Source of the DNA: Burkholderiales bacterium
GTDB taxonomy: Bacteria; Pseudomonadota; Gammaproteobacteria; Burkholderiales; Burkholderiaceae_C
DNA length: 64,000 nucleotides
Assembly: GCA_030604135.1 (NCBI GenBank)
Contig: JAUVWL010000009.1
Coordinates: forward strand, 1-64,000
Reading direction: 5' to 3'
Below the pieces are notes generated by a model. The model did not search any database. It saw only the letters and a program-made list of their open reading frames with translations, and had not been told where the DNA came from. Within the stretch, counting starts at the first letter, position 1; each line of letters begins with the position of its first letter. Position numbers and translations under genes: made by a program. Shown piece after piece: positions 1-64,000 of the stretch.

Positions 1-550
1 CGATCAGGGCCATGGCGGTGACCGGGATGCTGCCCGGCGGGGCGATGACCTCGCCACCGGGGCCGATCAGGCCGCGTTCGTTGACCAGCTGGGCAAAGCG
101 GATGGCGCTGGCGCCGCCACGGCTGAAGCCGGTGACGGCCACGCCCAGGTCGGCGGGGGTGGCGTCGGGCTGATCCAGGTACTCCAGCGCCGCACGGCGG
201 AAGTCTGTGTAGGCCTCGTTGGCGGCGGCCTCGATGGCGCGTGTGGGCAACACGCCGGCATTGAGCAGGCCTCCCTGGTCGCCCCCGGTGCCGACGCCGG
301 GGTAATAGCGAGATTCCAAGTCGCGGCTGTTGGCCACACGCGCCTGCACGCGAAGCTGGCTGACATTGGTCGGCAGGTCAGTACCCGAGAGCTTCAGATT
401 ACCTTCATCGTTTCTGGTGCCGTCAAAAGCGGCGAAAAAGGTGAAGCGGGTGGTGCAGCCCCGGGCACCAGCCGCCTCCATTTGCTGCCGCGCTTGTGGC
501 ATCCGGGCCAGTTCGGATTCGGTGAGAGGTCGCTCAACTGACGTGCCCAT
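1..550 (-). CDS. Tle1-like (DUF2235) alpha/beta-hydrolase effector, N-terminal part
   Basis: The reverse strand is open without a stop from an ATG at 550 to the window edge (183 codons seen), so the gene is cut off. The early segment FFAAFDGTRNDEGN and the nucleophile elbow GFSRGGA (Ser in GFSRG, about residue 145) match the Tle1-like/DUF2235 phospholipase family, whose members are commonly type VI secretion effectors. The ATG overlaps the stop of the upstream lipoprotein gene by 4 nt (ATGA), so the two are translationally coupled. What is seen is the hydrolase motif and the coupling; a role as a toxin is inferred from family and pairing. No other secretion gene is inside the window. Confidence 0.7.
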   Translation of the reverse strand, partial: MGTSVERPLTESELARMPQARQQMEAAGARGCTTRFTFFAAFDGTRNDEGNLKLSGTDLPTNVSQLRVQARVANSRDLESRYYPGVGTGGDQGGLLNAGVLPTRAIEAAANEAYTDFRRAALEYLDQPDATPADLGVAVTGFSRGGASAIRFAQLVNERGLIGPGGEVIAPPGSIPVTAMALI

Positions 551-1071
551 CAGCGTCCCCCTTTCAGTTCTTGTGTGGGGTAAATTTCGTACACCACGTT
601 GTAACGGGACAGCCAGGTCTTGTGCGTGCGCTGCCGAACGCCCGAGGCCTGGTCTTGCGGGGTCATGATGTACACGTACAGCTGCTGACCATCGATCACA
701 AAGGTCAAGCCATGGCCGCTCATGTCCTTCGGCAAACGACCTCGAAGATCGACCCTGTCTTCCAGCACCTCACCCGTGGCCTTGATGCGCCACTTGACGT
801 GCAAAAACTCGCCAACAGGCATGGGGCCGTTCACGCCAGTCGAAGAACCCACGCTCCTGCCGTCAGTGGATTGGGCCCTGGTCTCCCGGTATTGATCGCC
901 GTAACTGAACTCCAACAGATCAACCTGGTTGGCCCAGCCGTCGTTCCATCCGTTGAAACTGAACGCATGCGGCACCAGCTTCGGGCCACTCGCGCAGCCG
1001 GCCAGGCCCAGGGCCAGCAGCAGGCCCAGTCCGAGCAGCCAACGGGTGAGAGTCTGTCTTGTTGTGGTCAT
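550..1071 (-). CDS. Lipoprotein, candidate immunity partner of the Tle1-like protein
   Basis: 173 aa. The ATG at 1071 is chosen over the longer reading frame (to 1272) because it is preceded by GGGAGA and opens directly into a lipoprotein signal: basic start, hydrophobic run, lipobox LAGC with Cys26. The mature part is a periplasmic or membrane-anchored domain with no motif I recognise. It ends in a 4-nt overlap with the downstream Tle1-like gene. Tle1 effectors are commonly neutralised by periplasmic lipoproteins encoded next to them, so an immunity role is plausible but rests on position and lipidation only. Confidence 0.7.
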   Translation of the reverse strand: MTTTRQTLTRWLLGLGLLLALGLAGCASGPKLVPHAFSFNGWNDGWANQVDLLEFSYGDQYRETRAQSTDGRSVGSSTGVNGPMPVGEFLHVKWRIKATGEVLEDRVDLRGRLPKDMSGHGLTFVIDGQQLYVYIMTPQDQASGVRQRTHKTWLSRYNVVYEIYPTQELKGGR

Positions 1072-1144
1072 GGTGTGTTCTCCCTGAGGACGCGTGCACG
1101 GGTCGGCGCCCGCACCAGCATAAACAAAAAGCCGGGCACAGCCG

Positions 1145-1402
1145 TCACGCCCTTGCCCGCCGGTCGCCATGCGCAGAAGCTCCCTCAAAACACAGACCCT
1201 GGCCGAGCGAACACCGCCTGACGTGCCCGTCCACACACAGCTGCAACACAGCCATGAGCACGTGGTGCTCACACCAGCCGGTGCAACGGATCAGTCCGTC
1301 CAGTGTTTCGGGTGCGGCCGACAAAAGGCCCAGCAACGCTCCCTTGCGCTGCTGCGCCAGGTTCGCTGCAGCGCGTTCCTGGTCAGGTGGTGTGACAGTC
1401 AT
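1145..1402 (-). CDS. Small protein, possibly winged-helix-like, unknown function
   Basis: 85 aa from ATG 1402 (a TTG at 1414 would add four residues). The sequence reads as an alpha-rich small domain (segments GALLGLLSAAP, LDGLIRCTG, HHVLMAVLQLCVDGHV) that resembles a winged-helix fold of the kind with one helix-turn-helix and a short wing. I do not recognise a family. It is co-oriented with the lipoprotein/effector pair 74 nt downstream. No strong ribosome binding site is visible and the other strand is also open here, so this call is tentative. Confidence 0.4.
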   Translation of the reverse strand: MTVTPPDQERAAANLAQQRKGALLGLLSAAPETLDGLIRCTGWCEHHVLMAVLQLCVDGHVRRCSLGQGLCFEGASAHGDRRARA

Positions 1403-1514
1403 TGGCTCTGGCAAGTCGTGCCGGGAGCTGCCGGTGGTGCCCTCCGTCGATCACGACACTTTAGTTCTAATTGAAGCAAGAGTATGCCTGATTCATGGCG
1501 GGCTCCCAAGACAA

Positions 1515-1531
1515 GCGGGTGACGCACCCGC
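1515..1531. other. GC-rich hairpin in the 1403-1587 gap
   Basis: GCGGGTG-ACG-CACCCGC is a perfect 7-bp stem with a 3-nt loop, followed directly by a second small stem around GGCTTCGCC. It lies between the small minus-strand gene and the GST gene. It has no U-tract, so it may be a structured leader or a weak terminator. A TAATAT at 1547-1552 could be a -10 element for the GST gene, but no good -35 is visible. Nothing else is seen in this gap. Confidence 0.3.
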
Positions 1532-1587
1532 GCGGCTTCGCCGCCTAATATGGGCACCTGCAACAACCCACATCAACGGAGACCACC

Positions 1588-2241
1588 ATGCTCACCCTCT
1601 GCGGCTTCTCGGCCAGCAACTACTACAACAAGGTCAAGCTCGCCCTGCTCGAAAAAGGCCTGCCTTTCGAAGAAGAGCTGGCCTGGGTCGGCGAGACCGA
1701 TCTGGCCGCCAGCCCGCTGGGCAAGGTGCCCTACCTCAAGACCGACGAAGGCACGCTGTGCGAGTCCACCGTCATGCTCGAATACATCGAGGCGAAGCAC
1801 CCGCAGCCGGCCTTGCTGCCGGCCGACCCGTTTGCCGCCGCCAAGGTGCGCGAGCTGCTGCGCTACCTGGAGCTGCACCTGGAGCTGGTGGCGCGCAACC
1901 TCTACCCCGAGGCCTTCTTCGGTGGCAAGATCAGTGACGCGGCCAAGGAGAAGACCGGTCAGCAGCTGGAGAAGAACATCGCCGCCTTCGCGAAGCTGGC
2001 GAAGTTCTCGCCCTTCATTGCCGGCGACAGTTTCACCCTGGCCGATTGCGCGGCTGTCGTGCACCTGCCGCTGGTCTCCGGCGCCACCAGGATCATCTAC
2101 GGCCGCGACTACCTGGCCGAACTGCCGGTTCGCGACTACCTGAAGAAGGTCGGAGAACGGCCGAGTGTGGTGAAGGTCAATGCCGACCGCAAGACCAACA
2201 CCGAGCTGATGATGCAGCGCGCCCGCGCGGCCAAAAGCTGA
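1588..2241 (+). CDS. Glutathione S-transferase family protein
   Basis: 217 aa, cytosolic. The N-terminal half is the thioredoxin-like GST domain: CGFSASNYYNKVKLALLEKG start, the cis-Pro segment GKVPYL (about residues 46-51), and the glutathione-contacting ESTVMLEYIE segment (about 58-67). The C-terminal half is the helical domain with SFTLADCAAV, the usual N-capping box. These proteins conjugate or reduce substrates with glutathione; the substrate is unknown. The ATG at 1588 is preceded by a GGAGA-type site. It sits 16 nt ahead of the esterase-monooxygenase fusion, so the two are probably cotranscribed. Confidence 0.9.
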   Translation: MLTLCGFSASNYYNKVKLALLEKGLPFEEELAWVGETDLAASPLGKVPYLKTDEGTLCESTVMLEYIEAKHPQPALLPADPFAAAKVRELLRYLELHLELVARNLYPEAFFGGKISDAAKEKTGQQLEKNIAAFAKLAKFSPFIAGDSFTLADCAAVVHLPLVSGATRIIYGRDYLAELPVRDYLKKVGERPSVVKVNADRKTNTELMMQRARAAKS

Positions 2242-2257
2242 CGCCGCCGGACCACCT

Positions 2258-4672
2258 GTGCCGAGGCACGATCTGCCCCAGAACGTCCCGGGCGTGGACA
2301 TCCACCGGCCCGAGGGTCTGTTCGAGGGCTTGCTGGCAGGGGTGCTGCGCATTACCCTGCGTGCCCTGCTCAAACCGGTGTTCTCGCCGCGCTGGTCCAT
2401 CGGCTTCCAGCGCCGCTGGCTGCGCCTGCTCTCGCACACCACCCTGGTTCCGCGCTCGGTGCGCATCACACCCGGCACCGTCGGTGGCGTACCCGGCGAG
2501 TGGCTGCGCCACGGCGACGCGCCACCCGTGCGCGACGGCAGCCTGCTCTACCTGCACGGGGGTGCCTACTGTGTCGGCGGCCCGGCCACGCACCGCGCCC
2601 TCACGGCGCGGCTGGCCCAGGGCATGGGCGTGCCGGTGTTCGTGGCCGACTACCGGCTGGCGCCCGAGCACCGTTTTCCGGCCGCGCTGGACGACGCGCT
2701 GGCGGCCTACCGCGCGCTGCGCCTGCAGGGGCCGGTGGTGGTGGCGGGCGACTCCGCCGGCGGCGGGCTGGCCCTGTCGCTGGCGCTCGCGCTGCGCGAG
2801 GCCGGCGACGCGCCACCGGCCGGCCTGCTGCTGCTCTCGCCCTGGGCCGACATGGCGCCCGACACCGTGCCCGAAGAGCCGCCGGGCGAGGTCATGCTCA
2901 GCGCCGCCTGGGCGCAGGCCTGTGCGGCCCACTACCTCGGGCCAACACCCGACGCACGGGCCTGGATGGGCTCACCGCTGAAGGCCAATCTGCGCGGCCT
3001 GCCACCGGCGCTGATCCAGGCGGGCACCAACGAGATGCTGCACGGCCAGGCACTGGCCCTGCACCAGGCCCTGCGGTCGGCCGGTGTGGACAGCCATTGC
3101 GACATCACCGAGCGCCGCTGGCATGTGTTCCAGCTGCATGGGGGTGCCCTGCGCAGTTCCGACCAAGCCATTGCGCGTCTGAGCCGTTTTGCCCGCCAGC
3201 GCCTGGACGCGGTGGCCGAACCCCGCCACAGCGAACACGAGGTGGTGATCATGGGCGCCGGCATGTCCGGGGTCTGCATGGGCATCGGGCTGAACCGGAC
3301 CGGCATCACGGACTGGGTGATCCTGGAGAAGCAGCCCGGCGTGGGTGGCACCTGGTGGGACAACACCTACCCGGGTGCCCATGTGGACGTGCCCTCGCCG
3401 GTGTACGCGTTTTCGTTTGCGCCCAACCCGCGGTGGTCGCGGCGCTTCGCGTCGGCACCTGAAATCCAGCGCTATGTGCAGGGCCTGGCGGACCGGCACC
3501 ACCTGGGCGCCCGCACGCGCCTGGGCAGCGAGCTGACCGAAGCGCGTTTTGACGAGACCACCGGCCACTGGCATTTGCGCACGGCGCGCGGTGACACGCT
3601 GCGCGCACGCTTTTTTGTCTGCAGCACCGGGCCGCTGAACCAGCCGCGCTGGCCCGACATCCCCGGCCTGCACAGCTTCGCCGGGGACCGCCTGCATTCG
3701 GCCCGCTGGGACCACACCATTCCGGTGGCCGGGCGCCGCGTGGCCGTGATCGGCACCGGTTCCACCGCCTCTCAGCTGGTGCCCCCCATCGCGCAGCAGG
3801 CCGCACGCCTGCATGTCTTTCAGCGTACCGCGAACTGGGTGATGCCCCGGCTGGACCGGCGCTACGGCCGGATCGACCGCCTGCTGGCCCACCTGCCGCC
3901 CTACGCGGCCTTCACGCGCTGGACCTGGATGCAGGTGCTCGAATGGGGCCGACGCGGCTTCGACGAGGGCACGCTGGCACGTCGCGGCATGCTCAAGACC
4001 GCTGCCGCCCATCGCGCCAGACAGGTGCCCGACCCGACGCTGCGCGAGGCGCTGACCCCGCCCTACCCGCTGGGCTGCAAACGCATCATCTACTCCAACG
4101 ATTTCTACCCGGCCCTCACGCGGGCCCATGTGGAACTGGTGACCACCGGCATCGAGCGCATCACGCCGCGTGGCATCGTCACCACCGACGGCCGCGAACG
4201 GCCGGTGGACGTGCTGGTGTGTGCCACCGGCTTCGAGACGGTGCAGCTGCTCTCATCGGTCAAGGTCACCGGCCTGAACGACCAGACCTTGCGACAGGCC
4301 TGGGCCGACGGGCCACAGGCCTACCACGGCATCAGCGTCGCGGGCTTTCCCAACCTGTTCCTGATGCTGGGCCCCAACACCGCCACCGGCCACACATCCA
4401 CCCTGCTGTACATCGAACCCGAGGTGCGCCACGTCATCGCCTGCATGCAGCGGGTCGGACGCGAAGGCCAACGCTGGATCGAGGTACGGGCCGAGGTGAT
4501 GGCCGAACACAACGGGTCGCTGCAGCAGCGCCTGGGCGGTTCGGTCTGGGCCCAGTGCCGCAGCTGGTACCGCATGGACGGCGGCAAGATCGTGGCCCTG
4601 TTTCCCGGCTTCACCGCCGAGTATGTGAAGGCCGTGCAGCGGCCGGATGGTCAGGCCTACCGGCTGGGCTGA
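2258..4672 (+). CDS. Esterase (HSL family) fused to flavin-containing Baeyer-Villiger monooxygenase
   Basis: 804 aa from a GTG at 2258. Residues about 90-315 are an HSL-type alpha/beta hydrolase: oxyanion HGG at 100-102, GDSAGG with Ser166, candidate acid Glu259 and His289. Residues about 327-804 are a class I flavin monooxygenase: FAD-binding GAGMSG at 333-338, GGTWWDNTYPG from 363, the Baeyer-Villiger fingerprint FAGDRLHSARWD at 474-485, and the second dinucleotide fold IGTGSTASQ from 498. Baeyer-Villiger enzymes turn ketones into esters or lactones with NADPH and O2; the esterase half would hydrolyse the product. There is no stop or frameshift between the halves. The substrate is unknown. 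It converges with the PQQ alcohol dehydrogenase gene. Confidence 0.9.
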   Translation: MPRHDLPQNVPGVDIHRPEGLFEGLLAGVLRITLRALLKPVFSPRWSIGFQRRWLRLLSHTTLVPRSVRITPGTVGGVPGEWLRHGDAPPVRDGSLLYLHGGAYCVGGPATHRALTARLAQGMGVPVFVADYRLAPEHRFPAALDDALAAYRALRLQGPVVVAGDSAGGGLALSLALALREAGDAPPAGLLLLSPWADMAPDTVPEEPPGEVMLSAAWAQACAAHYLGPTPDARAWMGSPLKANLRGLPPALIQAGTNEMLHGQALALHQALRSAGVDSHCDITERRWHVFQLHGGALRSSDQAIARLSRFARQRLDAVAEPRHSEHEVVIMGAGMSGVCMGIGLNRTGITDWVILEKQPGVGGTWWDNTYPGAHVDVPSPVYAFSFAPNPRWSRRFASAPEIQRYVQGLADRHHLGARTRLGSELTEARFDETTGHWHLRTARGDTLRARFFVCSTGPLNQPRWPDIPGLHSFAGDRLHSARWDHTIPVAGRRVAVIGTGSTASQLVPPIAQQAARLHVFQRTANWVMPRLDRRYGRIDRLLAHLPPYAAFTRWTWMQVLEWGRRGFDEGTLARRGMLKTAAAHRARQVPDPTLREALTPPYPLGCKRIIYSNDFYPALTRAHVELVTTGIERITPRGIVTTDGRERPVDVLVCATGFETVQLLSSVKVTGLNDQTLRQAWADGPQAYHGISVAGFPNLFLMLGPNTATGHTSTLLYIEPEVRHVIACMQRVGREGQRWIEVRAEVMAEHNGSLQQRLGGSVWAQCRSWYRMDGGKIVALFPGFTAEYVKAVQRPDGQAYRLG

Positions 4673-4709
4673 CCCGGGCTCCTGCAAACAAGACCCGGGC
4701 CACCCACAT

Positions 4710-6842
4710 TCACTTCTTGGGCCGGATGGCGTCGGCCGTGCCCTGGATGAAGGCCTTGATCTTCTGCACGTCGTCCTGGCTGAGCCGGCCGGTGAAGTCC
4801 GGCATGCCGCGCGCGGTCGCCGGCCCCTTGAACACGAAGTTCTCCAAGTTTGCGATGATGGCCGCGTCCTTGTAACCCAGGTTCGGGATGTTGCCACCGC
4901 GGTCGACACCGGGCACACCATGGCAGAAGGCGCAGTTCTGCACATACAGCGCGGTGCCGGCCGGCACGTGGCTCGGATCGTAGGGCACCCCCTCCACCAG
5001 CTTGCCCAGCTGCACCGCCACATGGGCCGGCGGCTCGGCCTTGCCGCCCACGGCAAAGGTGTAGACCGTGCCCGGGCCCAGGCGCTCGGTGGCACGGGCG
5101 GCCAGACCATAGACACCACCCCAGCCAACCGCAATCGAGACGTACTGCTTGCCATCGACCAGGTAGGTCGAGGGCGCTGCGATCACGCCGGACCCGGTGG
5201 GCGCTTCCCACAGCTTCTGGCCGTTGGTCGCGTTGAAGGCCATGAAGCGCCCGTCGGCCGTGCCCTGGAACACCAGGTTGCCGGCCGTGGTCAGCGTGCC
5301 GCCGTTCCACGGCGAAACGTGTTCGTGCGTCCAGGCCGCCTGCTGCTTGACGGGGTCCCAGGCCACCAGCCGGCCAAAGGGCTGGCTCTTGGGTGGTTCG
5401 GCGTTGAGAATGGTGCCCAGGTTCCAGCCCAGGCCGCTGTGCGGCTCGAACACGTTCTGCGCGTTGAACTTCCACTCGCGGTTGTCCATCATGGTCACCG
5501 GCACATGCTGCACCGGCATATAGGCCAGGCCCGTTTGCGGGTTGAAGGACATGGAGTGCCAGTTGCGGGCGCCAAAGGCGCTCGGGATGATCTCGCGCGG
5601 CCGGTCACCCGAGCGGGCGATCTCGGTCTCGATCGGACGGCCGTTCTTGTCGTAACCGGTGGCCCAGTTGACCTCGACGAAATTCTTGGCCGAGATGAAC
5701 TGGCCGTTGGTGCGGTCGATCACAAAAAAGAAGCCGTTCTTGGGCGCATGCAGGATGACCTTGCGCGGCTTGCCCTCCAGCGTGATGTCGGCCAGGATCA
5801 TGGGCTGGGTCGAGGTGAAGTCCCAGTTGTCGCCCGGTGTCTGCTGGTAGTGCCAGACGTACTTGCCGGTGTCCGGATTCAGCGCCACGATGGACGCCAG
5901 GTACAGGTTGTCGCCACCGGCAGGGCTGCGCTGTTTCTGCGCCCAGGGCGAACCGTTGCCGGTGCCCACGTACATCAGGTTCAGCTCGGGGTCAAAGGTC
6001 AGGGTGTCCCAGGCGGTGCCACCACCGCCGAACTCCCACCACTTGCCCGCCGGGTCCCAGGTCTTGGCGGCACGCTCCATCGACTCGTCCTCGAACGGTT
6101 TGCTCGGGTCACCCGGCACAGTGAACCAGCGCCATTGCTGCTCGCCGGTCTTCGCATCGTAGGCGGTGATGTAGCCGCGCACGCCATACTCGGCACCGCC
6201 GTTGCCGATGATCACCTTGCCCTTGAACACACGCGGCGCACCGGTGATGGTGTAGCTGAACTTGCGGTCGATGATGGTGTCCTTCTCCCACACCTTCTGG
6301 CCGGTGGCCGCGTCCAGCGCAATCAGGCGCCCGTCGTAGGAGGCCACAAACACCTTGCCCTCGTGCAGCGCGACGCCGCGGTTGACCACATCGCAGCAGC
6401 CCCTGAAGCCACCGTCACGCGGCACCTTGGGGTCGTAGGTCCAGATGCGCTTGCCGGTGCGCACGTCCACCGCATGCACGATGCTCCACGATGCGGTCAC
6501 GTACATGATGCCGTCGACCACCAGCGGGGTGGCCTCGACACCGCGCGTCGACTCCAGGTTGTAGGACCAGACCAGCCCCAGATCCTTCACGTTGCTGGCG
6601 TTGATCTGGTTCAGGCGCGAGAAGCGCGTCTCGGCATAGTCCAGTCCGTAGCTGGGCCAGTCGGCCGACTGGCGGGCGTTGGCCTTCATGAAAGCCTCGT
6701 TGACCTTGGCCGTGGCCACCCGGATGTGCTCGGGCGAACCCTTGGCGGGTGACTGGGCGTGCGCAGCGCCCACCATGGCCATGGCAGCCGCCAGGCACCA
6801 GGCGCGTCGCCACCGGGTGGAGGAAAGTGCAAGCGTGTTCAT
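4710..6842 (-). CDS. Quinohaemoprotein alcohol dehydrogenase (PQQ + cytochrome c domain)
   Basis: 710 aa with a signal peptide ending in AHAQ (about residue 30), so periplasmic. Residues about 60-600 form the eight-bladed PQQ propeller, with the vicinal disulfide Cys149-Cys150 (RGCCDVV), GVEATP at 101-106 and the Asp-bearing DNWDFTST segment. The C-terminal domain carries a haem c site CAFCH at about 637-641, with a likely distal Met in ARGMPDF. This is the type II layout (fused haem domain) that oxidises primary or secondary alcohols and passes electrons to soluble carriers. No PQQ biosynthesis gene is in the window. It is transcribed divergently from the AcoR-like gene, which probably regulates it. 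Confidence 0.93.
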   Translation of the reverse strand: MNTLALSSTRWRRAWCLAAAMAMVGAAHAQSPAKGSPEHIRVATAKVNEAFMKANARQSADWPSYGLDYAETRFSRLNQINASNVKDLGLVWSYNLESTRGVEATPLVVDGIMYVTASWSIVHAVDVRTGKRIWTYDPKVPRDGGFRGCCDVVNRGVALHEGKVFVASYDGRLIALDAATGQKVWEKDTIIDRKFSYTITGAPRVFKGKVIIGNGGAEYGVRGYITAYDAKTGEQQWRWFTVPGDPSKPFEDESMERAAKTWDPAGKWWEFGGGGTAWDTLTFDPELNLMYVGTGNGSPWAQKQRSPAGGDNLYLASIVALNPDTGKYVWHYQQTPGDNWDFTSTQPMILADITLEGKPRKVILHAPKNGFFFVIDRTNGQFISAKNFVEVNWATGYDKNGRPIETEIARSGDRPREIIPSAFGARNWHSMSFNPQTGLAYMPVQHVPVTMMDNREWKFNAQNVFEPHSGLGWNLGTILNAEPPKSQPFGRLVAWDPVKQQAAWTHEHVSPWNGGTLTTAGNLVFQGTADGRFMAFNATNGQKLWEAPTGSGVIAAPSTYLVDGKQYVSIAVGWGGVYGLAARATERLGPGTVYTFAVGGKAEPPAHVAVQLGKLVEGVPYDPSHVPAGTALYVQNCAFCHGVPGVDRGGNIPNLGYKDAAIIANLENFVFKGPATARGMPDFTGRLSQDDVQKIKAFIQGTADAIRPKK

Positions 6843-6987
6843 CGTGTCTCCTGTGTTGTGCCTGCGCTGAGCAGGTCCGCTGTTTCGCCCGCGCGCGCTT
6901 TGCCCAGGGCTGGTCGCGCATCAGGACACGTTCATCATGGACAAAGCCCTGGCGCCCATCACCCTCGGGTTTTCCCTGTGATCAAAG

Positions 6988-7004
6988 TGTTCCACGTCGG
7001 AACA
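6988..7004. promoter_or_regulatory. Palindromic operator TGTTCC-N5-GGAACA
   Basis: A perfect inverted repeat with 6-bp arms and a 5-bp spacer lies in the 273-bp gap between the divergent PQQ dehydrogenase and AcoR-like genes, about 150 bp upstream of the former start and 120 bp upstream of the latter. The position suits an upstream activating sequence for a Fis-HTH dimer such as the AcoR-like protein. No convincing -24/-12 sigma-54 element was found between it and the dehydrogenase. Assignment to the neighbouring regulator is inference. Confidence 0.55.
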
Positions 7005-7115
7005 GGTGGACAGTGGTTTGAGGGCTAACCCGCATGGGCGCGGGACGGGTCGGCCCACATACTCGATCCACGGGCCGTCGCCGGACCCGCCCGCCGCTGC
7101 CTGCTGCCCTGCCCC

Positions 7116-8315
7116 ATGACGACACCCCGCCCGCTGAGACAACTGTTCTTTGCCGAACCGGCACAACGCACCTCCCTGGCCCGGGAGCGTTTCTTCGAGG
7201 AGGGACAGCGCCCCAGCGGACTGGTGGACGAAGCCGTTTTCCAGTCCTGGTTGCGCTGCTGCTCGGCCCACCGGCACCCGGGTGAGGCGGTGAGTTTCGA
7301 GCCCGTCAGCCGCAGCCGTGTGCACAGCAGCCTGGGCCGCAACCGCGATCTGCTGCAGGCCAGCCACCCCGAGCTGGGCCACATGGAGGCGGCGCTCGGC
7401 GGCACCGACTGCCGTGTGCTGCTGACCGACGACCAGGGCGTGATCATCCATGCCACCCCCTCGGGAGGCAGGCGGACGCAGCCTCTGCTCGATGTCGCCT
7501 CCCGGGTGGGTGTGAACATCGCCGAAGGCCATGTCGGCACCAATGCGCCCGGCATCGTCGCCCGCACAGGTCAAGCCTGCACCGTTTCGGGGGCCGAGCA
7601 TTTCTTCGATTGCCTGCAGGCCATGCATTGCGCTGCCGCTCCCATCCGTGACATCCATGGACGGCTGGCCGGCGTACTGGACATCTCGGTCGAAAGCCAG
7701 GCCTTTCCGTTCGACGCGGCGGCCGTGGTCGCCAGCTACGCAACCACCATCGAAAACCGCCTGCTGCTGCTGCAGTCGGCCGAACACCTGGTGCTGTGTT
7801 TCCAGGCCAGCCCCAGCCTGCTGGGCACACCGCTCGAAGCGCTGGCCGGCATCGACCGCTCAGGCCAGCTGGTCTGGCTCAACGCCGCCGCGCGGCGACT
7901 GACCGGCTGCGATGACCCGACGGGCAGCGGAGCGGTGTCCGTGTTCGGCGCCACGGCCGAGCAGCTCATGGCCTTGTCGCGTAACGCCAGCGCCCGCATC
8001 TGGCGCCTGCCCAACGGACTGGGCATCTGGATCCGGGGCCGGGCCCCGCTGGGCAATGGCGTGGACTTCCGACATGCCGTGGCGCTGCCTTTGGCGCCGG
8101 CCCCCAGCGGTGACCAGCGCACGGAACCGGCCACACCGCGTGCGACCCAGCCGGCCACGCTGCTGGACCACAGCCAGCGGCTGATCGAGACCACGCTGGC
8201 CGAGCACGACGGCAACATCGCACGGGCCGCACGCGCCCTGGGTGTGTCCCGCGGCATGCTGTACCGCCGCCTGCGGCGTGACCCTCAGCACGGCACGCCG
8301 GCAGCGCCCCGCTGA
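7116..8315 (+). CDS. AcoR-like GAF/Fis-HTH transcriptional regulator without AAA+ domain
   Basis: 399 aa. The N-terminal region matches AcoR-type activators, with a GAF domain at about residues 85-195 (VGVNIAEGHVGTNAPG is a typical AcoR-family segment). A PAS-like region follows (about 210-310, IDRSGQLVWLNAAARRLTG). The C-terminus is a Fis-type helix-turn-helix (about 352-385, DGNIARAARALGVSRGMLYRRL). Canonical AcoR proteins are about 600-670 aa and carry a sigma-54-activating ATPase between sensor and HTH. Here there is no Walker A, no GAFTGA and no room for one. It probably controls the divergent alcohol dehydrogenase as a sigma-54-independent regulator. Confidence 0.8.
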   Translation: MTTPRPLRQLFFAEPAQRTSLARERFFEEGQRPSGLVDEAVFQSWLRCCSAHRHPGEAVSFEPVSRSRVHSSLGRNRDLLQASHPELGHMEAALGGTDCRVLLTDDQGVIIHATPSGGRRTQPLLDVASRVGVNIAEGHVGTNAPGIVARTGQACTVSGAEHFFDCLQAMHCAAAPIRDIHGRLAGVLDISVESQAFPFDAAAVVASYATTIENRLLLLQSAEHLVLCFQASPSLLGTPLEALAGIDRSGQLVWLNAAARRLTGCDDPTGSGAVSVFGATAEQLMALSRNASARIWRLPNGLGIWIRGRAPLGNGVDFRHAVALPLAPAPSGDQRTEPATPRATQPATLLDHSQRLIETTLAEHDGNIARAARALGVSRGMLYRRLRRDPQHGTPAAPR

Positions 8316-8327
8316 AACACCGGCCGG

Positions 8328-9068
8328 TCAGATGGCCTCGGCCAGGCGCTGCACGCCGGCCTGCAGATCTCGGGCCCAGGCACGGCGGTCGCGTTCCAGG
8401 GCATGCTCGGGTTCGCCGTGGTGCACCACGGCCAGCACGCCATCGGAACACAGGGTGTTCCAGATGGACGTGATGAGGGTCGTCTCGCCCAGGAACAAAG
8501 GCGCGTCACTGATGCCACCGGTCACCGGATCCCGGTAACCCAGGGCCACCGGCAACACCGGCGAGCCGGTGGCGATCGCCGCCTGCAGCAGGTTCGCGTG
8601 GAAGGGCAGCACGCTGCGCCCGTCACCGGTGGTGCCCTCGGGAAACACCGCCACGATGTCCCGGTCCACCAGACGCTCGGCCATCAGGTGCACCACCCGC
8701 ATGGCGTCGCGCCGTCGCTCACGCTCGATGAACAGGGTGCCGGCACCGCGGATCAGGGCGCCGAGCACGGGCCAGTGACCGGCATCGGCCTTGGAGACAA
8801 AACGTGCCGGCTGGCAGGCATTCATGACGATGATGTCCAGCCAGGATATGTGGTTGGCCACCACCAGCAAGGGGCCGCCTTCATGGACCTGGCCGCGCAC
8901 CTGCAGAGAGACCCCCAGGATGGCCAGCATCTGCCGCGACCACACGCGCACCAGCAGGCGCTTTTGCGCCTCGCGCATGCGCCCGAACTCGCGGCGGATG
9001 ATCCACAGCCCGCGCAGCACGTGCACGATGGCGCGCCAGGCGCGCCAGGCCGCGCGCAGATTCTTCAC
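8328..9068 (-). CDS. plsC: 1-acyl-sn-glycerol-3-phosphate acyltransferase
   Basis: 246 aa. The GTG at 9068 is chosen because it overlaps the pyrC' stop (GTGA), while a longer frame up to 9218 lies entirely inside pyrC'. The acyltransferase block I motif NHISWLD (HX4D) and block III FPEGTTGDG are intact. The enzyme acylates lysophosphatidate to phosphatidate at the inner membrane; a single N-terminal hydrophobic stretch fits membrane association. It is the last gene of the ruvX-pyrR-pyrB-pyrC' run. It could instead be an OlsA-like or other lysophospholipid acyltransferase. Confidence 0.85.
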   Translation of the reverse strand: MKNLRAAWRAWRAIVHVLRGLWIIRREFGRMREAQKRLLVRVWSRQMLAILGVSLQVRGQVHEGGPLLVVANHISWLDIIVMNACQPARFVSKADAGHWPVLGALIRGAGTLFIERERRRDAMRVVHLMAERLVDRDIVAVFPEGTTGDGRSVLPFHANLLQAAIATGSPVLPVALGYRDPVTGGISDAPLFLGETTLITSIWNTLCSDGVLAVVHHGEPEHALERDRRAWARDLQAGVQRLAEAI

Positions 9069-10405
9069 GCGTGGGTTGCCGGCTGGGTCGCCACACCGTC
9101 TGCCAGGTGCGCCAGCTGGCCACCCACCAGGGTGGCGCGGACCTGCGAGGGCAACTCCTGATCGCCAAAGGGTGTGTGTTTGCCCTGGCTGCGCAAGGCC
9201 TGCGGCGTCACCACCCACGGGCTGTCGGCGTTGAACACGCAGATGTCGGCCACACCCCCCACAACCAGGCGCCCGACACTGGCCTGCAGCGTGCCCAGGC
9301 TGCCACCCAGCACCGCCTGAGGCCCGCTGGTGATCACCGTGAGCGCCTGCATCAACCCGAGACCGTCCTGCTGTGCCCAGCGCAAGGCCAGACCCAGCAG
9401 CAGCTCGACCGCCGTCGCTCCGGGTTCGGCCTCGGCAAAAGGCAGGATCTTGGCATCCGCGTCGACCGGGTTGTGGTCGGACACCAGGGCATCGATGGTG
9501 CCGTCGGCCAGCCCTGCCCGCAGTGCCTCGCGGTCGCGTTGCTGGCGCACCGGTGGCTGCAGGCGCAAGCGGCTGTCGTAGTAGCCGATGTCCACGTCGG
9601 TCAGCAGCAGGTTGTGCACACTCACATCACAGGTCACCGGCAGCCCTTCGGCCTTGGCCTGGCGCACCAGCTCCAGGCCGGCCGCGCTGCTGATGCGGCA
9701 CAGGTGCACACGCGCCCGGCTGGCCTTGGACGAGACAGCACGCATGAGTTCGAACAGGGTATGCAGGGCAATGGTCTCGGCCGCCGCCGGCACGCCCGAC
9801 AGGCCAAGCCGTGTGGCAAGTGGTCCGCTGGCGGCCACCCCCTGACCGAGCCAGTGGTCCTGCGGCCGCAGCCAGACGGTGTAGCCGAAGGTGGCGGCGT
9901 ACTGCAGGGCGCGCTGCAGGACCTGGGTGTTGACGATGGGCACCTCGGCCTGGCCAAAGCCGATGCAGCCTGACTCGGTGAGTTCGGCCATCTCGGTCAG
10001 CACCTCGCCCTTGAGACCGCGCGTGAGCGCCCCCAGCGGGAACACCCGCGCCAGGTGGAGTTTCTCGGCACGGAACTTGAGCATGTCCACCAAACCGGGT
10101 TCGTCGAGCACCGGGTCGGTGTCGGGCGGGCAGACCAGCGAGGTCACACCGCCGGCCACCGCCGCACCCATCTCGCTCTCAAGCATGCCGGCATGCTCCT
10201 GCCCCGGCTCGCGCAGGCGCACCGCCAGGTCGACCAGCCCGGGTGCGACCACACAGCCACCGGCGTCGATGACCCGGTTGGGATGAAAGTCGCTGCCTAC
10301 CTGGCCGATGGCGATGATGCGCCCCGCCGCAACGGCCACGTCGGCCATCTCGTCCCGGCCCGTGGCCGGGTCCATCACACGGCCGTTTTGGATCAAGATC
10401 TTCAT
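9065..10405 (-). CDS. pyrC': Non-catalytic dihydroorotase-like subunit of aspartate transcarbamoylase
   Basis: 446 aa from ATG 10405. It has the amidohydrolase fold of dihydroorotase (VVAPGLVDL, LREPGQEH, SDHNPVDAD). However, the metal-binding His-X-His of active enzymes (HVHLREPG) is replaced: residues 61 and 63 are Ala and Arg (DLAVRLREPG). This is the signature of the inactive PyrC'/PyrX paralogues known in Pseudomonas, which are needed to assemble the PyrB dodecamer but do not hydrolyse dihydroorotate. It follows pyrB, as expected. A true dihydroorotase must be encoded elsewhere. Confidence 0.9.
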   Translation of the reverse strand: MKILIQNGRVMDPATGRDEMADVAVAAGRIIAIGQVGSDFHPNRVIDAGGCVVAPGLVDLAVRLREPGQEHAGMLESEMGAAVAGGVTSLVCPPDTDPVLDEPGLVDMLKFRAEKLHLARVFPLGALTRGLKGEVLTEMAELTESGCIGFGQAEVPIVNTQVLQRALQYAATFGYTVWLRPQDHWLGQGVAASGPLATRLGLSGVPAAAETIALHTLFELMRAVSSKASRARVHLCRISSAAGLELVRQAKAEGLPVTCDVSVHNLLLTDVDIGYYDSRLRLQPPVRQQRDREALRAGLADGTIDALVSDHNPVDADAKILPFAEAEPGATAVELLLGLALRWAQQDGLGLMQALTVITSGPQAVLGGSLGTLQASVGRLVVGGVADICVFNADSPWVVTPQALRSQGKHTPFGDQELPSQVRATLVGGQLAHLADGVATQPATHA

Positions 10406-10429
10406 AGCTTTACCTCGAAAATCGTGGTT

Positions 10430-10503
10430 TCGCCGCCGGGCCGCCCCAAGGCGAAACACACCCCCTCGGGGGGCAGCGACCCGCGCAGCGGTGGAGCGTG
10501 GGG
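10430..10503. repeat. GC-rich intergenic repeat between pyrB and pyrC'
   Basis: The 105-bp gap between pyrB and pyrC' holds a stretch with a CCCCCTCGGGGGG hairpin core followed by CAGCG and GGTGGAGCGTGGGGG. The type recurs between genes in Comamonadaceae genomes. It shares the hairpin core, but not the flanks, of the three-copy repeat at 29815, 40427 and 45086. It may fold strongly in the pyr mRNA and lower or separate pyrC'/plsC expression. Confidence 0.55.
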
Positions 10504-10510
10504 GCCATGT

Positions 10511-11467
10511 TCATGCCTCGTTGCCTGCGACGATGCCCATCACCGCCATCCGCACGGCGATGCCGAACGTCACCTGCGGCAGGATCACGCTCTGCGGTCC
10601 GTCGACCACCGCCGAATCGATTTCCACGCCGCGGTTGATCGGACCCGGGTGCATGACGATGGCGTCGGGCTTGGCCCAGCGCAGTCGCTCCGGCGTCAGG
10701 CCGAAGCTCTTGAAATACTCCTGGCTGGACGGCAGCAGGGCACCGCTCATGCGCTCGTTCTGCAGGCGCAGGGTGATGACCACGTCGCAGCCCTTGATGC
10801 CCTCCTCCAGCGTGTGGCACACCCGCACGCCCATGTGGGACAGGTCGGAGGGCACCAGGGTGCGCGGCCCGACCACCCGCAGGTCAGGGCACCCCAGCGT
10901 GGTCAGAGCATGGATGTCCGAGCGCGCCACCCGCGAGTGCAGGACGTCGCCGACGATGGCCACCGACAGGTTGGTGAAGTCCTTCTTGTAGTGCCGGATG
11001 GTGTACATGTCCAGCAGGCCCTGCGTCGGGTGCGCGTGGCGCCCGTCACCGGCATTGATCACGTGCACATGGGGCGCCACGTGCTGCGAGATCAGGTAAG
11101 GCGCACCGGATTCGCTGTGCCGCACCACAAAGATGTCGGCCGCCATCGCCGACAGGTTGGCAATGGTGTCCAGCAGCGACTCGCCCTTGGCGGTGGAGCT
11201 GCGCGCGATGTCCAGCGTGTACACGTCGGCCGACAGGCGCGTGGCCGCGATGTCGAAGGTGGTGCGGGTGCGCGTGCTGTTCTCGAAGAACAGGTTGAAC
11301 ACGCTCTTGCCGCGCAGCAGCGGCACCTTCTTGACCTCGCGGTCGCTCACGCTCACGAAGCTGGAGGCGGTGTCCAGGATATGGGTGAGAATGTCGCGCG
11401 ACAGACCTTCGGTCGAGAGCAGGTGGATCAGCTCGCCGTTCTTGTTCAGTTGCGGGTTGCGGGCCAT
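10511..11467 (-). CDS. pyrB: Aspartate carbamoyltransferase catalytic subunit
   Basis: 318 aa, second step of pyrimidine synthesis: carbamoyl phosphate plus aspartate to carbamoyl aspartate. The carbamoyl phosphate loop [10 protein letters not shown], the RSSTAKGES loop, the HPTQGLLDM segment and the C-terminal [10 protein letters not shown] segment are all present. The start lies 4 nt after the pyrR stop, indicating cotranscription. The following pyrC' encodes the inactive dihydroorotase partner, so the enzyme is presumably the large Pseudomonas-type class A complex. Confidence 0.96.
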
Positions 11468-11471
11468 GGGC

Positions 11472-11987
11472 TCAGGCCTCCTTCTTGTGCTCGACCACGA
11501 AGCTCAGCCGGCCGTCGTCGGTCCGTGCCAGCTCCAGCGTCTGCTGTTCGGGCAGAGACACGGTGGCGGCGCAGACGTCGGCCTGGATCGGCAACTCCCG
11601 CCCGCCGCGGTCCACCAGCACCGCCAGCTTGATGCAGGCGGGGCGGCCGTAGTCGAACAGTTCGTTGATGACGGCGCGCAGCGTGCGGCCGGTGTATAGC
11701 ACATCGTCCACCAGCAGCACGGTGGCACCGTCGACCTCAAACGGCAGCCGGGTCTGCGCCGACAACGACAGGCCGCGGCGGCCGAAGTCGTCGCGGTGCA
11801 TGGACGAGGACACCACCCCGGGCGCACCGTCCAGCCCCAGGTCTCGCTGCAGGCGCTCGGCCAGCCAGGCACCGCCCGAGGGCACACCCGCCAGGCGCAC
11901 CGGCCCGTTCGACGTGGCCAGCAGGCCGCGCACCCCCCGCAGCAGCTGCGCATACAGCTGCTCGGCATCCAATGACAGTTGGCTCAA
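11472..11987 (-). CDS. pyrR: Bifunctional pyr regulator / uracil phosphoribosyltransferase
   Basis: 171 aa from a TTG at 11987. That start gives the normal family length, overlaps the ruvX stop (TTGA) and has AGGAG six bases upstream; the longer frame to 12218 runs back through ruvX. The PRPP-binding motif [14 protein letters not shown] is intact. PyrR proteins have uracil phosphoribosyltransferase activity, and in Gram-positives they bind pyr mRNA as attenuators; the role in betaproteobacteria is less clear. It lies directly before pyrB. Confidence 0.9.
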
Positions 11988-12388
11988 TCCAGGCTCCTCA
12001 AAAACTGTTCGAGAATGATCGCGGCCGAGGCGGCATCGGCATCCCGGGCACCCAGGCTGTGGGCTTCGGTCGTGCTGTAGCGCTCGTCCACCTCGAGCAC
12101 TGGCAGACCGAAGCGGCCCCGCAGCTGCCGCGCGAACTTGCGGGCTCGGCGGGTGTTCTCGTGCTCGGCCCCGTCGGGGTGAAACGGCACACCGACCACC
12201 AGGGCATCGGGTTCCCATTCACGCAGGCGCTCGGCAATCTGGGCAAAGCGTGCATCACCTTCGGCTGCAATCGTCCCTCGGGGTGTGGCGGTGCGGGTCA
12301 GCCGGTTGCCACTGGCCACGCCGGTGCGCTTGAGGCCATAGTCGAAAGCCAGAAAGGTCTGGCAGGTGACAGGCAGTTCCGTCAACAT
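11984..12388 (-). CDS. ruvX: Holliday junction resolvase-like protein (YqgF)
   Basis: 134 aa with the RNase H-like fold of the YqgF family: [11 protein letters not shown] near the N-terminus (acidic first motif), [10 protein letters not shown], and DERYSTTEA near residue 105. In E. coli the protein is essential and has been linked both to Holliday junction resolution and to 16S rRNA 5'-end processing. It overlaps pyrR by 4 nt and is downstream of yqgE, the standard proteobacterial order. Confidence 0.93.
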
Positions 12389-12439
12389 GCACAGACCACA
12401 GCCGAAGCATGTGGCTCCCGCAAGCAGACGCCGCGGAAC

Positions 12440-12466
12440 CGCCCTTCAACTGGCTCAGGACGGGCC
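12440..12466. repeat. Remnant of a widespread dispersed repeat in the yqgE-ruvX gap
   Basis: The 153-bp gap between yqgE and ruvX contains, on the minus strand, GTCCTGAGCCAGTTGAAGGG. This is close to the very common bacterial repeat CGTCCTGAGCCTGTCGAAGG, which in translation reads RPEPVEG. It interrupts the otherwise tight yqgE-ruvX pair. I see no gene in the gap; a short open frame through it is repeat-derived. Confidence 0.5.
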
Positions 12467-12541
12467 ACCCGCGTGCCCCCTCTCCCGCCGCAGATGAGCG
12501 TGAGGAATGACGCGAAGTGGCGCTGGGTGTGCTTCATGGGT

Positions 12542-13132
12542 TCAGGCATGCCCCGCATCGGGTGACAGCATCCACGACTTCAGGCCCAGCAAGGCCATGG
12601 CACGGTCGTAGCGCTCGTCCACCGGGGCATCGAAGATCAGACCGTGGTCGGCCTCGACGGTGAGCCAGCTGTTTTCGGTGATCTCCGACTCCAGCTGTCC
12701 CTGCCCCCACGAGGCGTATCCCAGGGAGACAAACACCTTGCGCGGTCCGCCGCCGGACGACATGGCTTCGAGCACGTCCTTGGAGGTGGTCATTTCCAGC
12801 CCGCCAGGAATGGACAGTGTGGAGGCATAGACCGACTCGCCTTCAGCGCCTTCAACCGCCTCGTGCAGTACAAAACCCCGCTCGGTCTGGACCGGCCCGC
12901 CGAGAAACACCGGTTGCTCGGCCAGTTCCTGGCGACCCAGCGACAGCTCCACTTTGTCAAACAGTTGCGCGAGGCGGATGTCGCCCGGCTTGTTGATGAC
13001 CAGCCCCAGCGCGCCCCGGTCGCTGTGCTCGCACATGAAGACCACACTGCGGCCGAAAAGCTCGTCGCTGAGCCCGGGCATCGCAATCAGGAAATGATTG
13101 GTCAGGTTGATGGGGGCAGAATCCGCAGACAT
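12542..13132 (-). CDS. yqgE: UPF0301/AlgH family protein YqgE
   Basis: 196 aa. Characteristic segments are NHFLIAMPGLSDELFGRSVVFMCEHSDRGALGLVINKP at the start, FLGGPVQTERGFVLH in the middle and the conserved GYASWGQGQLE region. The family is widespread in proteobacteria and was once called AlgH for an effect on alginate in Pseudomonas; its molecular function is not established. It is the first gene of the yqgE-ruvX-pyr block and its start faces the divergent photolyase gene 73 bp away. Confidence 0.93.
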   Translation of the reverse strand: MSADSAPINLTNHFLIAMPGLSDELFGRSVVFMCEHSDRGALGLVINKPGDIRLAQLFDKVELSLGRQELAEQPVFLGGPVQTERGFVLHEAVEGAEGESVYASTLSIPGGLEMTTSKDVLEAMSSGGGPRKVFVSLGYASWGQGQLESEITENSWLTVEADHGLIFDAPVDERYDRAMALLGLKSWMLSPDAGHA

Positions 13133-13205
13133 ACGGCCATTTTAAGGGGGTGTCCACGGACTGCCCGGCCGCCAAGACACCCGAGCCGCCATTTGCAGGA
13201 CCAAG

Positions 13206-14726
13206 ATGAACACCTACGACAAGGGCCTGATGTGGTTCAGGCGCGATCTGCGTGCCCAGGACAACGCCGCCCTGCACCACGCTCTGCGTTCCTGCCGCCA
13301 GGTCTGGTGCGTGTTCGTCTTCGACACCGAGATCCTGGTGCCGCTGCAATCGCGCGGCCTGACCGCCGACCGCCGCGTCGAGTTCATCCGGGAGTCCCTG
13401 GTGGACCTGGATGCCCAGCTGCGTGCCCTGGGACAGGCGCACGGACAAACGGACACCGGCCTGATTGTTCGACATGCGCGGGCCAGGGACGAGATCCCGG
13501 CGATCGCTGCGCGCCTGGGGGTGCAGGCGGTGTTTGCCAACCACGACGATGACCCCACCGCCAAGGCGCGCGACGCCCAGGTGCTGGGCACGCTGGCCCA
13601 CAGCGGCATCATGTTCCACGGCTTCAAGGATCAGGTGATCTTCGAGCGGCGTGAGGTGCTGACCCAGGCGGGCGGGGTCTTTGGCGTGTTCACGCCTTAC
13701 AAGAACGCCTGGCTGCGCCAGCTGGCGCCGGAGCATCTGAAAGCCTGGCCGATCGAGCAGCTGGCCAAGGCGCTGGCGCCGCTGCCCGGCCCGGTCGGTG
13801 GTGAGTGGAATGCCCCGGTGCCCCGACTGTCCGACATCGACTTCGAGCCCACCAACCTGTCTAAACTGGCCCTGCCAACCGGCAGCGCTGGCGCGCACCG
13901 GTTGTTCGAGGATTTTGTCGAACGCATCGACCGCTACCACCAGACCCGGGACTACCCGGCCGTCAAGGGCCCGAGCTACCTGAGCGTTCATCTGCGCTTC
14001 GGCACCATCTCGATCCGGTCCGTGGCCTCGGTGGCCTGGCAGATGCACCTGCAGGGCCTTCAGGGCGCCAGCACCTGGCTGTCCGAGCTGATCTGGCGCG
14101 ACTTCTACCACCAGATCCTGGCGAACTTTCCGCACGTGGTCGGCCAGGCCTTCAAACCCGAGTACGACCAGGTGCGCTTCGACCACAGCCGCCATGGCAA
14201 GGCCTTGTTCGAGGCCTGGTGCGAGGGCCGAACCGGCTACCCGCTGGTGGACGCCGCCATGGCACAGATCAACCAGACCGGCTACATGCACAACCGGCTG
14301 CGCATGGTAGTGGCCAGCTTTCTGGTCAAGGACCTGGGTGTGGACTGGCGCTGGGGTGAGTCCTACTTTGCCGACCACCTGATCGACTACGACCTGGCCG
14401 CCAACAACGGCGGGTGGCAGTGGGCCGCCTCCACCGGGTGTGACGCCCAGCCCTGGTTCCGCATCTTCAACCCGGTCACGCAGAGTGAGCGTTTCGACCC
14501 CCAGGGACGCTTCATCCGGCGCTACCTGCCCGCGCTGGTCAGCCTGCCCGATGCCGCAATCCATGCCCCGTGGCTGGCCAACGAGGTGGAGCTGGCTGCC
14601 AGCGGCCTGGTGATGGGTCGGGACTATCCGAAGCCGATAGTCGACCACGCGCAGGCACGTGAGCAGACACTGGCGCGTTATGCGGTGGTCAAGAAGCCGT
14701 CGACCCTGCCCTCCAAGCGGGGCTGA
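13206..14726 (+). CDS. phrB: Deoxyribodipyrimidine photolyase (CPD, class I)
   Basis: 506 aa. The N-terminal Rossmann antenna domain starts with LMWFRRDLRAQDNAALHHAL. The FAD domain carries ARTGYPLVDAAM-type TGYPLVDAAMAQINQTGYMHNRLRM and the DLAANNGGWQWAASTGCDAQPWFRIFNP region, including the Trp of the electron-transfer chain. These match E. coli-type CPD photolyases that repair UV dimers with blue light. It is monocistronic, divergent from yqgE and convergent with pilL. Two more members of the superfamily lie at 59-62 kb. Confidence 0.94.
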   Translation: MNTYDKGLMWFRRDLRAQDNAALHHALRSCRQVWCVFVFDTEILVPLQSRGLTADRRVEFIRESLVDLDAQLRALGQAHGQTDTGLIVRHARARDEIPAIAARLGVQAVFANHDDDPTAKARDAQVLGTLAHSGIMFHGFKDQVIFERREVLTQAGGVFGVFTPYKNAWLRQLAPEHLKAWPIEQLAKALAPLPGPVGGEWNAPVPRLSDIDFEPTNLSKLALPTGSAGAHRLFEDFVERIDRYHQTRDYPAVKGPSYLSVHLRFGTISIRSVASVAWQMHLQGLQGASTWLSELIWRDFYHQILANFPHVVGQAFKPEYDQVRFDHSRHGKALFEAWCEGRTGYPLVDAAMAQINQTGYMHNRLRMVVASFLVKDLGVDWRWGESYFADHLIDYDLAANNGGWQWAASTGCDAQPWFRIFNPVTQSERFDPQGRFIRRYLPALVSLPDAAIHAPWLANEVELAASGLVMGRDYPKPIVDHAQAREQTLARYAVVKKPSTLPSKRG

Positions 14727-14732
14727 GGATCA

Positions 14733-14754
14733 CCACCGAGTCAGGCCTCGGTGG
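14733..14754. terminator. Bidirectional hairpin between phrB and pilL
   Basis: CCACCGAG-TCAGGC-CTCGGTGG is a perfect 8-bp stem with a 6-nt loop in the junction of two convergent genes, overlapping the pilL stop codon. It has no U-tract on either side. Position suggests a shared terminator. Confidence 0.5.
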
Positions 14755-17700
14755 CGACCTGGGTGTAGTGGGCGATCAGGGCCATCAGCTCGTCTTCGGA
14801 GTAGGGCTTGCCCAGGTAATGGTTGACCCCAAGTTCACGAGCATGCTCGCGGTGCTTCTCGGCAATACGCGAAGTGATCATGATCACCGGCAAGTCGGCC
14901 AGGCGGGCATCGGCGCGGATGTTGCGAACCAGGTCGAAGCCGTCCATGCGCGGCATTTCGATGTCCGACAAAACCACCATCGGCCGCTCCTGCTGCAGTC
15001 GCTCCAGCGCCTGCAGACCGTCAGCGGCCAGCGCGACGCGGTAGCCCTCGCGCTGCAGCAGACGCTGGGTGACACGACGCACCGTGATGGAGTCGTCGAC
15101 CACCAGCACCAGAGGCACGGTGGACACGGGTGGCACGGCCACCTCGTCGCCGGCCACGACGTCGGCTGATGCATTCAATGCCTGACGTGCGGCCATCCAC
15201 TCGGCCACTTTTGCACCGTACACCGTGGCCAGGGCGACCGGGTTGTAGATCAGGGCCACCGCACCCGAGGCGAGCATGGAAATACCCGCCAGACCGGGCA
15301 AACGGGACAGCTGAGGCCCCAGGTTCTTGACCACCACTTCCTGGTTGCCCAACACCTCGTCGACGTGCATGGCGACGCGTTGCGCCGCACTGCGGAACAC
15401 CACCACAGGCAAGGTGCGGGACTGCATCTCGTTGGACTGCGGTGAGGATTGCAGCAACGCACCCGCCCAATAGAAGGGAATGTCCTCGTCGCCGGCGCGC
15501 AGCCGACCCTCGGTGTAGGCCTGGGTCAACTCGGCACCGGCCACCCGACGGACGATCTCCACCACGTTGGACGGCACACCCCAGGTCAGGTCGCCTGCGC
15601 GCAGCATCACCACCTGGGTCACGGCCGTGGTCAAAGGCAACACCAGTTCGAAACTGGTGCCTTTCCCAGGTCGGGTATGGGTCATGATGCGACCACCCAG
15701 GGCCACGACATCGTTGCGCACCACGTCCATGCCGACGCCCCGCCCGGCCAGAGACGACACCTCGCTGGCTGTGCTCAGTCCGGCCATGAAGACCAGCTGG
15801 GCACTTTCCTCGTCGCTGAGCTGCGTGCCCGGGGTGATGAAACCCTGGGCTTCGGCCTTCTCGCGAAGCCTTGTCAGGTCAAGGCCCGCGCCATCGTCTT
15901 CAAACACCACGCTGACGTCGTTGAGCTCCTGCTTGAGGCGAACCTCGATGCGTCCCTCAGCCTGCTTGCCCATGGCCATTCGCTGCTCAGGTGCCTCGAT
16001 GCCATGGACCACGCAGTTGCGCAACAGGTGTTCGAATGCGCCCGTCATCCGGTCCAGCACGCCGCGGTCCATTTCGATGTTGCCGCCGACGATGTCCAGT
16101 CGCACCAGCTTGCCGGTCTCCTTCGAGGCCTGCCGAACCACCCGGTACAGGCGTTCCGCAATGCCTTCGAACTCCACCATGCGGGTTCTGAGCAGATCGC
16201 GCTGCAGCTCGCGGGTCTGGCGAGCCTGGGCCACCAGACTGTCTTCCGTGGCTTCCACCGCACGCTGCAGATTGCGCTGCACCGTGGCCACGTCGTTGAC
16301 CGACTCGGCCATCATGCGGGTGAGCTCCTGCACGCGTGTGAAACGGTCGAACTCAAGTGGATCGAACGACTGGTTCGCATCCTTGGCCTGGGCCAGTCGG
16401 GACTGCATCTGTGTTTCAGCCTGCAGCTCGACGTCTCGCAACTGCAAGCGCAGGCGATCCAGGTTGCCGGTCAGGTCTTTGAGCGAGCCCCGCAAGGTCA
16501 CCAGCTCGCTTTCCATGCGAGAGCGCGTGATCATGACCTCACCGGTCTGGTTCATCAGGCGATCCAGCAGCTCTGGCCGCACCCGCACCGCCGCACCAGC
16601 CCGGGACGCCATGGGCGCCGGCACGGACAAGGCCGGCAGCTGCAGGGGGCCTTGCGGTTGCGGCGGCAGGTCGGCACCATCGGCAGTCAGGTCGGTCGGA
16701 GGCTGCGCCTCGCTTTGCCCATCCCCGGAATCGACGGCTGGCGACCATTCGGCCGCTGTTCGAACTATGTCCTGCGCGGGCAGATCCGTCTGGCGCAGCA
16801 TCTCGAAGCGGGCGTTGATCGCATCGAAGGCCTGCTGCAGGGGCTCGATGTCCGCGCTGCGTCGCACCTCACTGCCCAGACGCTCAGCCTGGGTCTCCAT
16901 GCGGTGCACCATTTCGCCCAGGCGCAATGCGCCAGCCAGTCGGGCGCTGCCCTTGAGCGTGTGCAGGTTGCGCAGCACCTCGGCACGGGCACTGGTGTTG
17001 TCCGGGCGCGCCACCCACTGACGCAAGGCACCGCCCAGTTGCGGCAGCAGTTCGGCGGCCTCTTCGGCAAACACCGGAAACAGGTCGGCGTCGATGGTGT
17101 CGAACACATCGATGTCGTCATCGATGTCCTGAACCGAACCTTGCTCTTCGACGCGGACTGGCATCTCCGGCAAGGGTGAGATTACCGTCTCATCGTCGGC
17201 GACGGGGTCGTCCTGATCCGCCTGAGCAGCCGAATTCGAAGCCGCCATGCCCAGGCTGAGGTCCGATCCATCCGGTGAGGCCGGTTCGGCCCAGCGGGAT
17301 GTGATCGCGATGTCGGGCTCGTCCACCAGACCAAAACCTGCACCATCCTGTGGACCATGCACCACCTGGTGCAATGCTTCCATCAGTTCGACGTTCGGGT
17401 CCTTCAGGAAACCAGCAGCGAACTGGTGAAGCAGCCGGCGAATGTCTTCGGAGGCCTCGACGAACAGGCGGGCCTGTGCCTCGGTGGCGGCGACGCCGTC
17501 CTGCTGGCGCTGAGCAACGGCGCCCAGCGCATGCTCTAGCGCACGGGCAACACCAGAAAGCGAATCGAAGCCCACGGTGGCCGAGCTTCCAGCCAGAGAA
17601 TGGGCCAACGCCTCTGCTTCGTCGGGCAAGGATTCGTGGCACTCAAGTGCCCACTCAGACAGGCACACCCCCAGGCGACGGGACCATTCGTCCGCTTCGT

Positions 17701-20700
17701 TGAGGTAAACGTTGTAGAGCTTGTGCCCGATCTGCAGGGTACCGATGACGCGGGTCTGGTCATCAGCCAGTGGCTCGATGGCCGCTTCATCGACGGGGGA
17801 CAAGGGGCCTTCGGATTCGACTGGGTCGGAAACCTCGACCAACTCGTTCGCAGATGAATCCTGATGCTCGGCGACCTCTGGCCAAGGCGACGGTGCTGGC
17901 GTTTCATCCACCGCAGGCTCATCCCCAACCGAAGTCGGGTCAAGCACCTGGGGCGACACTGATTCGCTGTCCGTGTCGGCTGTGTTCCGGGCAGTGCCCG
18001 ACAGCGCCTGCAAGGCCGAAAAGTCGATGTTTTCGACGACCGAAAGCTCCGGCACTTCTCCTGGAACCTCCACAAAGAGGTGGTCTTGCTCCAGGCCCGC
18101 GCCGAAGGGCGAGGTGTCGACAAAGTCGACCTGACCTTCGGCAATTCGGGGAATCGGCCCGGCATCGTCTCGGGCGTCGGCGTCTGCAGGCGCATCCACC
18201 GCCTCAGGCCATTCAATCTCGACCACATCGGTGGTCTCGGGCATGACAGGACTTTCGCTTTCGATGGCGATGTCTTCGCTCGTCACCTCGGCAGCCACAT
18301 CGCCCTCTGACAACGCAGGCACCGCTACCACTGCTTGGATCTCGGCCACCACAGCAACATCGGCCTCAGTCGCGTTATCGTGGCTGTCATCCGGCGAGAC
18401 CACGTCGGCTTTCTTCTCCCCCTTGAGGGGCAGGTAAATGCCGTGCTGGCGCAGACTCTCGGCGCTGGCCTTGAATGGCGCCGCGCTCCAGTGGGAGGCG
18501 TCACCCGACTCGATGTCACCGACCCATCGGCCGAAGGCCTGCATGGCTTCAGCCGACAGGGCCAGCATATCGCTGGCGGCCGGCTTCTGTTCGGCCAGGG
18601 CGGCGTTGAGCATCTGCTCCATGGCCCACGCGGCCTCACCGAACTCGTTCAGGGCAACCATGCGCGAACTGCCCTTGAGGGTATGGAAAGCCCTGCGCAA
18701 AGCGGTCAGGTGCTCCAGCTCTGCGGGCGCCACCTGCAGCTGGGCGATGGCCTCCATGCCCTGGCCCACGACCTCACGCGCCTCTTCCAGGAAGATGTCC
18801 TGCAGGTCGTCTTCTGCGTCATCGTCAAGCTGCACAGACGACTTCTCCGCCGTCACAGCGGCAGGGACAGCGGGTGGCGTTGCCTGTGCCAGCTCGGCCA
18901 GCGCCTGTGCGCCTGCCTGGACGTCTGCCCGAATGACCGCTTCGGCCGCGTCCTGGGCGGCCTTGGCCACTGCGGGCTGCTCGGCCAGCGTCGCCTGTGA
19001 CGCGATGTCTCCCAGTCGCTGGCTGAGGCCGGCCAGATCCAGTCCGGACTCGACCTCTTGGACCACACGCTGGACGCCTTCGCCGATGGCTTGAGCGGCT
19101 TCGCGAGAAGGACTCATCGACTCGACGGCAGCGGGGCTGCGACCCATCAGGGGCACGAGCTCTCCCAGCTCCTCGTCGTAGTGGAAGAGCTTCTTGGCCA
19201 GAGCCGGCTGGTAGTTCAGCATGTCGACCATGAAGCTCAATGCGCTCAGGCTGTTCCCCAGCTGCTGGAACGTGCCGGCCGTACGGGCTCTGTCCTCGTC
19301 CACCTCGGTGTCCAGGATCTGTTCGACGCTGGTGCGCATGCGACCCACGGCCTGCACCGCGTGGTCCAGCCCGAGCACCGACAGCACGCCACGCATCTGC
19401 GACAGCTGGCTGACGGCCTGGTGCAGGCCGCCCTTCTCGTGCGGGTTGCGGAAAAACTGGTCAAGCGACTTTTCGGCCTCGCTCAGAGACACCTTGAGTT
19501 CACCGACCACACTGCCCATGGTCTGGCGATCGCTGACACGGCGGTACAGCTGTTCCATCCAGGGTTCAAGCGGCTGGGCAGGCTCACCCGCCAGCACCGC
19601 CTCCAGTCGTGAAGCCAGAGCCTGTGTGCGCTCGGTCATTTCGGGCGCTTGCGGATCGAAGTCCTCGAACGCCGCCTCCAGGAAAAGAGTGGTGGTGGCC
19701 ACTTCCATGGCCAGCTCCGGTCGCACACCGCGCACATCGCGGGCGGCCTGATCTGCCGACTTGACCAGGGCCTGCGCGAGCACGGTGCTCGCCGGATGCA
19801 GCTTGAGAAGGGAGTCGCCCAACAGACCAAAGTGGTCTATCACCTGGCGGGCCCGGCTGCCATCACCGCCCGAGAACAGGGACCAGGATTCCTTGGCCGC
19901 GTGGATGCGCTTGCGCGCCTGGGCCAGCACCGCAGGGTCGTAACGACCGAGGGTGGCCTTCTGGTAGTCCACCGCTGGCGCTTTGTCCAATCCGAAAGCG
20001 TCGCGCACCAGGGGCAGGTGAAGTGACTTTTCCGGCTCGTAGCCCTGCGCCTGCGCACACATGAACAGCAGGTCATGCATCAGGGTCTCGGATATCTGTT
20101 TCTGCCCCTGGGCCAGGGTGGCAAACTGCAGCAGGATCCGGGATGCGGCCCGCTTGACGTAGACATCCATCGGCAACAGGCCTTGGGCCAGCGCCTCGAA
20201 ATAGGCGGCAGCCACCCGCCAGAACGACTGCGTCCGCGGCTCCGCAGCCCCTGCCGATAGACCGGAGCACAGCTTGGAAAGCTGTTGTGCGGCGGCAGCA
20301 CTCTGGGTCTTCACCACAAGAAGGACCAGTCGGTCGAACATTGAACGCAGTGAGGGCTCGCATTGCAACGGTTTGACGCCGTCCGGCGCCGACACCATCA
20401 GGCCCCGATGCTCATGGGTCCACAGGTCAGCCGGATGGATGCGCTCAGCGACCGCGATCTCCTGCACCTCCCGGTACTGGGGAAACAGAGCGACCGGTGG
20501 AACCTGCCGTCCATTGAGCACAGCCTCCAGGTACTCCACCAGGGCAAAGCCGGCCTGCTCAAGCTTTTCAGCCGCTTCGGGCGTGCAGGTCAGCGGTTTC
20601 TGCACAAAGCGCTGTACGGCGGCCTCCATGGCCCGCATCACCTGGGCCGGGGCCGACAGTCCGACCATCTCAAGGGCGCCCACCGCCTGGTGCAGCTGCT

Positions 20701-20905
20701 GGCGCGCCATGCGCAGCGACGAGGGATCGACTGCCTCCAGGTCGTTGTGGCGGGCCTGCTCCGTCTCGCGCACAAAGCGCTTGATGGCCTTGTTGGCACC
20801 GTCGAGCGACTTGCGCAATTCGTCAAAGACCCAGGCCAGCGGGCCCAGATCGGTGACAGGGTTCTCGCCGGAGAGCGCGGAGTCGCTGGTGGTGTCGGAC
20901 AGCAT
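14741..20905 (-). CDS. pilL: Chemotaxis hybrid histidine kinase of the type IV pilus Chp system (ChpA/PilL)
   Basis: 2054 aa. The N-terminal two thirds hold several Hpt-like helical modules: clear phosphotransfer motifs HTLKGSSRM (His near 740) and HTLKGSARL (near 1313), a degenerate HSLAGSSAT (near 1100), and further degenerate modules nearer the N-terminus. Acidic, Pro-rich linkers join them. Then follow the CheA dimerisation and kinase domain (HLLRNCVVHGIE N-box near 1628, DDGAGLDL, GRGVGMDVV), a CheW-like domain, and a C-terminal receiver with SDIEMPRMDG (Asp near 1981). This is the ChpA architecture of Pseudomonas twitching motility and surface sensing, somewhat shorter than the 2472-aa ChpA. 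It is last in the pilGHIJL operon. Confidence 0.94.
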   Translation of the reverse strand: MLSDTTSDSALSGENPVTDLGPLAWVFDELRKSLDGANKAIKRFVRETEQARHNDLEAVDPSSLRMARQQLHQAVGALEMVGLSAPAQVMRAMEAAVQRFVQKPLTCTPEAAEKLEQAGFALVEYLEAVLNGRQVPPVALFPQYREVQEIAVAERIHPADLWTHEHRGLMVSAPDGVKPLQCEPSLRSMFDRLVLLVVKTQSAAAAQQLSKLCSGLSAGAAEPRTQSFWRVAAAYFEALAQGLLPMDVYVKRAASRILLQFATLAQGQKQISETLMHDLLFMCAQAQGYEPEKSLHLPLVRDAFGLDKAPAVDYQKATLGRYDPAVLAQARKRIHAAKESWSLFSGGDGSRARQVIDHFGLLGDSLLKLHPASTVLAQALVKSADQAARDVRGVRPELAMEVATTTLFLEAAFEDFDPQAPEMTERTQALASRLEAVLAGEPAQPLEPWMEQLYRRVSDRQTMGSVVGELKVSLSEAEKSLDQFFRNPHEKGGLHQAVSQLSQMRGVLSVLGLDHAVQAVGRMRTSVEQILDTEVDEDRARTAGTFQQLGNSLSALSFMVDMLNYQPALAKKLFHYDEELGELVPLMGRSPAAVESMSPSREAAQAIGEGVQRVVQEVESGLDLAGLSQRLGDIASQATLAEQPAVAKAAQDAAEAVIRADVQAGAQALAELAQATPPAVPAAVTAEKSSVQLDDDAEDDLQDIFLEEAREVVGQGMEAIAQLQVAPAELEHLTALRRAFHTLKGSSRMVALNEFGEAAWAMEQMLNAALAEQKPAASDMLALSAEAMQAFGRWVGDIESGDASHWSAAPFKASAESLRQHGIYLPLKGEKKADVVSPDDSHDNATEADVAVVAEIQAVVAVPALSEGDVAAEVTSEDIAIESESPVMPETTDVVEIEWPEAVDAPADADARDDAGPIPRIAEGQVDFVDTSPFGAGLEQDHLFVEVPGEVPELSVVENIDFSALQALSGTARNTADTDSESVSPQVLDPTSVGDEPAVDETPAPSPWPEVAEHQDSSANELVEVSDPVESEGPLSPVDEAAIEPLADDQTRVIGTLQIGHKLYNVYLNEADEWSRRLGVCLSEWALECHESLPDEAEALAHSLAGSSATVGFDSLSGVARALEHALGAVAQRQQDGVAATEAQARLFVEASEDIRRLLHQFAAGFLKDPNVELMEALHQVVHGPQDGAGFGLVDEPDIAITSRWAEPASPDGSDLSLGMAASNSAAQADQDDPVADDETVISPLPEMPVRVEEQGSVQDIDDDIDVFDTIDADLFPVFAEEAAELLPQLGGALRQWVARPDNTSARAEVLRNLHTLKGSARLAGALRLGEMVHRMETQAERLGSEVRRSADIEPLQQAFDAINARFEMLRQTDLPAQDIVRTAAEWSPAVDSGDGQSEAQPPTDLTADGADLPPQPQGPLQLPALSVPAPMASRAGAAVRVRPELLDRLMNQTGEVMITRSRMESELVTLRGSLKDLTGNLDRLRLQLRDVELQAETQMQSRLAQAKDANQSFDPLEFDRFTRVQELTRMMAESVNDVATVQRNLQRAVEATEDSLVAQARQTRELQRDLLRTRMVEFEGIAERLYRVVRQASKETGKLVRLDIVGGNIEMDRGVLDRMTGAFEHLLRNCVVHGIEAPEQRMAMGKQAEGRIEVRLKQELNDVSVVFEDDGAGLDLTRLREKAEAQGFITPGTQLSDEESAQLVFMAGLSTASEVSSLAGRGVGMDVVRNDVVALGGRIMTHTRPGKGTSFELVLPLTTAVTQVVMLRAGDLTWGVPSNVVEIVRRVAGAELTQAYTEGRLRAGDEDIPFYWAGALLQSSPQSNEMQSRTLPVVVFRSAAQRVAMHVDEVLGNQEVVVKNLGPQLSRLPGLAGISMLASGAVALIYNPVALATVYGAKVAEWMAARQALNASADVVAGDEVAVPPVSTVPLVLVVDDSITVRRVTQRLLQREGYRVALAADGLQALERLQQERPMVVLSDIEMPRMDGFDLVRNIRADARLADLPVIMITSRIAEKHREHARELGVNHYLGKPYSEDELMALIAHYTQVATEA

Positions 20906-20919
20906 GGGCTTCAGATGGG

Positions 20920-23166
20920 TCAGGCGATCTTGAACCGGGATACCGACTGGCGCAACTCCTCGGCCATCGCCGAGAGTTCACGCACCTGCTGCGCCGTCGA
21001 TCGCGTGCCTTCACCGGTCTGTTCGGTCACGGCAAAAATGTGCTGGATGTTGCCAGCCACCTCGTTGGCCGACTCGGCTTCGCGAAGGGCTGATGTGGAA
21101 ATCTGTTCAATCAGTTCGGCCAGTCGTCGAGACACACGGTCGATTTCGGACAGCGCAGTTCCCGCGTTGTCCGAGAGTTTGGCCCCTTCGACCACACCCT
21201 GTGTGGAGCGCTCCATGGCGGCCACGGCATCTTGCGTGTCGGTCTGAATGGCTTTCACCAGTGCCGCAATCTGGCGCGTGGCATCCGCCGAGCGTTCGGC
21301 CAGGCGCTGCACTTCTTCGGCCACCACCGAGAAGCCCCGTCCGGCTTCACCTGCAGATGCGGCCTGGATGGCAGCGTTCAGGGCCAGCACGTTGGTCTGT
21401 TCGGTAATGTCCGAAATCAGTTCGGTGATCTCGCCAATCTCCTGCGACGATTCACCCAGCCGTTTGATGCGCTTGGAGGTTTCCTGGATCTGGTCGCGGA
21501 TGGCATTCATACCGCCGATGGCATCCTGCACCGCCTGCAGACCCGATTCGGCGGCCTGCAGCGATGCACGGGCCACCTGGGCCGATTCCTGGGCCTGTCC
21601 GGACACCTGGTTGATGCGCTGCGCCATGTCCAGAACGGACTGACCAGTTTCGCGGATCTCCCGCAGCTGTTCGGTGGATGCGGCCAGCAGCTCGGTCGAC
21701 GTGCTTTCCACCGCCGAGGTCGTCTGGGCCACCCGGGTGGCCGTGGCCTGCACGTTGCCCACCAGCGAGCGCAGCTCTTCCACCGTGTAGTTCACTGAGT
21801 CGGCGATGGCGCCGGTGATGTCCTCGGTCACGGTGGCTTCCTGCGTCAGATCCCCTTCGGCCACCGTCTGCAGTTCGTTCATGAGTCGCAAAATGGCCGC
21901 CTGGTTTGCGTCATTGACACGTTTGGCCTCTTGCTCCAGGTTCTCGGCAGAGCGGCGCTGGTTTTCGGCCACCATCTGACGTTGGCGGCTGTCGAGCAGC
22001 TGCACATAAGCCAGCCCACCCGCACACAGCAGCGCGAACAAGGCAGTGCCGAGCAGCAGCGCCACTTCGCCGGCCCCCAGACCAGAACCTGAAGACAGAT
22101 CCGACTGCAGGCGTTCAAGGCCAATGCGCAGGGGTTCGCTGTCATTGACGATCGCGGCCTGCGCCTCGCGTGCAGATACCAGACCCTGAAGGTTGCCCAG
22201 AATGGCACCGGCCTCGGTCCGCGTCTGTTCGTAGAGCTCCAGCAGTGCTTCCAGGTTCTCGCGCACCTGGGCGTCGCGCACGGCACTCAAGCGCAGCTCC
22301 TGGCTGCCATTGAGAAGGCCTTCGCCAATTTCCTTGAAGGTGTTCAAGTCCTTGCCCAACAGGAACACCGCCTCAGGACTGACGCCCTCCAGCGTGAGGA
22401 ACTCGTTGGCCGACTTGCCGATTCGCTGCGTCAGCATCACCAGCTGGCCTGCAGCGGCGATCTCGGCCGCCGGTGCGTTCTGCTGCAATTTCAGCGACGA
22501 CACCGTTTCGGCGATTTCCAGCAAATCGGAAGACTGTCGGTTGATGGTGCGCAGCGCCGTGCCCACCTGGGTCAGCACCTGCTGCTGGGCCAGAATCGCG
22601 GCCGCGTTGCGCTCGGCATCTTCAACTCGAGGCAGCAACTCGGCCACCGCCGGGACGAACTGCGTCCCGACCGCGGTCAGCGACATCTGGGCATTGCCAT
22701 CACGCAGGCCACGTGTGTTGCTGGCCAGGACCTGCGAACTCTCGCGCACTTCAGCGAAGGCCTCAGGTGTTCCCACCAGAGCCTGCGAGACGCTCTTGGC
22801 CAGTCGCTGCGACTGCATCAGAGCCTGACCGGAGGCGGCCACCTGCTGACCCGTTTTCTCGGCCTGGTTGAGGATGTAAACCGTGGAAGCACCCAGCAGC
22901 ACAAGGGCGGCCGCCAGCATCATCGACAGGGTGCGCTGGTGTCGCTCCGGTGGCTTGGTGCCCAGCAGAGGCAGCGTGACCACGCCACCGACAAAAGGAA
23001 CTTCTTCGTCTCCGCCGGCCAGCTGGCTTTCTGCAAAGTCGTCGGGTTGCGCAGCGAGGCTGGCCGCTGCCATTTTCGCCACATCCTGATCGACGGATCC
23101 CGGCAGGTCGGGGTCGTCGCCGGCTTTCTTCTTCGCTGAACCCGGAAAACGATCAAGCAGGGCCAT
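20920..23166 (-). CDS. pilJ: Methyl-accepting chemotaxis protein of the Chp system
   Basis: 748 aa. A cytoplasmic N-terminal stretch of about 80 residues precedes the first membrane segment ([20 protein letters not shown]). A periplasmic region with PilJ-type helical modules follows, then a second membrane segment (about 365-390, [20 protein letters not shown] after EV) and a HAMP-like and signalling domain with the hairpin tip region [16 protein letters not shown]. It feeds surface or chemical signals to PilL through PilI. The start ATG at 23166 and the 15-nt gap to pilL support one operon. Confidence 0.93.
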
Positions 23167-23227
23167 ATCAAACCTTCCAACAAATCAACTAGATGACGCG
23201 GGCAGCCTAGATCGGCTGCCATGCCGC

Positions 23228-23761
23228 TCAGGCGGCGATCGCGAGGAACTCCGGATATCCGGCCAACATCTGCAGGTCCACCTCGTACCATTCACGCCCG
23301 TCGCTGTCGGTCAGCACGCGAGTGACAAAAGGTGGCGCGTCTTCGGGCGGCTCACCGACCCGGGAGAATGCAGCAGGCTGGCGCAAACCCAGCAAGCGGT
23401 CCACCAGCAAAACGGCATTGACCCCCAGCGCACCGTGGAGGCTTACGAGCCGGGACTCGGAGGTGACGCGATCTGAGACCACAGCACTGCGCGCCCCCTT
23501 CTGCACAAGCTGGGCGAGGTCCACAACGCCATGCAAACCACCTCGCAAGGCGGCGACACCGAGATACCAGGGCTTGGTGTAGGGCACCGATCGCACCCCG
23601 GTCCAGGAGAAAATTTCGCCCGATTGCACCAGCGGAAAGAGGTAGCGCTGACCGCCGGCCTCAACCGCCAGCCAGGAAACGGACACCGCTTCGGAACGAG
23701 CGGCAGACAGCCGTTGCGCAAGGCGTTCCTGAAGCTCCTTGAGAGACTGACGGTTGGACAT
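23228..23761 (-). CDS. pilI: CheW-like adaptor of the Chp system
   Basis: 177 aa, a single CheW domain (VSWLAVEAGGQRYLFPLVQSGEIF, YLGVAALRGGLHGVVDLAQLV). CheW proteins link the receptor PilJ to the kinase PilL at the cell pole. Its place between pilH and pilJ is the standard order. A 61-nt spacer separates it from pilJ. Confidence 0.92.
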   Translation of the reverse strand: MSNRQSLKELQERLAQRLSAARSEAVSVSWLAVEAGGQRYLFPLVQSGEIFSWTGVRSVPYTKPWYLGVAALRGGLHGVVDLAQLVQKGARSAVVSDRVTSESRLVSLHGALGVNAVLLVDRLLGLRQPAAFSRVGEPPEDAPPFVTRVLTDSDGREWYEVDLQMLAGYPEFLAIAA

Positions 23762-23791
23762 GCTCTGACTGTGACGGTCTGACCGGACGGA

Positions 23792-24160
23792 TCAGCCCAG
23801 CGCCCGTATCTTGGAGATCAACTCTTCGCTGTCGACCGGCTTGGTCACGTAGTCACGCGCACCCTGGCGCATGCCCCACACACGGTCGGTCTCCTGATTT
23901 TTGCTGGTGCACATGATGATGGGAATGCTCGAATACTGGGGATCACGCGCGATCGCACGGGTCAGTTGGAAGCCATTCTGACCGGGCATCACCACGTCCA
24001 TCAAAATCAAATCGGGCTTTTCCTCGCTCAGGCGACGAAAGGCTTCATCGGCATTCTCGGCGGTCCGGACCGTGTAGCCGTTTTTACCCAAAAGATCGGT
24101 CAGAACCATGAGTTCGGTCTTGGAATCGTCAACGACGAGCACTTTCTGGATAGGCATCAC
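23792..24160 (-). CDS. pilH: Response regulator PilH
   Basis: 122 aa, a stand-alone receiver: VVDDSKTE acidic pair, phosphoacceptor Asp55 in LILMDVVMPG, the switch Thr/Ser region MCTSKNQ and Lys in YVTKPVDSEEL. In Pseudomonas, PilH counteracts PilG and biases the pilus retraction side. Its start overlaps the pilG stop by 4 nt. Which receiver is PilG and which PilH is taken from gene order and sequence resemblance. Confidence 0.92.
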   Translation of the reverse strand: MMPIQKVLVVDDSKTELMVLTDLLGKNGYTVRTAENADEAFRRLSEEKPDLILMDVVMPGQNGFQLTRAIARDPQYSSIPIIMCTSKNQETDRVWGMRQGARDYVTKPVDSEELISKIRALG

Positions 24161-24552
24161 ACAGCTCCGGTGAGGTTGGCGCCAAACTGCTGCACGGCCT
24201 GCAACAGCTGGTCTTTGGTAAAGGGTTTGGTCAGGTACTCCTGCGATCCGACCATGCGCCCGCGAGCCTTGTCGAACACGCCGTCCTTGGACGAAAGCAT
24301 GACCACGGGAAGACCGGAGAAACGGGCGTTGCGCTTGATGATGGCGCAGGTCTGATAGCCATCAAGGCGAGGCATCAGAATGTCGCAGAAGACCAGGTCG
24401 GGCTGGTAGTCGTTGATCTTGGCCAGGGCATCGAAACCATCCTCGGCCAGCAGCACTTCGTGCCCGCCCTGCTTGAGAAAGATCTCGGCGCTGCGCCGGA
24501 TGGTGTTGCTGTCATCCACCACCAGTACCTTCAGCGAAGATGTCGTGCTCAC
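24157..24552 (-). CDS. pilG: Response regulator PilG
   Basis: 131 aa, a stand-alone receiver with VVDDSNTIRRSAE, phosphoacceptor Asp57 in FCDILMPRLDG and the Lys in YLTKPFTKDQ. In Pseudomonas, PilG promotes pilus extension and cAMP signalling. It heads the pilG-H-I-J-L operon. The rubredoxin gene ends 61 nt upstream in the same direction, a common neighbour in betaproteobacteria. Confidence 0.93.
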   Translation of the reverse strand: MSTTSSLKVLVVDDSNTIRRSAEIFLKQGGHEVLLAEDGFDALAKINDYQPDLVFCDILMPRLDGYQTCAIIKRNARFSGLPVVMLSSKDGVFDKARGRMVGSQEYLTKPFTKDQLLQAVQQFGANLTGAV

Positions 24553-24613
24553 GTTGGGCTTGCTCCGGAGTTAAACGGCATTAAGGGTGTGCGGACAGCC
24601 TGCGCGAAAACAG

Positions 24614-24787
24614 TCAGATCTGCACCATCTCGAAGTCTTCTTTGCGGGCCCCGCACTCGGGACAGGTCCAGTTCATGGGGACATCGGCCCAGGCCGTTCC
24701 TGGCGCTATGCCGTGGTCGGGCGCACCTGCCGCCTCGTCGTAGATCCAGCCGCAAATCAGACACATCCAAGTCTTGGGATCGCTCAT
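24614..24787 (-). CDS. Rubredoxin
   Basis: 57 aa from ATG 24787; a longer frame to 24916 has no rubredoxin sequence before this ATG and is unlikely. The two iron knuckles CLICG (about residues 9-13) and CPECG (about 42-46) give the four Cys ligands of a mononuclear Fe centre. It is a small cytosolic electron carrier; its partner is unknown. It sits just before pilG in the same direction and is divergent from thiD. Confidence 0.95.
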   Translation of the reverse strand: MSDPKTWMCLICGWIYDEAAGAPDHGIAPGTAWADVPMNWTCPECGARKEDFEMVQI

Positions 24788-24940
24788 GTTTATAGGGTTC
24801 AATGGCATAGAATGCAACGATTGTATCGACCGGACAAGTACTGAAAAGTCGTCTGTATGCCACGGGTCACGCTGGATTTCCCGCAGTTGGCGGGGTGTTG
24901 AACAGGCCACCGACACCAGCCCTCACCCATCTTGCGGCTC

Positions 24941-25882
24941 ATGAACGACACCTCACCCCCATCCAAGACCGGTATCGAGCCCGGTCAAGCTTCCCTGCCC
25001 TGTGTCATGGTGTTCAACACCAACGACCCCAGTGGGGCGGGTGGTCTGGCGGCCGATCTCACCGCCATGGCCAGTGCCTCGGTGCATGTTTTGCCGGTGG
25101 TCACGGGCACCTACATCCGGGACACATCCGAAATCCACGATCACATCGCCTTCGATGAGGAGGCCGTGACCGATCAGGCGCGCTGCGCCCTGGAAGACAT
25201 GCCGGTACAGGCCTTCAAAGTCGGCTTTGTGGGCAGCGCCGAGAACCTCAGTGCCATCGCCAGCCTGACCACCGACTACGCCGAAGTTCCGGTGGTGGCC
25301 TACATGCCCGACCTGTCGTGGTGGGACGAGCTGGCCATCGAAACCTACCTGGACGCCTGTATCGAGTTGCTGCTTCCCCAGACCACTGTGCTGGCAGGGA
25401 ACCACAGCACCCTGTGCCGTTGGCTGCTGCCCGACTGGGAGGGCGACAGGCCACCCAATCCCCGCGAAATAGCGCGCGCGGCAGCCGTGCACGGCGTACC
25501 CTATACGCTGGTCACCGGTTTTCATGCTGCCGATCAGCAACTGGAGAGCCATCTGGCCTCACCCGAGACGGTCCTGGCCAGCGCGCGGTATGAGCGGTTC
25601 GAGGCCACCTTCAGCGGCGCAGGCGATACCCTCTCGGCGGCTCTGTGCGCCCTGATTGCCGCAGGTACCGATCTGCAGACCGCCTGTGCCGAGGCGCTGA
25701 ACTACCTCGACCAGAGCCTGGACGCGGGCTTTCAACCCGGCATGGGTCATGCCGTACCAGACCGGCTGTTCTGGGCCCACGATGACGAAGACGCACCGGA
25801 CGATACGCCAGAGACTGACGAATCGGCCGCCGACAGCACGCTCGATGCAGACGACTTTCCGCTGGACACCACCAAGCACTGA
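24941..25882 (+). CDS. thiD: Hydroxymethylpyrimidine/phosphomethylpyrimidine kinase, divergent, with acidic tail
   Basis: 313 aa from ATG 24941 (a TTG nine bases upstream is less likely). The ribokinase-like fold is visible: substrate loop [18 protein letters not shown] and the anion-hole motif [14 protein letters not shown] near residue 230. ThiD phosphorylates HMP and HMP-P for thiamine synthesis. The substrate loop is SGAGGL rather than the usual SGGAGI. The last 40 or so residues form an extra Asp/Glu-rich tail ([15 protein letters not shown]) absent from standard 265-280-aa ThiD. It is followed 11 nt later by hemL. Confidence 0.82.
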
Positions 25883-25893
25883 ACACTTTGCCC

Positions 25894-27195
25894 ATGACCG
25901 ACCGCAACACCGACCTGTTTGAGCGCGCCAAGAACCTGATCCCGGGTGGCGTGAATTCGCCCGTGCGCGCCTTTCGCGCTGTGGGTGGTACGCCGCGTTT
26001 CGTGCAACGGGCGCAGGGCGCGTACTTCTGGGATGCCAACGGACAACGCTACATCGACTACATCGGATCCTGGGGCCCGATGATCCTGGGACACGGTCAC
26101 CCCGCCGTGCTCGAGGCCGTGCAGAAAGCCGCCTTGGATGGTTTCTCGTTCGGCGCGCCGACCGAGCGGGAGGTGGAACTGGCCGAGGAAATCATCAAGC
26201 TGGTGCCCAGCCTGGAGATGGTGCGCCTGGTCAGTTCGGGCACCGAGGCCGGCATGAGCGCCATCCGCCTCGCCCGAGGCGCCACTGGCCGCAAAACCAT
26301 CATCAAGTTCGAAGGCTGCTACCACGGGCACGCCGATGCCCTGCTTGTCAAGGCCGGCTCGGGCCTGGCCACCTTCGGCAACCCGACCAGTGCCGGCGTG
26401 CCACCCGAGGTGGTGCAGCACACGCTGGTCCTCGAATACAACAATGTCGCGCAGATCGAGGCCGCCTTCGCCGAGCACGGTGGAGACATCGCCTGCGTGA
26501 TGATCGAACCGATCGCGGGCAACATGAACTTCGTGCGGGCCAGCGTGCCCTTCGTGCAGCGCATCCGTGAGCTGTGCACACGGCACGGCGCGCTGTTCGT
26601 GTTCGACGAGGTGATGACGGGCTTCCGTGTCGGCCTGGGCAGCGCGCAAGGCCACTACGCCTCGCTGATTCCGGGTTTCGAGCCCGACATGACGGTGATG
26701 GGCAAGGTCATCGGTGGCGGCATGCCGCTGGCGGCTTTCGGCGGCAAGCGCGCGGTGATGGAACACCTGGCGCCGCTGGGTGGTGTCTACCAGGCTGGCA
26801 CGCTGTCGGGCAACCCGGTGGCCACCGCCTGCGGCCTCGCGACACTGAAGGAAATCCAGAAGCCCGGTTTCTTCGATGCCCTGTCACGCCGCACCCGATC
26901 GCTGGTGGACGGCCTGAAGGCCGCGGCCGATGCCGAAGGCGTCCCCTTCAGCGTGGACTGCCAGGGTGGCATGTTCGGCTTCTTCCTGATGCCCGAGCTG
27001 CCGCAGAACTACGCAACCGTCATGACGACCGAGGGCGCGAAGTTCAACAAGCTGTTCCACGGCCTGCTGGATCGTGGCGTGTACATCGCGCCGGCCCTGT
27101 ATGAAGCGGGTTTTGTGAGTGCATCCCACTCCGACGAGGACGTGGCCACCACGGTGGCAGCGGCGCGCGAGGTTTTTGCCCGCCTGACCGGCTGA
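25894..27195 (+). CDS. hemL: Glutamate-1-semialdehyde 2,1-aminomutase
   Basis: 433 aa from ATG 25894 (a TTG six bases earlier is possible). It is a class III PLP aminotransferase fold enzyme of the C5 haem pathway, converting glutamate-1-semialdehyde to 5-aminolevulinate. The start [20 protein letters not shown], the [10 protein letters not shown] segment and the PLP lysine in [10 protein letters not shown] are all intact. Haem supply is relevant to the RcoM and cytochrome genes nearby, but no link beyond the shared region is shown. Confidence 0.96.
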
Positions 27196-27208
27196 GTCTT
27201 CTCATGGC

Positions 27209-27235
27209 GCCCAGGGATCGGAACGATCCCTGGGC
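27209..27235. terminator. Strong hairpin after hemL
   Basis: GCCCAGGGATCG-GAA-CGATCCCTGGGC, a perfect 12-bp stem with a 3-nt loop, starts 13 nt after the hemL stop and ends 9 nt before the stop of the convergent lipoprotein gene. It lacks a U-run, but stem and position suggest a shared terminator. Confidence 0.65.
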
Positions 27236-27243
27236 CAATGAAA

Positions 27244-27687
27244 TCAGGGCTGGTAGCAGGCCCCGCTGGGATCGACCTGAATCTGGATCAGGTCCCCGCC
27301 CGCTCCACCCCAGACGTTGCCATCGGTGAAGATCAGACAGCCTTCGCCCCGGAACAGCGCCTGCATGCGCCGGGCATCGTTGCCAAAGTAAAAGGGGATC
27401 CAGCGCTTGCCGGATTCGTAACTGTGGGAGCGGTCTGGCGCCCGGTCCATCACGTCCTGCACCTCGCGCATGCTCATGCCGATCTTGAGCTGGGCGAATC
27501 TGCTGTCGGCCGCTGGCGTGCCAATCACCTCGCCCTCGAAACTGCCGTCGCGCGACTTGACCACGCGGGTGTCTCCGCTGGCCACCGCAGGCGCTTGTTC
27601 TGCCTTGACCGATTCGTTCTTGGGTGCAGTGCCACCGCAAGCCGACAACATGACCACCGCCGACACCATCCAGACTGCTGCTTTCAT
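27244..27687 (-). CDS. Small lipoprotein, SmpA/OmlA-like fold
   Basis: 147 aa. A lipoprotein signal with lipobox LSAC (Cys17) is followed by a low-complexity linker. A domain starting RFAQLKIGMSMREVQDVMDRAPDRSHSY then resembles the start of BamE/SmpA-like modules (IxxGMs.eeV..llG.P). It is likely an envelope protein with no known substrate. The gene is monocistronic, convergent with hemL and separated from it by the hairpin at 27209. Confidence 0.8.
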   Translation of the reverse strand: MKAAVWMVSAVVMLSACGGTAPKNESVKAEQAPAVASGDTRVVKSRDGSFEGEVIGTPAADSRFAQLKIGMSMREVQDVMDRAPDRSHSYESGKRWIPFYFGNDARRMQALFRGEGCLIFTDGNVWGGAGGDLIQIQVDPSGACYQP

Positions 27688-27788
27688 CAGACTATCCTCC
27701 CCTTGAAAAAAGCCTGGATTCTAAGGCCATCACCCATGCTAACCACCCTGCCATCAGGCCTCATCGCATGGCGCGCCGCCGGTCAGAC

Positions 27789-28139
27789 TCAAGGGGATTC
27801 GGCGTACATCGGCTTGTTGTCGTTCAGGTTGAGCCAGCCCTTGACGATACGGTAGATGATCCAGACCGCGTTGGCCAGCAGCACGGCAAAGCCGACCAAG
27901 ATGAACAGGCTCAGCACGCCCAGCACGCCCCACAGCAGTCCGAACCAGAATGTCCTGATCTGCCAGCGGAAATGGCTTTCGAACAAGGTGCCCTGCATGT
28001 CCTCGCGCTTGACGTAGTTCATCACGATGGCCACGATGGACGTGATGCCTACCAGAAACGAGGCCGCGTACAAGGCGTAGATGATGGTGGTGACGTTCTT
28101 GGCTGAACGCATGCGCTCATCGTCAACGTAGGGTTCCAT
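27789..28139 (-). CDS. DUF4870-like integral membrane protein
   Basis: 116 aa from ATG 28139; the longer frame runs back into purH. Three hydrophobic segments are visible ([63 protein letters not shown]), the size and layout of DUF4870/TM2-like proteins. Function is unknown. It lies 43 nt downstream of purH in the same direction and may be in its transcript. Confidence 0.75.
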
Positions 28140-28182
28140 GGACTCGCTCCTCTTGGAATGAAAGCAGGCCGAAGGGGCCGCT

Positions 28183-29781
28183 TCAGTGGCGGAAGTGGCG
28201 CACGCCGGTGAACACCATGGCCACGCCACGTTCGTTCGCAGCGTCGATCACCTCCTGGTCGCGCATGGAACCGCCCGGCTGGGCCACGCAGGTCGCGCCC
28301 GCGTCCACCACCACGTCCAGGCCGTCGCGGAACGGGAAGAAGGCGTCACTCGCCACCACCGTGCCTTGCAGGCTCAGCTTGGCGGCCTCGGCCTTGATGC
28401 TGGCGATGCGCGCCGAGTCCAGGCGGCTCATCTGCCCGGCGCCGACACCCATGGTCATGCCGTTCTTGCAGAACACGATGGCGTTGGACTTGACGTACTT
28501 GGCCACCTTCCAGGCGAACAGCAGGTCCTGAAGTTCCTCGGGCGTCGGCTGCTTGACGGTGACGACTCTCAGGTCGGCCAGCGCCAGCTCGTGGTTGTCG
28601 GCGGTCTGCAGCAACAGGCCCGAACCCACGCGCTTGGTGTCCATGGCGTTGCGGCCCTGGTCCCACGCGCTGGCGCCACCGGCCGGCAGCGCGATCTTCA
28701 TCAGGCGCACATTGACCTTGGGCTTGAAGATCTCCAGCGCCTCGGTCGTGAAGTCTGGCGCCATCAGCACCTCGACGAACTGCCGGGCCACGGCCTCGGC
28801 CGCGGCCTTGTCCACCGTGCGGTTGAAGGCGATGATGCCGCCGAAGGCGCTGGTCGGGTCGGTCTGGAAGGCCTTGGCGTAGGCCTCGTGCGCGTCCTGG
28901 CCGACGGCCACGCCGCAGGGGTTGGCGTGCTTGACGATCACGCAGGCCGGCGCCTCGAAGCTCTTGACGCATTCCCAGGCGGCGTCGGCGTCGGCGATGT
29001 TGTTGTAGGACAGTTCCTTGCCCTGCAGCTGCACGCCGGTGACCAGCGAGCCGGGGGCGGGGTACAGGTCGCGGTACAAGGCGGCCTGCTGGTGGCTGTT
29101 CTCGCCGTAACGCAGGTCCTGCACCTTGACGAACTGGCCGTTGGACTGGCCGGGGAACAGAGAACGCGCGGGCACGTAGCTTTCGGCCAGCTTCTCTTCT
29201 TCAAACGTCACCGACGACAGGTAGTCGCTGATGGCGCCGTCGTACTGGGCGATGCGGTTGAAGGCGGCGACCGACAGCGCGAAGCGCAGCGTGTCGGAGA
29301 GCTTGCCCGCGGCCTTGAGTTCACCGATCACAGCGGCGTACTGGCCGGCGTCGGTGACCACGCCCACATCCTTCCAGTTCTTGGCGGCGCTGCGCACCAT
29401 GGCCGGGCCGCCGATGTCGATGTTCTCGATCGCGTCGGCCAGGGTGCAGCCGGCCTTGGCCACCGTCGCTTCGAACGGGTAGAGGTTGACCACCAGCAGG
29501 TCGATGGTCTCGATGCCGTGCTCCTTCAGCGCCGCCATGTGCTCAGGGACATCGCGGCGCGCCAGCAGGCCGCCGTGCACCTTGGGGTGCAGGGTCTTGA
29601 CGCGGCCGTCCAGCATCTCGGGGAAGTTCGTGACCTCGGCCACTTCGGTGACCGGCAGGCCCTGGTCGGCCAGCAGCTTGGCGGTGCCGCCGGTAGAAAG
29701 GAGCTTCACGCCGAGGCCATGCAAGGCCTGGGCGAATTCAACGATGCCGGTCTTGTCTGAGACGGAGATGAGTGCGCGCAT
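28183..29781 (-). CDS. purH: Bifunctional AICAR transformylase/IMP cyclohydrolase
   Basis: 532 aa, the last two steps of purine synthesis. The N-terminal MGS-like IMP cyclohydrolase domain starts [22 protein letters not shown]. The C-terminal transformylase domain carries [14 protein letters not shown] with the catalytic Lys-His region and ends RHFRH, as is typical. It is the third gene of the dusB-fis-purH order conserved in betaproteobacteria, separated from fis by a dispersed repeat. Confidence 0.96.
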
Positions 29782-29814
29782 GGTGGTGGAGAGTTATGGA
29801 TCAGGGGCTTCAGT

Positions 29815-29895
29815 CCAAGAACACCGCGGAACCGGCTTTGCCGGGCCGCAGGTGTTGCCCCCTTGAGGGGGTGACGCCGCAGGCGGCGCGGGGGA
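29815..29895 (-). repeat. Dispersed GC-rich repeat, copy A (between fis and purH)
   Basis: Read on the minus strand this runs CTCCCCCGCGCCGCCTGCGG, then CGTCACCCCCTCAAGGGGG, then CCTGCGGCCCGGCAAAGCCG and GTTCCGCGGTG. The same order of blocks recurs at 40427-40518 and 45086-45165. It contains two nested stems (CCCCCTC/GAGGGGG type and CCGGC-AAA-GCCGG). It fills most of the purH-fis gap and may attenuate read-through from dusB-fis into purH. Confidence 0.75.
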
Positions 29896-29903
29896 GTTCA
29901 CAT

Positions 29904-30140
29904 TCAATCAATCAGTTTGTGTTCCAGCAGCTTCTTGCGCAGCGTGTTGCGGTTCAGACCCAGCCATTGGGCGGCGCGCGACTGGTTGTGCTGCGCCTGC
30001 TCCATCACCACTTCCAGCAGCGGCTTCTCGACCGCCTTGACCAGCATGTCATGCAGGCCGGCAGGGTCGGTTCCATTGAGGTCCTGGAAATAGCTTTCGA
30101 GGCTGGCACGCACACATTCGTGAAGGGCGTTCTGGCTCAT
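29904..30140 (-). CDS. fis: DNA-binding protein Fis
   Basis: 78 aa from ATG 30140, which overlaps the dusB stop (ATGA). The C-terminal helix-turn-helix NQSRAAQWLGLNRNTLRKKL is the Fis signature; the N-terminal part is short, as in betaproteobacterial Fis. It is a nucleoid-associated protein that bends DNA and tunes stable RNA and growth-phase genes. dusB-fis is the conserved proteobacterial pair. Confidence 0.93.
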   Translation of the reverse strand: MSQNALHECVRASLESYFQDLNGTDPAGLHDMLVKAVEKPLLEVVMEQAQHNQSRAAQWLGLNRNTLRKKLLEHKLID

Positions 30141-31183
30141 GCGGCAAGTTTCCAGTCGTTGGTGACGTCCCCTGAAGGAACCGGCAGGGGGCCAGCGGCG
30201 GACCAGGCGTCGAAGCTCTCGGTCACGACCTGGAGTTGGTCTTCGCACCGGGTCAGGGTGTTGATGCGGGCGCGGAAACGCGCCACTTCCGCCGGCGGCA
30301 ACCCCAGGGCATGCACATACCACCCCAGGTGCTTGCGGGCGCTGCGAACACCGGTGTGCTCACCGTAGAGGTCGTAGTGGTCGTGCAGGTGGTCGATCAG
30401 CCAGTCCCTGACCTCGCCCAAACCCGGTGCCGGCAGCCATTCGCCGGTGGCCAGGAAATGGGCGATCTCGCGAAAAATCCAGGGGCGGCCCTGGGCTGCA
30501 CGCCCGATCATGACGGCATCGGCACCGGTCTGACGCAACACGGCAACGGCCTTTTGCGGGCTGTCGATGTCGCCGTTGGCCACCACCGGAATGCCCACCC
30601 GGCTCTTGATCAGGGCCACGGTCTCGTGTTCGGCCTGTCCGCTGTAGCCCTGCTCGCGGGTGCGCCCGTGCACAGTGAGCATCTGCACCCCCGCCTGCTC
30701 GGCGGCCCGTGCAATCACCGGCGCATTGCGCCCCTCGGCGGACCACCCGGTGCGCATCTTGAGTGTGACCGGCACACCGTGCGGCGCGCAGGCGGCCACC
30801 ACGGCCTCGATGATGCCGAGGGCCAGCGACTCGTCCTGCATCAGGGCCGAGCCGGCCCATTTGTTGCAAACCTTCTTGGCCGGACAGCCCATGTTGATGT
30901 CGATGATCTGGGCGCCCCGGTCGATGTTGTAGCGCGCCGCATCGGCCATCATCTGCGCATCGGTACCGGCAATCTGCACCGCAATGGGTCCGGGCTCGCC
31001 CCGGTGGTCGGCGCGGCGCGAGGTCTTGAGGCTGGCCTGCAGGTCGGGCCGGCTGGTGACCATTTCGCTGACCGCGTAACCGGCACCCAGGCGCTTGCAG
31101 AGCTTGCGAAACGGCCGATCGGTCACGCCGGCCATGGGCGCAACAAACAGCGTGTTCGGCAGGCGGTAGGGCCCGATGTGCAT
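30137..31183 (-). CDS. dusB: tRNA-dihydrouridine synthase B
   Basis: 348 aa flavoenzyme that reduces specific uridines in tRNA. Signature segments are LFVAPMAGVTDRPFRKLC near the N-terminus, NMGCPAKKVCNKWAGSALM with the conserved Cys100, VHGRTREQGYSG and IGRAAQGRPWIFREI in the FMN barrel. It is cotranscribed with fis through a 4-nt overlap. Confidence 0.95.
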   Translation of the reverse strand: MHIGPYRLPNTLFVAPMAGVTDRPFRKLCKRLGAGYAVSEMVTSRPDLQASLKTSRRADHRGEPGPIAVQIAGTDAQMMADAARYNIDRGAQIIDINMGCPAKKVCNKWAGSALMQDESLALGIIEAVVAACAPHGVPVTLKMRTGWSAEGRNAPVIARAAEQAGVQMLTVHGRTREQGYSGQAEHETVALIKSRVGIPVVANGDIDSPQKAVAVLRQTGADAVMIGRAAQGRPWIFREIAHFLATGEWLPAPGLGEVRDWLIDHLHDHYDLYGEHTGVRSARKHLGWYVHALGLPPAEVARFRARINTLTRCEDQLQVVTESFDAWSAAGPLPVPSGDVTNDWKLAA

Positions 31184-31308
31184 GGTGGTGAGAGAATCGG
31201 CGGCTTTGGCGGGAGACCCGACCCGGTGGCGGCACCGGGGATGCGCATTGTAGCTGCCTGTTTTTTCAGCAGACGGAACCCGCCCACCGCTTGTCGATCC
31301 GACCTGCC

Positions 31309-31794
31309 ATGCCCGACTGGATGCTCTCGCTGCTGCAATGGCTCTCCTTGCCCGAAGTGGGCCTGAGCACCGTGTTTGTGGTGGCCTTTGTTTCGGCCAC
31401 GCTCCTGCCCATGGGGTCCGAGCCGGCGGTGTTCGCTCTGATCAAACTCAACCCGGACCTGTTCTGGCCCACCATTCTCGTGGCCACCGCCGGCAACACG
31501 CTCGGTGGCGCCGTGACCTGGCTCATGGGGCTGGGCACCCACAAGGCCGTCGACAAGCTGCGCCACGGCACCCCCACCGAGTTGAGGGCACTGCGCTGGC
31601 TGGAGCGCTTCGGCCCCAAGGCCTGCCTGCTGTCGTGGCTGCCGATTGTGGGCGACCCCCTGTGTGCGGCGGCCGGCTGGTTGCGCTTCCCGTTCTGGCC
31701 CTGCGTGGCCTACATGGCCATCGGCAAGTTCCTGCGTTACCTGACCATGACGGCGGCGCTGCTCTGGGTGTTCCCTGGGGGACTGCCGCTCTGA
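31309..31794 (+). CDS. YqaA/DedA-like inner-membrane protein
   Basis: 161 aa from ATG 31309 (a TTG at 31291 is possible). It is strongly hydrophobic, with four or five membrane segments and the glycine-rich re-entrant-like stretch VATAGNTLGGAVTWLMG, plus FGPKACLLSWLPIVGDPLCAAAGWLR. These are typical of the YqaA branch of the SNARE-associated/DedA superfamily, some members of which are lipid scramblases or transporters. No substrate is known for this branch. It is followed by an MFS gene in the same direction. Confidence 0.85.
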   Translation: MPDWMLSLLQWLSLPEVGLSTVFVVAFVSATLLPMGSEPAVFALIKLNPDLFWPTILVATAGNTLGGAVTWLMGLGTHKAVDKLRHGTPTELRALRWLERFGPKACLLSWLPIVGDPLCAAAGWLRFPFWPCVAYMAIGKFLRYLTMTAALLWVFPGGLPL

Positions 31795-31827
31795 GCAGAG
31801 ACCCGGCTTCGCCCCGATACTCGGCCA

Positions 31828-33006
31828 ATGCCGACACCCACCCCACCCCTGCCGCGCGCCCTGTGGGCGCTGATGCTGGGCAACTTTGTCATCGGCACCG
31901 GCGTGATGGCGGTGCCGGGCACCCTACCTGATATCAGCGCCTCGCTGGGTGTCACGATTCCCCAGGCCGGCCAGCTGATCACGGCCGCCGCCATCGTGAT
32001 GGGCATCGGTGCCCCCCTCTTTGCCACCCTGGTGGCCGGCTGGGACCGGCGGCGCCTGCTGGTGCTGTCCCTGCTCTGGTACGCGGTGTTCATGGGAGCC
32101 AGTGCCATGGCCCCGTCCTACGGCAGCCTGCTGCTGCTGCGCGTGCTGGCGGTCATCCCGCCAGCCATCTTCACACCCCAGGCGGCCGCATGCGTGGGAC
32201 AACTGGTGCCCGCCGGCCAGGGCGGGCGGGCCATCACCTTCGTGTTTCTGGGCTGGTCGGTGGCGTCGGTGCTGGGCATGCCGCTGTCGGCCTGGATCGG
32301 CGGCGTGCTGGGTTGGCGCTGGGCCTTCGGCCCGGTGGCGGTGCTGGCGGTGCTGGTGGCCGCCTGGCTCTGGCGCGAAATGCCCGACGGCATCAAGCCG
32401 GCCGCCCTGTCGCGCCAGGCCTGGGGACAGACCCTGGGCTCGGCCCCCCTGATGCTGGCGGTGGCCGTGACCCTGCTGTCGGCCTTCGGCCAGTTCATCC
32501 TGTTCTCCTACTTCGCCCCCTACCTGCAGCAGGTCAACGGTGTCGGACCACAGATGATGGCGCTGATGTTCCTGTGGTTCGGTGCTTTCGGCCTGCTCGG
32601 CAACGTGCTGATCTCGCGCCGCATCGACCGGCTGGGTGCGCCGCGTGCGGTTCTGATCACCCTGGGTGGTATGGCGCTGAGCCTGCTGATCTGGCCGCTG
32701 GGCACCTGGGCGCTGTGGCTGCAGGCGGCGGTGATGGTCCCCTGGGCCCTGGGGTGTTTCTCGGCCAATTCGGCCCAGCAGGCGCGGTTGGTGCAAATGT
32801 CACCCGCACTGGCACCGGCCACGGTGGCGCTGAACACCTCGGCCATTTACGGCGGCCAGGCACTGGGCGCGGCCACCGGCGGCATGTTGATTGCCCAGGG
32901 CAAGATGGAGCAGCTGCACGCCTGGGGTCTGGGCCTGATGCTGCTGGCCATGGCGGCCAGCGTCTGGGCTTCGCGGCTTCAGAAACGCTCGGTGGGCAGC
33001 AGGTAG
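31828..33006 (+). CDS. Major facilitator superfamily transporter (AraJ-like exporter)
   Basis: 392 aa with about twelve membrane segments. The start ALMLGNFVIGTGVMAVPGTLPDISASLGV and the loop GAPLFATLVAGWDRRRLL between segments 2 and 3 are typical of the DHA1/AraJ-type drug or sugar efflux branch. It probably exports small molecules by proton antiport; the substrate is unknown. The last 28 nt overlap the 3' end of the convergent pseudouridine synthase-like gene. Confidence 0.88.
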   Translation: MPTPTPPLPRALWALMLGNFVIGTGVMAVPGTLPDISASLGVTIPQAGQLITAAAIVMGIGAPLFATLVAGWDRRRLLVLSLLWYAVFMGASAMAPSYGSLLLLRVLAVIPPAIFTPQAAACVGQLVPAGQGGRAITFVFLGWSVASVLGMPLSAWIGGVLGWRWAFGPVAVLAVLVAAWLWREMPDGIKPAALSRQAWGQTLGSAPLMLAVAVTLLSAFGQFILFSYFAPYLQQVNGVGPQMMALMFLWFGAFGLLGNVLISRRIDRLGAPRAVLITLGGMALSLLIWPLGTWALWLQAAVMVPWALGCFSANSAQQARLVQMSPALAPATVALNTSAIYGGQALGAATGGMLIAQGKMEQLHAWGLGLMLLAMAASVWASRLQKRSVGSR

Positions 33007-33752
33007 CGCCACTGGCCGGGCTCCAGTCCGGTCAGCGCCACGCGGCCGATGCGCTGACGCCGGACAGCACCCGCGTCCACGGCCGCGCGCTCAACCAGGC
33101 GATGCAGGTGCCCGGGTGGGCAGCCCTTGGCCACCAGGCGGACACGGCGGTCACTCTGCCAGCTGGCCCGGGCTGCTGGCTGGTGCCGCCCCTGCCAGCT
33201 CATCGGCTGCTGAAGCGAACGCAGCACGCCGGCGCGCCAGTCGGGCTCGCCGGGACCCACACCGTCGGCCAGGTCGATGAACCACTCGTGCTCGATGTCG
33301 ATCCCGCTCTGAAGAAAACGCCGGGCGATCGGGATGCTCTGGGTGAACACCATCAGGCCCGACTCATCGCTGGCCAGGGGGGACAAGGGTTGAAGGCGGT
33401 GAAAGTGGGCCCTCAACGGGCGGACACGGGAGCGGTCGGACGGCGAGCGGCTGGCCGGTTGAAACCACCGCCGCACGAGGTCATCGGTCAGGTGCAGCGC
33501 CTCGGGCATGGGCAGGCCGTGCGGCTTGTACCAGAGTACGGTCATGGGGGCCAGCGTCTCGGGTCGGGCAGCCGGGTCGACCACCACCGACTGGTGTTCG
33601 CCCACACGCGCCTCGGGCAGCTCGACCACCTGCCCATCGACGCGCACCCAGCCCCCGGTGATGTAGCGCTCGGCCTCGCTGCGTGAGCAGGCCATGAGCG
33701 CAGCCACCCGTTTGGCCAGACGCTGCGGCTCCCCCGTGGCCGCCGTGTTCAT
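32979..33752 (-). CDS. RsuA/RluF-family pseudouridine synthase homologue lacking the catalytic Asp
   Basis: 257 aa. An N-terminal S4 RNA-binding domain (RLAKRVAALMACSRSEAERYITGGWVRVDG) precedes a pseudouridine synthase fold (MTVLWYKPHGL). The family active-site motif GRLDxxTxGL reads SPLASDESGL at residues 124-133, with Ala127 where the nucleophilic/catalytic Asp belongs; Gly and Arg of the motif are also changed. The frame is otherwise intact. It may be a non-catalytic RNA-binding protein, or Asp129 may substitute. It starts 2 nt after ychF and overlaps the MFS gene by 28 nt at its end. Confidence 0.8.
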   Translation of the reverse strand: MNTAATGEPQRLAKRVAALMACSRSEAERYITGGWVRVDGQVVELPEARVGEHQSVVVDPAARPETLAPMTVLWYKPHGLPMPEALHLTDDLVRRWFQPASRSPSDRSRVRPLRAHFHRLQPLSPLASDESGLMVFTQSIPIARRFLQSGIDIEHEWFIDLADGVGPGEPDWRAGVLRSLQQPMSWQGRHQPAARASWQSDRRVRLVAKGCPPGHLHRLVERAAVDAGAVRRQRIGRVALTGLEPGQWRYLLPTERF

Positions 33753-33754
33753 GC

Positions 33755-34849
33755 TCAGACGTTGAACAGGAAGTTCATCACGTCGCCATCCTTGACGACG
33801 TACTCCTTGCCTTCGGCGCGCATCTTGCCGGCGTCCTTGGCGCCCTGCTCGCCCTTGTAGGCGATGTAGTCGTCGAACGCGACGGTCTGGGCGCGGATGA
33901 AGCCGCGCTCGAAGTCACCGTGAATGACCCCGGCCGCCTGCGGCGCGGTGTCGCCGATGTGGATGGTCCAGGCCCGCACCTCTTTGACGCCGGCGGTGAA
34001 GTAGGTCTGCAGTCCCAGCAGCTTGAAGCCGGCGCGGATCAGGCGGTTGAGGCCCGGTTCGTCCTGGCCCAGTTCCTTAAGGAACTCCAGCCGGTCGGCA
34101 TCGTCCATCTCGGCCAGCTCGGCCTCGATCTTGGCGCAGATGGCCACCACCGGCGCATTCTGCGCGGCTGCATATTCCTTCAGGCGGTCGAGAAAGGGGT
34201 TGTTCTCGAAGCCGTCCTCGGCCACGTTGCCGACGAACATGGCCGGCTTGGCGGTGATCAGGCACAGGGGTTTGAGCAGCACCTGCTCCTGGTCGCTCAG
34301 GCTCAGGGTGCGCACCGGTTTGCCCTCGTCGAGCACGGCCTGCACCTTGGTCAGCAGGGCCACCAGCGCAGCGGCTTCCTTGTCGTTGCCGCTCTTGGCG
34401 GCCTTGGTGTAGCGCTGCAGGGCTTTCTCGACGGTGCCCATGTCGGCCAGACACAACTCGGTCTGGATGACCTCGATGTCGGCGATGGGGTCGACCTTGT
34501 TGGCCACGTGGATGACGTTCGGGTCCTCGAAGCAGCGCACCACGTTGACGATGGCGTCGGTCTCGCGGATGTGGGCCAGAAACTGGTTGCCCAGACCTTC
34601 ACCCTTGGAGGCACCCGCCACCAGGCCGGCAATGTCCACGAACTCGACGATGGCCGGCACGATGCGCTCGGGCTTGACGATCTCGGCCAGCTGCTGCAGA
34701 CGCAGGTCGGGCACCTCGACCACGCCCACATTGGGCTCGATGGTGCAGAACGGGTAGTTCTCGGCCGCGATGCCCGCCTTGGTCAGGGCATTGAACAGGG
34801 TGGATTTGCCGACATTGGGCAGGCCGACGATGCCGCACTTCAGACTCAT
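33755..34849 (-). CDS. ychF: Redox-regulated ATPase/GTPase YchF
   Basis: 364 aa, Obg-family P-loop protein. G1 is [15 protein letters not shown]3 the DIAGLV segment, and the usual NKxD is replaced as in YchF, which prefers ATP. A helical insertion and a C-terminal TGS domain ([23 protein letters not shown]) complete the family architecture. It binds ribosomes and negatively affects oxidative stress defence in E. coli. It is divergent from rcoM. Confidence 0.96.
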
Positions 34850-34949
34850 GGAATACCTCGGAAAGACAACCCGAAAGTGTATGCGATGGGTCTGTCTGGG
34901 TTAATCTAGAAGAAGGCTGGCCAGCAACCGGCGATCGGAGACCTCATCG

Positions 34950-35714
34950 ATGGATGCCAGGACGGCGACGACGACACACAACTCACCGCTCTACCTGTTC
35001 GAGAAGTTCGAGGTGGGCGTGATCCACCTGGATGCCCGGCGCACCGTGCTGGCCATGAATGACTTCGCCCGCAAGGTATTGCCGGTGGGCGAGAAGCAAC
35101 CCTTCGACAAGCTGGTGACTTCGTTTCACCCGGAACGCTCCAAGCCCAAGGTGAATTTCCTGCTGGACCAAGCTTCCAGCTGTCCGGTGGCCAATGCGGT
35201 ACCGATGACCATGATCATCAACATTCCGGAGCAGGTGCTGCTGATCAAGGTGACCCGCCTCGCCGACCACGTGGGCAGCACCACGGGGTTTGTGCTGGTG
35301 TTCTACGACGTCACGCAGGTGGTCAGTCAGGAGGCCCCAGCCCCCACCGAAAAGCCAGCCAGCAGCGTGCGGCTGCAGCGCATTCCCATGGTGGCCAACC
35401 ACCGCGTGGCTTTTGTGGACGCGCAGGATGTGCTGTGCCTGGAATCTCAGGCCCACTACACCCGGGTGCTGACCCGCCAGGGTTTTCACTTCTGCAATCT
35501 CAGCATCGGTGATCTGGAAGCACGACTGGACCCTGAACGCTTTATGCGGGTCCACCGGTGCTTCATCGTCAACCTGCACGCGGTCGCCAGCCTCGAGCGA
35601 GAAGGCAGCAAGACCCTGATCTCCCTGAAAGGCGCACGAAGGGATCCGATTCCGGTCTCGCGCAGCGAGGTGGGGCGACTGCGCGAGGCTCTGGGGCTGC
35701 TTGCCCGGCATTGA
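34950..35714 (+). CDS. rcoM: RcoM-type PAS-LytTR haem CO sensor/transcription activator
   Basis: 254 aa, cytoplasmic. Residues about 12-125 form a PAS domain (VGVIHLDARRTVLAMNDFARKVLPVG) containing SFHPERSKPKVNFLLD, CPVANAVPMTMIINIPEQ. Residues about 150-250 form a LytTR DNA-binding domain (MVANHRVAFVDAQDVLCLES, RFMRVHRCFIVNL). This matches RcoM, the single-component CO-sensing activator described in Burkholderia xenovorans, where His74, Cys94 and Met104 serve as haem ligands. By position the equivalents here are His60, Cys78 and Met88 (inferred with a two-residue offset). It lies 205 bp upstream of coxM, whose promoter region carries three matching direct repeats, and is the expected activator of the cox operon. 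Confidence 0.88.
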   Translation: MDARTATTTHNSPLYLFEKFEVGVIHLDARRTVLAMNDFARKVLPVGEKQPFDKLVTSFHPERSKPKVNFLLDQASSCPVANAVPMTMIINIPEQVLLIKVTRLADHVGSTTGFVLVFYDVTQVVSQEAPAPTEKPASSVRLQRIPMVANHRVAFVDAQDVLCLESQAHYTRVLTRQGFHFCNLSIGDLEARLDPERFMRVHRCFIVNLHAVASLEREGSKTLISLKGARRDPIPVSRSEVGRLREALGLLARH

Positions 35715-35775
35715 TATCGATCAGTTTTTCGCTAGGGATTTACCCCGATTGCTCTCATGTGGCCGCGTGATCTGA

Positions 35776-35830
35776 GCATTTCGTGCAGCTCTGCGTGCAT
35801 TTCATGCAGAAAAAGCGGCTTCTGATGCCA
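35776..35830 (+). promoter_or_regulatory. Triplicate 21-bp-spaced direct repeats upstream of coxM (probable RcoM site)
   Basis: GCATTTCGTGCAG at 35776, GCATTTCATGCAG at 35797 and a degenerate GCTTCTGATGCCA at 35818 start exactly 21 bp apart, two helical turns. The first two agree at 12 of 13 positions; the third agrees with the second at 8 of 13. LytTR-domain regulators bind such direct repeats on one DNA face. A TACACT at 35876-35881 could be the -10 element, with no good -35, as expected for an activated promoter. Binding by the upstream RcoM is inferred. Confidence 0.7.
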
Positions 35831-35886
35831 ATTTCACCCTAAATCCCGCCGGTGGTGTCGGAAAAGGCACCTCCCTACACTGGCTC

Positions 35887-35904
35887 TTGTCTTGGACAAA
35901 ACCA
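35887..35904 (+). promoter_or_regulatory. Shared palindromic element TTGTCYTGGACAAAACCA before coxM
   Basis: TTGTCTTGGACAAAACCA: a near-perfect inverted repeat (TTGTCt-T-GGACAA) plus a shared tail, its palindrome ending 21 nt before the coxM ATG. A 17/18 match lies on the minus strand at 62546-62529, 22 nt before the lipocalin ATG; a 15/18 relative is at 52331. It is separate from the 21-bp repeats, so coxM may have a second control input. No cognate regulator is known. Confidence 0.5.
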
Positions 35905-35919
35905 CTACAGGAGACAGAC

Positions 35920-36783
35920 ATGATCCCACCGCGGTTCGAGTACCACGCGCCCAAGTCCGTCGGCGAAGCCGTGGCCCTGCTGGGCCAGTACGGGTCTGAC
36001 GCCAAGCTGCTGGCCGGCGGCCACAGCCTGCTGCCGATGATGAAGCTGCGCTTCGCACAGCCCGAGCACCTCATCGACATCAACCGCATTCCCGAGCTGC
36101 GTGGCGTCCGTGAGGAGGGCGACACGGTGGTGATCGGTGCCATGACGGTGGAGAACGACCTGATCAACTCCCCCATCCTTCAGACCAAGGTGCCGCTGCT
36201 GGCCGAGGCGGCCAAGCTGATTGCCGACCCGCAGGTGCGCAACCGCGGCACCATCGGTGGCGACATCGCCCACGGCGACCCGGGCAACGACCACCCGGCG
36301 CTGTCGATCGCGGTGGAGGCGCATTTCGTGCTCGAAGGGCCGAACGGCCGCCGCACCGTGCCGGCTGACGGCTTCTTCCTGGGCACCTACATGACCTTGC
36401 TGGAAGAGAACGAGGTGATGGTCGAGATCCGCGTGCCGGCCTTTGCGCAGGGCACCGGCTGGGCCTATGAAAAGCTCAAGCGCAAGACGGGCGACTGGGC
36501 CACTGCCGGCTGTGCGGTGGTGATGCGCAAGAGCGGCACCACCGTCAGCCACATCCGCATCGCCTTGACCAACGTGGCACCGACCGCGCTGCGCGCCGAG
36601 GCCGCCGAGGCGGCGCTGCTCGGACAGACCTTCACACCACAGGCCGTGCAGGCGGCCGCCGACGCGGCCGTGGCCATTTGCGAGCCGGCCGAGGACCTGC
36701 GCGGCGACGCCGAATACAAGACGGCCATGGCCGGTCAGATGGTCAAGCGGGCACTGAACGCCGCCTGGGCCCGTTGCGCGTAA
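35920..36783 (+). CDS. coxM: Aerobic CO dehydrogenase, medium (FAD) subunit
   Basis: 287 aa from ATG 35920, with AGGAG seven bases upstream; a longer frame to 35887 runs through the promoter. It has the FAD-binding PCMH-type fold with both pyrophosphate motifs: AGGHSLLP (about residues 32-39) and [14 protein letters not shown] (from about 111). It takes electrons from the 2Fe-2S centres of CoxS and passes them to the quinone pool. It is the first gene of the cox operon, as in Oligotropha and Hydrogenophaga. Confidence 0.95.
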
Positions 36784-36798
36784 AACCTGGAGACACAC

Positions 36799-37290
<492 letters not shown>

Positions 37291-37323
37291 GCCCGACCCC
37301 GAAACGAACACGGAGAACCGAAC

Positions 37324-39735
<2,412 letters not shown>

Positions 39736-39748
39736 AGGCAAGACGATC

Positions 39749-40411
39749 ATGGAAGTCAAACTCGACAAACGTTACCCCCTGGATGTGGACCCGGGCCGGG
39801 CCTGGGCCATCCTCGGCGACCTCAAGGCCGTGGCCGGGTGCATGCCGGGCGCCGAACTGACCGAACAGCTGTCCGAGACCTCGTACAAGGGCGGCGTGAA
39901 GGTCAAGGTCGGCCCGGCCGTGGCCCAGTTCGGCGGTCAGGTGGACGTGCTGGAGAAGGACGAAGCGGCCCGCAAGATGGTGCTGCGCGGCAAGGGCGCG
40001 GACAAGGGCGGTTCGTCCGCCTCCATGGACCTGGCCGCGACCATCGAGGCCGATCCGGCCAACCCCGCGGCCAGCGTGCTGCACGGCGACGCCGCGGTCA
40101 TCGTCAACGGCAAGTTCGCCCAGTTCGGCGGCCGCATGATGGTGCAGGTGTCCGACATGATCCTGGCGCAGTTCGTGGAGAACTTCCGCCAGGCCGCGCA
40201 GGCCCTGCCGGCACCGGCCTCGCAGGCCACCGCCGAGGACGCCGCTGCGGCCTTCGGTGGCGAGCTCGAAGCACCGGCCGGTGCTGCGCCCAGCCCAACG
40301 GCCACGCCGACTGCCAAGCCCGCACCCGTGGCACAGGAGATCAACGGCCTGGCCATCGTCTGGGCGCTGATCAAGAACTGGTGGCTGGGCCTGTTCGGCA
40401 AGAAGGCGTAA
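39749..40411 (+). CDS. coxG: CoxG, SRPBCC-fold membrane/quinone link of CO dehydrogenase
   Basis: 220 aa. The N-terminal 150 residues are an SRPBCC/START-like fold (MEVKLDKRYPLDVDPGRAWAILGDL in two halves, GCMPGAELTE). A Pro/Ala-rich linker (about 165-195) and a short hydrophobic C-terminal helix ending IKNWWLGLFGKKA follow. The CoxG family anchors CO dehydrogenase to the membrane and has been proposed to hand quinone to the enzyme. It starts 13 nt after coxL. A 160-bp gap containing a dispersed repeat separates it from coxD. Confidence 0.92.
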   Translation: MEVKLDKRYPLDVDPGRAWAILGDLKAVAGCMPGAELTEQLSETSYKGGVKVKVGPAVAQFGGQVDVLEKDEAARKMVLRGKGADKGGSSASMDLAATIEADPANPAASVLHGDAAVIVNGKFAQFGGRMMVQVSDMILAQFVENFRQAAQALPAPASQATAEDAAAAFGGELEAPAGAAPSPTATPTAKPAPVAQEINGLAIVWALIKNWWLGLFGKKA

Positions 40412-40426
40412 AAATGAGTCACCCCC

Positions 40427-40518
40427 CGCGCCGCTTCGCGTCTCCCCCCTCTCTCGTCCCCGGCGGGAGGGGGGCGGCACCTGAGGCCCGGCAGAGCCGG
40501 TTCCTCGGTGCCCCTGGG
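40427..40518 (+). repeat. Dispersed GC-rich repeat, copy B (between coxG and coxD)
   Basis: The copy reads CCCCGCGCCGCTTCGCGTC, then a C-run/G-run stem with a short insertion (TCTCTCGTCCCCGGC), then GGCGGCACCTGAGGCCCGGC and AGAGCCGGTTCCTCGGTGCC. It aligns block for block with copy C at 45086 and, in reverse orientation, copy A at 29815. It fills the coxG-coxD gap and could divide the structural from the maturation genes at the RNA level. Confidence 0.8.
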
Positions 40519-40571
40519 TGGGCGACCTTGGCGTTCGCTGTGGGTGGTGCTAGGGACGGGCAGCCATTACC

Positions 40572-41507
40572 ATGACGACAACAGGCTCCATCACAGGCGA
40601 CCGCCAGCTGCGCGAAGCGCTGCAGCGCGCCGGCTACCTGGCCGACGAGGATCTGGCCACGACTGTCTGGCTGGCGGGGGAGCTGCAGCGGCCGCTGCTG
40701 CTGGAGGGCGATGCGGGCGTGGGCAAGACCGCGCTGGCCCAGGCGCTGGCGCAGGTCCAGGGGGCGGTGCTGGTGCGGCTGCAGTGCTTCGAAGGTCTGG
40801 ACCTGGCACAGGCGGCCTACGAATGGAACTATGGTCGCCAGCTGATGGCGATCCGGCTGCAGGATGGCCAGCCGGGTACGGTCAAGGAATCCGATGTGTT
40901 CAGCCGCGACTACCTGCTGGAACGGCCGCTGCTCAAGGCCATCAGCCAGGACGGCCCCTGCGTGCTGCTGATCGACGAGATCGACCGCGCCGACGAGGCC
41001 TTCGAGGCCTTTCTGCTGGAGGTGCTGGCCGAGTACCAGATCACCGTGCCCGAAATCGGCACGCTGCGCGCAAAGCACATCCCTCGCGTGATCCTGACCA
41101 GCAACGGCACCCGGGAACTCTCGGACGCCCTGCGCCGCCGCTGCCTGTACCACCACCTGGACTACCCGACACTCGCCCGCGAGATCGCCATCGTCAAGAC
41201 CGCCTTGCCCGAGGCCGACACCCGCCTGGTGGAAGAGGCGGTGCAGTTCGTGCAGCGCCTGCGCCACGAAGACCTGTCCAAGACGCCCGGCATTGCCGAG
41301 ACACTGGACTGGGTGCGCGCCCTGCACCGCATGAACCACCATGCCCTGCCCGAGGACATGGCGGTGTTGTTGACGACCCTGGGCTGCCTGCTCAAGACCC
41401 GGGAAGACCGCTTTGCCTTGGGCACGGACCGCGCCCGACAGCTGATCGAAGGCCGGCGCACCGTGGGGGTGGCCGAGAAGGCACCGGCCAACGCCGCCGC
41501 ATCATGA
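40572..41507 (+). CDS. coxD: CoxD, MoxR-type AAA+ ATPase for CO dehydrogenase maturation
   Basis: 311 aa. Walker A GDAGVGKT at 46-53, Walker B CVLLIDEIDRADE and sensor TSNGTREL are intact, in the MoxR branch of AAA+ proteins. In Oligotropha, CoxD is needed to sulfurate the Mo centre, acting as an ATP-driven unfoldase with the VWA partner CoxE. It overlaps coxE by 4 nt (ATGA), consistent with a functional pair. Confidence 0.94.
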   Translation: MTTTGSITGDRQLREALQRAGYLADEDLATTVWLAGELQRPLLLEGDAGVGKTALAQALAQVQGAVLVRLQCFEGLDLAQAAYEWNYGRQLMAIRLQDGQPGTVKESDVFSRDYLLERPLLKAISQDGPCVLLIDEIDRADEAFEAFLLEVLAEYQITVPEIGTLRAKHIPRVILTSNGTRELSDALRRRCLYHHLDYPTLAREIAIVKTALPEADTRLVEEAVQFVQRLRHEDLSKTPGIAETLDWVRALHRMNHHALPEDMAVLLTTLGCLLKTREDRFALGTDRARQLIEGRRTVGVAEKAPANAAAS

Positions 41508-42691
41508 ACCTGTCGCCGGCCCTGCCCCCCAGCGAGACCCTGGCCGGTTTCGCCGCGCTGCTGCGAGACCACGGACTGGCCGTGGGGGTGGCCGAGCAAC
41601 AGGCCATGCTGCAGGCCGCCCAGCGGCTGGGCGGCCTGCGCGAAGCGCCGGTGCGGGCGGCCTGGCGCGCGATCGCCTGCCACAACGCCCGCCAATGGCG
41701 ACTGTGGCCAGACCTGTTCGATCGGTACTGGCACCCCGAGCGCCTGCGCGGCACGGTGCGGGTGAGCGGGCAGACCCACCCCTCGCGCGACCTGCGGCAG
41801 GCGGTCGATCAGATGCGCGAACAGATGGGCAGCGCGCAGCAGCCGCCCTCGCCGGCCAAGTCTGGCCCGCACACCGCGGCCGACGCACCGAACGCGGGTC
41901 AGGGCGACAGCGACGTCGGCAGCCCGCGCGCCATGGGTGGTGCCAGCCGCCACGGGCCACAGGTGGAAGCACTGCACCGGCGCGACGGCCAGACCTGGCT
42001 GCCGCAGGAACTGGGCGAACTCCAGCGCCTGGCCCGGCAGATCACCTCCCGGCTGCGGCCCCTGCCCACACGCCGCTGGCAAGCGCGCCAACCGGGTCAG
42101 CGACTCGATTTGCGCCGGACGCTGCGCCGCAGCGTCGCCTGGGGCGGGGAACCACTGGCGCCCGCCTGGCAGGTTCGGCGAAAGGAGCCGCCCCGCCTGT
42201 TCATCCTGGCCGACGTGAGCCGCTCGATGGAAGCGCACGCCGCGCTGTTCCTGCGCGTGGCGCGGGCGTTCGCGGTCGTGGCGCAAGCCCGTGTGTTCGT
42301 GTTCCACACCCGGCTGGCCGAGGTCACACCGCTGATGCAGCGCGACTCGGCCGCGGTGCAGGAGAAGATCAACGCGGTGACCGCCGGCTTCGGCGCGGGC
42401 ACCCGCATCGCCGCCAGCCTGCAGGACTTTTCCCGCGCACACGCCCGTGCCCAGCTGCGGCGGGGTGCCCACATCTGGGTCATGTCAGACGGTTTCGACA
42501 CCGACGAGCCGGCGCAGCTTGCCGACGCCCTGCGCACCCTGCGCGGCCACGGCGCGCGCATCACCTGGTTCCATCCCACGCGAACCCTGCCGGCCGCGAC
42601 CGCTTTGCAGGCTGCGCGCAGCCACATCCAGCGCTTTGTTCCGCTGGCCAGTCTGGCCGACCTGGCGGCCGCCCAACACCTGCTGCACTGA
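41504..42691 (+). CDS. coxE: CoxE, VWA-domain protein for CO dehydrogenase maturation
   Basis: 395 aa from the ATG overlapping the coxD stop; longer frames in the same phase lie inside coxD. The C-terminal half is a von Willebrand A domain with the MIDAS motif DVSRSME (about residue 240) and the later VMSDGFDTDEP. A Pro/Gln/Gly-rich linker occupies about 108-150. Genetic work in Oligotropha links CoxE, with CoxF, to placing Cu(I) into the Mo-S site. Confidence 0.92.
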   Translation: MNLSPALPPSETLAGFAALLRDHGLAVGVAEQQAMLQAAQRLGGLREAPVRAAWRAIACHNARQWRLWPDLFDRYWHPERLRGTVRVSGQTHPSRDLRQAVDQMREQMGSAQQPPSPAKSGPHTAADAPNAGQGDSDVGSPRAMGGASRHGPQVEALHRRDGQTWLPQELGELQRLARQITSRLRPLPTRRWQARQPGQRLDLRRTLRRSVAWGGEPLAPAWQVRRKEPPRLFILADVSRSMEAHAALFLRVARAFAVVAQARVFVFHTRLAEVTPLMQRDSAAVQEKINAVTAGFGAGTRIAASLQDFSRAHARAQLRRGAHIWVMSDGFDTDEPAQLADALRTLRGHGARITWFHPTRTLPAATALQAARSHIQRFVPLASLADLAAAQHLLH

Positions 42692-42702
42692 AGGAGTCCA
42701 CC

Positions 42703-43686
42703 ATGAACCGCCACGACTGGATCGAACACGCGGCCCGGCTGCACGCCAGCGAGCAGCCCTTTGCGCTGGTCACCGTGCTGCGCGCCCAGGCCCCCACCTC
42801 GGCCAAGGCCGGTGACAAGGCCCTGGTCACGGCCGACGGCCAGATCCACGGCTGGATCGGCGGTGGCTGCGCGCAACCCGCGGTGGTCAAGACCGTGCGC
42901 CAGGCATTGGCCAGCGGCCAGCCCCAGAGCATCCGGATCGCCCCGACCGACGAGACCGCCGAGCGCACGCTGGGCGACGTGCTGGAGTTCGGCATGGCCT
43001 GCCACTCGGGTGGCACGCTGGAACTGTTCATCGACCCGGTGCTGCCGGCACCACAGCTGGTGGTGTTCGGCGACTCGCCGGTGGCGCGCGCGCTGACCGG
43101 CCTGGCCCCACGCGTGGGCCTGCAATCGGTACTGGTGGCCGAAGGCGCGATGGCGACCGACTTCCCGGACGCGGCGCGTGTGATCGGCACCGACCAGGCG
43201 GACGCCGTGACGGCGGCGATGCCAGCGGGCGGCCTGGTCGTCGTCGCCACCCAGGGCCGGCGCGACCTGCCGGCGCTGCGCACGGCCCTGGCGCTGCAGC
43301 CCCGGCACCTGTGGTTTGTGGCCAGCGAACGCAAGGCCGGCGTGCTTCGGGAGAGCCTGATCGGGGCCGGTGAAGACCCGGCACGGGTGGCTGCCATCGT
43401 CGCGCCCGCAGGCGAGCCCATCGGTGCGCAAACCCCCGAGGAAATTGCACTGGCTGTGCTGGCCACGGTCATCGCAGCCCGGCGCGGACGCCCGGCACGC
43501 TCCGAAGCGCCGGTGACCCCGGCAGAAGAGCCGGCGCCGAAGTTCAAGCTGGACCTGCCGCCGATGGAGATGGGCAGTTGCTGTAGCGGGGGTGCTGCGA
43601 AGCCCGCCGCTGCCACCGAGACCGTTTTCGCGACGACCTCCGTGGCCGAAACACCGACCAAAAAGTCCTGTTGCGGGGGAAACTGA
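42703..43686 (+). CDS. coxF: CoxF, XdhC/CoxI-family maturation protein with Cys-rich tail
   Basis: 327 aa from ATG 42703, GGAG upstream. The N-terminal XdhC/CoxI domain has GWIGGGCAQPAVVKTV. A Rossmann-like domain follows (LVVFGDSPVARALTGL, LVVVATQGRRD). The C-terminus adds about 60 residues ending in two Cys pairs, GSCCSGG and SCCGGN, which look like soft-metal ligands. CoxF of Oligotropha is required for Cu insertion, so this tail is a good candidate for Cu(I) delivery (inference). Confidence 0.88.
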   Translation: MNRHDWIEHAARLHASEQPFALVTVLRAQAPTSAKAGDKALVTADGQIHGWIGGGCAQPAVVKTVRQALASGQPQSIRIAPTDETAERTLGDVLEFGMACHSGGTLELFIDPVLPAPQLVVFGDSPVARALTGLAPRVGLQSVLVAEGAMATDFPDAARVIGTDQADAVTAAMPAGGLVVVATQGRRDLPALRTALALQPRHLWFVASERKAGVLRESLIGAGEDPARVAAIVAPAGEPIGAQTPEEIALAVLATVIAARRGRPARSEAPVTPAEEPAPKFKLDLPPMEMGSCCSGGAAKPAAATETVFATTSVAETPTKKSCCGGN

Positions 43687-43687
43687 C

Positions 43688-44368
43688 ATGGGTTGTATCC
43701 TCAAAGGCGGCGGCGGGCTCTACAGCCGGCTGGTGGTGGGCGCGGTGCTCCTGGCGGCGGGCTCGGGCTCGCGCATGGGGAACAAGCCCAAGTGCCTGCT
43801 GGAGCTGGGCGGCGTACCCCTGATCCGGCGCCAGCTGATCGCCCTCTCGGGCGCGGGTGTGGACGAACTGGTGGTGGTGCTGGGCCACCACGCCGAGCGC
43901 ATCGAACCGGCGGTGCGGGACTTCCCGGTCACGCTGGTGCGCAATCCCGACCCGGACGCTGGTCAGAATGCATCGTTGCGGCTGGGATTGCAGGCCTTGA
44001 GTGGCAAGATCGACACGGTGCTGGTCGCGCTGGCCGATCAGCCTCTGATCAACTCGCAGGACATCAACGACCTGATCGGCGCCTACAAGAAGCGGCCCGC
44101 AGGAACCGAGGTCGTCCAGCCGACGGTGGACGGCCTGCCCGGCAACCCGGTGATGTTCAGCCAGACCGTGCGCGAGCAAATCCTGGCGGGCGAGGCGCGC
44201 GTGGGCTGCAAGCAATGGCAGGCGGCCAACCCGCAGGCGGTTCACCCCTGGTCCACCCCCAACACGCGCTACCGCACCGACGTCGACAGCCCCGAGGACA
44301 TCGAGGCCCTGGCCGCCCGCACCGGCCACCGGCTGCGCTGGCCGGCAGACCTGCTGACCGAAGCCTGA
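43688..44368 (+). CDS. mocA: Molybdopterin cytidylyltransferase-like NTP transferase
   Basis: 226 aa from ATG 43688, one base after the coxF stop. The nucleotidyltransferase signature LLAAGSGSRMGNKPK and the second motif ALADQPLI are intact, as in MocA/MobA-type enzymes. CO dehydrogenase uses molybdopterin cytosine dinucleotide, so a CTP-specific MocA encoded in the operon makes sense. CTP preference over GTP is inferred from context. The start MGCILKGGGGLYSRL has a short extra N-terminal peptide. Confidence 0.85.
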   Translation: MGCILKGGGGLYSRLVVGAVLLAAGSGSRMGNKPKCLLELGGVPLIRRQLIALSGAGVDELVVVLGHHAERIEPAVRDFPVTLVRNPDPDAGQNASLRLGLQALSGKIDTVLVALADQPLINSQDINDLIGAYKKRPAGTEVVQPTVDGLPGNPVMFSQTVREQILAGEARVGCKQWQAANPQAVHPWSTPNTRYRTDVDSPEDIEALAARTGHRLRWPADLLTEA

Positions 44369-44383
44369 GACCGGAGACCCGCC

Positions 44384-45076
44384 GTGGCGCCCGATCCGCT
44401 GCACACGCTCTGGTTCACGCCACTGGGCGTGCACCGCTTTGCGCAGGCGGATGAAGTCAACCCGCTGCTGGTGCGCGTGTTCCGCACCCTGCGTGCCACC
44501 GACGAACGTGCCGACCCACAGGCCGCTTTCTACGCCAGTCGCGACGACCTGCTGCAGCGCATCCGCCTGCCCGAATGGGAGCAACTCGTGCGCTTCATGG
44601 TCGACGGTCTGCGCCAGACGGTGGTGCTCGCCAACCAGGGCGTGTGGCCCGAGGCCGCGCCGGGCCTGCAGATCGCGCTGCGCGGCATCTGGTTCCAGAT
44701 CGCCAACCGGGGCAGCCACCACGACGTGCACACCCATGGCAACTGCTCCTGGTCCGGCGTCTATTGTGTGCAGGTGGACGACGCGGCGGGGCGACGCGCG
44801 CACCGACTGCTGGGTGCCGCCAACGGTGTGACACGCTTCTACGGCCCGCATTTCAACCACCTGGGTGGGGCGCACATGGATTTTGGCAACGCCTACCTGC
44901 AGGCGTCGCACCTCGACGTCGAGCCGCTGCCCGGCCAGCTGGTGGTGTTCCCGTCCTGGCTGCCGCACCAGGCCATGCCCTACGACGGCGAGACCGACCG
45001 CATCATCGTCTCGTTCAACGCCAGTGTGCATGCGGCCACCGGCAGCGACCAGCTGCACGGGTACAGCCATGTCTGA
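44384..45076 (+). CDS. Putative 2-oxoglutarate/Fe(II) oxygenase (TIGR02466-like) inside the cox operon
   Basis: 230 aa from a GTG at 44384 with GGAGA upstream. The middle reads NRGSHHDVHTHGNCSWSGVYCVQ and the C-terminal third LPGQLVVFPSWLPHQAMPYDG...RIIVSFN, the His-X-His/Asp...His...Arg pattern of the double-stranded beta-helix oxygenases typical of TIGR02466 proteins. The substrate is unknown. It is not one of the described cox genes I know, yet it sits between mocA and a membrane protein, 15 nt after the former and overlapping the latter by 8 nt. A role in CO dehydrogenase maturation or a cofactor side reaction is speculative. Confidence 0.75.
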   Translation: MAPDPLHTLWFTPLGVHRFAQADEVNPLLVRVFRTLRATDERADPQAAFYASRDDLLQRIRLPEWEQLVRFMVDGLRQTVVLANQGVWPEAAPGLQIALRGIWFQIANRGSHHDVHTHGNCSWSGVYCVQVDDAAGRRAHRLLGAANGVTRFYGPHFNHLGGAHMDFGNAYLQASHLDVEPLPGQLVVFPSWLPHQAMPYDGETDRIIVSFNASVHAATGSDQLHGYSHV

Positions 45077-46031
45077 ACTGAAGCTCCCCCCCGCGCCGCT
45101 TCGCGTCACCCCCCTCGGGGGGGCGGCACCTGAGGCCCGGCGAAGCCGGTTCCTCGGTGCCCTCGATGGACGTCGCTTCGTGCGCGGCGGTGAGCTGTCC
45201 GCGTTGCGCCAGCTGGACGCGCTGGCGGCCTGGGTGCTGCTGGGCTGGCTGGGCATGCGGCTGGGCTGGTCGGTGGCCAGCGGCGTGCTGCCCGTGGTCA
45301 TCTGGTGGAGCGTGCGCAGCGCCTGCCAAGCCAGCGGACGCCCCCTGCGGGGCTGGGGTGTGGCCGGCCTGTGGCTGGCCATGCTGGCCCTGGCGGGCCT
45401 GTCGCTGGTGTCGGCCGCTCCGCTCGGCCTGCTGCTGGTGGCCGCCGGCGCCTGGGGTGTCTGGAGTGCCACCCTGTCGGACGGCCACCCACATGCCCCC
45501 ATGGACGCGCCACGGCTGGCCATGGGGCTGATGATGGGCAGCCTGTGGCTGTCCAGCCAGTGGTGCCTGGGACCGGGCTGGACCGATGGCCAGGCGGTGG
45601 CCCTGCACCTGGGTCTGATGACCGGCCTGCCCCTGCTGGTGCTGGCGCTGGAGCGGCTGTGCGGAACCACCCTGTCAACCATGGGCCCGCGGCCGGCACA
45701 CGGCCTGCTGCTGGCGGGCGCGCTGCTCATGGCCATGGCCTCCGGCACCGCAGGGCACGTCTGCGGCATGCTGCTGCTGGTGCTGGCCGGAACCCTGACC
45801 GAGCGGCGGCCTGCGCCACCGACGCCAAGCCCTTCCGCCCTGGCATGGGGCTGGGTCGGACCGGCCCTGCTGCTGGGTGTCGGTGTGGCGGCGACCCGCT
45901 GGGGGCCGGGCGCGTTGCAAGCCGCCTGGTCCGTCGTCGCCCTGCTCGCGCTGGCGGGCACCCTGCCGCGTTCGCCTTTCAGACAAAGGACACCGTCCTT
46001 TGCACACCACCCTTGGAGAGATGCTTCATGA
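45069..46031 (+). CDS. Unrecognised polytopic membrane protein with repeat-derived N-terminus
   Basis: 320 aa from ATG 45069. After residue 45 the protein is almost entirely hydrophobic, with seven to nine membrane segments rich in Leu/Ala/Gly/Trp and no recognised motif. Residues about 6-33 (LPPAPLRVTPLGGAAPEARR, SRFLGAL) are encoded by dispersed repeat copy C, so they are unlikely to be ancestral. A GTG near 45179 could be the older start. It overlaps the oxygenase gene by 8 nt and coxI by 4 nt. It could be a positional counterpart of CoxK, but I cannot show homology. Confidence 0.7.
   Translation: MSELKLPPAPLRVTPLGGAAPEARRSRFLGALDGRRFVRGGELSALRQLDALAAWVLLGWLGMRLGWSVASGVLPVVIWWSVRSACQASGRPLRGWGVAGLWLAMLALAGLSLVSAAPLGLLLVAAGAWGVWSATLSDGHPHAPMDAPRLAMGLMMGSLWLSSQWCLGPGWTDGQAVALHLGLMTGLPLLVLALERLCGTTLSTMGPRPAHGLLLAGALLMAMASGTAGHVCGMLLLVLAGTLTERRPAPPTPSPSALAWGWVGPALLLGVGVAATRWGPGALQAAWSVVALLALAGTLPRSPFRQRTPSFAHHPWRDAS
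45086..45165 (+). repeat. Dispersed GC-rich repeat, copy C, inside a coding region
   Basis: It reads CCCCGCGCCGCTTCGCGTCA, CCCCCCTCGGGGGGGCGGCA, CCTGAGGCCCGGCGAAGCCG and GTTCCTCGGTGCCC. It matches copy B at 40427 nearly base for base except for a shorter central stem, and matches copy A at 29815 in reverse. Unlike A and B it is in frame in the 5' end of the membrane protein gene at 45069, adding about 28 residues. Confidence 0.82.
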
Positions 46032-47029
46032 ACAGCCTCGACATCGACGTCATCCGCACCGCCCTGGACTGGCAATCGCGTGGTCACCGCGTGGTCATGG
46101 GCACGGTGGTGCGCACCTGGGGATCGGCCCCGCGTCCACCGGGTTCGCTCATGATCATCCGCGACGACGGCCAGGTGGCCGGCTCGGTCTCGGGCGGCTG
46201 CATCGAGGACGACCTGATCCGCCGCGTGGCCGAGGGCGAGCTGGCACTGCGCCAGCCCGAAACCACCACCTACGGCCAGACAGCCGAGGAGGTGCGCCGT
46301 TTCGGCCTGCCCTGCGGCGGCACGGTGCAGATCGTGCTCGAACCCCTGTCGGCGGGTTCGCGGTTGCGCGAGCTGCTGGTGGCCATCGAGTCGCACCGCC
46401 GCGTGCAGCGCCGGCTGGACATGACCACCGGCATCGCCCAGCTGGAAGACAGCACCGACGGCGACCGCGTGCGGTTTGACGGACAGACCCTGAGCACCGT
46501 GCACGGCCCGCGCCTTCGTCTGCTCGTCATCGGTGGCGGGCAGCTCTCGCGCTACCTGGCCAGCATGGCGGTGATGCTGGATTACCAGGTCACGGTCTGC
46601 GAGCCGCGCACCGAGTACCACGAGGGCTGGGAACGCATGGATGGGGTAACCTTGTCGACCACCATGCCCGACGATCTGGTGCTGGCCATGCACCTGGACG
46701 AACACAGCGCGGTGGTGGCCGTCACCCACGACCCCAAGCTGGACGACCTGGCGCTGATGGAGGCCTTGCGCACGCCGGCCTTCTACGTCGGCGCGCTGGG
46801 CTCGCTGCAAAACAACGGCAAGCGCCGCGAGCGCCTGCTGCAGTTCGATGTGTCCGAGGCCGAGGTGGCCCGGCTGCACGGCCCGGTCGGCCTGAACCTG
46901 GGTGCGCTGACGCCGCCCGAAATTGCCATGAGCATCGTGGCCGAGATGACCGCCATTCGTCGTGGCATGGACTTGTCGGGCCCGCTGAGCAACTGGTCGG
47001 GCTCGAAGACGGTCTGCCTCAGCTGCTGA
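46028..47029 (+). CDS. coxI: CoxI, XdhC-family molybdenum cofactor maturation protein
   Basis: 333 aa from the ATG overlapping the previous stop. The N-terminal XdhC/CoxI domain carries GSAPRPPGSLMIIRDDGQ and GSVSGGCIEDDLI. The C-terminal Rossmann domain has RLLVIGGGQLSRYLASMA and AFYVGALGSLQNNGKRRERL. XdhC proteins bind molybdenum cofactor, protect it and help its sulfuration before insertion. The gene has two XdhC paralogues with different jobs in this operon (see coxF). It is the last gene of the cluster and ends 9 nt from the convergent MOSC gene. Confidence 0.92.
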   Translation: MNSLDIDVIRTALDWQSRGHRVVMGTVVRTWGSAPRPPGSLMIIRDDGQVAGSVSGGCIEDDLIRRVAEGELALRQPETTTYGQTAEEVRRFGLPCGGTVQIVLEPLSAGSRLRELLVAIESHRRVQRRLDMTTGIAQLEDSTDGDRVRFDGQTLSTVHGPRLRLLVIGGGQLSRYLASMAVMLDYQVTVCEPRTEYHEGWERMDGVTLSTTMPDDLVLAMHLDEHSAVVAVTHDPKLDDLALMEALRTPAFYVGALGSLQNNGKRRERLLQFDVSEAEVARLHGPVGLNLGALTPPEIAMSIVAEMTAIRRGMDLSGPLSNWSGSKTVCLSC

Positions 47030-47038
47030 GGACCGGGC

Positions 47039-47935
47039 TCAGTCAAAGGCCCAGTCGGCCGTCACGGCCTGACCCACCCGCAGGATCAGGCCATCGCCCT
47101 CCAGCACGATGGCATTCATGCCGAAGGTCAAAGCCCCGCTCAGGCGCCGGTCCTGGCGGTAGGTCTGCAGGGCATCGCCCACGGCGGGAGAGGACACACC
47201 GGCATCCGGGTCGACGTTCGGAATGGGACAGCGCGCGCAGGGTTTCACGTTCTCCAGCACGGCCTGGCTGTTGCCGGTGTCGATGCGCCAGACGCCGATG
47301 CGGTCCTCATCGTGGGCGTCGACGCCACCGAGCACGATGTTCGGCCTGAAGCGCCGCTGATCCACCGCCGGCTGACCGGCGGCCTGCAGTCGTTCGTTGA
47401 GGCCATCGACCGAGGCACCGCTGGTCACCAGCACGCCGAAACCGTCGGCAAACTGGGTCAGCGACTCCCGCCCACCGGTCCACTGGGTGCTGCACAGGCG
47501 CCGGACCTCGGGGTCGAAGCGCACCAGTCGCAGGCGTTTCAGACCGGTCGGCGCATCGGCACCCAGGAAGTCGCTGAACCACTGGGCCGCGATGTCACCC
47601 ATGTCCCAGGCCTCGACCACGTCGTCCCACACCCGCACCTTGACGGGCCACTCGGCCGCCTCCAGCGACAGGTGCAGGGCCAGCATGCCAGGCGCGCGCA
47701 ACACCAGCTGGCCCAGCTTGAAGGCGGGCTGGATGAGCGCCATGCGAGGCAGCTCGCGCTGGGTCACGAACTCTCCCTCTTCGTCCACCACCATCCAGGC
47801 GCGGTCCCAGGCCAGGCCGGTGGGGGTGAGCTCGGCTTCGTTCAGGGACACGCCGGCGCAGGATTTGACCGGGTAAACCCAGAGCGCATCGATTCGGGCC
47901 ACAAACGGGCTGGACGTGGGAACAGTAGAAGACAT
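47039..47935 (-). CDS. MOSC-domain protein (YcbX-like)
   Basis: 298 aa from ATG 47935 (an ATG at 47971 would add 12 residues). The N-terminal MOSC beta-barrel domain (ARIDALWVYPVKSCAGVSLNEA) precedes the MOSC domain proper with RFRPNIVLGG and VKPCARCPIPNVDPDAG, the conserved Cys region. Such proteins use molybdenum cofactor; E. coli YcbX reduces N-hydroxylated compounds. Its position against the end of the cox operon suggests shared Mo-cofactor metabolism, but it is on the other strand and may be independent. Confidence 0.88.
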   Translation of the reverse strand: MSSTVPTSSPFVARIDALWVYPVKSCAGVSLNEAELTPTGLAWDRAWMVVDEEGEFVTQRELPRMALIQPAFKLGQLVLRAPGMLALHLSLEAAEWPVKVRVWDDVVEAWDMGDIAAQWFSDFLGADAPTGLKRLRLVRFDPEVRRLCSTQWTGGRESLTQFADGFGVLVTSGASVDGLNERLQAAGQPAVDQRRFRPNIVLGGVDAHDEDRIGVWRIDTGNSQAVLENVKPCARCPIPNVDPDAGVSSPAVGDALQTYRQDRRLSGALTFGMNAIVLEGDGLILRVGQAVTADWAFD

Positions 47936-47997
47936 GGTCACGGTGTCAATGTCGGCATCGGAACCTTTCATTGTGCCGTGAACCTAAAATGGCAACC

Positions 47998-49173
47998 ATG
48001 AGTGCATCCCCCTCCTCGGCCACCGGCCGCCGCCGGTATGACGTCACCATCCGCGGGAGTGGCATCGTGGGCCAGACCCTCGCCCTCATGCTCGCCCGTG
48101 ACCGCCTGCGTGTGGCCCTGGTCGACCCCAGGGGCGGCCACGGTGCACAAGAGCGTCCCGACGATGTCCGCGCCTACGCGCTCAACACCGCGTCCCGCGA
48201 ACTGCTGCAATCGCTGCGCTGTTGGCCAGAAGCTGAACCCGCCGGGACGGGCCCCTGTGTCGTCACGGCGGTCAAGGCCATGCAGGTGCATGGCGATGAT
48301 GGTGGCCAGCTGGGCTTCCAGACCGCAGCGCAAGCGAATGACGCCCTGACCTGGATCGTCGACGTGCCGGCGCTCGAACGGCGTCTGGCCGAGGCCATCG
48401 GTTTCCAGAGTGGCATCGACCGCCTGGCAGAAGCACCGGCCAGCGCACTGACCGTGGTCTGCGAAGGCAAGCGCAGCCAGACACGCCAGGCCCTGGGCAT
48501 CGAGTTCGACAGCCGACCTTACCCGCACCAGGCGCTGGCCGCGCGACTGCGTTGTGAACAGGCCCACGGTGGCGTGGCCAGGCAATGGTTTTGCGAAGGA
48601 CAGATTCTGGCCTTGTTGCCCCTTGAGGGTGAGCAGGGCCACGCGGTGGCGCTGGTGTGGTCACTGCCCACCGATCTGGCCCAGGCAACGCGTGGCCTGG
48701 ATGCCGATCGTTTTGTCGAGGCGGTGCAGGCACGCTGCCAGCAGGCGCTGGGGGCCATGACCCTGGAGGGGCCGGTTCAGGCCTGGCCACTGGAACTGGC
48801 GCGTGCCCGGCGCTGGCTTGCCCGCACCCCGCAGGGCGTGGCCGTGCTGGCTGGCGATGCGGCCCACGCCATGCACCCGCTGGCGGGTCAGGGCCTGAAC
48901 GTCGGCTTGGCCGATGTGGCCGAGCTGGCCCGTGTGTTGCACGAACGGGAATACTGGCGCGAGCTCGGCGACATGCGTCTGTTGCGCCGTTACGAGCGGG
49001 CCCGTCAGGCCGATGTGCATGCCATGGGCTGGCTGACCGACAGCCTGTTCAACCTGTTTGGGCATCATGACAGCCGGGTCCAGGCCCTGCGCAACTGGGG
49101 CATGACCCGGGTGGATCACCTCGGCCGCCTCAAGCACTGGCTGGCTCGCCAGGCCTCGGGTGTGCGTGCCTGA
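47998..49173 (+). CDS. UbiH/UbiF-family FAD-dependent monooxygenase
   Basis: 391 aa from ATG 47998 (ATG 47989 possible). The N-terminal dinucleotide fold VTIRGSGIVGQTLALMLARD, and the late FAD motif GVAVLAGDAAHAMHPLAGQGLNVGLADV, are those of ubiquinone-ring hydroxylases. Ubiquinone hydroxylation is the likely role; which ring position is not determinable here. It heads a run with dsbC and a DUF3429 gene. Confidence 0.88.
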   Translation: MSASPSSATGRRRYDVTIRGSGIVGQTLALMLARDRLRVALVDPRGGHGAQERPDDVRAYALNTASRELLQSLRCWPEAEPAGTGPCVVTAVKAMQVHGDDGGQLGFQTAAQANDALTWIVDVPALERRLAEAIGFQSGIDRLAEAPASALTVVCEGKRSQTRQALGIEFDSRPYPHQALAARLRCEQAHGGVARQWFCEGQILALLPLEGEQGHAVALVWSLPTDLAQATRGLDADRFVEAVQARCQQALGAMTLEGPVQAWPLELARARRWLARTPQGVAVLAGDAAHAMHPLAGQGLNVGLADVAELARVLHEREYWRELGDMRLLRRYERARQADVHAMGWLTDSLFNLFGHHDSRVQALRNWGMTRVDHLGRLKHWLARQASGVRA

Positions 49174-49225
49174 GCCTGAAGCAGCGCCACCGCTTCCCTT
49201 TGTTTTACGTCACCGGAATATCCCC

Positions 49226-49939
49226 ATGAAAGCCTTGCGAAACACCCTGTTGCTGCTTCTGTCTGCCTTCTGCATGGGTGCCATGGCACAGGAGGCTGCC
49301 ATCCGCAAGAACCTGGCCGAGCGCCTGCCCAACCTGCCGCCCATTGACGAAGTGAGCAAGACCCCCATCAATGGTCTGTTCGAGGTTCGGGTGAACCAGA
49401 CCGACATCTTCTACACCGATGCGCAGGGCAACTACCTGATCCAGGGTTCGCTGATCGACACCCGTGCCCGGGTCGACCTCACCGAACAACGCCTGCAGCA
49501 ACTGACCGCGGTCGCCTTCAAGGACCTGCCGCTGAAGGACGCGTTCACCATCGTGCGGGGCAACGGCAGTCGGCAGATGGCGGTCTTCAGCGACCCCAAC
49601 TGCGGCTTCTGCAAGCGCTTCGAGCGTGACCTTCTCAAGATCAACGACGTGACGGTGCACGTGTTCCTCTACCCCATCCTGGGTCCTGACTCCATCAACA
49701 AGTCGCGCCACATCTGGTGCGCCAAGGACAAGGACAAGGCCTACCTGGACTGGATGCTCAACAACGTGACCCCGACCGCAGCCAATTGCGATGCGGCGGC
49801 ACTGGATCGCAACGTGGCATTCGGACGGCAGCATCGCATCAACGGCACACCCGCCACTTTCTTCGTCGACGGCACACGCATACCCGGCGCTGTCGGTGTG
49901 GATCAGATCGCGCGCAAGCTGGCCGAAGCCAAGCCATGA
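49226..49939 (+). CDS. dsbC: Thiol:disulfide interchange protein DsbC
   Basis: 237 aa from ATG 49226; the signal peptide ends MGAMAQ (about residue 21), so periplasmic. A dimerisation domain (about 22-95) is followed by a thioredoxin fold with active site CGFC at 126-129 (the usual DsbC is CGYC), and a second Cys pair further on. The cis-Pro loop is GTPATFF. It isomerises wrong disulfides in exported proteins. It overlaps the next gene by 4 nt. Confidence 0.94.
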   Translation: MKALRNTLLLLLSAFCMGAMAQEAAIRKNLAERLPNLPPIDEVSKTPINGLFEVRVNQTDIFYTDAQGNYLIQGSLIDTRARVDLTEQRLQQLTAVAFKDLPLKDAFTIVRGNGSRQMAVFSDPNCGFCKRFERDLLKINDVTVHVFLYPILGPDSINKSRHIWCAKDKDKAYLDWMLNNVTPTAANCDAAALDRNVAFGRQHRINGTPATFFVDGTRIPGAVGVDQIARKLAEAKP

Positions 49940-50400
49940 CGCAGGCCCCACAGGACGCCCCGACCACAGACCACGCACTGGCCCGAACACTCGGCTACGC
50001 CGGTCTCATTCCCTTCGTTCTGCTGGCCGTGTTGTTGTGGCTGGTGGAGACCAACCTGGGTATCTGGTTGTCCATCGCCCTGGTCGGCTATGGCGCGCTG
50101 ATCCTGTCCTTTCTGGGCGGTATCCACTGGGGCCTGGCCTGGGTTCGCTCATCCCATGCACAAGACCCGTCCTTGCGCAAGCACCTGCTGTGGGGGGTGA
50201 TGCCCTCCCTGCTGGCCTGGCCGGGCCTGCTGATGCCGGCCCACGCCGGCCTGGCCTGGCTGGGTTTTTTGCTCGTCCTGTGTTATCTGGTCGACCGTGT
50301 GCTGTACCGTCAAGCCGGCGTGGCTGACTGGCTGAGCCTGCGTTTTCACCTGTCGGCTGTCGCAGCGCTGAGCTGCTTCATCGGCGCCGCCGCCATCTGA
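49936..50400 (+). CDS. DUF3429 membrane protein
   Basis: 154 aa with about five membrane segments. The segment ALILSFLGGIHWGLAW is typical of DUF3429, a family of small inner-membrane proteins of unknown function. Its start overlaps the dsbC stop (ATGA), so the two are coupled. Confidence 0.88.
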   Translation: MTQAPQDAPTTDHALARTLGYAGLIPFVLLAVLLWLVETNLGIWLSIALVGYGALILSFLGGIHWGLAWVRSSHAQDPSLRKHLLWGVMPSLLAWPGLLMPAHAGLAWLGFLLVLCYLVDRVLYRQAGVADWLSLRFHLSAVAALSCFIGAAAI

Positions 50401-50426
50401 AAAGTTCAGAAGCCATCGTCCACACC

Positions 50427-52265
50427 ATGACCACCGCACGCCCCCGCCGTTCCCGTCGCGCCAGCGCCGAATCACAGGCTGTTCGCTACCGCGTTTCGGT
50501 GCTCGACACGAACGCGCACCTGTTCGCCGTGAGCATGGAGCTGCCAAGACCCCTGTCGCGACAGGTGTTGAGCCTGCCGGTCTGGATTCCCGGCAGCTAC
50601 CTGGTGCGCGAGTTCTCGCAGCACCTGCAACACCTGTCCGCCTCGCAGGATGGGCGGGCAGTGGCCCTGACCCAGCTGGACAAACACCGCTGGCAAGTGC
50701 GCGCCGACCCCGAACAAGCGCTGGTGCTGCACTACGAGGTCTACGCCTTCGACGCGTCGGTCCGCACCGCCTTCCTCGACAGCACCCGCGGCTTTTTCAA
50801 CCCCACCAGCCTGTGCCTTCGGGCCGAGGGACACGAGTCGGCACCACACGACATCGAACTGGGCGCCGAGCGGCTGCCAACCGATTGGCAGGTGGCGACC
50901 GCGCTGACCCCGCTGCGCACCGACGACACCGGCTTCGGCGGCTACCGGGCCGCCGACTACGATGAACTCGCTGACAGCCCGTTCGAACTGGGTCCGTTCT
51001 GGAGCGCCGACTTCGAAGCCTGTGGCGTACCGCACCGCTTCGTGGTCAGCGGGGCGGGCGGCTGGTTTGACGGCGAGCGGCTGGTGGAAGACACGCGCCG
51101 CATCTGCGAAGAACAGATTCGTCTATGGCACGGCGATGGCCACCCCCCTTTCGACCGCTACCTGTTCATGCTGCACGCCAGCGGTGACGGATACGGCGGC
51201 CTGGAGCACCGGCAATCGACGGCCCTGATCTGCGCCCGCACCGACCTGCCCGCCCTGGTCACCGAATCGTCAACCACTGCCAACGGGGCAGCCGCGACAA
51301 ATGCCAGACCGAGCGAGGGATACACCACGCTCCTGGGTCTGATCAGCCACGAGTACTTCCACACCTGGAACGTCAAGCGCCTGCGCCCGGCCGAATTCCA
51401 TCGCTACGACTACGACCAGGAAAACTACACCGAGCTGCTTTGGTTCTTCGAAGGCTTCACCAGCTACTACGACGACCTGGTGCTGCGGCGGGCCGGCCTG
51501 ATCGACGACGCCAACTACCTGCGGCTGCTGACCAAGACCCTCAACCAGGTGCTGCAGACCCCGGGGCGCCATGTGCAAAGCGTGGCGCAGGCCAGCTACG
51601 ACGCCTGGGTGAAGTACTACCGCATGGGCGAGAACACCGCCAACGCCACCGTCAGCTACTACACCAAGGGCTCGCTGGTGGCTCTGTGCCTGGACCTGAG
51701 CTTGCGCGCCGAGGGGCACACCAACCTGGACGAGGTCATGCGGGCGCTGTGGCAACGCACCGGTGGAGGCCCGATGCGCGAGACCGATCTGGCCCAGGTG
51801 CTCAAACGCCTGGGTCGGCGCAGCTTCACCGACGAGCTGGCCCGCTGGGTGCACGGCACCGAAGACCTGCCGGTGCCGGAATTGCTGCAAAAGCACGGCA
51901 TCCAGATTCACCACGACCCGGCTCCCTTGGCCCAGTTGCTGGGACTGAGGGTGGACGAAACCCAGGGTCTGCTGGTCAAGCAGGTGTTGCGTGGCGGCGC
52001 TGGCGAAGCGGCTGGCCTGGCGGCCGGCGACGAATGGCTGGGCATTGAGCTGCCAGCCGCACGTCGGGGAGCATCACCCGAAGCCTGGCGTGTGCGCAAG
52101 CTCGATGAGGTCAGGCAGTTGCGCGGCCGTCGCCAGCGGGTTATCGCCCTGGTGTCTCGCGACCGGCGACTGCTGCGCTGTCCCATCGAGTGGCCAGCGC
52201 CCTCACAGACCCTGCGCTTGTCGGTGGGCGATGCCCCTCGGCTGACCGCCTGGCTGTCCGGGTGA
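50427..52265 (+). CDS. M61-family (glycyl aminopeptidase-like) metallopeptidase with PDZ domain
   Basis: 612 aa. The zinc motif HEYFHTWNVKRLRP (near residues 307-311) with the downstream Glu in ENYTELLWFFEGFTSYYDDL is the M61 signature. A PDZ-like domain follows near the C-terminus (LGLRVDETQGLLVKQVLRGGAGEAAGLAAGDEWL). No signal peptide is seen, so it is probably cytoplasmic. It likely trims peptides with N-terminal Gly or Ala. Confidence 0.92.
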   Translation: MTTARPRRSRRASAESQAVRYRVSVLDTNAHLFAVSMELPRPLSRQVLSLPVWIPGSYLVREFSQHLQHLSASQDGRAVALTQLDKHRWQVRADPEQALVLHYEVYAFDASVRTAFLDSTRGFFNPTSLCLRAEGHESAPHDIELGAERLPTDWQVATALTPLRTDDTGFGGYRAADYDELADSPFELGPFWSADFEACGVPHRFVVSGAGGWFDGERLVEDTRRICEEQIRLWHGDGHPPFDRYLFMLHASGDGYGGLEHRQSTALICARTDLPALVTESSTTANGAAATNARPSEGYTTLLGLISHEYFHTWNVKRLRPAEFHRYDYDQENYTELLWFFEGFTSYYDDLVLRRAGLIDDANYLRLLTKTLNQVLQTPGRHVQSVAQASYDAWVKYYRMGENTANATVSYYTKGSLVALCLDLSLRAEGHTNLDEVMRALWQRTGGGPMRETDLAQVLKRLGRRSFTDELARWVHGTEDLPVPELLQKHGIQIHHDPAPLAQLLGLRVDETQGLLVKQVLRGGAGEAAGLAAGDEWLGIELPAARRGASPEAWRVRKLDEVRQLRGRRQRVIALVSRDRRLLRCPIEWPAPSQTLRLSVGDAPRLTAWLSG

Positions 52266-52330
52266 ATCCGGGCCGGGTCGACGCCATGGGCCGCTCTTTG
52301 ATGGGGGAGCCACCGCACGCGGGTCCTTCT

Positions 52331-52348
52331 TTGTCCTGGACATAAGCA
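52331..52348 (+). promoter_or_regulatory. Shared element, third copy, upstream of the Aer-like gene
   Basis: TTGTCCTGGACATAAGCA matches the lipocalin element (62546-62529) at 16 of 18 and the coxM element at 15 of 18. The gap of 182 bp before the receptor gene contains it and nothing else recognisable apart from an AT-richer stretch; it lies about 100 nt before the ATG. This copy is less certain than the other two because its distance differs. Confidence 0.4.
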
Positions 52349-52447
52349 GAATCGAGAAAAAACCCACACAAACATAGTGGTTCTGTTCGAGACAAATCGC
52401 CATCGGTCGATGCATGGGTTCTCTGTGTCACACACGAGGACCTCCCC

Positions 52448-53986
52448 ATGCGCATCAACCAGCCCGTCACCCAGCGGGAACATGCCTTCCCGGCCGACGC
52501 CACCCTGCTGTCGACCACCGATGTCCACAGCCACGTCACCTACGCCAACGAGTCGTTCCTGAACGTCAGTGGTTTCACCGCCGAAGAGCTGATTGGCCAG
52601 CCACACAACGTGGTGCGTCACCCGGACATGCCGCGCGAGGCCTTTGCCGACATGTGGGCCACCCTCAAGTCCGGGCAGTCCTGGACCGCCCTGGTGAAGA
52701 ACCGGCGCAAGGACGGCGACCACTACTGGGTGCGGGCCAACGCCACCCCGGTGATGCGGGACGGTCAAACCGTGGGCTACATGTCGGTGCGCACCCGGCC
52801 AGAAGCGGAGGAAGTTCGGCAGATCGAGCCGGTCTACAAACGCTTTGTGGAAGGACGGGCGTGCGCCTGGACCTTCGACCGGGGCCTGATTGTGCGCAAG
52901 GGCTGGCTGCGCTGGACCTCGTGGCTGGGTACCGGTTCCTTGCGCAGCCGCCTGTATCTGCCCCTCGGCGGCCTCCTGCTGGCCGTCACCACGTTGCTGC
53001 TCTTGAACCACGAGTTGGCCGCCTGGCTGGCACCGCTGTTGCTGACAGCCGGACTGGGTGCCTATGCCTTCTGGCTTGAGCATCAGGTCGTGCACCCCAT
53101 CAAACAGGTGTTGCGGCAGGCCCAGGCGGTGGCAGCCGGCCAGCCGGGCACCAACCGGCAGCTGAACCGGGTCGACGAGGTCGGCATGCTGCTGCGCTCG
53201 GTCAACCAGTCGGGCCTGAACCTGCGCGCCCTCCTCGACGACGTGTCGGCACAGATTGGCGGTCTGAGCACCTCCAGCCAGGAAATTGCCCAGGGCACCT
53301 CCGACCTGAGCAGCCGCACCGAACAGGCCGCCTCCAGCCTGCAGCAGACCGCGGCCTCGATGGAAGAGATGAACGCCACCGTCAAGAGCACCAGCCTGAC
53401 GGCCCAGGAAGCGGCCAGCATGGCGGACCGGGCCCGCCAGGCCGCCAGCGAGGGGGGCCAGATCGTGGGCGAGGTGGTCAGCAACATGGGCGAGATCAAC
53501 AACAGCTCGCGCCGCATCGCCGACATCACCTCGGTCATCGACGGCATTGCCTTCCAGACCAACATCCTCGCGCTCAACGCTGCGGTGGAGGCGGCCCGGG
53601 CCGGTGAACAGGGCCGCGGCTTCGCCGTGGTGGCGGGCGAGGTGCGCAACCTGGCCCAGCGCAGCGCACAGGCCGCCCGCGAGATCGGCCAGCTGATCCA
53701 GGACAGCGTGGAACGGGTCGAGGCGGGCTATGCCATGGCCTCGAAAGCCGGCACCGCCATGGAATCGATCCAGAAGGAAACCATGGCCGTCTCGCAGATG
53801 ATCCACGACATCAGCCGCTCGGCACAGGAGCAGACCACCGGCATCGGTCAAGTCAACGCCGCGGTCAGCCAGCTGGACCAAGTCACGCAGCAGAACGCGG
53901 CACTGGTCGAACAGTCCACGGCAGCGGCCGAGTCGCTGCGCCAGCGCACCGACCGGCTGGGTGAAGCGGTATCGGTCTACCGCTGA
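52448..53986 (+). CDS. Aer-like PAS-domain methyl-accepting chemotaxis receptor
   Basis: 512 aa. The N-terminal PAS domain (about 15-125) has [25 protein letters not shown] and [17 protein letters not shown], as in Aer energy/oxygen-taxis receptors that bind FAD. There are two closely spaced membrane segments (about 165-205), a HAMP-like region and a cytoplasmic signalling domain with [24 protein letters not shown] hairpin tip. It signals redox or oxygen to the flagellar kinase CheA. FAD binding is inferred from the family. Confidence 0.92.
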
Positions 53987-54027
53987 ACCTCAGCTGCAGG
54001 GAGAATGCTTCGGGGCGGCGGCGGGCC

Positions 54028-55323
54028 TCAGCGCTTGCGCAGGTCCACCACCCGCTTGGCCTTGCCCTGGCTGCGCTCGACGCCGCCTTCAGCCCGCAGC
54101 TCCACCTCGACACTGCTGCCCACATAGACCTTGACCTCGTGGCGCAACAGTTCGGCCGCCGCGCGGGCCTCGATGCTGTCGGGTGACAGGCCAGGCCGGG
54201 TCTCGATGGCCACCGTCAGGTTGTCCATCGGGCCTTCGCGGGTCAGGATGCACTGGTAGTGTGCGGTCAGTTCCGGGCGCTTGAGGATGAGCTCCTCGAT
54301 CTGCGTCGGAAACACGTTGACGCCGCGCACGATCATCATGTCGTCGCTGCGGCCGGTGATCTTTTCCATGCGGCGCATGGTGCGCGCGGTACCGGGCAGC
54401 AGACGGGTGAGGTCGCGGGTGCGGTAGCGGATGATGGGCAGCGCTTCCTTGGTCAGGCTGGTGAACACCAGCTCGCCCAGCTCGCCATCGGCCACCGGCT
54501 CGCCGGTCTCGGGGTTGATGATCTCAGGGTAGAAGTGGTCTTCCCAGATGGTCGGGCCGTCCTTGGTCTCGACACACTCGTTGGCCACACCGGGCCCCAT
54601 GACCTCGGACAGGCCGTAGATGTCGACCGCATCGATGTCCATGCGGGCCTCGATGGCCACGCGCATGTCGTTGGTCCAGGGCTCGGCGCCGAAGATGCCG
54701 ATGCGGACGCTGCTCTCGCGCGGGTCGATGCCCTGCCGCTCGAACTCGTCGGCGATGGCCAGCATGTAGCTGGGCGTGACCATGATGATGTCGGGCCGGA
54801 AGTCCTGCATCAGCTGCACCTGGCGCTCGGTCTGGCCGCCGCCGAAGGGCACCACCGTCAGTCCCAGCTTCTCGGCGCCGTAGTGGGCGCCCAGGCCGCC
54901 GGTGAACAGGCCGTAGCCATAGCTCACGTGCACCATGTCGCCTGGTTGGGCGCCGCTGGCGCGGATGCTGCGCGCCACCACCGTGGCCCAGGTGTCGATG
55001 TCCTTGAGGGTGTAACCCACCACGGTCGGTTTGCCGGTGGTGCCGCTGCTGGCGTGGATGCGCGCGCACTTGTCCCGCGGCACGGCGAACATGCCGAAGG
55101 GGTAGCTGTCGCGCAGGTCCTTCTTGGTGGTGAACGGGAACTTGGCCAGGTCGCTCAGACTTCTGCAGTCATCCGGGTGCACGCCGGCTTCGTCGAACTT
55201 GCGGCGGTAGACGGGCGAGTTCTGGTAGGCGTGGCGCAGCGTGGCCTGCAAGCGCTTGAGCTGCAGGGCGCGCAGTTCGTCGATGCTGGCCTTTTCGATG
55301 GGTTCGAGCGGAAAGTGGTTCAT
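54028..55323 (-). CDS. paaK: Phenylacetate-CoA ligase
   Basis: 431 aa, an adenylate-forming enzyme that activates phenylacetate to phenylacetyl-CoA. The AMP-binding motif IHASSGTTGKPTVVGYT and the later YRTRDLTRL and SDDMMIVRGVNVFPTQIEELIL segments are typical of PaaK. It is third in paaG-paaI-paaK, each overlapping the next by 4 nt. The ring epoxidase genes paaABCDE are not in the window. Confidence 0.95.
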   Translation of the reverse strand: MNHFPLEPIEKASIDELRALQLKRLQATLRHAYQNSPVYRRKFDEAGVHPDDCRSLSDLAKFPFTTKKDLRDSYPFGMFAVPRDKCARIHASSGTTGKPTVVGYTLKDIDTWATVVARSIRASGAQPGDMVHVSYGYGLFTGGLGAHYGAEKLGLTVVPFGGGQTERQVQLMQDFRPDIIMVTPSYMLAIADEFERQGIDPRESSVRIGIFGAEPWTNDMRVAIEARMDIDAVDIYGLSEVMGPGVANECVETKDGPTIWEDHFYPEIINPETGEPVADGELGELVFTSLTKEALPIIRYRTRDLTRLLPGTARTMRRMEKITGRSDDMMIVRGVNVFPTQIEELILKRPELTAHYQCILTREGPMDNLTVAIETRPGLSPDSIEARAAAELLRHEVKVYVGSSVEVELRAEGGVERSQGKAKRVVDLRKR

Positions 55324-55766
55324 GCGCCCTCCTCTTCAGGAAAGATCTGTCCCGGAATGATGGCGCTCTTGCCGCGGAACATGGCCACCACCTCGCCCTT
55401 CTGGTTGCTGACCTTCATGTCGTAGATGCCGTGACGGCCCTGCAGCACCTGCTCCTGGCCCTCGCAGGTCAGCACGTCGCCTTCGTGGCCCGGCTTGAGA
55501 AACTCGATGCTGCAGCCGGCCGCAACGGCATTGCGGTTGTAGCTGTTGCAGGCATAGGCGAAGGTGGTGTCCGCCAGCGTGAAGATGAAGCCGCCGTGGC
55601 AGATCTGGTGGCCGTTGAGGTGCAGGGCTTTGACCGCCATGCGCAGCACGGCGCGTCCCGGCGCCACGCTCACGATCTCGATGCCCATGGTCTCGCGGGC
55701 GGCCACGTCGGCCGCAAACATGGCCTCGCCGACCCGGGTTGCGCGTTGTTCAGGGGTCATATTCAC
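55320..55766 (-). CDS. paaI: Phenylacetate-pathway thioesterase PaaI
   Basis: 148 aa hotdog-fold thioesterase with NGHQICHGGFIFTLADTTFAYACNS, containing the catalytic Asp of the 4HBT/PaaI branch. It is thought to hydrolyse dead-end epoxide CoA intermediates and free CoA. Starts and stops overlap paaG and paaK by 4 nt each. Confidence 0.94.
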   Translation of the reverse strand: MNMTPEQRATRVGEAMFAADVAARETMGIEIVSVAPGRAVLRMAVKALHLNGHQICHGGFIFTLADTTFAYACNSYNRNAVAAGCSIEFLKPGHEGDVLTCEGQEQVLQGRHGIYDMKVSNQKGEVVAMFRGKSAIIPGQIFPEEEGA

Positions 55767-56569
55767 TCCCCCTTGAACTGCGCCGGGCGCTTCTGGCGAA
55801 AAGCCATTACGCCTTCGATGTAGTCGTGCGTGCGACCCAGGGCAGACTGGGTGTCTCGCTCGGCATCGAGCTGTTCGTTCAGCGTGCGGGTGGACGCATC
55901 GCGCAGCAGCGCACGCGTGGACACCAAGGCCTTGGTAGGCATCACGGCCAGCTTCTCGGCCATGGCCAGCGCAGCCGACAACGGGTCGTCGGCCACGTCC
56001 CAGATCATGCCCCAGTCCTTCGCCTGGGCGGCCGGCAGCTTGTCGCCGGTCATGGCCAGCGCCATGGCGCGCGCCAGGCCCAGGCGTTCGACCAGGAACC
56101 AGCTGCCACCGGCGTCCGGAATCAGCCCGATCTTGCTGAAGGCCTGGATGAAGCTGGCGCCAGGCGCGGCAATCGCGATGTCGCAGGTCATGGCCAGCGA
56201 GGCACCCGCCCCGGCGGCCACGCCATTGACGGCGGCGATCACCGGAAAGCGCAGCGACTGGATGCGGCGTGCGGTGGGGTTGAAGGCCTGGTCGATGACC
56301 GGACCTGGGTCGGCACGTTGGACCAGGTCGGCGCCGGGCTCGAAATCGAACTCGGCCAGGTCGGCACCGGCGCAGAAACCGCGGCCGGCACCGGTGATGA
56401 CCAGGGCCCGGACCACCGGGTTGGCCTCGGCCCGATCCAGCGCGGCCCAGAGGTCGCGGTGCATCTGCCGCGTGAAACTGTTGAGCGCCTCGGGGCGGTT
56501 CAGGGTGACCAGGGCAACGGCGCCACGCTCTTCATAGAGCACAGTGGCGCCCGCGGTGGGGGCGTTCAT
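55763..56569 (-). CDS. paaG: Ring-1,2-epoxyphenylacetyl-CoA isomerase
   Basis: 268 aa from ATG 56569, with GAGGAG upstream; the longer frame to 56629 enters the promoter. Crotonase fold with oxyanion GVAAGAGASLAM and the Asp in KIGLIPDAGGSWFL, where hydratases have Glu; this Asp is typical of PaaG. It converts the ring epoxide to the oxepin. It is first in the paaG-I-K operon and divergent from the hydratase gene. Confidence 0.92.
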   Translation of the reverse strand: MNAPTAGATVLYEERGAVALVTLNRPEALNSFTRQMHRDLWAALDRAEANPVVRALVITGAGRGFCAGADLAEFDFEPGADLVQRADPGPVIDQAFNPTARRIQSLRFPVIAAVNGVAAGAGASLAMTCDIAIAAPGASFIQAFSKIGLIPDAGGSWFLVERLGLARAMALAMTGDKLPAAQAKDWGMIWDVADDPLSAALAMAEKLAVMPTKALVSTRALLRDASTRTLNEQLDAERDTQSALGRTHDYIEGVMAFRQKRPAQFKGE

Positions 56570-56635
56570 GGGCAAATGTCTCCTCGGGCCATCGGAATGT
56601 GGCGCCTGTGTTCGGCGGATGGTCGTCAATTTACC

Positions 56636-56661
56636 ATTAACCGACCGATGGGTCGGTTAAT
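56636..56661. promoter_or_regulatory. TetR-type operator, probable PaaR site
   Basis: ATTAACCGACC-GATG-GGTCGGTTAAT is a perfect 26-bp palindrome (11-bp arms, 4-nt spacer) 67 bp upstream of the paaG ATG in the divergent promoter region. Length and core (ACCGACC/GGTCGGT) match the operators reported for the TetR-family PaaR of betaproteobacteria, which is released by phenylacetyl-CoA. No paaR gene is in the window. Confidence 0.75.
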
Positions 56662-56710
56662 GTTTTCCCTCGGTGCCTGCGATGGGCGGGCCGCACCACA
56701 GCGGCTATAG

Positions 56711-56726
56711 TTGACGTGTACGTCAA
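56711..56726. promoter_or_regulatory. Second palindrome TTGACG-N4-CGTCAA before the hydratase gene
   Basis: TTGACG-TGTA-CGTCAA lies 25 bp upstream of the enoyl-CoA hydratase ATG. It resembles the MerR-family LiuR/fatty-acid type operators (recalled consensus ACGTNNACGT core flanked by TT/AA), so the hydratase may answer to acyl-CoA degradation control separate from PaaR. The assignment is from memory of the consensus and needs a motif scan. Confidence 0.5.
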
Positions 56727-56750
56727 TTCTTCCCCACCCCAGGACACACC

Positions 56751-57539
56751 ATGAGCGAGACTACCACCCCCGAACTGATCCAGGTGCGCACCGAAGGCCG
56801 CGTCGGCATCGTGACGCTCAACCGCCCCAAGGCGCTCAACGCCCTGAACGAGCAGCTGATGAACGAGCTGGGCGCCGCGCTCAAGGCCTTTGATGCCGAC
56901 GACAACATCGGCTGCATGGTCATCACCGGCAGCGAGAAGGCCTTTGCCGCTGGCGCCGACATCGGCGCCATGGCCACCTACAGCTTCGCCGACGTCTACA
57001 AGAACGACTACATCACCCGCAACTGGGAAACCATCCGCACCGTGCGCAAGCCGGTGATCGCGGCCGTCAGCGGCTTTGCCCTGGGCGGTGGCTGCGAGCT
57101 GGCCATGATGTGCGACTTCATCATTGCCGCCGACAACGCCAGGTTCGGCCAGCCCGAGATCAAGCTGGGCATCATCCCGGGCGCGGGCGGCACCCAGCGC
57201 CTGCCGCGCGCGGTGGGCAAGGCCAAGGCCATGGATCTGGCGCTGACGGGCCGCATGATGGACGCCACCGAGGCCGAGCGCGCCGGGCTGGTCAGCCGCG
57301 TGGTGCCGCTGGACAAGCTGATGGACGAGACCTTGGGGGCCGCGCTGCAGATCTGCCAGTTCTCGCAGATTGCGGTCATGGCGGCCAAGGAATGCGTCAA
57401 CCGCGCTTACGAAGGCACACTGGCCGACGGGGTCATGTTCGAGCGCCGGCTGTTCCACGCGCTGTTCGCCACCGAAGACCAGAAGGAAGGCATGGACGCC
57501 TTCGTGAACAAACGGGCGGCAGTGTTCAAACACCAGTGA
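56751..57539 (+). CDS. Enoyl-CoA hydratase (crotonase)
   Basis: 262 aa. Both catalytic Glu residues are present: in [15 protein letters not shown] and in [20 protein letters not shown]. Sequence is that of a general short-chain enoyl-CoA hydratase, hydrating trans-2-enoyl-CoA. It could act in the phenylacetate pathway as PaaF or in fatty acid or branched-chain amino acid oxidation; its own palindrome and divergent position leave this open. Confidence 0.9.
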
Positions 57540-57565
57540 GCCCACGCTGGGCCACCTGACCATTC

Positions 57566-57652
57566 CGTCACTCCCGCGAAAGCAGAGTTCACGAATGTCC
57601 GTACCACTGGCCTCTGGTGGCTTCATGGACGCCCGCGTTCGCGGGCGTGACG
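57566..57652. repeat. Inverted-repeat element after the hydratase gene
   Basis: CGTCACTCCCGCGAA at 57566 and its reverse complement with one mismatch, TTCGCGGGCGTGACG at 57638, bracket a 57-nt interior. An inner 8-bp stem CGCCCGCG-TT-CGCGGGCG starts at 57630. The arms match the dispersed TCATTCCCGCGAAAGCGGGA-type element common in Burkholderiales. It lies between the hydratase gene and the tRNA and may also end transcription. Confidence 0.65.
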
Positions 57653-57686
57653 AGGTAGACAACCCCGTCAGGTCGGATGGACTGCC

Positions 57687-57716
57687 TTGATCGACTCCAA
57701 GAATTTTGGCTATAAT
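57687..57716 (+). promoter_or_regulatory. Sigma-70 promoter of the tRNA gene
   Basis: TTGATC at 57687-57692 and a perfect TATAAT at 57711-57716 are 18 bp apart, placing transcription start near 57723, about 5 nt before the mature tRNA. This is the best consensus promoter in the window. Confidence 0.8.
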
Positions 57717-57727
57717 TCCATTCTTCA

Positions 57728-57804
57728 GGCGATATAGCTCAGTTGGTTAGAGCGCAGCATTCATAATGCTGATGTCGGTGGTTCAAGTCCACCTATCGCC
57801 ACCA
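57728..57804 (+). tRNA. tRNA-Met (anticodon CAT), CCA encoded
   Basis: Acceptor arm GGCGATA pairs with TATCGCC, followed by A and an encoded CCA. The D arm has AGCTCAGTTGGTTAGAGC; the anticodon stem CAGCA/TGCTG encloses TTCATAA with anticodon CAT; the T arm is GGTGG-TTCAAGT-CCACC. The shape is an elongator type, not an initiator. A CAT anticodon could also mark a lysidine-modified tRNA-Ile2; I prefer elongator Met. Confidence 0.88.
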
Positions 57805-57809
57805 GATAC

Positions 57810-57843
57810 AAAAAGCGGACTCCGGTGACGGTGTCCGCTTTTT
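57810..57843 (+). terminator. Rho-independent terminator after tRNA-Met
   Basis: AAAAAGCGGAC and GTCCGCTTTTT form a perfect 11-bp stem around a 12-nt loop that can pair further (CCG/CGG), ending in a T-run. It starts 6 nt after the tRNA and ends 32 nt before the yaeQ start. Confidence 0.93.
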
Positions 57844-57875
57844 CCATTTTCGCGCCCGTTTCGCCTCACGCCACC

Positions 57876-58436
57876 ATGGCCCTCAAGTCCACCATCTTCA
57901 AGGCGAACGTCGCCATCGCCGACATCGACCACGGCTATTACGCCGACCATGCGCTGACCCTGGCCCGCCACCCGAGCGAGACCGACGAGCGCATGATGGT
58001 CCGCCTGGTGGCGCTGGCGCTGCAGGCACACGAACTGAACGACACCTGCGGTGGCGACGGCACCCTGGCCTTCGGTGCCGGTCTGTCCGACCCGGACGAT
58101 CCGGACGCCTCATTGACCGACTTCACCGGCCGCAAACGGCTGTGGATCGAGGTGGGCCAACCGGAGGACAAACCCCTGTCCAAGGCCTGCAGCCAGGCCG
58201 ATGCGGTGGTGGTCTACCCTTTCGGCTCGGCCGCCGAGGTGTGGTGGAAAGGCATCGAGAACAAGCTGTCCCGGCTGGACCGGCTTCAGGTCTGGCGCCT
58301 GCCCCATGAGCAGGCCCAGGCCCTGACCCAGCTGGCCGAGCGCAGCATGCAGCTGCAGGCACTCATCCAGGACGGTGCCATCACCCTGTCCAGCAACCTG
58401 GGCAGCGTGCACCTGGAGCCGGTGCGCTGGAAGTAA
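57876..58436 (+). CDS. yaeQ: YaeQ family protein
   Basis: 186 aa from ATG 57876; the longer frame to 57825 runs through the tRNA terminator. The start MALKSTIFKANVAIADIDHGYYADHALTLARHPSETDERMM (in family order) and PDLWIEVGQPE-like LWIEVGQPEDKPLSKAC are typical. YaeQ has a PD-(D/E)XK nuclease-like fold; its function is not established. A suggested RfaH-related role is unconfirmed. Confidence 0.92.
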   Translation: MALKSTIFKANVAIADIDHGYYADHALTLARHPSETDERMMVRLVALALQAHELNDTCGGDGTLAFGAGLSDPDDPDASLTDFTGRKRLWIEVGQPEDKPLSKACSQADAVVVYPFGSAAEVWWKGIENKLSRLDRLQVWRLPHEQAQALTQLAERSMQLQALIQDGAITLSSNLGSVHLEPVRWK

Positions 58437-58457
58437 CGCCCGGCAAGCCGCTGCCCA

Positions 58458-59051
58458 TCAGGACTTGTGTTTGCCGGCGTCCCAGTCCTGCGGCCCGAGC
58501 ACCTGACTGGCCAGCGCATCGGGCACCGCCTCGAGCGGCGTGGCCAGGGTGTCGTTCCAACGGTTGAGGAAGGCGAACATCGCCACCACCCCGAGGATCT
58601 CGACGATCTCGCCCTCGCTCCAGTGTTGCTGCAATTGCGCGAACTGCTCGTCGGTCACCGCGTTGGGCTGTGAGGCTGCAGCCAGCGCAAAGTCCAGCGC
58701 CAGGCGTTCCCGTTCGCTGTAGTGCGGGCTGCCGGCGTAGTTCCAGACATCGGCCAGCTTGGCCTCGCTGATGCCAAAGTTCCTGGCACCCAGCAGGGTG
58801 TGCGCCTGGCAGTACAGACAGCCCGACACCTTGCTCACGACATGGCCGATGAGGCGCCGAAACCCGAGGTCGACCTCGCCCTCCGGGTCCATGACGGCCG
58901 CATTGAGCACGGCCAGCGCGCGCGCCAGCTTCGGTTTGCGCTGCATGGTCAGCACTCTGTTGGGGGTGAAGCCCAGCGTACCCAGAAAAAAGTCGAAATG
59001 CTCCTTCAACTCGGGTGTGGTCTCGGGTGGCAGGGGCTGCAGGCGGGCCAT
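58458..59051 (-). CDS. AhpD/carboxymuconolactone decarboxylase-like peroxidase-related protein
   Basis: 197 aa. The AhpD-like core has CLYCQAH at 78-84, giving the CxxC plus His redox site, and the GYxxLxxRERLALDFALA region (HYSERERLALDFALA). It probably reduces peroxides through the CxxC pair, cytosolic. It is convergent with yaeQ. The cry-DASH gene ends 55 nt upstream of its start in the same direction, so it may be read from the photolyase operon. Confidence 0.87.
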   Translation of the reverse strand: MARLQPLPPETTPELKEHFDFFLGTLGFTPNRVLTMQRKPKLARALAVLNAAVMDPEGEVDLGFRRLIGHVVSKVSGCLYCQAHTLLGARNFGISEAKLADVWNYAGSPHYSERERLALDFALAAASQPNAVTDEQFAQLQQHWSEGEIVEILGVVAMFAFLNRWNDTLATPLEAVPDALASQVLGPQDWDAGKHKS

Positions 59052-59106
59052 GGGTGTCTCCTGTGTTGGCGCAGAGGGTTTGGCCCCACTGTAATCGCCG
59101 GTCCGC

Positions 59107-60417
59107 TCAGGCAGACCAGCGGCGACGGTAGCTGCCGTCGGAATCGTGGTCCTGGGTTTGTTTGTCCAGGTTGAAGCGGCGCCCGCCGCGCGGGTCGGTG
59201 CCCACCCCGGCGATGTAGGCCCAGTTGCCCTGGTTGCTGTGCACGTCGAAGTCGATCAGGCAGTGCTCGAACCAGGCGGCACCGGCCCGCCAGTCGCCAT
59301 TGAGCTCATGGATCAGTGCGCTGGCGACGATCTGCCGCAGACGGTTCGACAGGTAACCGGTGTGCTGGAGTTCGCGCATGGCTGCGTCCACCAGCGGCAG
59401 CCCGGTACGCCCTTCGCACCAGCGTTCCAACGCACGCGGATCGTGCTGGCGAGCCTGAGGCATCCGATCCCCGGACAGCCCGCGCTCGGCAAACAGACGC
59501 GCGCCGTGCTGGCGCATCACAAAACGGAAGTGGTCGCGCCAGAGCAGCTCGAACCACAACCAGTAGCTGCCTTCGTTGGCGCCGCGCTCGTCCTCGAAGG
59601 CCCTCAAGGCCGCCATCGCCTGGCGGGCCGACAGCGCTCCCACCGCAAGCCAGGGCGACCAGTGGCTCGCGAAGTCGCGGCCGCTCAGGGCGTTGCGGGT
59701 GGCCTTGTAGCGGTGGGGGTGACCCGCTGCCAGGTAGCGCCGCAGGTGATCCAGAGCCGACAACTCATCACCTCTCCACACAGGCGTGCCGTAGGGAAAA
59801 GACGAGCGCTCGTCGGTCGCACCTTCAGGCAAGGGCGGCGGCGCCGGTGCAGCGGGTCGCTCCAGGTTTTCGGGCCAGGGCGGTAACTGTGCCGGGGCGG
59901 TCAGCGGGTCGGGCGCTTGTACCTGCGCCCGCTCCACACCCTGGCGAAAAGCGGTGAAGACGTCAGGCACACGCCCATCGGGCCAGGGCAGGTCATCGGG
60001 CGCCAGCAGGCTGGACTGCCAGACGGTGTCCACACGCAGGCCTTCGGTCTGCAAGGCCCGAACCTCGGTCAGTTCCTCCGGCGCTTCGATGGCTTCGGTC
60101 ACCAGACGAGCGACACCCGCCCGCCGGGCCAGCTCAAGCAGGGGGCCAGGCGTGGTGTCGTGCAGCACCCACAGGTCGCTGCCCAAGCCTCGCAAACGCT
60201 CGGTCAGGCCGATCAGGGCCTGGTGGCGAAACGCCCGACGGTGTTCCCCCACACGATCGAATCCCCAGCGGGTGTCGACCGGCACCGAAGGGCTGTGCCA
60301 GGCCACCGGCAGCATCGACAGCCCTTCACGGCGGCAGTGCGCCACGGAACGCAGCAGCGCCAGGTTGTCGTGCAGGCGCAGGTCGTTGCGGAACCAGTGA
60401 ATCAGGACACCAGCCAT
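59107..60417 (-). CDS. Cryptochrome DASH
   Basis: 436 aa. The Rossmann antenna domain starts LIHWFRNDLRLHDN. The FAD domain has TGLPLVDAAMRELQHTGYLSNRLRQIVAS and the DASH-specific run FDVHSNQGNWAYIAGVGTDP...RRFNLDKQ...DGSYRRRW. DASH proteins repair dimers in single-stranded or looped DNA and may sense blue light. It starts on the last base of the upstream photolyase-like stop (TGATG). Confidence 0.93.
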   Translation of the reverse strand: MAGVLIHWFRNDLRLHDNLALLRSVAHCRREGLSMLPVAWHSPSVPVDTRWGFDRVGEHRRAFRHQALIGLTERLRGLGSDLWVLHDTTPGPLLELARRAGVARLVTEAIEAPEELTEVRALQTEGLRVDTVWQSSLLAPDDLPWPDGRVPDVFTAFRQGVERAQVQAPDPLTAPAQLPPWPENLERPAAPAPPPLPEGATDERSSFPYGTPVWRGDELSALDHLRRYLAAGHPHRYKATRNALSGRDFASHWSPWLAVGALSARQAMAALRAFEDERGANEGSYWLWFELLWRDHFRFVMRQHGARLFAERGLSGDRMPQARQHDPRALERWCEGRTGLPLVDAAMRELQHTGYLSNRLRQIVASALIHELNGDWRAGAAWFEHCLIDFDVHSNQGNWAYIAGVGTDPRGGRRFNLDKQTQDHDSDGSYRRRWSA

Positions 60418-61946
60418 CAGAACAGCTCCTGCTGCGCCCGCTCGGCGGCGCTGCGCCGGCGCGCCGGCTGTTCGCGCCGTCCGGCACGAGAGGCATGGCG
60501 CCGAACCACATCGGCCTCGCCGGCCTGCACCTCGGGGCGCGCGCGCAACGCGTGCATGCGTGCCTTGGCCTCGCGCAAGGCCACGTCCAGGTCGACCACC
60601 GGACGGGGGATGTCATCGCCCACGCGCACGCCACAGCGGGCTTGCGTTTCTTCCGGCATGCGCCAGGGTTCGAACAGCCAGGCATCGGGCACGCGACGCA
60701 TGGCCGGCAGCCAGCGGCGCACGAAATGCCCCTGTGGGTCCTGATCGCGTGCCTGCTTGACCGGGTTGTAGACCCGGGTGGTGTTGATGCCGGTGGTGCC
60801 GCTCTGCATCTGCAGCTGGCTCCAGTGGATGCCGGGCTCGTAGTCGACGAACTGGCGCGCCAGCCACAGGCCCACCTCGCGCCAGTGCAGCCACAGCGGG
60901 TAGGCGGCCACCGACACCAGCATGGCGCGCATGCGGAAGTTCAGCCAACCGGTCTCGCGCAGCATGGCGACACAGGCATCGACCAGCGGCCAGCCGGTGC
61001 GCCCCTGCACCAGGGCCTCGAAACGCTCAGCCGACCACCCGTCCTCGCGCAGGCCGTCGTAGCCCCGGTGCAGGTTGCGCCACTCCAGTTCGGGCTCCGA
61101 CTCCAGCTTCTGGATGAAATGGCAGTGCCAGGCCAGGCGACTCTGAAAACCCTGCAGCCCCAGCCGTTGCGATGTGACATCGGGCGGCAGAATCGCCAGT
61201 TGCGCCTGCGTGGCCTGCTCGACCTCGCGCAGCCCCAGACAGCCCTGCGCCAGGTAGGGCGAAAGACGCGAACAGGCGGATGTGGCCGTCAGGGGCGACG
61301 AGATACCGCCCCGGTAGTGCCGGCTGCGCTGGCGCAGGAAGTCGCCCAGCACCAACAGGCCCTCGCGGCGCCCGCCACGCTGGCGCCGTGGGGCATCGCC
61401 GTCGCTCAGGCCCAGGTCACAAGCGGCCGGGAGCACGGCGAGGTCATCGGAGCCGCCCACCGCATGGATGCGAGGGGGAAGCGGCACCGGTGGCTCCGCC
61501 ATGAACGCGTCGCGGCGACGCTGCCAGCCATCGCGTTCACGCAGTCCGCGCACCACCCCGAACTGGGGCCATTCGCGCCAGGCCACGCCATGGGCACGGC
61601 ACCAGGCCGCCACCGCCCGGTCTCGCGCGTAGGTCCAGCCGTTGCCGGTTTCCTCGTGTGCATGCACGGCCACAAAAGCTGCGCGGGCGTGCAGGCGGGC
61701 CAGGACCTCCACCACCTCGCCGACACAGACCATCAGGCGGCCACCCCGGGCGCGCAGCTCGCGATCCAGATCCTGCAGGCTTTCGCGGACAAAGCCCCAC
61801 TGCCGCGCAGACGCATCGGGCTGGACCCACAGGCCGGGTTCGACCACGTACAGACACAGCACCGGACCGTCCTGCGCTGCCGCGGCCAGGGGGGCGTGGT
61901 CGTGCAGGCGCAGGTCGCGCTTGAACCAGACCACGCGGTAGCGCAT
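60417..61946 (-). CDS. Photolyase/cryptochrome-family protein with unusual FAD-domain motif
   Basis: 509 aa. Antenna domain start VVWFKRDLRLHDHAPL and TGWPLVDACVAMLRETGWLNFRMRAML show the superfamily. Where CPD photolyases have NNGGWQWAASTG, it reads GIHWSQLQMQSGTTGINTTR, which removes one Trp of the usual electron chain. A basic tail (about 470-509) ends the protein. The branch occurs in many bacteria without a firm function. It lies between the lipocalin and DASH genes. Confidence 0.85.
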   Translation of the reverse strand: MRYRVVWFKRDLRLHDHAPLAAAAQDGPVLCLYVVEPGLWVQPDASARQWGFVRESLQDLDRELRARGGRLMVCVGEVVEVLARLHARAAFVAVHAHEETGNGWTYARDRAVAAWCRAHGVAWREWPQFGVVRGLRERDGWQRRRDAFMAEPPVPLPPRIHAVGGSDDLAVLPAACDLGLSDGDAPRRQRGGRREGLLVLGDFLRQRSRHYRGGISSPLTATSACSRLSPYLAQGCLGLREVEQATQAQLAILPPDVTSQRLGLQGFQSRLAWHCHFIQKLESEPELEWRNLHRGYDGLREDGWSAERFEALVQGRTGWPLVDACVAMLRETGWLNFRMRAMLVSVAAYPLWLHWREVGLWLARQFVDYEPGIHWSQLQMQSGTTGINTTRVYNPVKQARDQDPQGHFVRRWLPAMRRVPDAWLFEPWRMPEETQARCGVRVGDDIPRPVVDLDVALREAKARMHALRARPEVQAGEADVVRRHASRAGRREQPARRRSAAERAQQELF

Positions 61947-61948
61947 GT

Positions 61949-62512
61949 TCAGCCCGGCAAGGGGGATTGATCGACCCAGATCAGGGCATCGGTGTCGATG
62001 CCCAGGCTGCGCGCGCGCGCCTGCCAGCGCTCGCGCAGGTCAGGCGGCACCTGCGTGTCGCGCGCCAGGATCCAGAAGTAACCGCGGGTCGGCCCCATCA
62101 CCAGCGCCCAGCGGTAGTCCGGGTCCAGGTCGACCACGTGGTAGCCGCCGAAGAAGGGGCCGAAGAACGACACCTTCAGCGAGGCCGTGCCCGGGTCCCC
62201 GATGAAGCGCGCCTGGCCTTCCACCTGTCGCCACTGGCCCTTTTTGGCGTCGTAGCCCCGGTTGAGCACGTTCACAATGCCGTCGTCCCGGCGTGTGTAG
62301 GTGGCGGACACGCGGCTGAGGCCGCGCTCGAAGCGGTGGTCCAGCCGCGCCATCGCGTACCACTGACCCAGGTAGCGCTCCAGCTCGAAGCCGCGCACGG
62401 CCTGCACCCCGTCAGGAATTCCGGTGGCACAGCCCGACAGGGCTGTCGGCAGCAGCACACTGGCGGTGCCGGCCAGCAGCAGGCGACGGCGGATCGGATC
62501 GGGGTCGGACAT
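61949..62512 (-). CDS. blc: Bacterial lipocalin (Blc-like lipoprotein)
   Basis: 187 aa from ATG 62512. The signal has a twin-Arg-like RRRLLLAG and a lipobox LSGC with Cys28, so it is probably an outer-membrane lipoprotein. The lipocalin GxW motif is YLGQWYAMARLDHRFERGL (Trp51). Blc binds lysophospholipids and membrane lipids under stress. It heads the lipocalin-photolyase-DASH operon, 2 nt before the next start; such gene groups are often light-induced in bacteria. Confidence 0.92.
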   Translation of the reverse strand: MSDPDPIRRRLLLAGTASVLLPTALSGCATGIPDGVQAVRGFELERYLGQWYAMARLDHRFERGLSRVSATYTRRDDGIVNVLNRGYDAKKGQWRQVEGQARFIGDPGTASLKVSFFGPFFGGYHVVDLDPDYRWALVMGPTRGYFWILARDTQVPPDLRERWQARARSLGIDTDALIWVDQSPLPG

Positions 62513-62528
62513 GGTGAACTCCACAACC

Positions 62529-62546
62529 TGGTTTTGTCCAGGACAA
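62529..62546 (-). promoter_or_regulatory. Shared palindromic element before the lipocalin-photolyase operon
   Basis: On the minus strand TTGTCCTGGACAAAACCA, with perfect TTGTCC-T-GGACAA arms, ends its palindrome 22 nt before the lipocalin ATG. It matches the coxM element (35887-35904) at 17 of 18, at nearly the same distance from the start codon. An outer AACCTGG...CCAGGTT pair flanks it. Confidence 0.55.
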
Positions 62547-62622
62547 TTGATTCTGCCCAGGTTTTCCTGCCAACATGAACCTGTTGGGTTTTCCTGGTGT
62601 CTGAACGACAAGGAGCGATGCC

Positions 62623-62970
62623 ATGAACTGGTTCAAAAAGCTGCCCGGTTTCCAGAAAAGCCCGCCGGGGCTGGAGCGGGTCATCCTGCGCCGTCTGCCC
62701 GGTCTGTTTGTCGGCGGCACCGCCGCCCTGGCGCTGGTGGCGCTGCTCGCCCGTCTGTGGCCGTGGGCCGGTGATACCGCCGAGGTGCACACCCGCCTCA
62801 CCAGCCTGGACATCTGGCTGATCTCCCTGGGCATCCTGCACTGGACCGTGTTGCTCACCGTGGGCATCGGCGCCTTCATCGTGATGGTCATGAAAGGCCC
62901 GGCCTACGTGGCCGACGCCTACCCGCTGCCCAGCCTGCCGCCCGGGCAGCGCGGCCCCAGGGAGCCGTGA
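62623..62970 (+). CDS. Small two-pass membrane protein, unknown
   Basis: 115 aa. Two hydrophobic segments (LPGLFVGGTAALALVALLA and DIWLISLGILHWTVLLTVGI plus GAFIVMVM) follow a short basic, Lys/Phe-rich N-terminus. No family is recognised. The coding bias is good and the ATG is preceded by AAGGAG. It is divergent from the lipocalin gene and followed by another small envelope gene. Confidence 0.75.
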   Translation: MNWFKKLPGFQKSPPGLERVILRRLPGLFVGGTAALALVALLARLWPWAGDTAEVHTRLTSLDIWLISLGILHWTVLLTVGIGAFIVMVMKGPAYVADAYPLPSLPPGQRGPREP

Positions 62971-63031
62971 GACAATAGCAGGCTGTCGCCGGCCATCAGG
63001 GCCGGTGTGCACCAGCCTCTGGATCTACACC

Positions 63032-63430
63032 ATGAACCGCTGCAAGACCCACCCCACCCGACGTCCACTGATCGGCCTCGTCGGCACCGCCATCGTGCTG
63101 GGCCTGACACAGCTCGCCCAGGCGCAGACGGGCGTGCGCAATTTCCCCGAGCAAGCCATCCGGGCCACCATGGTGGTGGTCCAGCCGCCCGAAGTGCGCA
63201 TGGACGGCCAGCCCATGCGCCTGTCGCCCGGCGCCCGAATCCTCGGCACCTCCAACACGGTGGTGCTCTCGGCAAGCCTGGTGGGCCAGGAACTGACCGT
63301 CAACTACGTGCCCGACCTGCAGGGCCTGGCGCACCAGGTCTGGATCCTGACCCCGGCCGAAGCCGCCGAGAAGCGCCCCCGCCTGGCTGACCAGCGCAAC
63401 TACCGCACTGCCGCCGACGGCGCGAACTGA
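63032..63430 (+). CDS. Small secreted or periplasmic protein, unknown
   Basis: 132 aa from ATG 63032 (an earlier ATG at 63005 adds nine residues). A signal peptide LIGLVGTAIVLGLTQLAQAQ with cleavage near residue 34 precedes a mature domain with VRNFPEQAIRATMVVVQPPEVRMDGQPMRLSPGARI and VGQELTVNYVPDLQGLAHQVWIL. I do not recognise a family. It lies 80 nt before miaB. Confidence 0.7.
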   Translation: MNRCKTHPTRRPLIGLVGTAIVLGLTQLAQAQTGVRNFPEQAIRATMVVVQPPEVRMDGQPMRLSPGARILGTSNTVVLSASLVGQELTVNYVPDLQGLAHQVWILTPAEAAEKRPRLADQRNYRTAADGAN

Positions 63431-63510
63431 ACCCGGCCCATTTCCGGGCCCCCTGATTCACCCGACTGAGCCGGATCGCCCCAGTTGCGTCCGGTGCAAG
63501 GAGCATTCCC

Positions 63511-64000
63511 ATGACACGCAAGGTCTTCATCAAGACGTTCGGTTGCCAGATGAACGAGTACGACTCGGACAAGATGGCCGACGTGCTCGGCGCCGCCGAG
63601 GGCTTCGAGAAAACCCAGGACCCCGAAGAAGCGGACCTGATCCTGTTCAACACCTGCTCGGTGCGCGAGAAGGCGCAGGAGAAGGTCTTCAGTGACCTCG
63701 GCCGCGTCAAGCACCTCAAGAAAAAGGGCGTGCTGATCGGCGTCGGCGGCTGCGTGGCCAGCCAGGAAGGCGCCGAGATCATCAAGCGCGCGCCCTTCGT
63801 GGACGTGGTGTTCGGCCCCCAGACCCTGCACCGCCTGCCCGAGATGCTCAAGGCGCGCGAGCGCCTGGCCCAGCCGCAGGTGGACATCAGCTTCCCCGAG
63901 ATCGAGAAGTTCGACCACCTGCCGCCCGCGCGCGTGGAAGGCGCCTCGGCCTTTGTATCGATCATGGAAGGCTGCAGCAAGTATTGCAGCTACTGCGTGG
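63511..64000 (+). CDS. miaB: tRNA-2-methylthio-N6-dimethylallyladenosine synthase, N-terminal part
   Basis: The first 163 residues are in the window; the gene runs off the edge. The UPF0004 domain has [30 protein letters not shown] and [11 protein letters not shown], with its three Cys, and the radical-SAM cluster begins at the edge: [12 protein letters not shown]. MiaB methylthiolates A37 of tRNAs reading U-starting codons. The ATG at 63511 has AAGGAG upstream. Confidence 0.95.

Follow-up and report, generated by a model that had tools for sequence, protein, structure and literature searches.

Gene clusters in which rcoM accompanies coxMSL, coxGDEF and mocA have been described for Cupriavidus ulmosensis CV2 and Paraburkholderia terrae COX, according to the accessible part of that paper (PMC11771112). 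Control of the cox genes by RcoM1 in P. xenovorans is stated as known (PMC11347149), and RcoM was also predicted for the anaerobic coo genes of Rubrivivax gelatinosus CBS (PMC4257681, excerpt). PMC12818879 contained nothing on cox genes. In Hydrogenophaga pseudoflava, a near relative of the source of the window (the whole stretch of 64,000 nt that was analysed), CO dehydrogenase is reported to be constitutive (PMC11771112, excerpt). The enzyme of H. pseudoflava carries a 4-hydroxyarginine adjoining the catalytic cysteine (excerpts of PMC3750175 and PMC4938201). Hydroxyarginine is very rare in proteins: four cases were known to the 2016 paper, whose listing, in the excerpt available, names H. 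pseudoflava only among CO dehydrogenases (PMC4938201). Makers are named for two cases, YcfD and NDUFAF5 (excerpts of PMC3750175 and PMC4938201). As far as the accessible texts go, no enzyme making the hydroxyarginine of CO dehydrogenase was named in the literature searched, and none of that literature linked TIGR02466 with carbon monoxide.

The CO dehydrogenase operon and its RcoM-type regulator

The locus consists of the following features:

34950..35714, + strand: rcoM-like gene (254 aa), with a PAS domain (predicted haem) and a LytTR DNA-binding domain; predicted ligands His60, Cys78 and Met88
35780..35808, + strand: predicted RcoM operator, TTCGTGCA (35780-35787) and TTCATGCA (35801-35808), 21 bp start to start
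35920..36783, + strand: coxM, FAD subunit (ATG at 35920)
36799..37290, + strand: coxS, [2Fe-2S] subunit
37324..39735, + strand: coxL, Mo/Cu subunit of form I CO dehydrogenase (AYRCSFR, Arg384-Cys385)
39749..40411, + strand: coxG (PF06240)
40572..41507, + strand: coxD, AAA ATPase of metal-cluster assembly
41504..42691, + strand: coxE, VWA protein (PF05762)
42703..43686, + strand: coxF, XdhC/CoxI family
43688..44368, + strand: mocA, MobA-like nucleotidyltransferase, likely for the MCD cofactor
44384..45076, + strand: putative 2OG-Fe(II) oxygenase (PF13759/TIGR02466), GTG start, 15 nt after mocA
45069..46031, + strand: hydrophobic, probable membrane protein without a Pfam or NCBIfam match
46028..47029, + strand: coxI, second XdhC/CoxI family protein

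Gene calls and family matches confirmed the cox gene positions and the order coxMSLGDEF-mocA ... coxI given in the initial annotation. CoxL matched TIGR02416 with 1604 bits (cut-off 991), and the form I loop AYRCSFR ascribed to it was located at residues 382-388, so that its Arg-Cys pair is Arg384-Cys385. With the subunit genes coxM and coxS and the maturation genes coxDEF all present, the genes add up to a complete operon for form I Mo/Cu CO dehydrogenase in a Hydrogenophaga-like bacterium. Two operon genes had been omitted earlier, the oxygenase gene (44384-45076) and that of the hydrophobic protein (45069-46031), whose ORF overlaps the end of the oxygenase gene as well as the beginning of coxI.

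The gene directly upstream of the operon is indeed of the RcoM type. The domain search placed PAS at the N-terminus (PAS_10, 22.7 bits, cut-off 22.1) and LytTR at the C-terminus (73.8 bits, cut-off 22.6), predicting a soluble one-component regulator. The predicted haem ligands His60, Cys78 and Met88 were invariant in 87 of 87 aligned RcoM-like sequences, in agreement with the conserved pattern that had been claimed, and Met86 was kept in 86; rows below 40% identity, short-coverage rows and identical rows were left out of this alignment, and one P. aromaticivorans protein (34% identical) was put in by hand. The gene is single-copy in the genome, where the sole other match (35%) covers the LytTR domain alone, and rcoM was upstream of coxM in 79 of 80 related loci (80 of 124 loci were taken). 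That the cluster has no membrane sensor gene also held, as no MHYT gene of the CoxC/CoxH type was found in the 64,000-nt window; the genome-wide search gave one short MHYT match, on a different contig.

The two predicted operator repeats are of the TTCRTGCA type and occupy a stretch 112-140 bp upstream of the start codon of coxM. Both are 6/6 repeats of the TTCNNGCA type at a distance of 21 bp, and a third repeat in phase is absent; the triplet was found in 8 of 82 homologous promoters. The pair itself was present in 64 of these 82, compared to a mean of 2.0 and a maximum of 8 in shuffles. The exact pair occurred three times in the genome (the predicted operator and two other places), and the reversed control gave 2. 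No sigma-70-like promoter, nor hexamers against which the repeats could be positioned, were found upstream of coxM. At the level of sequence, the invariant predicted ligands, the rcoM-coxM order and a repeat pair far above shuffles support the one-component RcoM switch previously proposed for the operon, and the pair offers a conserved, testable predicted operator common to many Burkholderiales CO oxidisers. On the other side of the RcoM part stand the report of a constitutive H. pseudoflava enzyme, two repeats instead of a triplet, the exact pair elsewhere in the genome and the lack of a sigma-70-like promoter.

A novel sensor-enzyme combination was considered and rejected, because the layout is already published (PMC11771112, accessible part); the RcoM-cox module is thus a further case of a known arrangement. 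The oxygenase gene is the more interesting part of the locus.

The oxygenase gene and its candidate substrate

The oxygenase scored 63.5 bits against PF13759 (cut-off 27) and 71.9 bits against TIGR02466 (cut-off 62.5). In an alignment of 62 sequences, 61 of them drawn from two lists of matches limited to 120 of 1422 and to 120 of 858 proteins, H113, H116, H118, H195 and R206 were invariant in all 62. An HxD/E iron motif was not: the invariant residues read H116-x-H118, H195 and R206, and position 114 is D, E, N or G. From this alignment, the predicted iron motif would be HxH, not HxD/E. Two distant entries from structural genomics, 2rg4 and 3bvc, have the same His/Arg pattern, and the predicted fold matches the protein prolyl-hydroxylases PHD2/P4H over most of the chain.

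The distribution of the gene was then compared with that of form I CoxL. In the genus sample, 13 of 67 genomes had form I CoxL and all 13 had the oxygenase. In the family sample, 30 genomes had form I CoxL and 12 of them lacked the oxygenase; in the phylum sample, the gene was missing from 17 of 18 such genomes. The CoxL arginine was retained in the form I genomes without the gene in the family and phylum samples, indicating that the oxygenase is not needed for CO dehydrogenase in general. By an unbiased count, the oxygenase was present in 39 of 42 loci; the count of 42 loci with and 12 without includes loci chosen for their oxygenase status, and the Fisher test of this analysis (p ~5e-20) ignores relatedness. 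These searches covered genomes other than that of H. pseudoflava and the OM5 chromosome.

Within the family, no oxygenase copies outside cox operons were found among the 19 carrier genomes of 299, and a homologue lies within a cox cluster on a Deinococcus plasmid. Four homologues from the same class and another order (two with 43-44% and two with 29-34% identity) had no cox gene within 12.8-16 kb, and CoxL gave no match in their genomes; for one of the searches behind this result there was no separate positive control, but the same query did give matches in other searches. Homologues are also present in Thermaceae, Trueperaceae, Cocleimonas and Alteromonas. In the 12 loci without the oxygenase, inspected by eye, the ORFs after mocA include one for a hydrophobic protein in most of the loci, and an acyl-CoA-dehydrogenase-like ORF in L051 and L092. 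The idea that P. aromaticivorans has a divergent oxygenase between mocA and coxI was rejected as well: P0121 in this slot is a hydrophobic protein with no oxygenase motif, and it showed no significant match to the hydrophobic protein of the window.

CoxL of the window and H. pseudoflava CutL (PDB 1ffu/1ffv) share 97.3% identity, a length of 803 aa and the pair Arg384-Cys385; the highest identity to 1ffu among the loci compared was 97.8%. An active-site 4-hydroxyarginine in Hydrogenophaga CO dehydrogenase was reportedly described by Hanzelmann in 2000. In the literature searched, no maker is named for this residue of H. pseudoflava, and the oxygenase of the operon is the natural candidate for making a 4-hydroxyarginine at CoxL Arg384. 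The modified residue is the neighbour of the catalytic cysteine in a Mo-Cu site that is itself unique, and a lineage-restricted operon oxygenase makes its maker and purpose addressable by knockout and mass spectrometry, for which the natural presence or absence of the gene across form I clusters provides ready comparisons. Many form I clusters without the gene, the homologues away from cox genes and the predicted HxH motif count against the oxygenase part.

Proposed mechanism and alternatives

We propose a form I CO dehydrogenase operon under an RcoM-type CO switch whose oxygenase hydroxylates CoxL Arg384, a joint reading that we hold almost as probable as its denial. Its regulatory half starts from the genes observed and their order, from His/Cys/Met residues that do not vary and from the conserved repeat pair: CO would bind the predicted haem and replace Met88, by analogy with Met104 of P. 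xenovorans RcoM, and the CO-bound regulator would activate, rather than repress, the operon from the two repeats upstream of coxM. The other half starts from two observations, that the oxygenase gene is placed and conserved within cox operons and that the predicted fold of its product is protein-hydroxylase-like. During CoxL maturation, the oxygenase may use Fe(II), O2 and 2-oxoglutarate to hydroxylate C4 of Arg384, the residue adjoining Cys385. In its most specific form, 44384-45076 would encode a dedicated CoxL arginine 4-hydroxylase, a prolyl-hydroxylase-like enzyme whose iron site would be of an unusual three-histidine type (HxH...H) and which would tune the Mo-Cu site in some form I CO oxidisers only, namely Deinococcus and the relatives of Hydrogenophaga; this we put forward tentatively, as possible rather than probable.

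The oxygenase may instead be an accessory acting elsewhere in the pathway, on another residue, on CoxG, CoxF or MocA, or on a small molecule, with Arg384 hydroxylated by something else. Residence in the cox operon points to the pathway and not to the substrate, and some members of the family are encoded away from cox clusters, so that the ancestral substrate need not be CoxL. However, the sole hydroxylation found reported for the pathway, within the texts accessible, is that of the arginine next to Cys385, in the genus where all 13 genomes with form I CoxL have the gene, and the predicted fold resembles that of peptide and protein hydroxylases; we consider an action elsewhere unlikely, if still worth weighing. 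Somewhat less likely again is that no dedicated oxygenase is involved and the hydroxyarginine arises through oxidation at the Mo-Cu site or the action of an NDUFAF5-like enzyme, the oxygenase gene being incidental. Arg384 does adjoin a redox metal site, and a related arginine loop, in complex I, is the target of NDUFAF5, a hydroxylating enzyme that does not belong to the 2OG oxygenases (PMC4938201, excerpt). A self-made modification would be expected in every form I CO dehydrogenase, yet the listing cited above names H. pseudoflava alone (PMC4938201, excerpt), and no match to the NDUFAF5-type methyltransferase-like family was found among the proteins of the operon.

It is improbable that the oxygenase protein is degenerate and non-catalytic, binding CO dehydrogenase as a chaperone or oxygen sensor. 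Such a role would fit a family without an invariant HxD/E motif, but the five invariant residues and the pattern common to 2rg4 and 3bvc indicate a site that appears to be under selection. Of similarly low probability, if anything a shade lower, is control of cox by the PAS-LytTR protein through another signal or sign, that is, redox or O2 sensed via a Cys-ligated haem, or a CO-released repressor like OM5 CoxC. CoxC, too a LytTR protein, is a CO-relieved repressor (PMC11347149), and both the constitutive enzyme of H. pseudoflava (PMC11771112, excerpt) and the lack of promoter hexamers for placing the repeats would agree with this. The three RcoM-type ligand residues, however, never vary in the alignment, and the repeats stand before the coxM ATG; for RcoM1 and for most LytTR regulators, the binding sites are said to be upstream of -35 and the effect to be activation (PMC11347149).

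Comparison with known systems

As in the window, the clusters of C. ulmosensis CV2 and Pb. terrae COX combine form I coxMSL, coxGDEF and mocA with a putative haem CO-sensing RcoM, whereas their description, in the part accessible, names no oxygenase (PMC11771112). The cluster on plasmid pBN2 of Paraburkholderia aromaticivorans lacks an oxygenase gene; its rcoM lies on the other strand and is separated from coxM by an OmpW-like gene. RcoM-1 and RcoM-2 of P. xenovorans LB400 have the PAS-LytTR architecture and the operator type found here. We take His74 and Cys94 of P. xenovorans RcoM to be the counterparts of His60 and Cys78, and the Cys-Met spacing is ten residues in both (C78-M88 here), with Met104 taken from the title of a paper. 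LB400 has two RcoMs and a repeat triplet, while the genome of the window has one rcoM and two strong repeats. In Afipia carboxidovorans OM5, CoxC and CoxH are likewise LytTR proteins of the cox cluster, and CoxC controls the cox genes by CO. In contrast to the PAS-LytTR regulator of the window, which has no MHYT, CoxC is a membrane MHYT sensor that needs copper and acts as a repressor (PMC11347149).

The predicted fold of the oxygenase is close to those of PHD2/EGLN1 and of Pseudomonas putida P4H (in complex with EF-Tu), with about 15% identity, a predicted HxH rather than HxD/E motif and an arginine C4 as the proposed target. The proposed job is like that of the 2OG protein hydroxylases PHD2, P4H and YcfD, in which one residue of one protein is hydroxylated. 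YcfD, according to the excerpt of PMC3750175, makes the 3-hydroxyarginine of L16, compared to the C4 position proposed for CoxL.

Gene order and the RcoM-type regulator

The cox cluster lies on contig 26 of a genome of 3.98 Mb that also carries a RuBisCO large subunit gene, and the nearest named loci by RcoM similarity were mostly from Hydrogenophaga, which is taken as the genus here. The genes are arranged as follows:

ychF, minus strand, preceding the rcoM-like gene
34950-35714, plus strand, rcoM-like gene
coxM, coxS, coxL, coxG, coxD, coxE, coxF and mocA, plus strand, in that order after the rcoM-like gene
44384-45076, plus strand, putative oxygenase (TIGR02466/PF13759 protein), 3' of mocA
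45069-46031, plus strand, hydrophobic protein between oxygenase and coxI, with no Pfam or NCBIfam match
coxI, plus strand, ending at 47029, last gene of the cluster

The gap between mocA and the oxygenase gene is 15 nt. The next two junctions, from the oxygenase gene to the hydrophobic gene and from there to coxI, are both overlaps of one gene's end with the following gene's start. A G+C-rich repeat occurs in two copies, at 40422-40513 (coxG/coxD gap) and 45087-45162, with pieces 84 and 97% identical. Because the latter copy falls inside the 5' part of the hydrophobic protein's gene as annotated, translation may in fact begin further downstream. The mocA-coxI slot of other clusters, also those without the oxygenase, held ORFs that were weakly similar to this protein or merely hydrophobic. 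On the P. aromaticivorans plasmid pBN2 (locus L084, 5531-7362), the rcoM-like gene points away from coxM, from which it is separated by an OmpW-like gene.

The initial annotation had proposed a PAS-LytTR haem CO sensor of the RcoM type as the one-component switch of a form I cox operon. Related loci were gathered by RcoM similarity, and 80 of 124 were kept. The claimed position directly 5' of the operon was borne out. In 79 of the 80, coxM lay within 2 kb after rcoM and had the same orientation; the sole exception was a Thiomonas locus (L059), where rcoM does not precede coxM but stands opposite the operon's 3' end, the two facing each other. The predicted haem-ligand pattern also stood, with His60, Cys78 and Met88 invariant across 87 aligned RcoM-like proteins, while Met86 differed in one. 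The Cys78-Met88 spacing is that of Cys94-Met104 in P. xenovorans RcoM. Against the aerobic CODH model, whose cut-off is 991 bits, CoxL scored 1604, in line with form I, and no MHYT sensor gene was found within the window, which agrees with the absence of a membrane sensor from the cluster. CODH is stated to be constitutive in H. pseudoflava (PMC11771112), which counts against a CO switch.

Predicted operator upstream of coxM

Two TTCRTGCA repeats start at 35780 and 35801, 21 bp apart, in the rcoM-coxM gap. With a pair defined by 5-of-6 matches to TTC..GCA at 19-22 bp spacing, pairs were present in 64 of 82 homologous promoters and triplets in 8, compared with means of 2.0 (maximum 8) and 0.0 (maximum 1) in 100 sets of dinucleotide shuffles. 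The exact pair occurred three times genome-wide versus twice for the reversed control, indicating that the motif by itself is not specific. The evidence for the predicted operator is the conservation of the repeat pair at the promoter site, not the motif alone. The published RcoM1 site is the triplet TTCNNGCA with spacers of 12-13 bp (PMC11347149). A search for a sigma-70-like promoter found none. Many loci share a further conserved element in the promoter, approximately gga..ttCCc.gattgc and at 35736-35752 in the window, about 28-44 bp upstream of the repeats.

Linkage of the oxygenase gene to cox operons

The putative 2OG-Fe(II) oxygenase, which the initial annotation passed over, is a candidate 4-hydroxylase of CoxL Arg384. 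Its gene was present in 39 of the 42 kept RcoM loci with at least 900 bp available beyond mocA. Family, genus and phylum genomes were then sampled by kinship, independent of RcoM. Among 299 family genomes, 19 carried the oxygenase, 30 form I CoxL and 18 both. In 16 of these 18, the two genes were on the same contig and the same strand, separated by 3.5-4.8 kb; in the other two (G019 and G240) and in the nineteenth oxygenase genome (G209, 81% complete), the oxygenase gene lay 3' of mocA in a cox fragment. The genus sample of 67 genomes contained CoxL in 13 and the oxygenase in 14, including all 13 with CoxL. One contig held both in 10 of the 13, and in three a separate contig held the oxygenase flanked by mocA and coxI; the fourteenth genome (79% complete) showed the order coxF-mocA-oxygenase-coxI. 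Outside the phylum, plasmid p380k of Deinococcus sp. AJ005 carries coxM-S-L-G-oxygenase-XdhC-MoxR-VWA, with an oxygenase 48% identical to that of the window.

Of 398 phylum genomes, 18 had CoxL; with this Deinococcus protein as the query, the oxygenase was found in 3, and only G000 had both. No oxygenase match was found on the A. carboxidovorans OM5 plasmid pHCG3 or on pBN2. The gene was absent from 12 of the 30 family genomes and 17 of the 18 phylum genomes with CoxL, yet their CoxL kept the Arg wherever the loop was covered. In these genomes the Arg would therefore either go without the modification or receive it by another route. Four homologues came from another order of the same class (G950 and G1091 at 43-44% identity, G438 and G454 at 29-34%), with no cox genes in the surrounding 12.8-16 kb and no CoxL match in their genomes; those of G950 and G1091 grouped with named gammaproteobacterial sequences in the tree. 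H116-x-H118, H195 and R206 were invariant in all 62 aligned sequences, and the HxD/E motif expected of an oxygenase was not. Distant relatives occurred in 110 phage records, mostly of cyanobacterial phages, at 24-31% identity in the five listed (H25-H29).

CoxL active-site loop and comparison with known systems

The window CoxL is 97.3% identical to CutL, the H. pseudoflava large subunit (PDB 1ffu) reported with 4-hydroxyarginine beside the catalytic Cys, and Arg384-Cys385 are numbered identically in both. The VAYRCSFR loop was found in all 43 oxygenase-bearing loci with the loop covered. The ten departures (VSYRCSFR in 7, VAYRCSLR in 3) were all in loci without an oxygenase match, six of them short stretches; 60 VAYRCSFR loci likewise had no match, many ending too early to show one, and a few genomes are counted twice in this tally. 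Three loci (L091, L093 and L095) form a CoxL clade with 69-71% identity to the window CoxL and AYRCSLR in place of AYRCSFR, and a coxF match was absent from the cluster in L091 and L093. In another genome of the genus (L141, 1059-3365), a second CoxL-like large-subunit gene (33%) stands beyond the end of the cox operon, facing it.

What merits experimental work is the type of cox operon that includes its own gene for a protein-hydroxylase-like product; no earlier proposal of it was found in the literature searched, which lacked most subscription papers. The proposed RcoM-type switch with a form I cox operon holds as observation and as interpretation, as a further example of an arrangement already known in kind.
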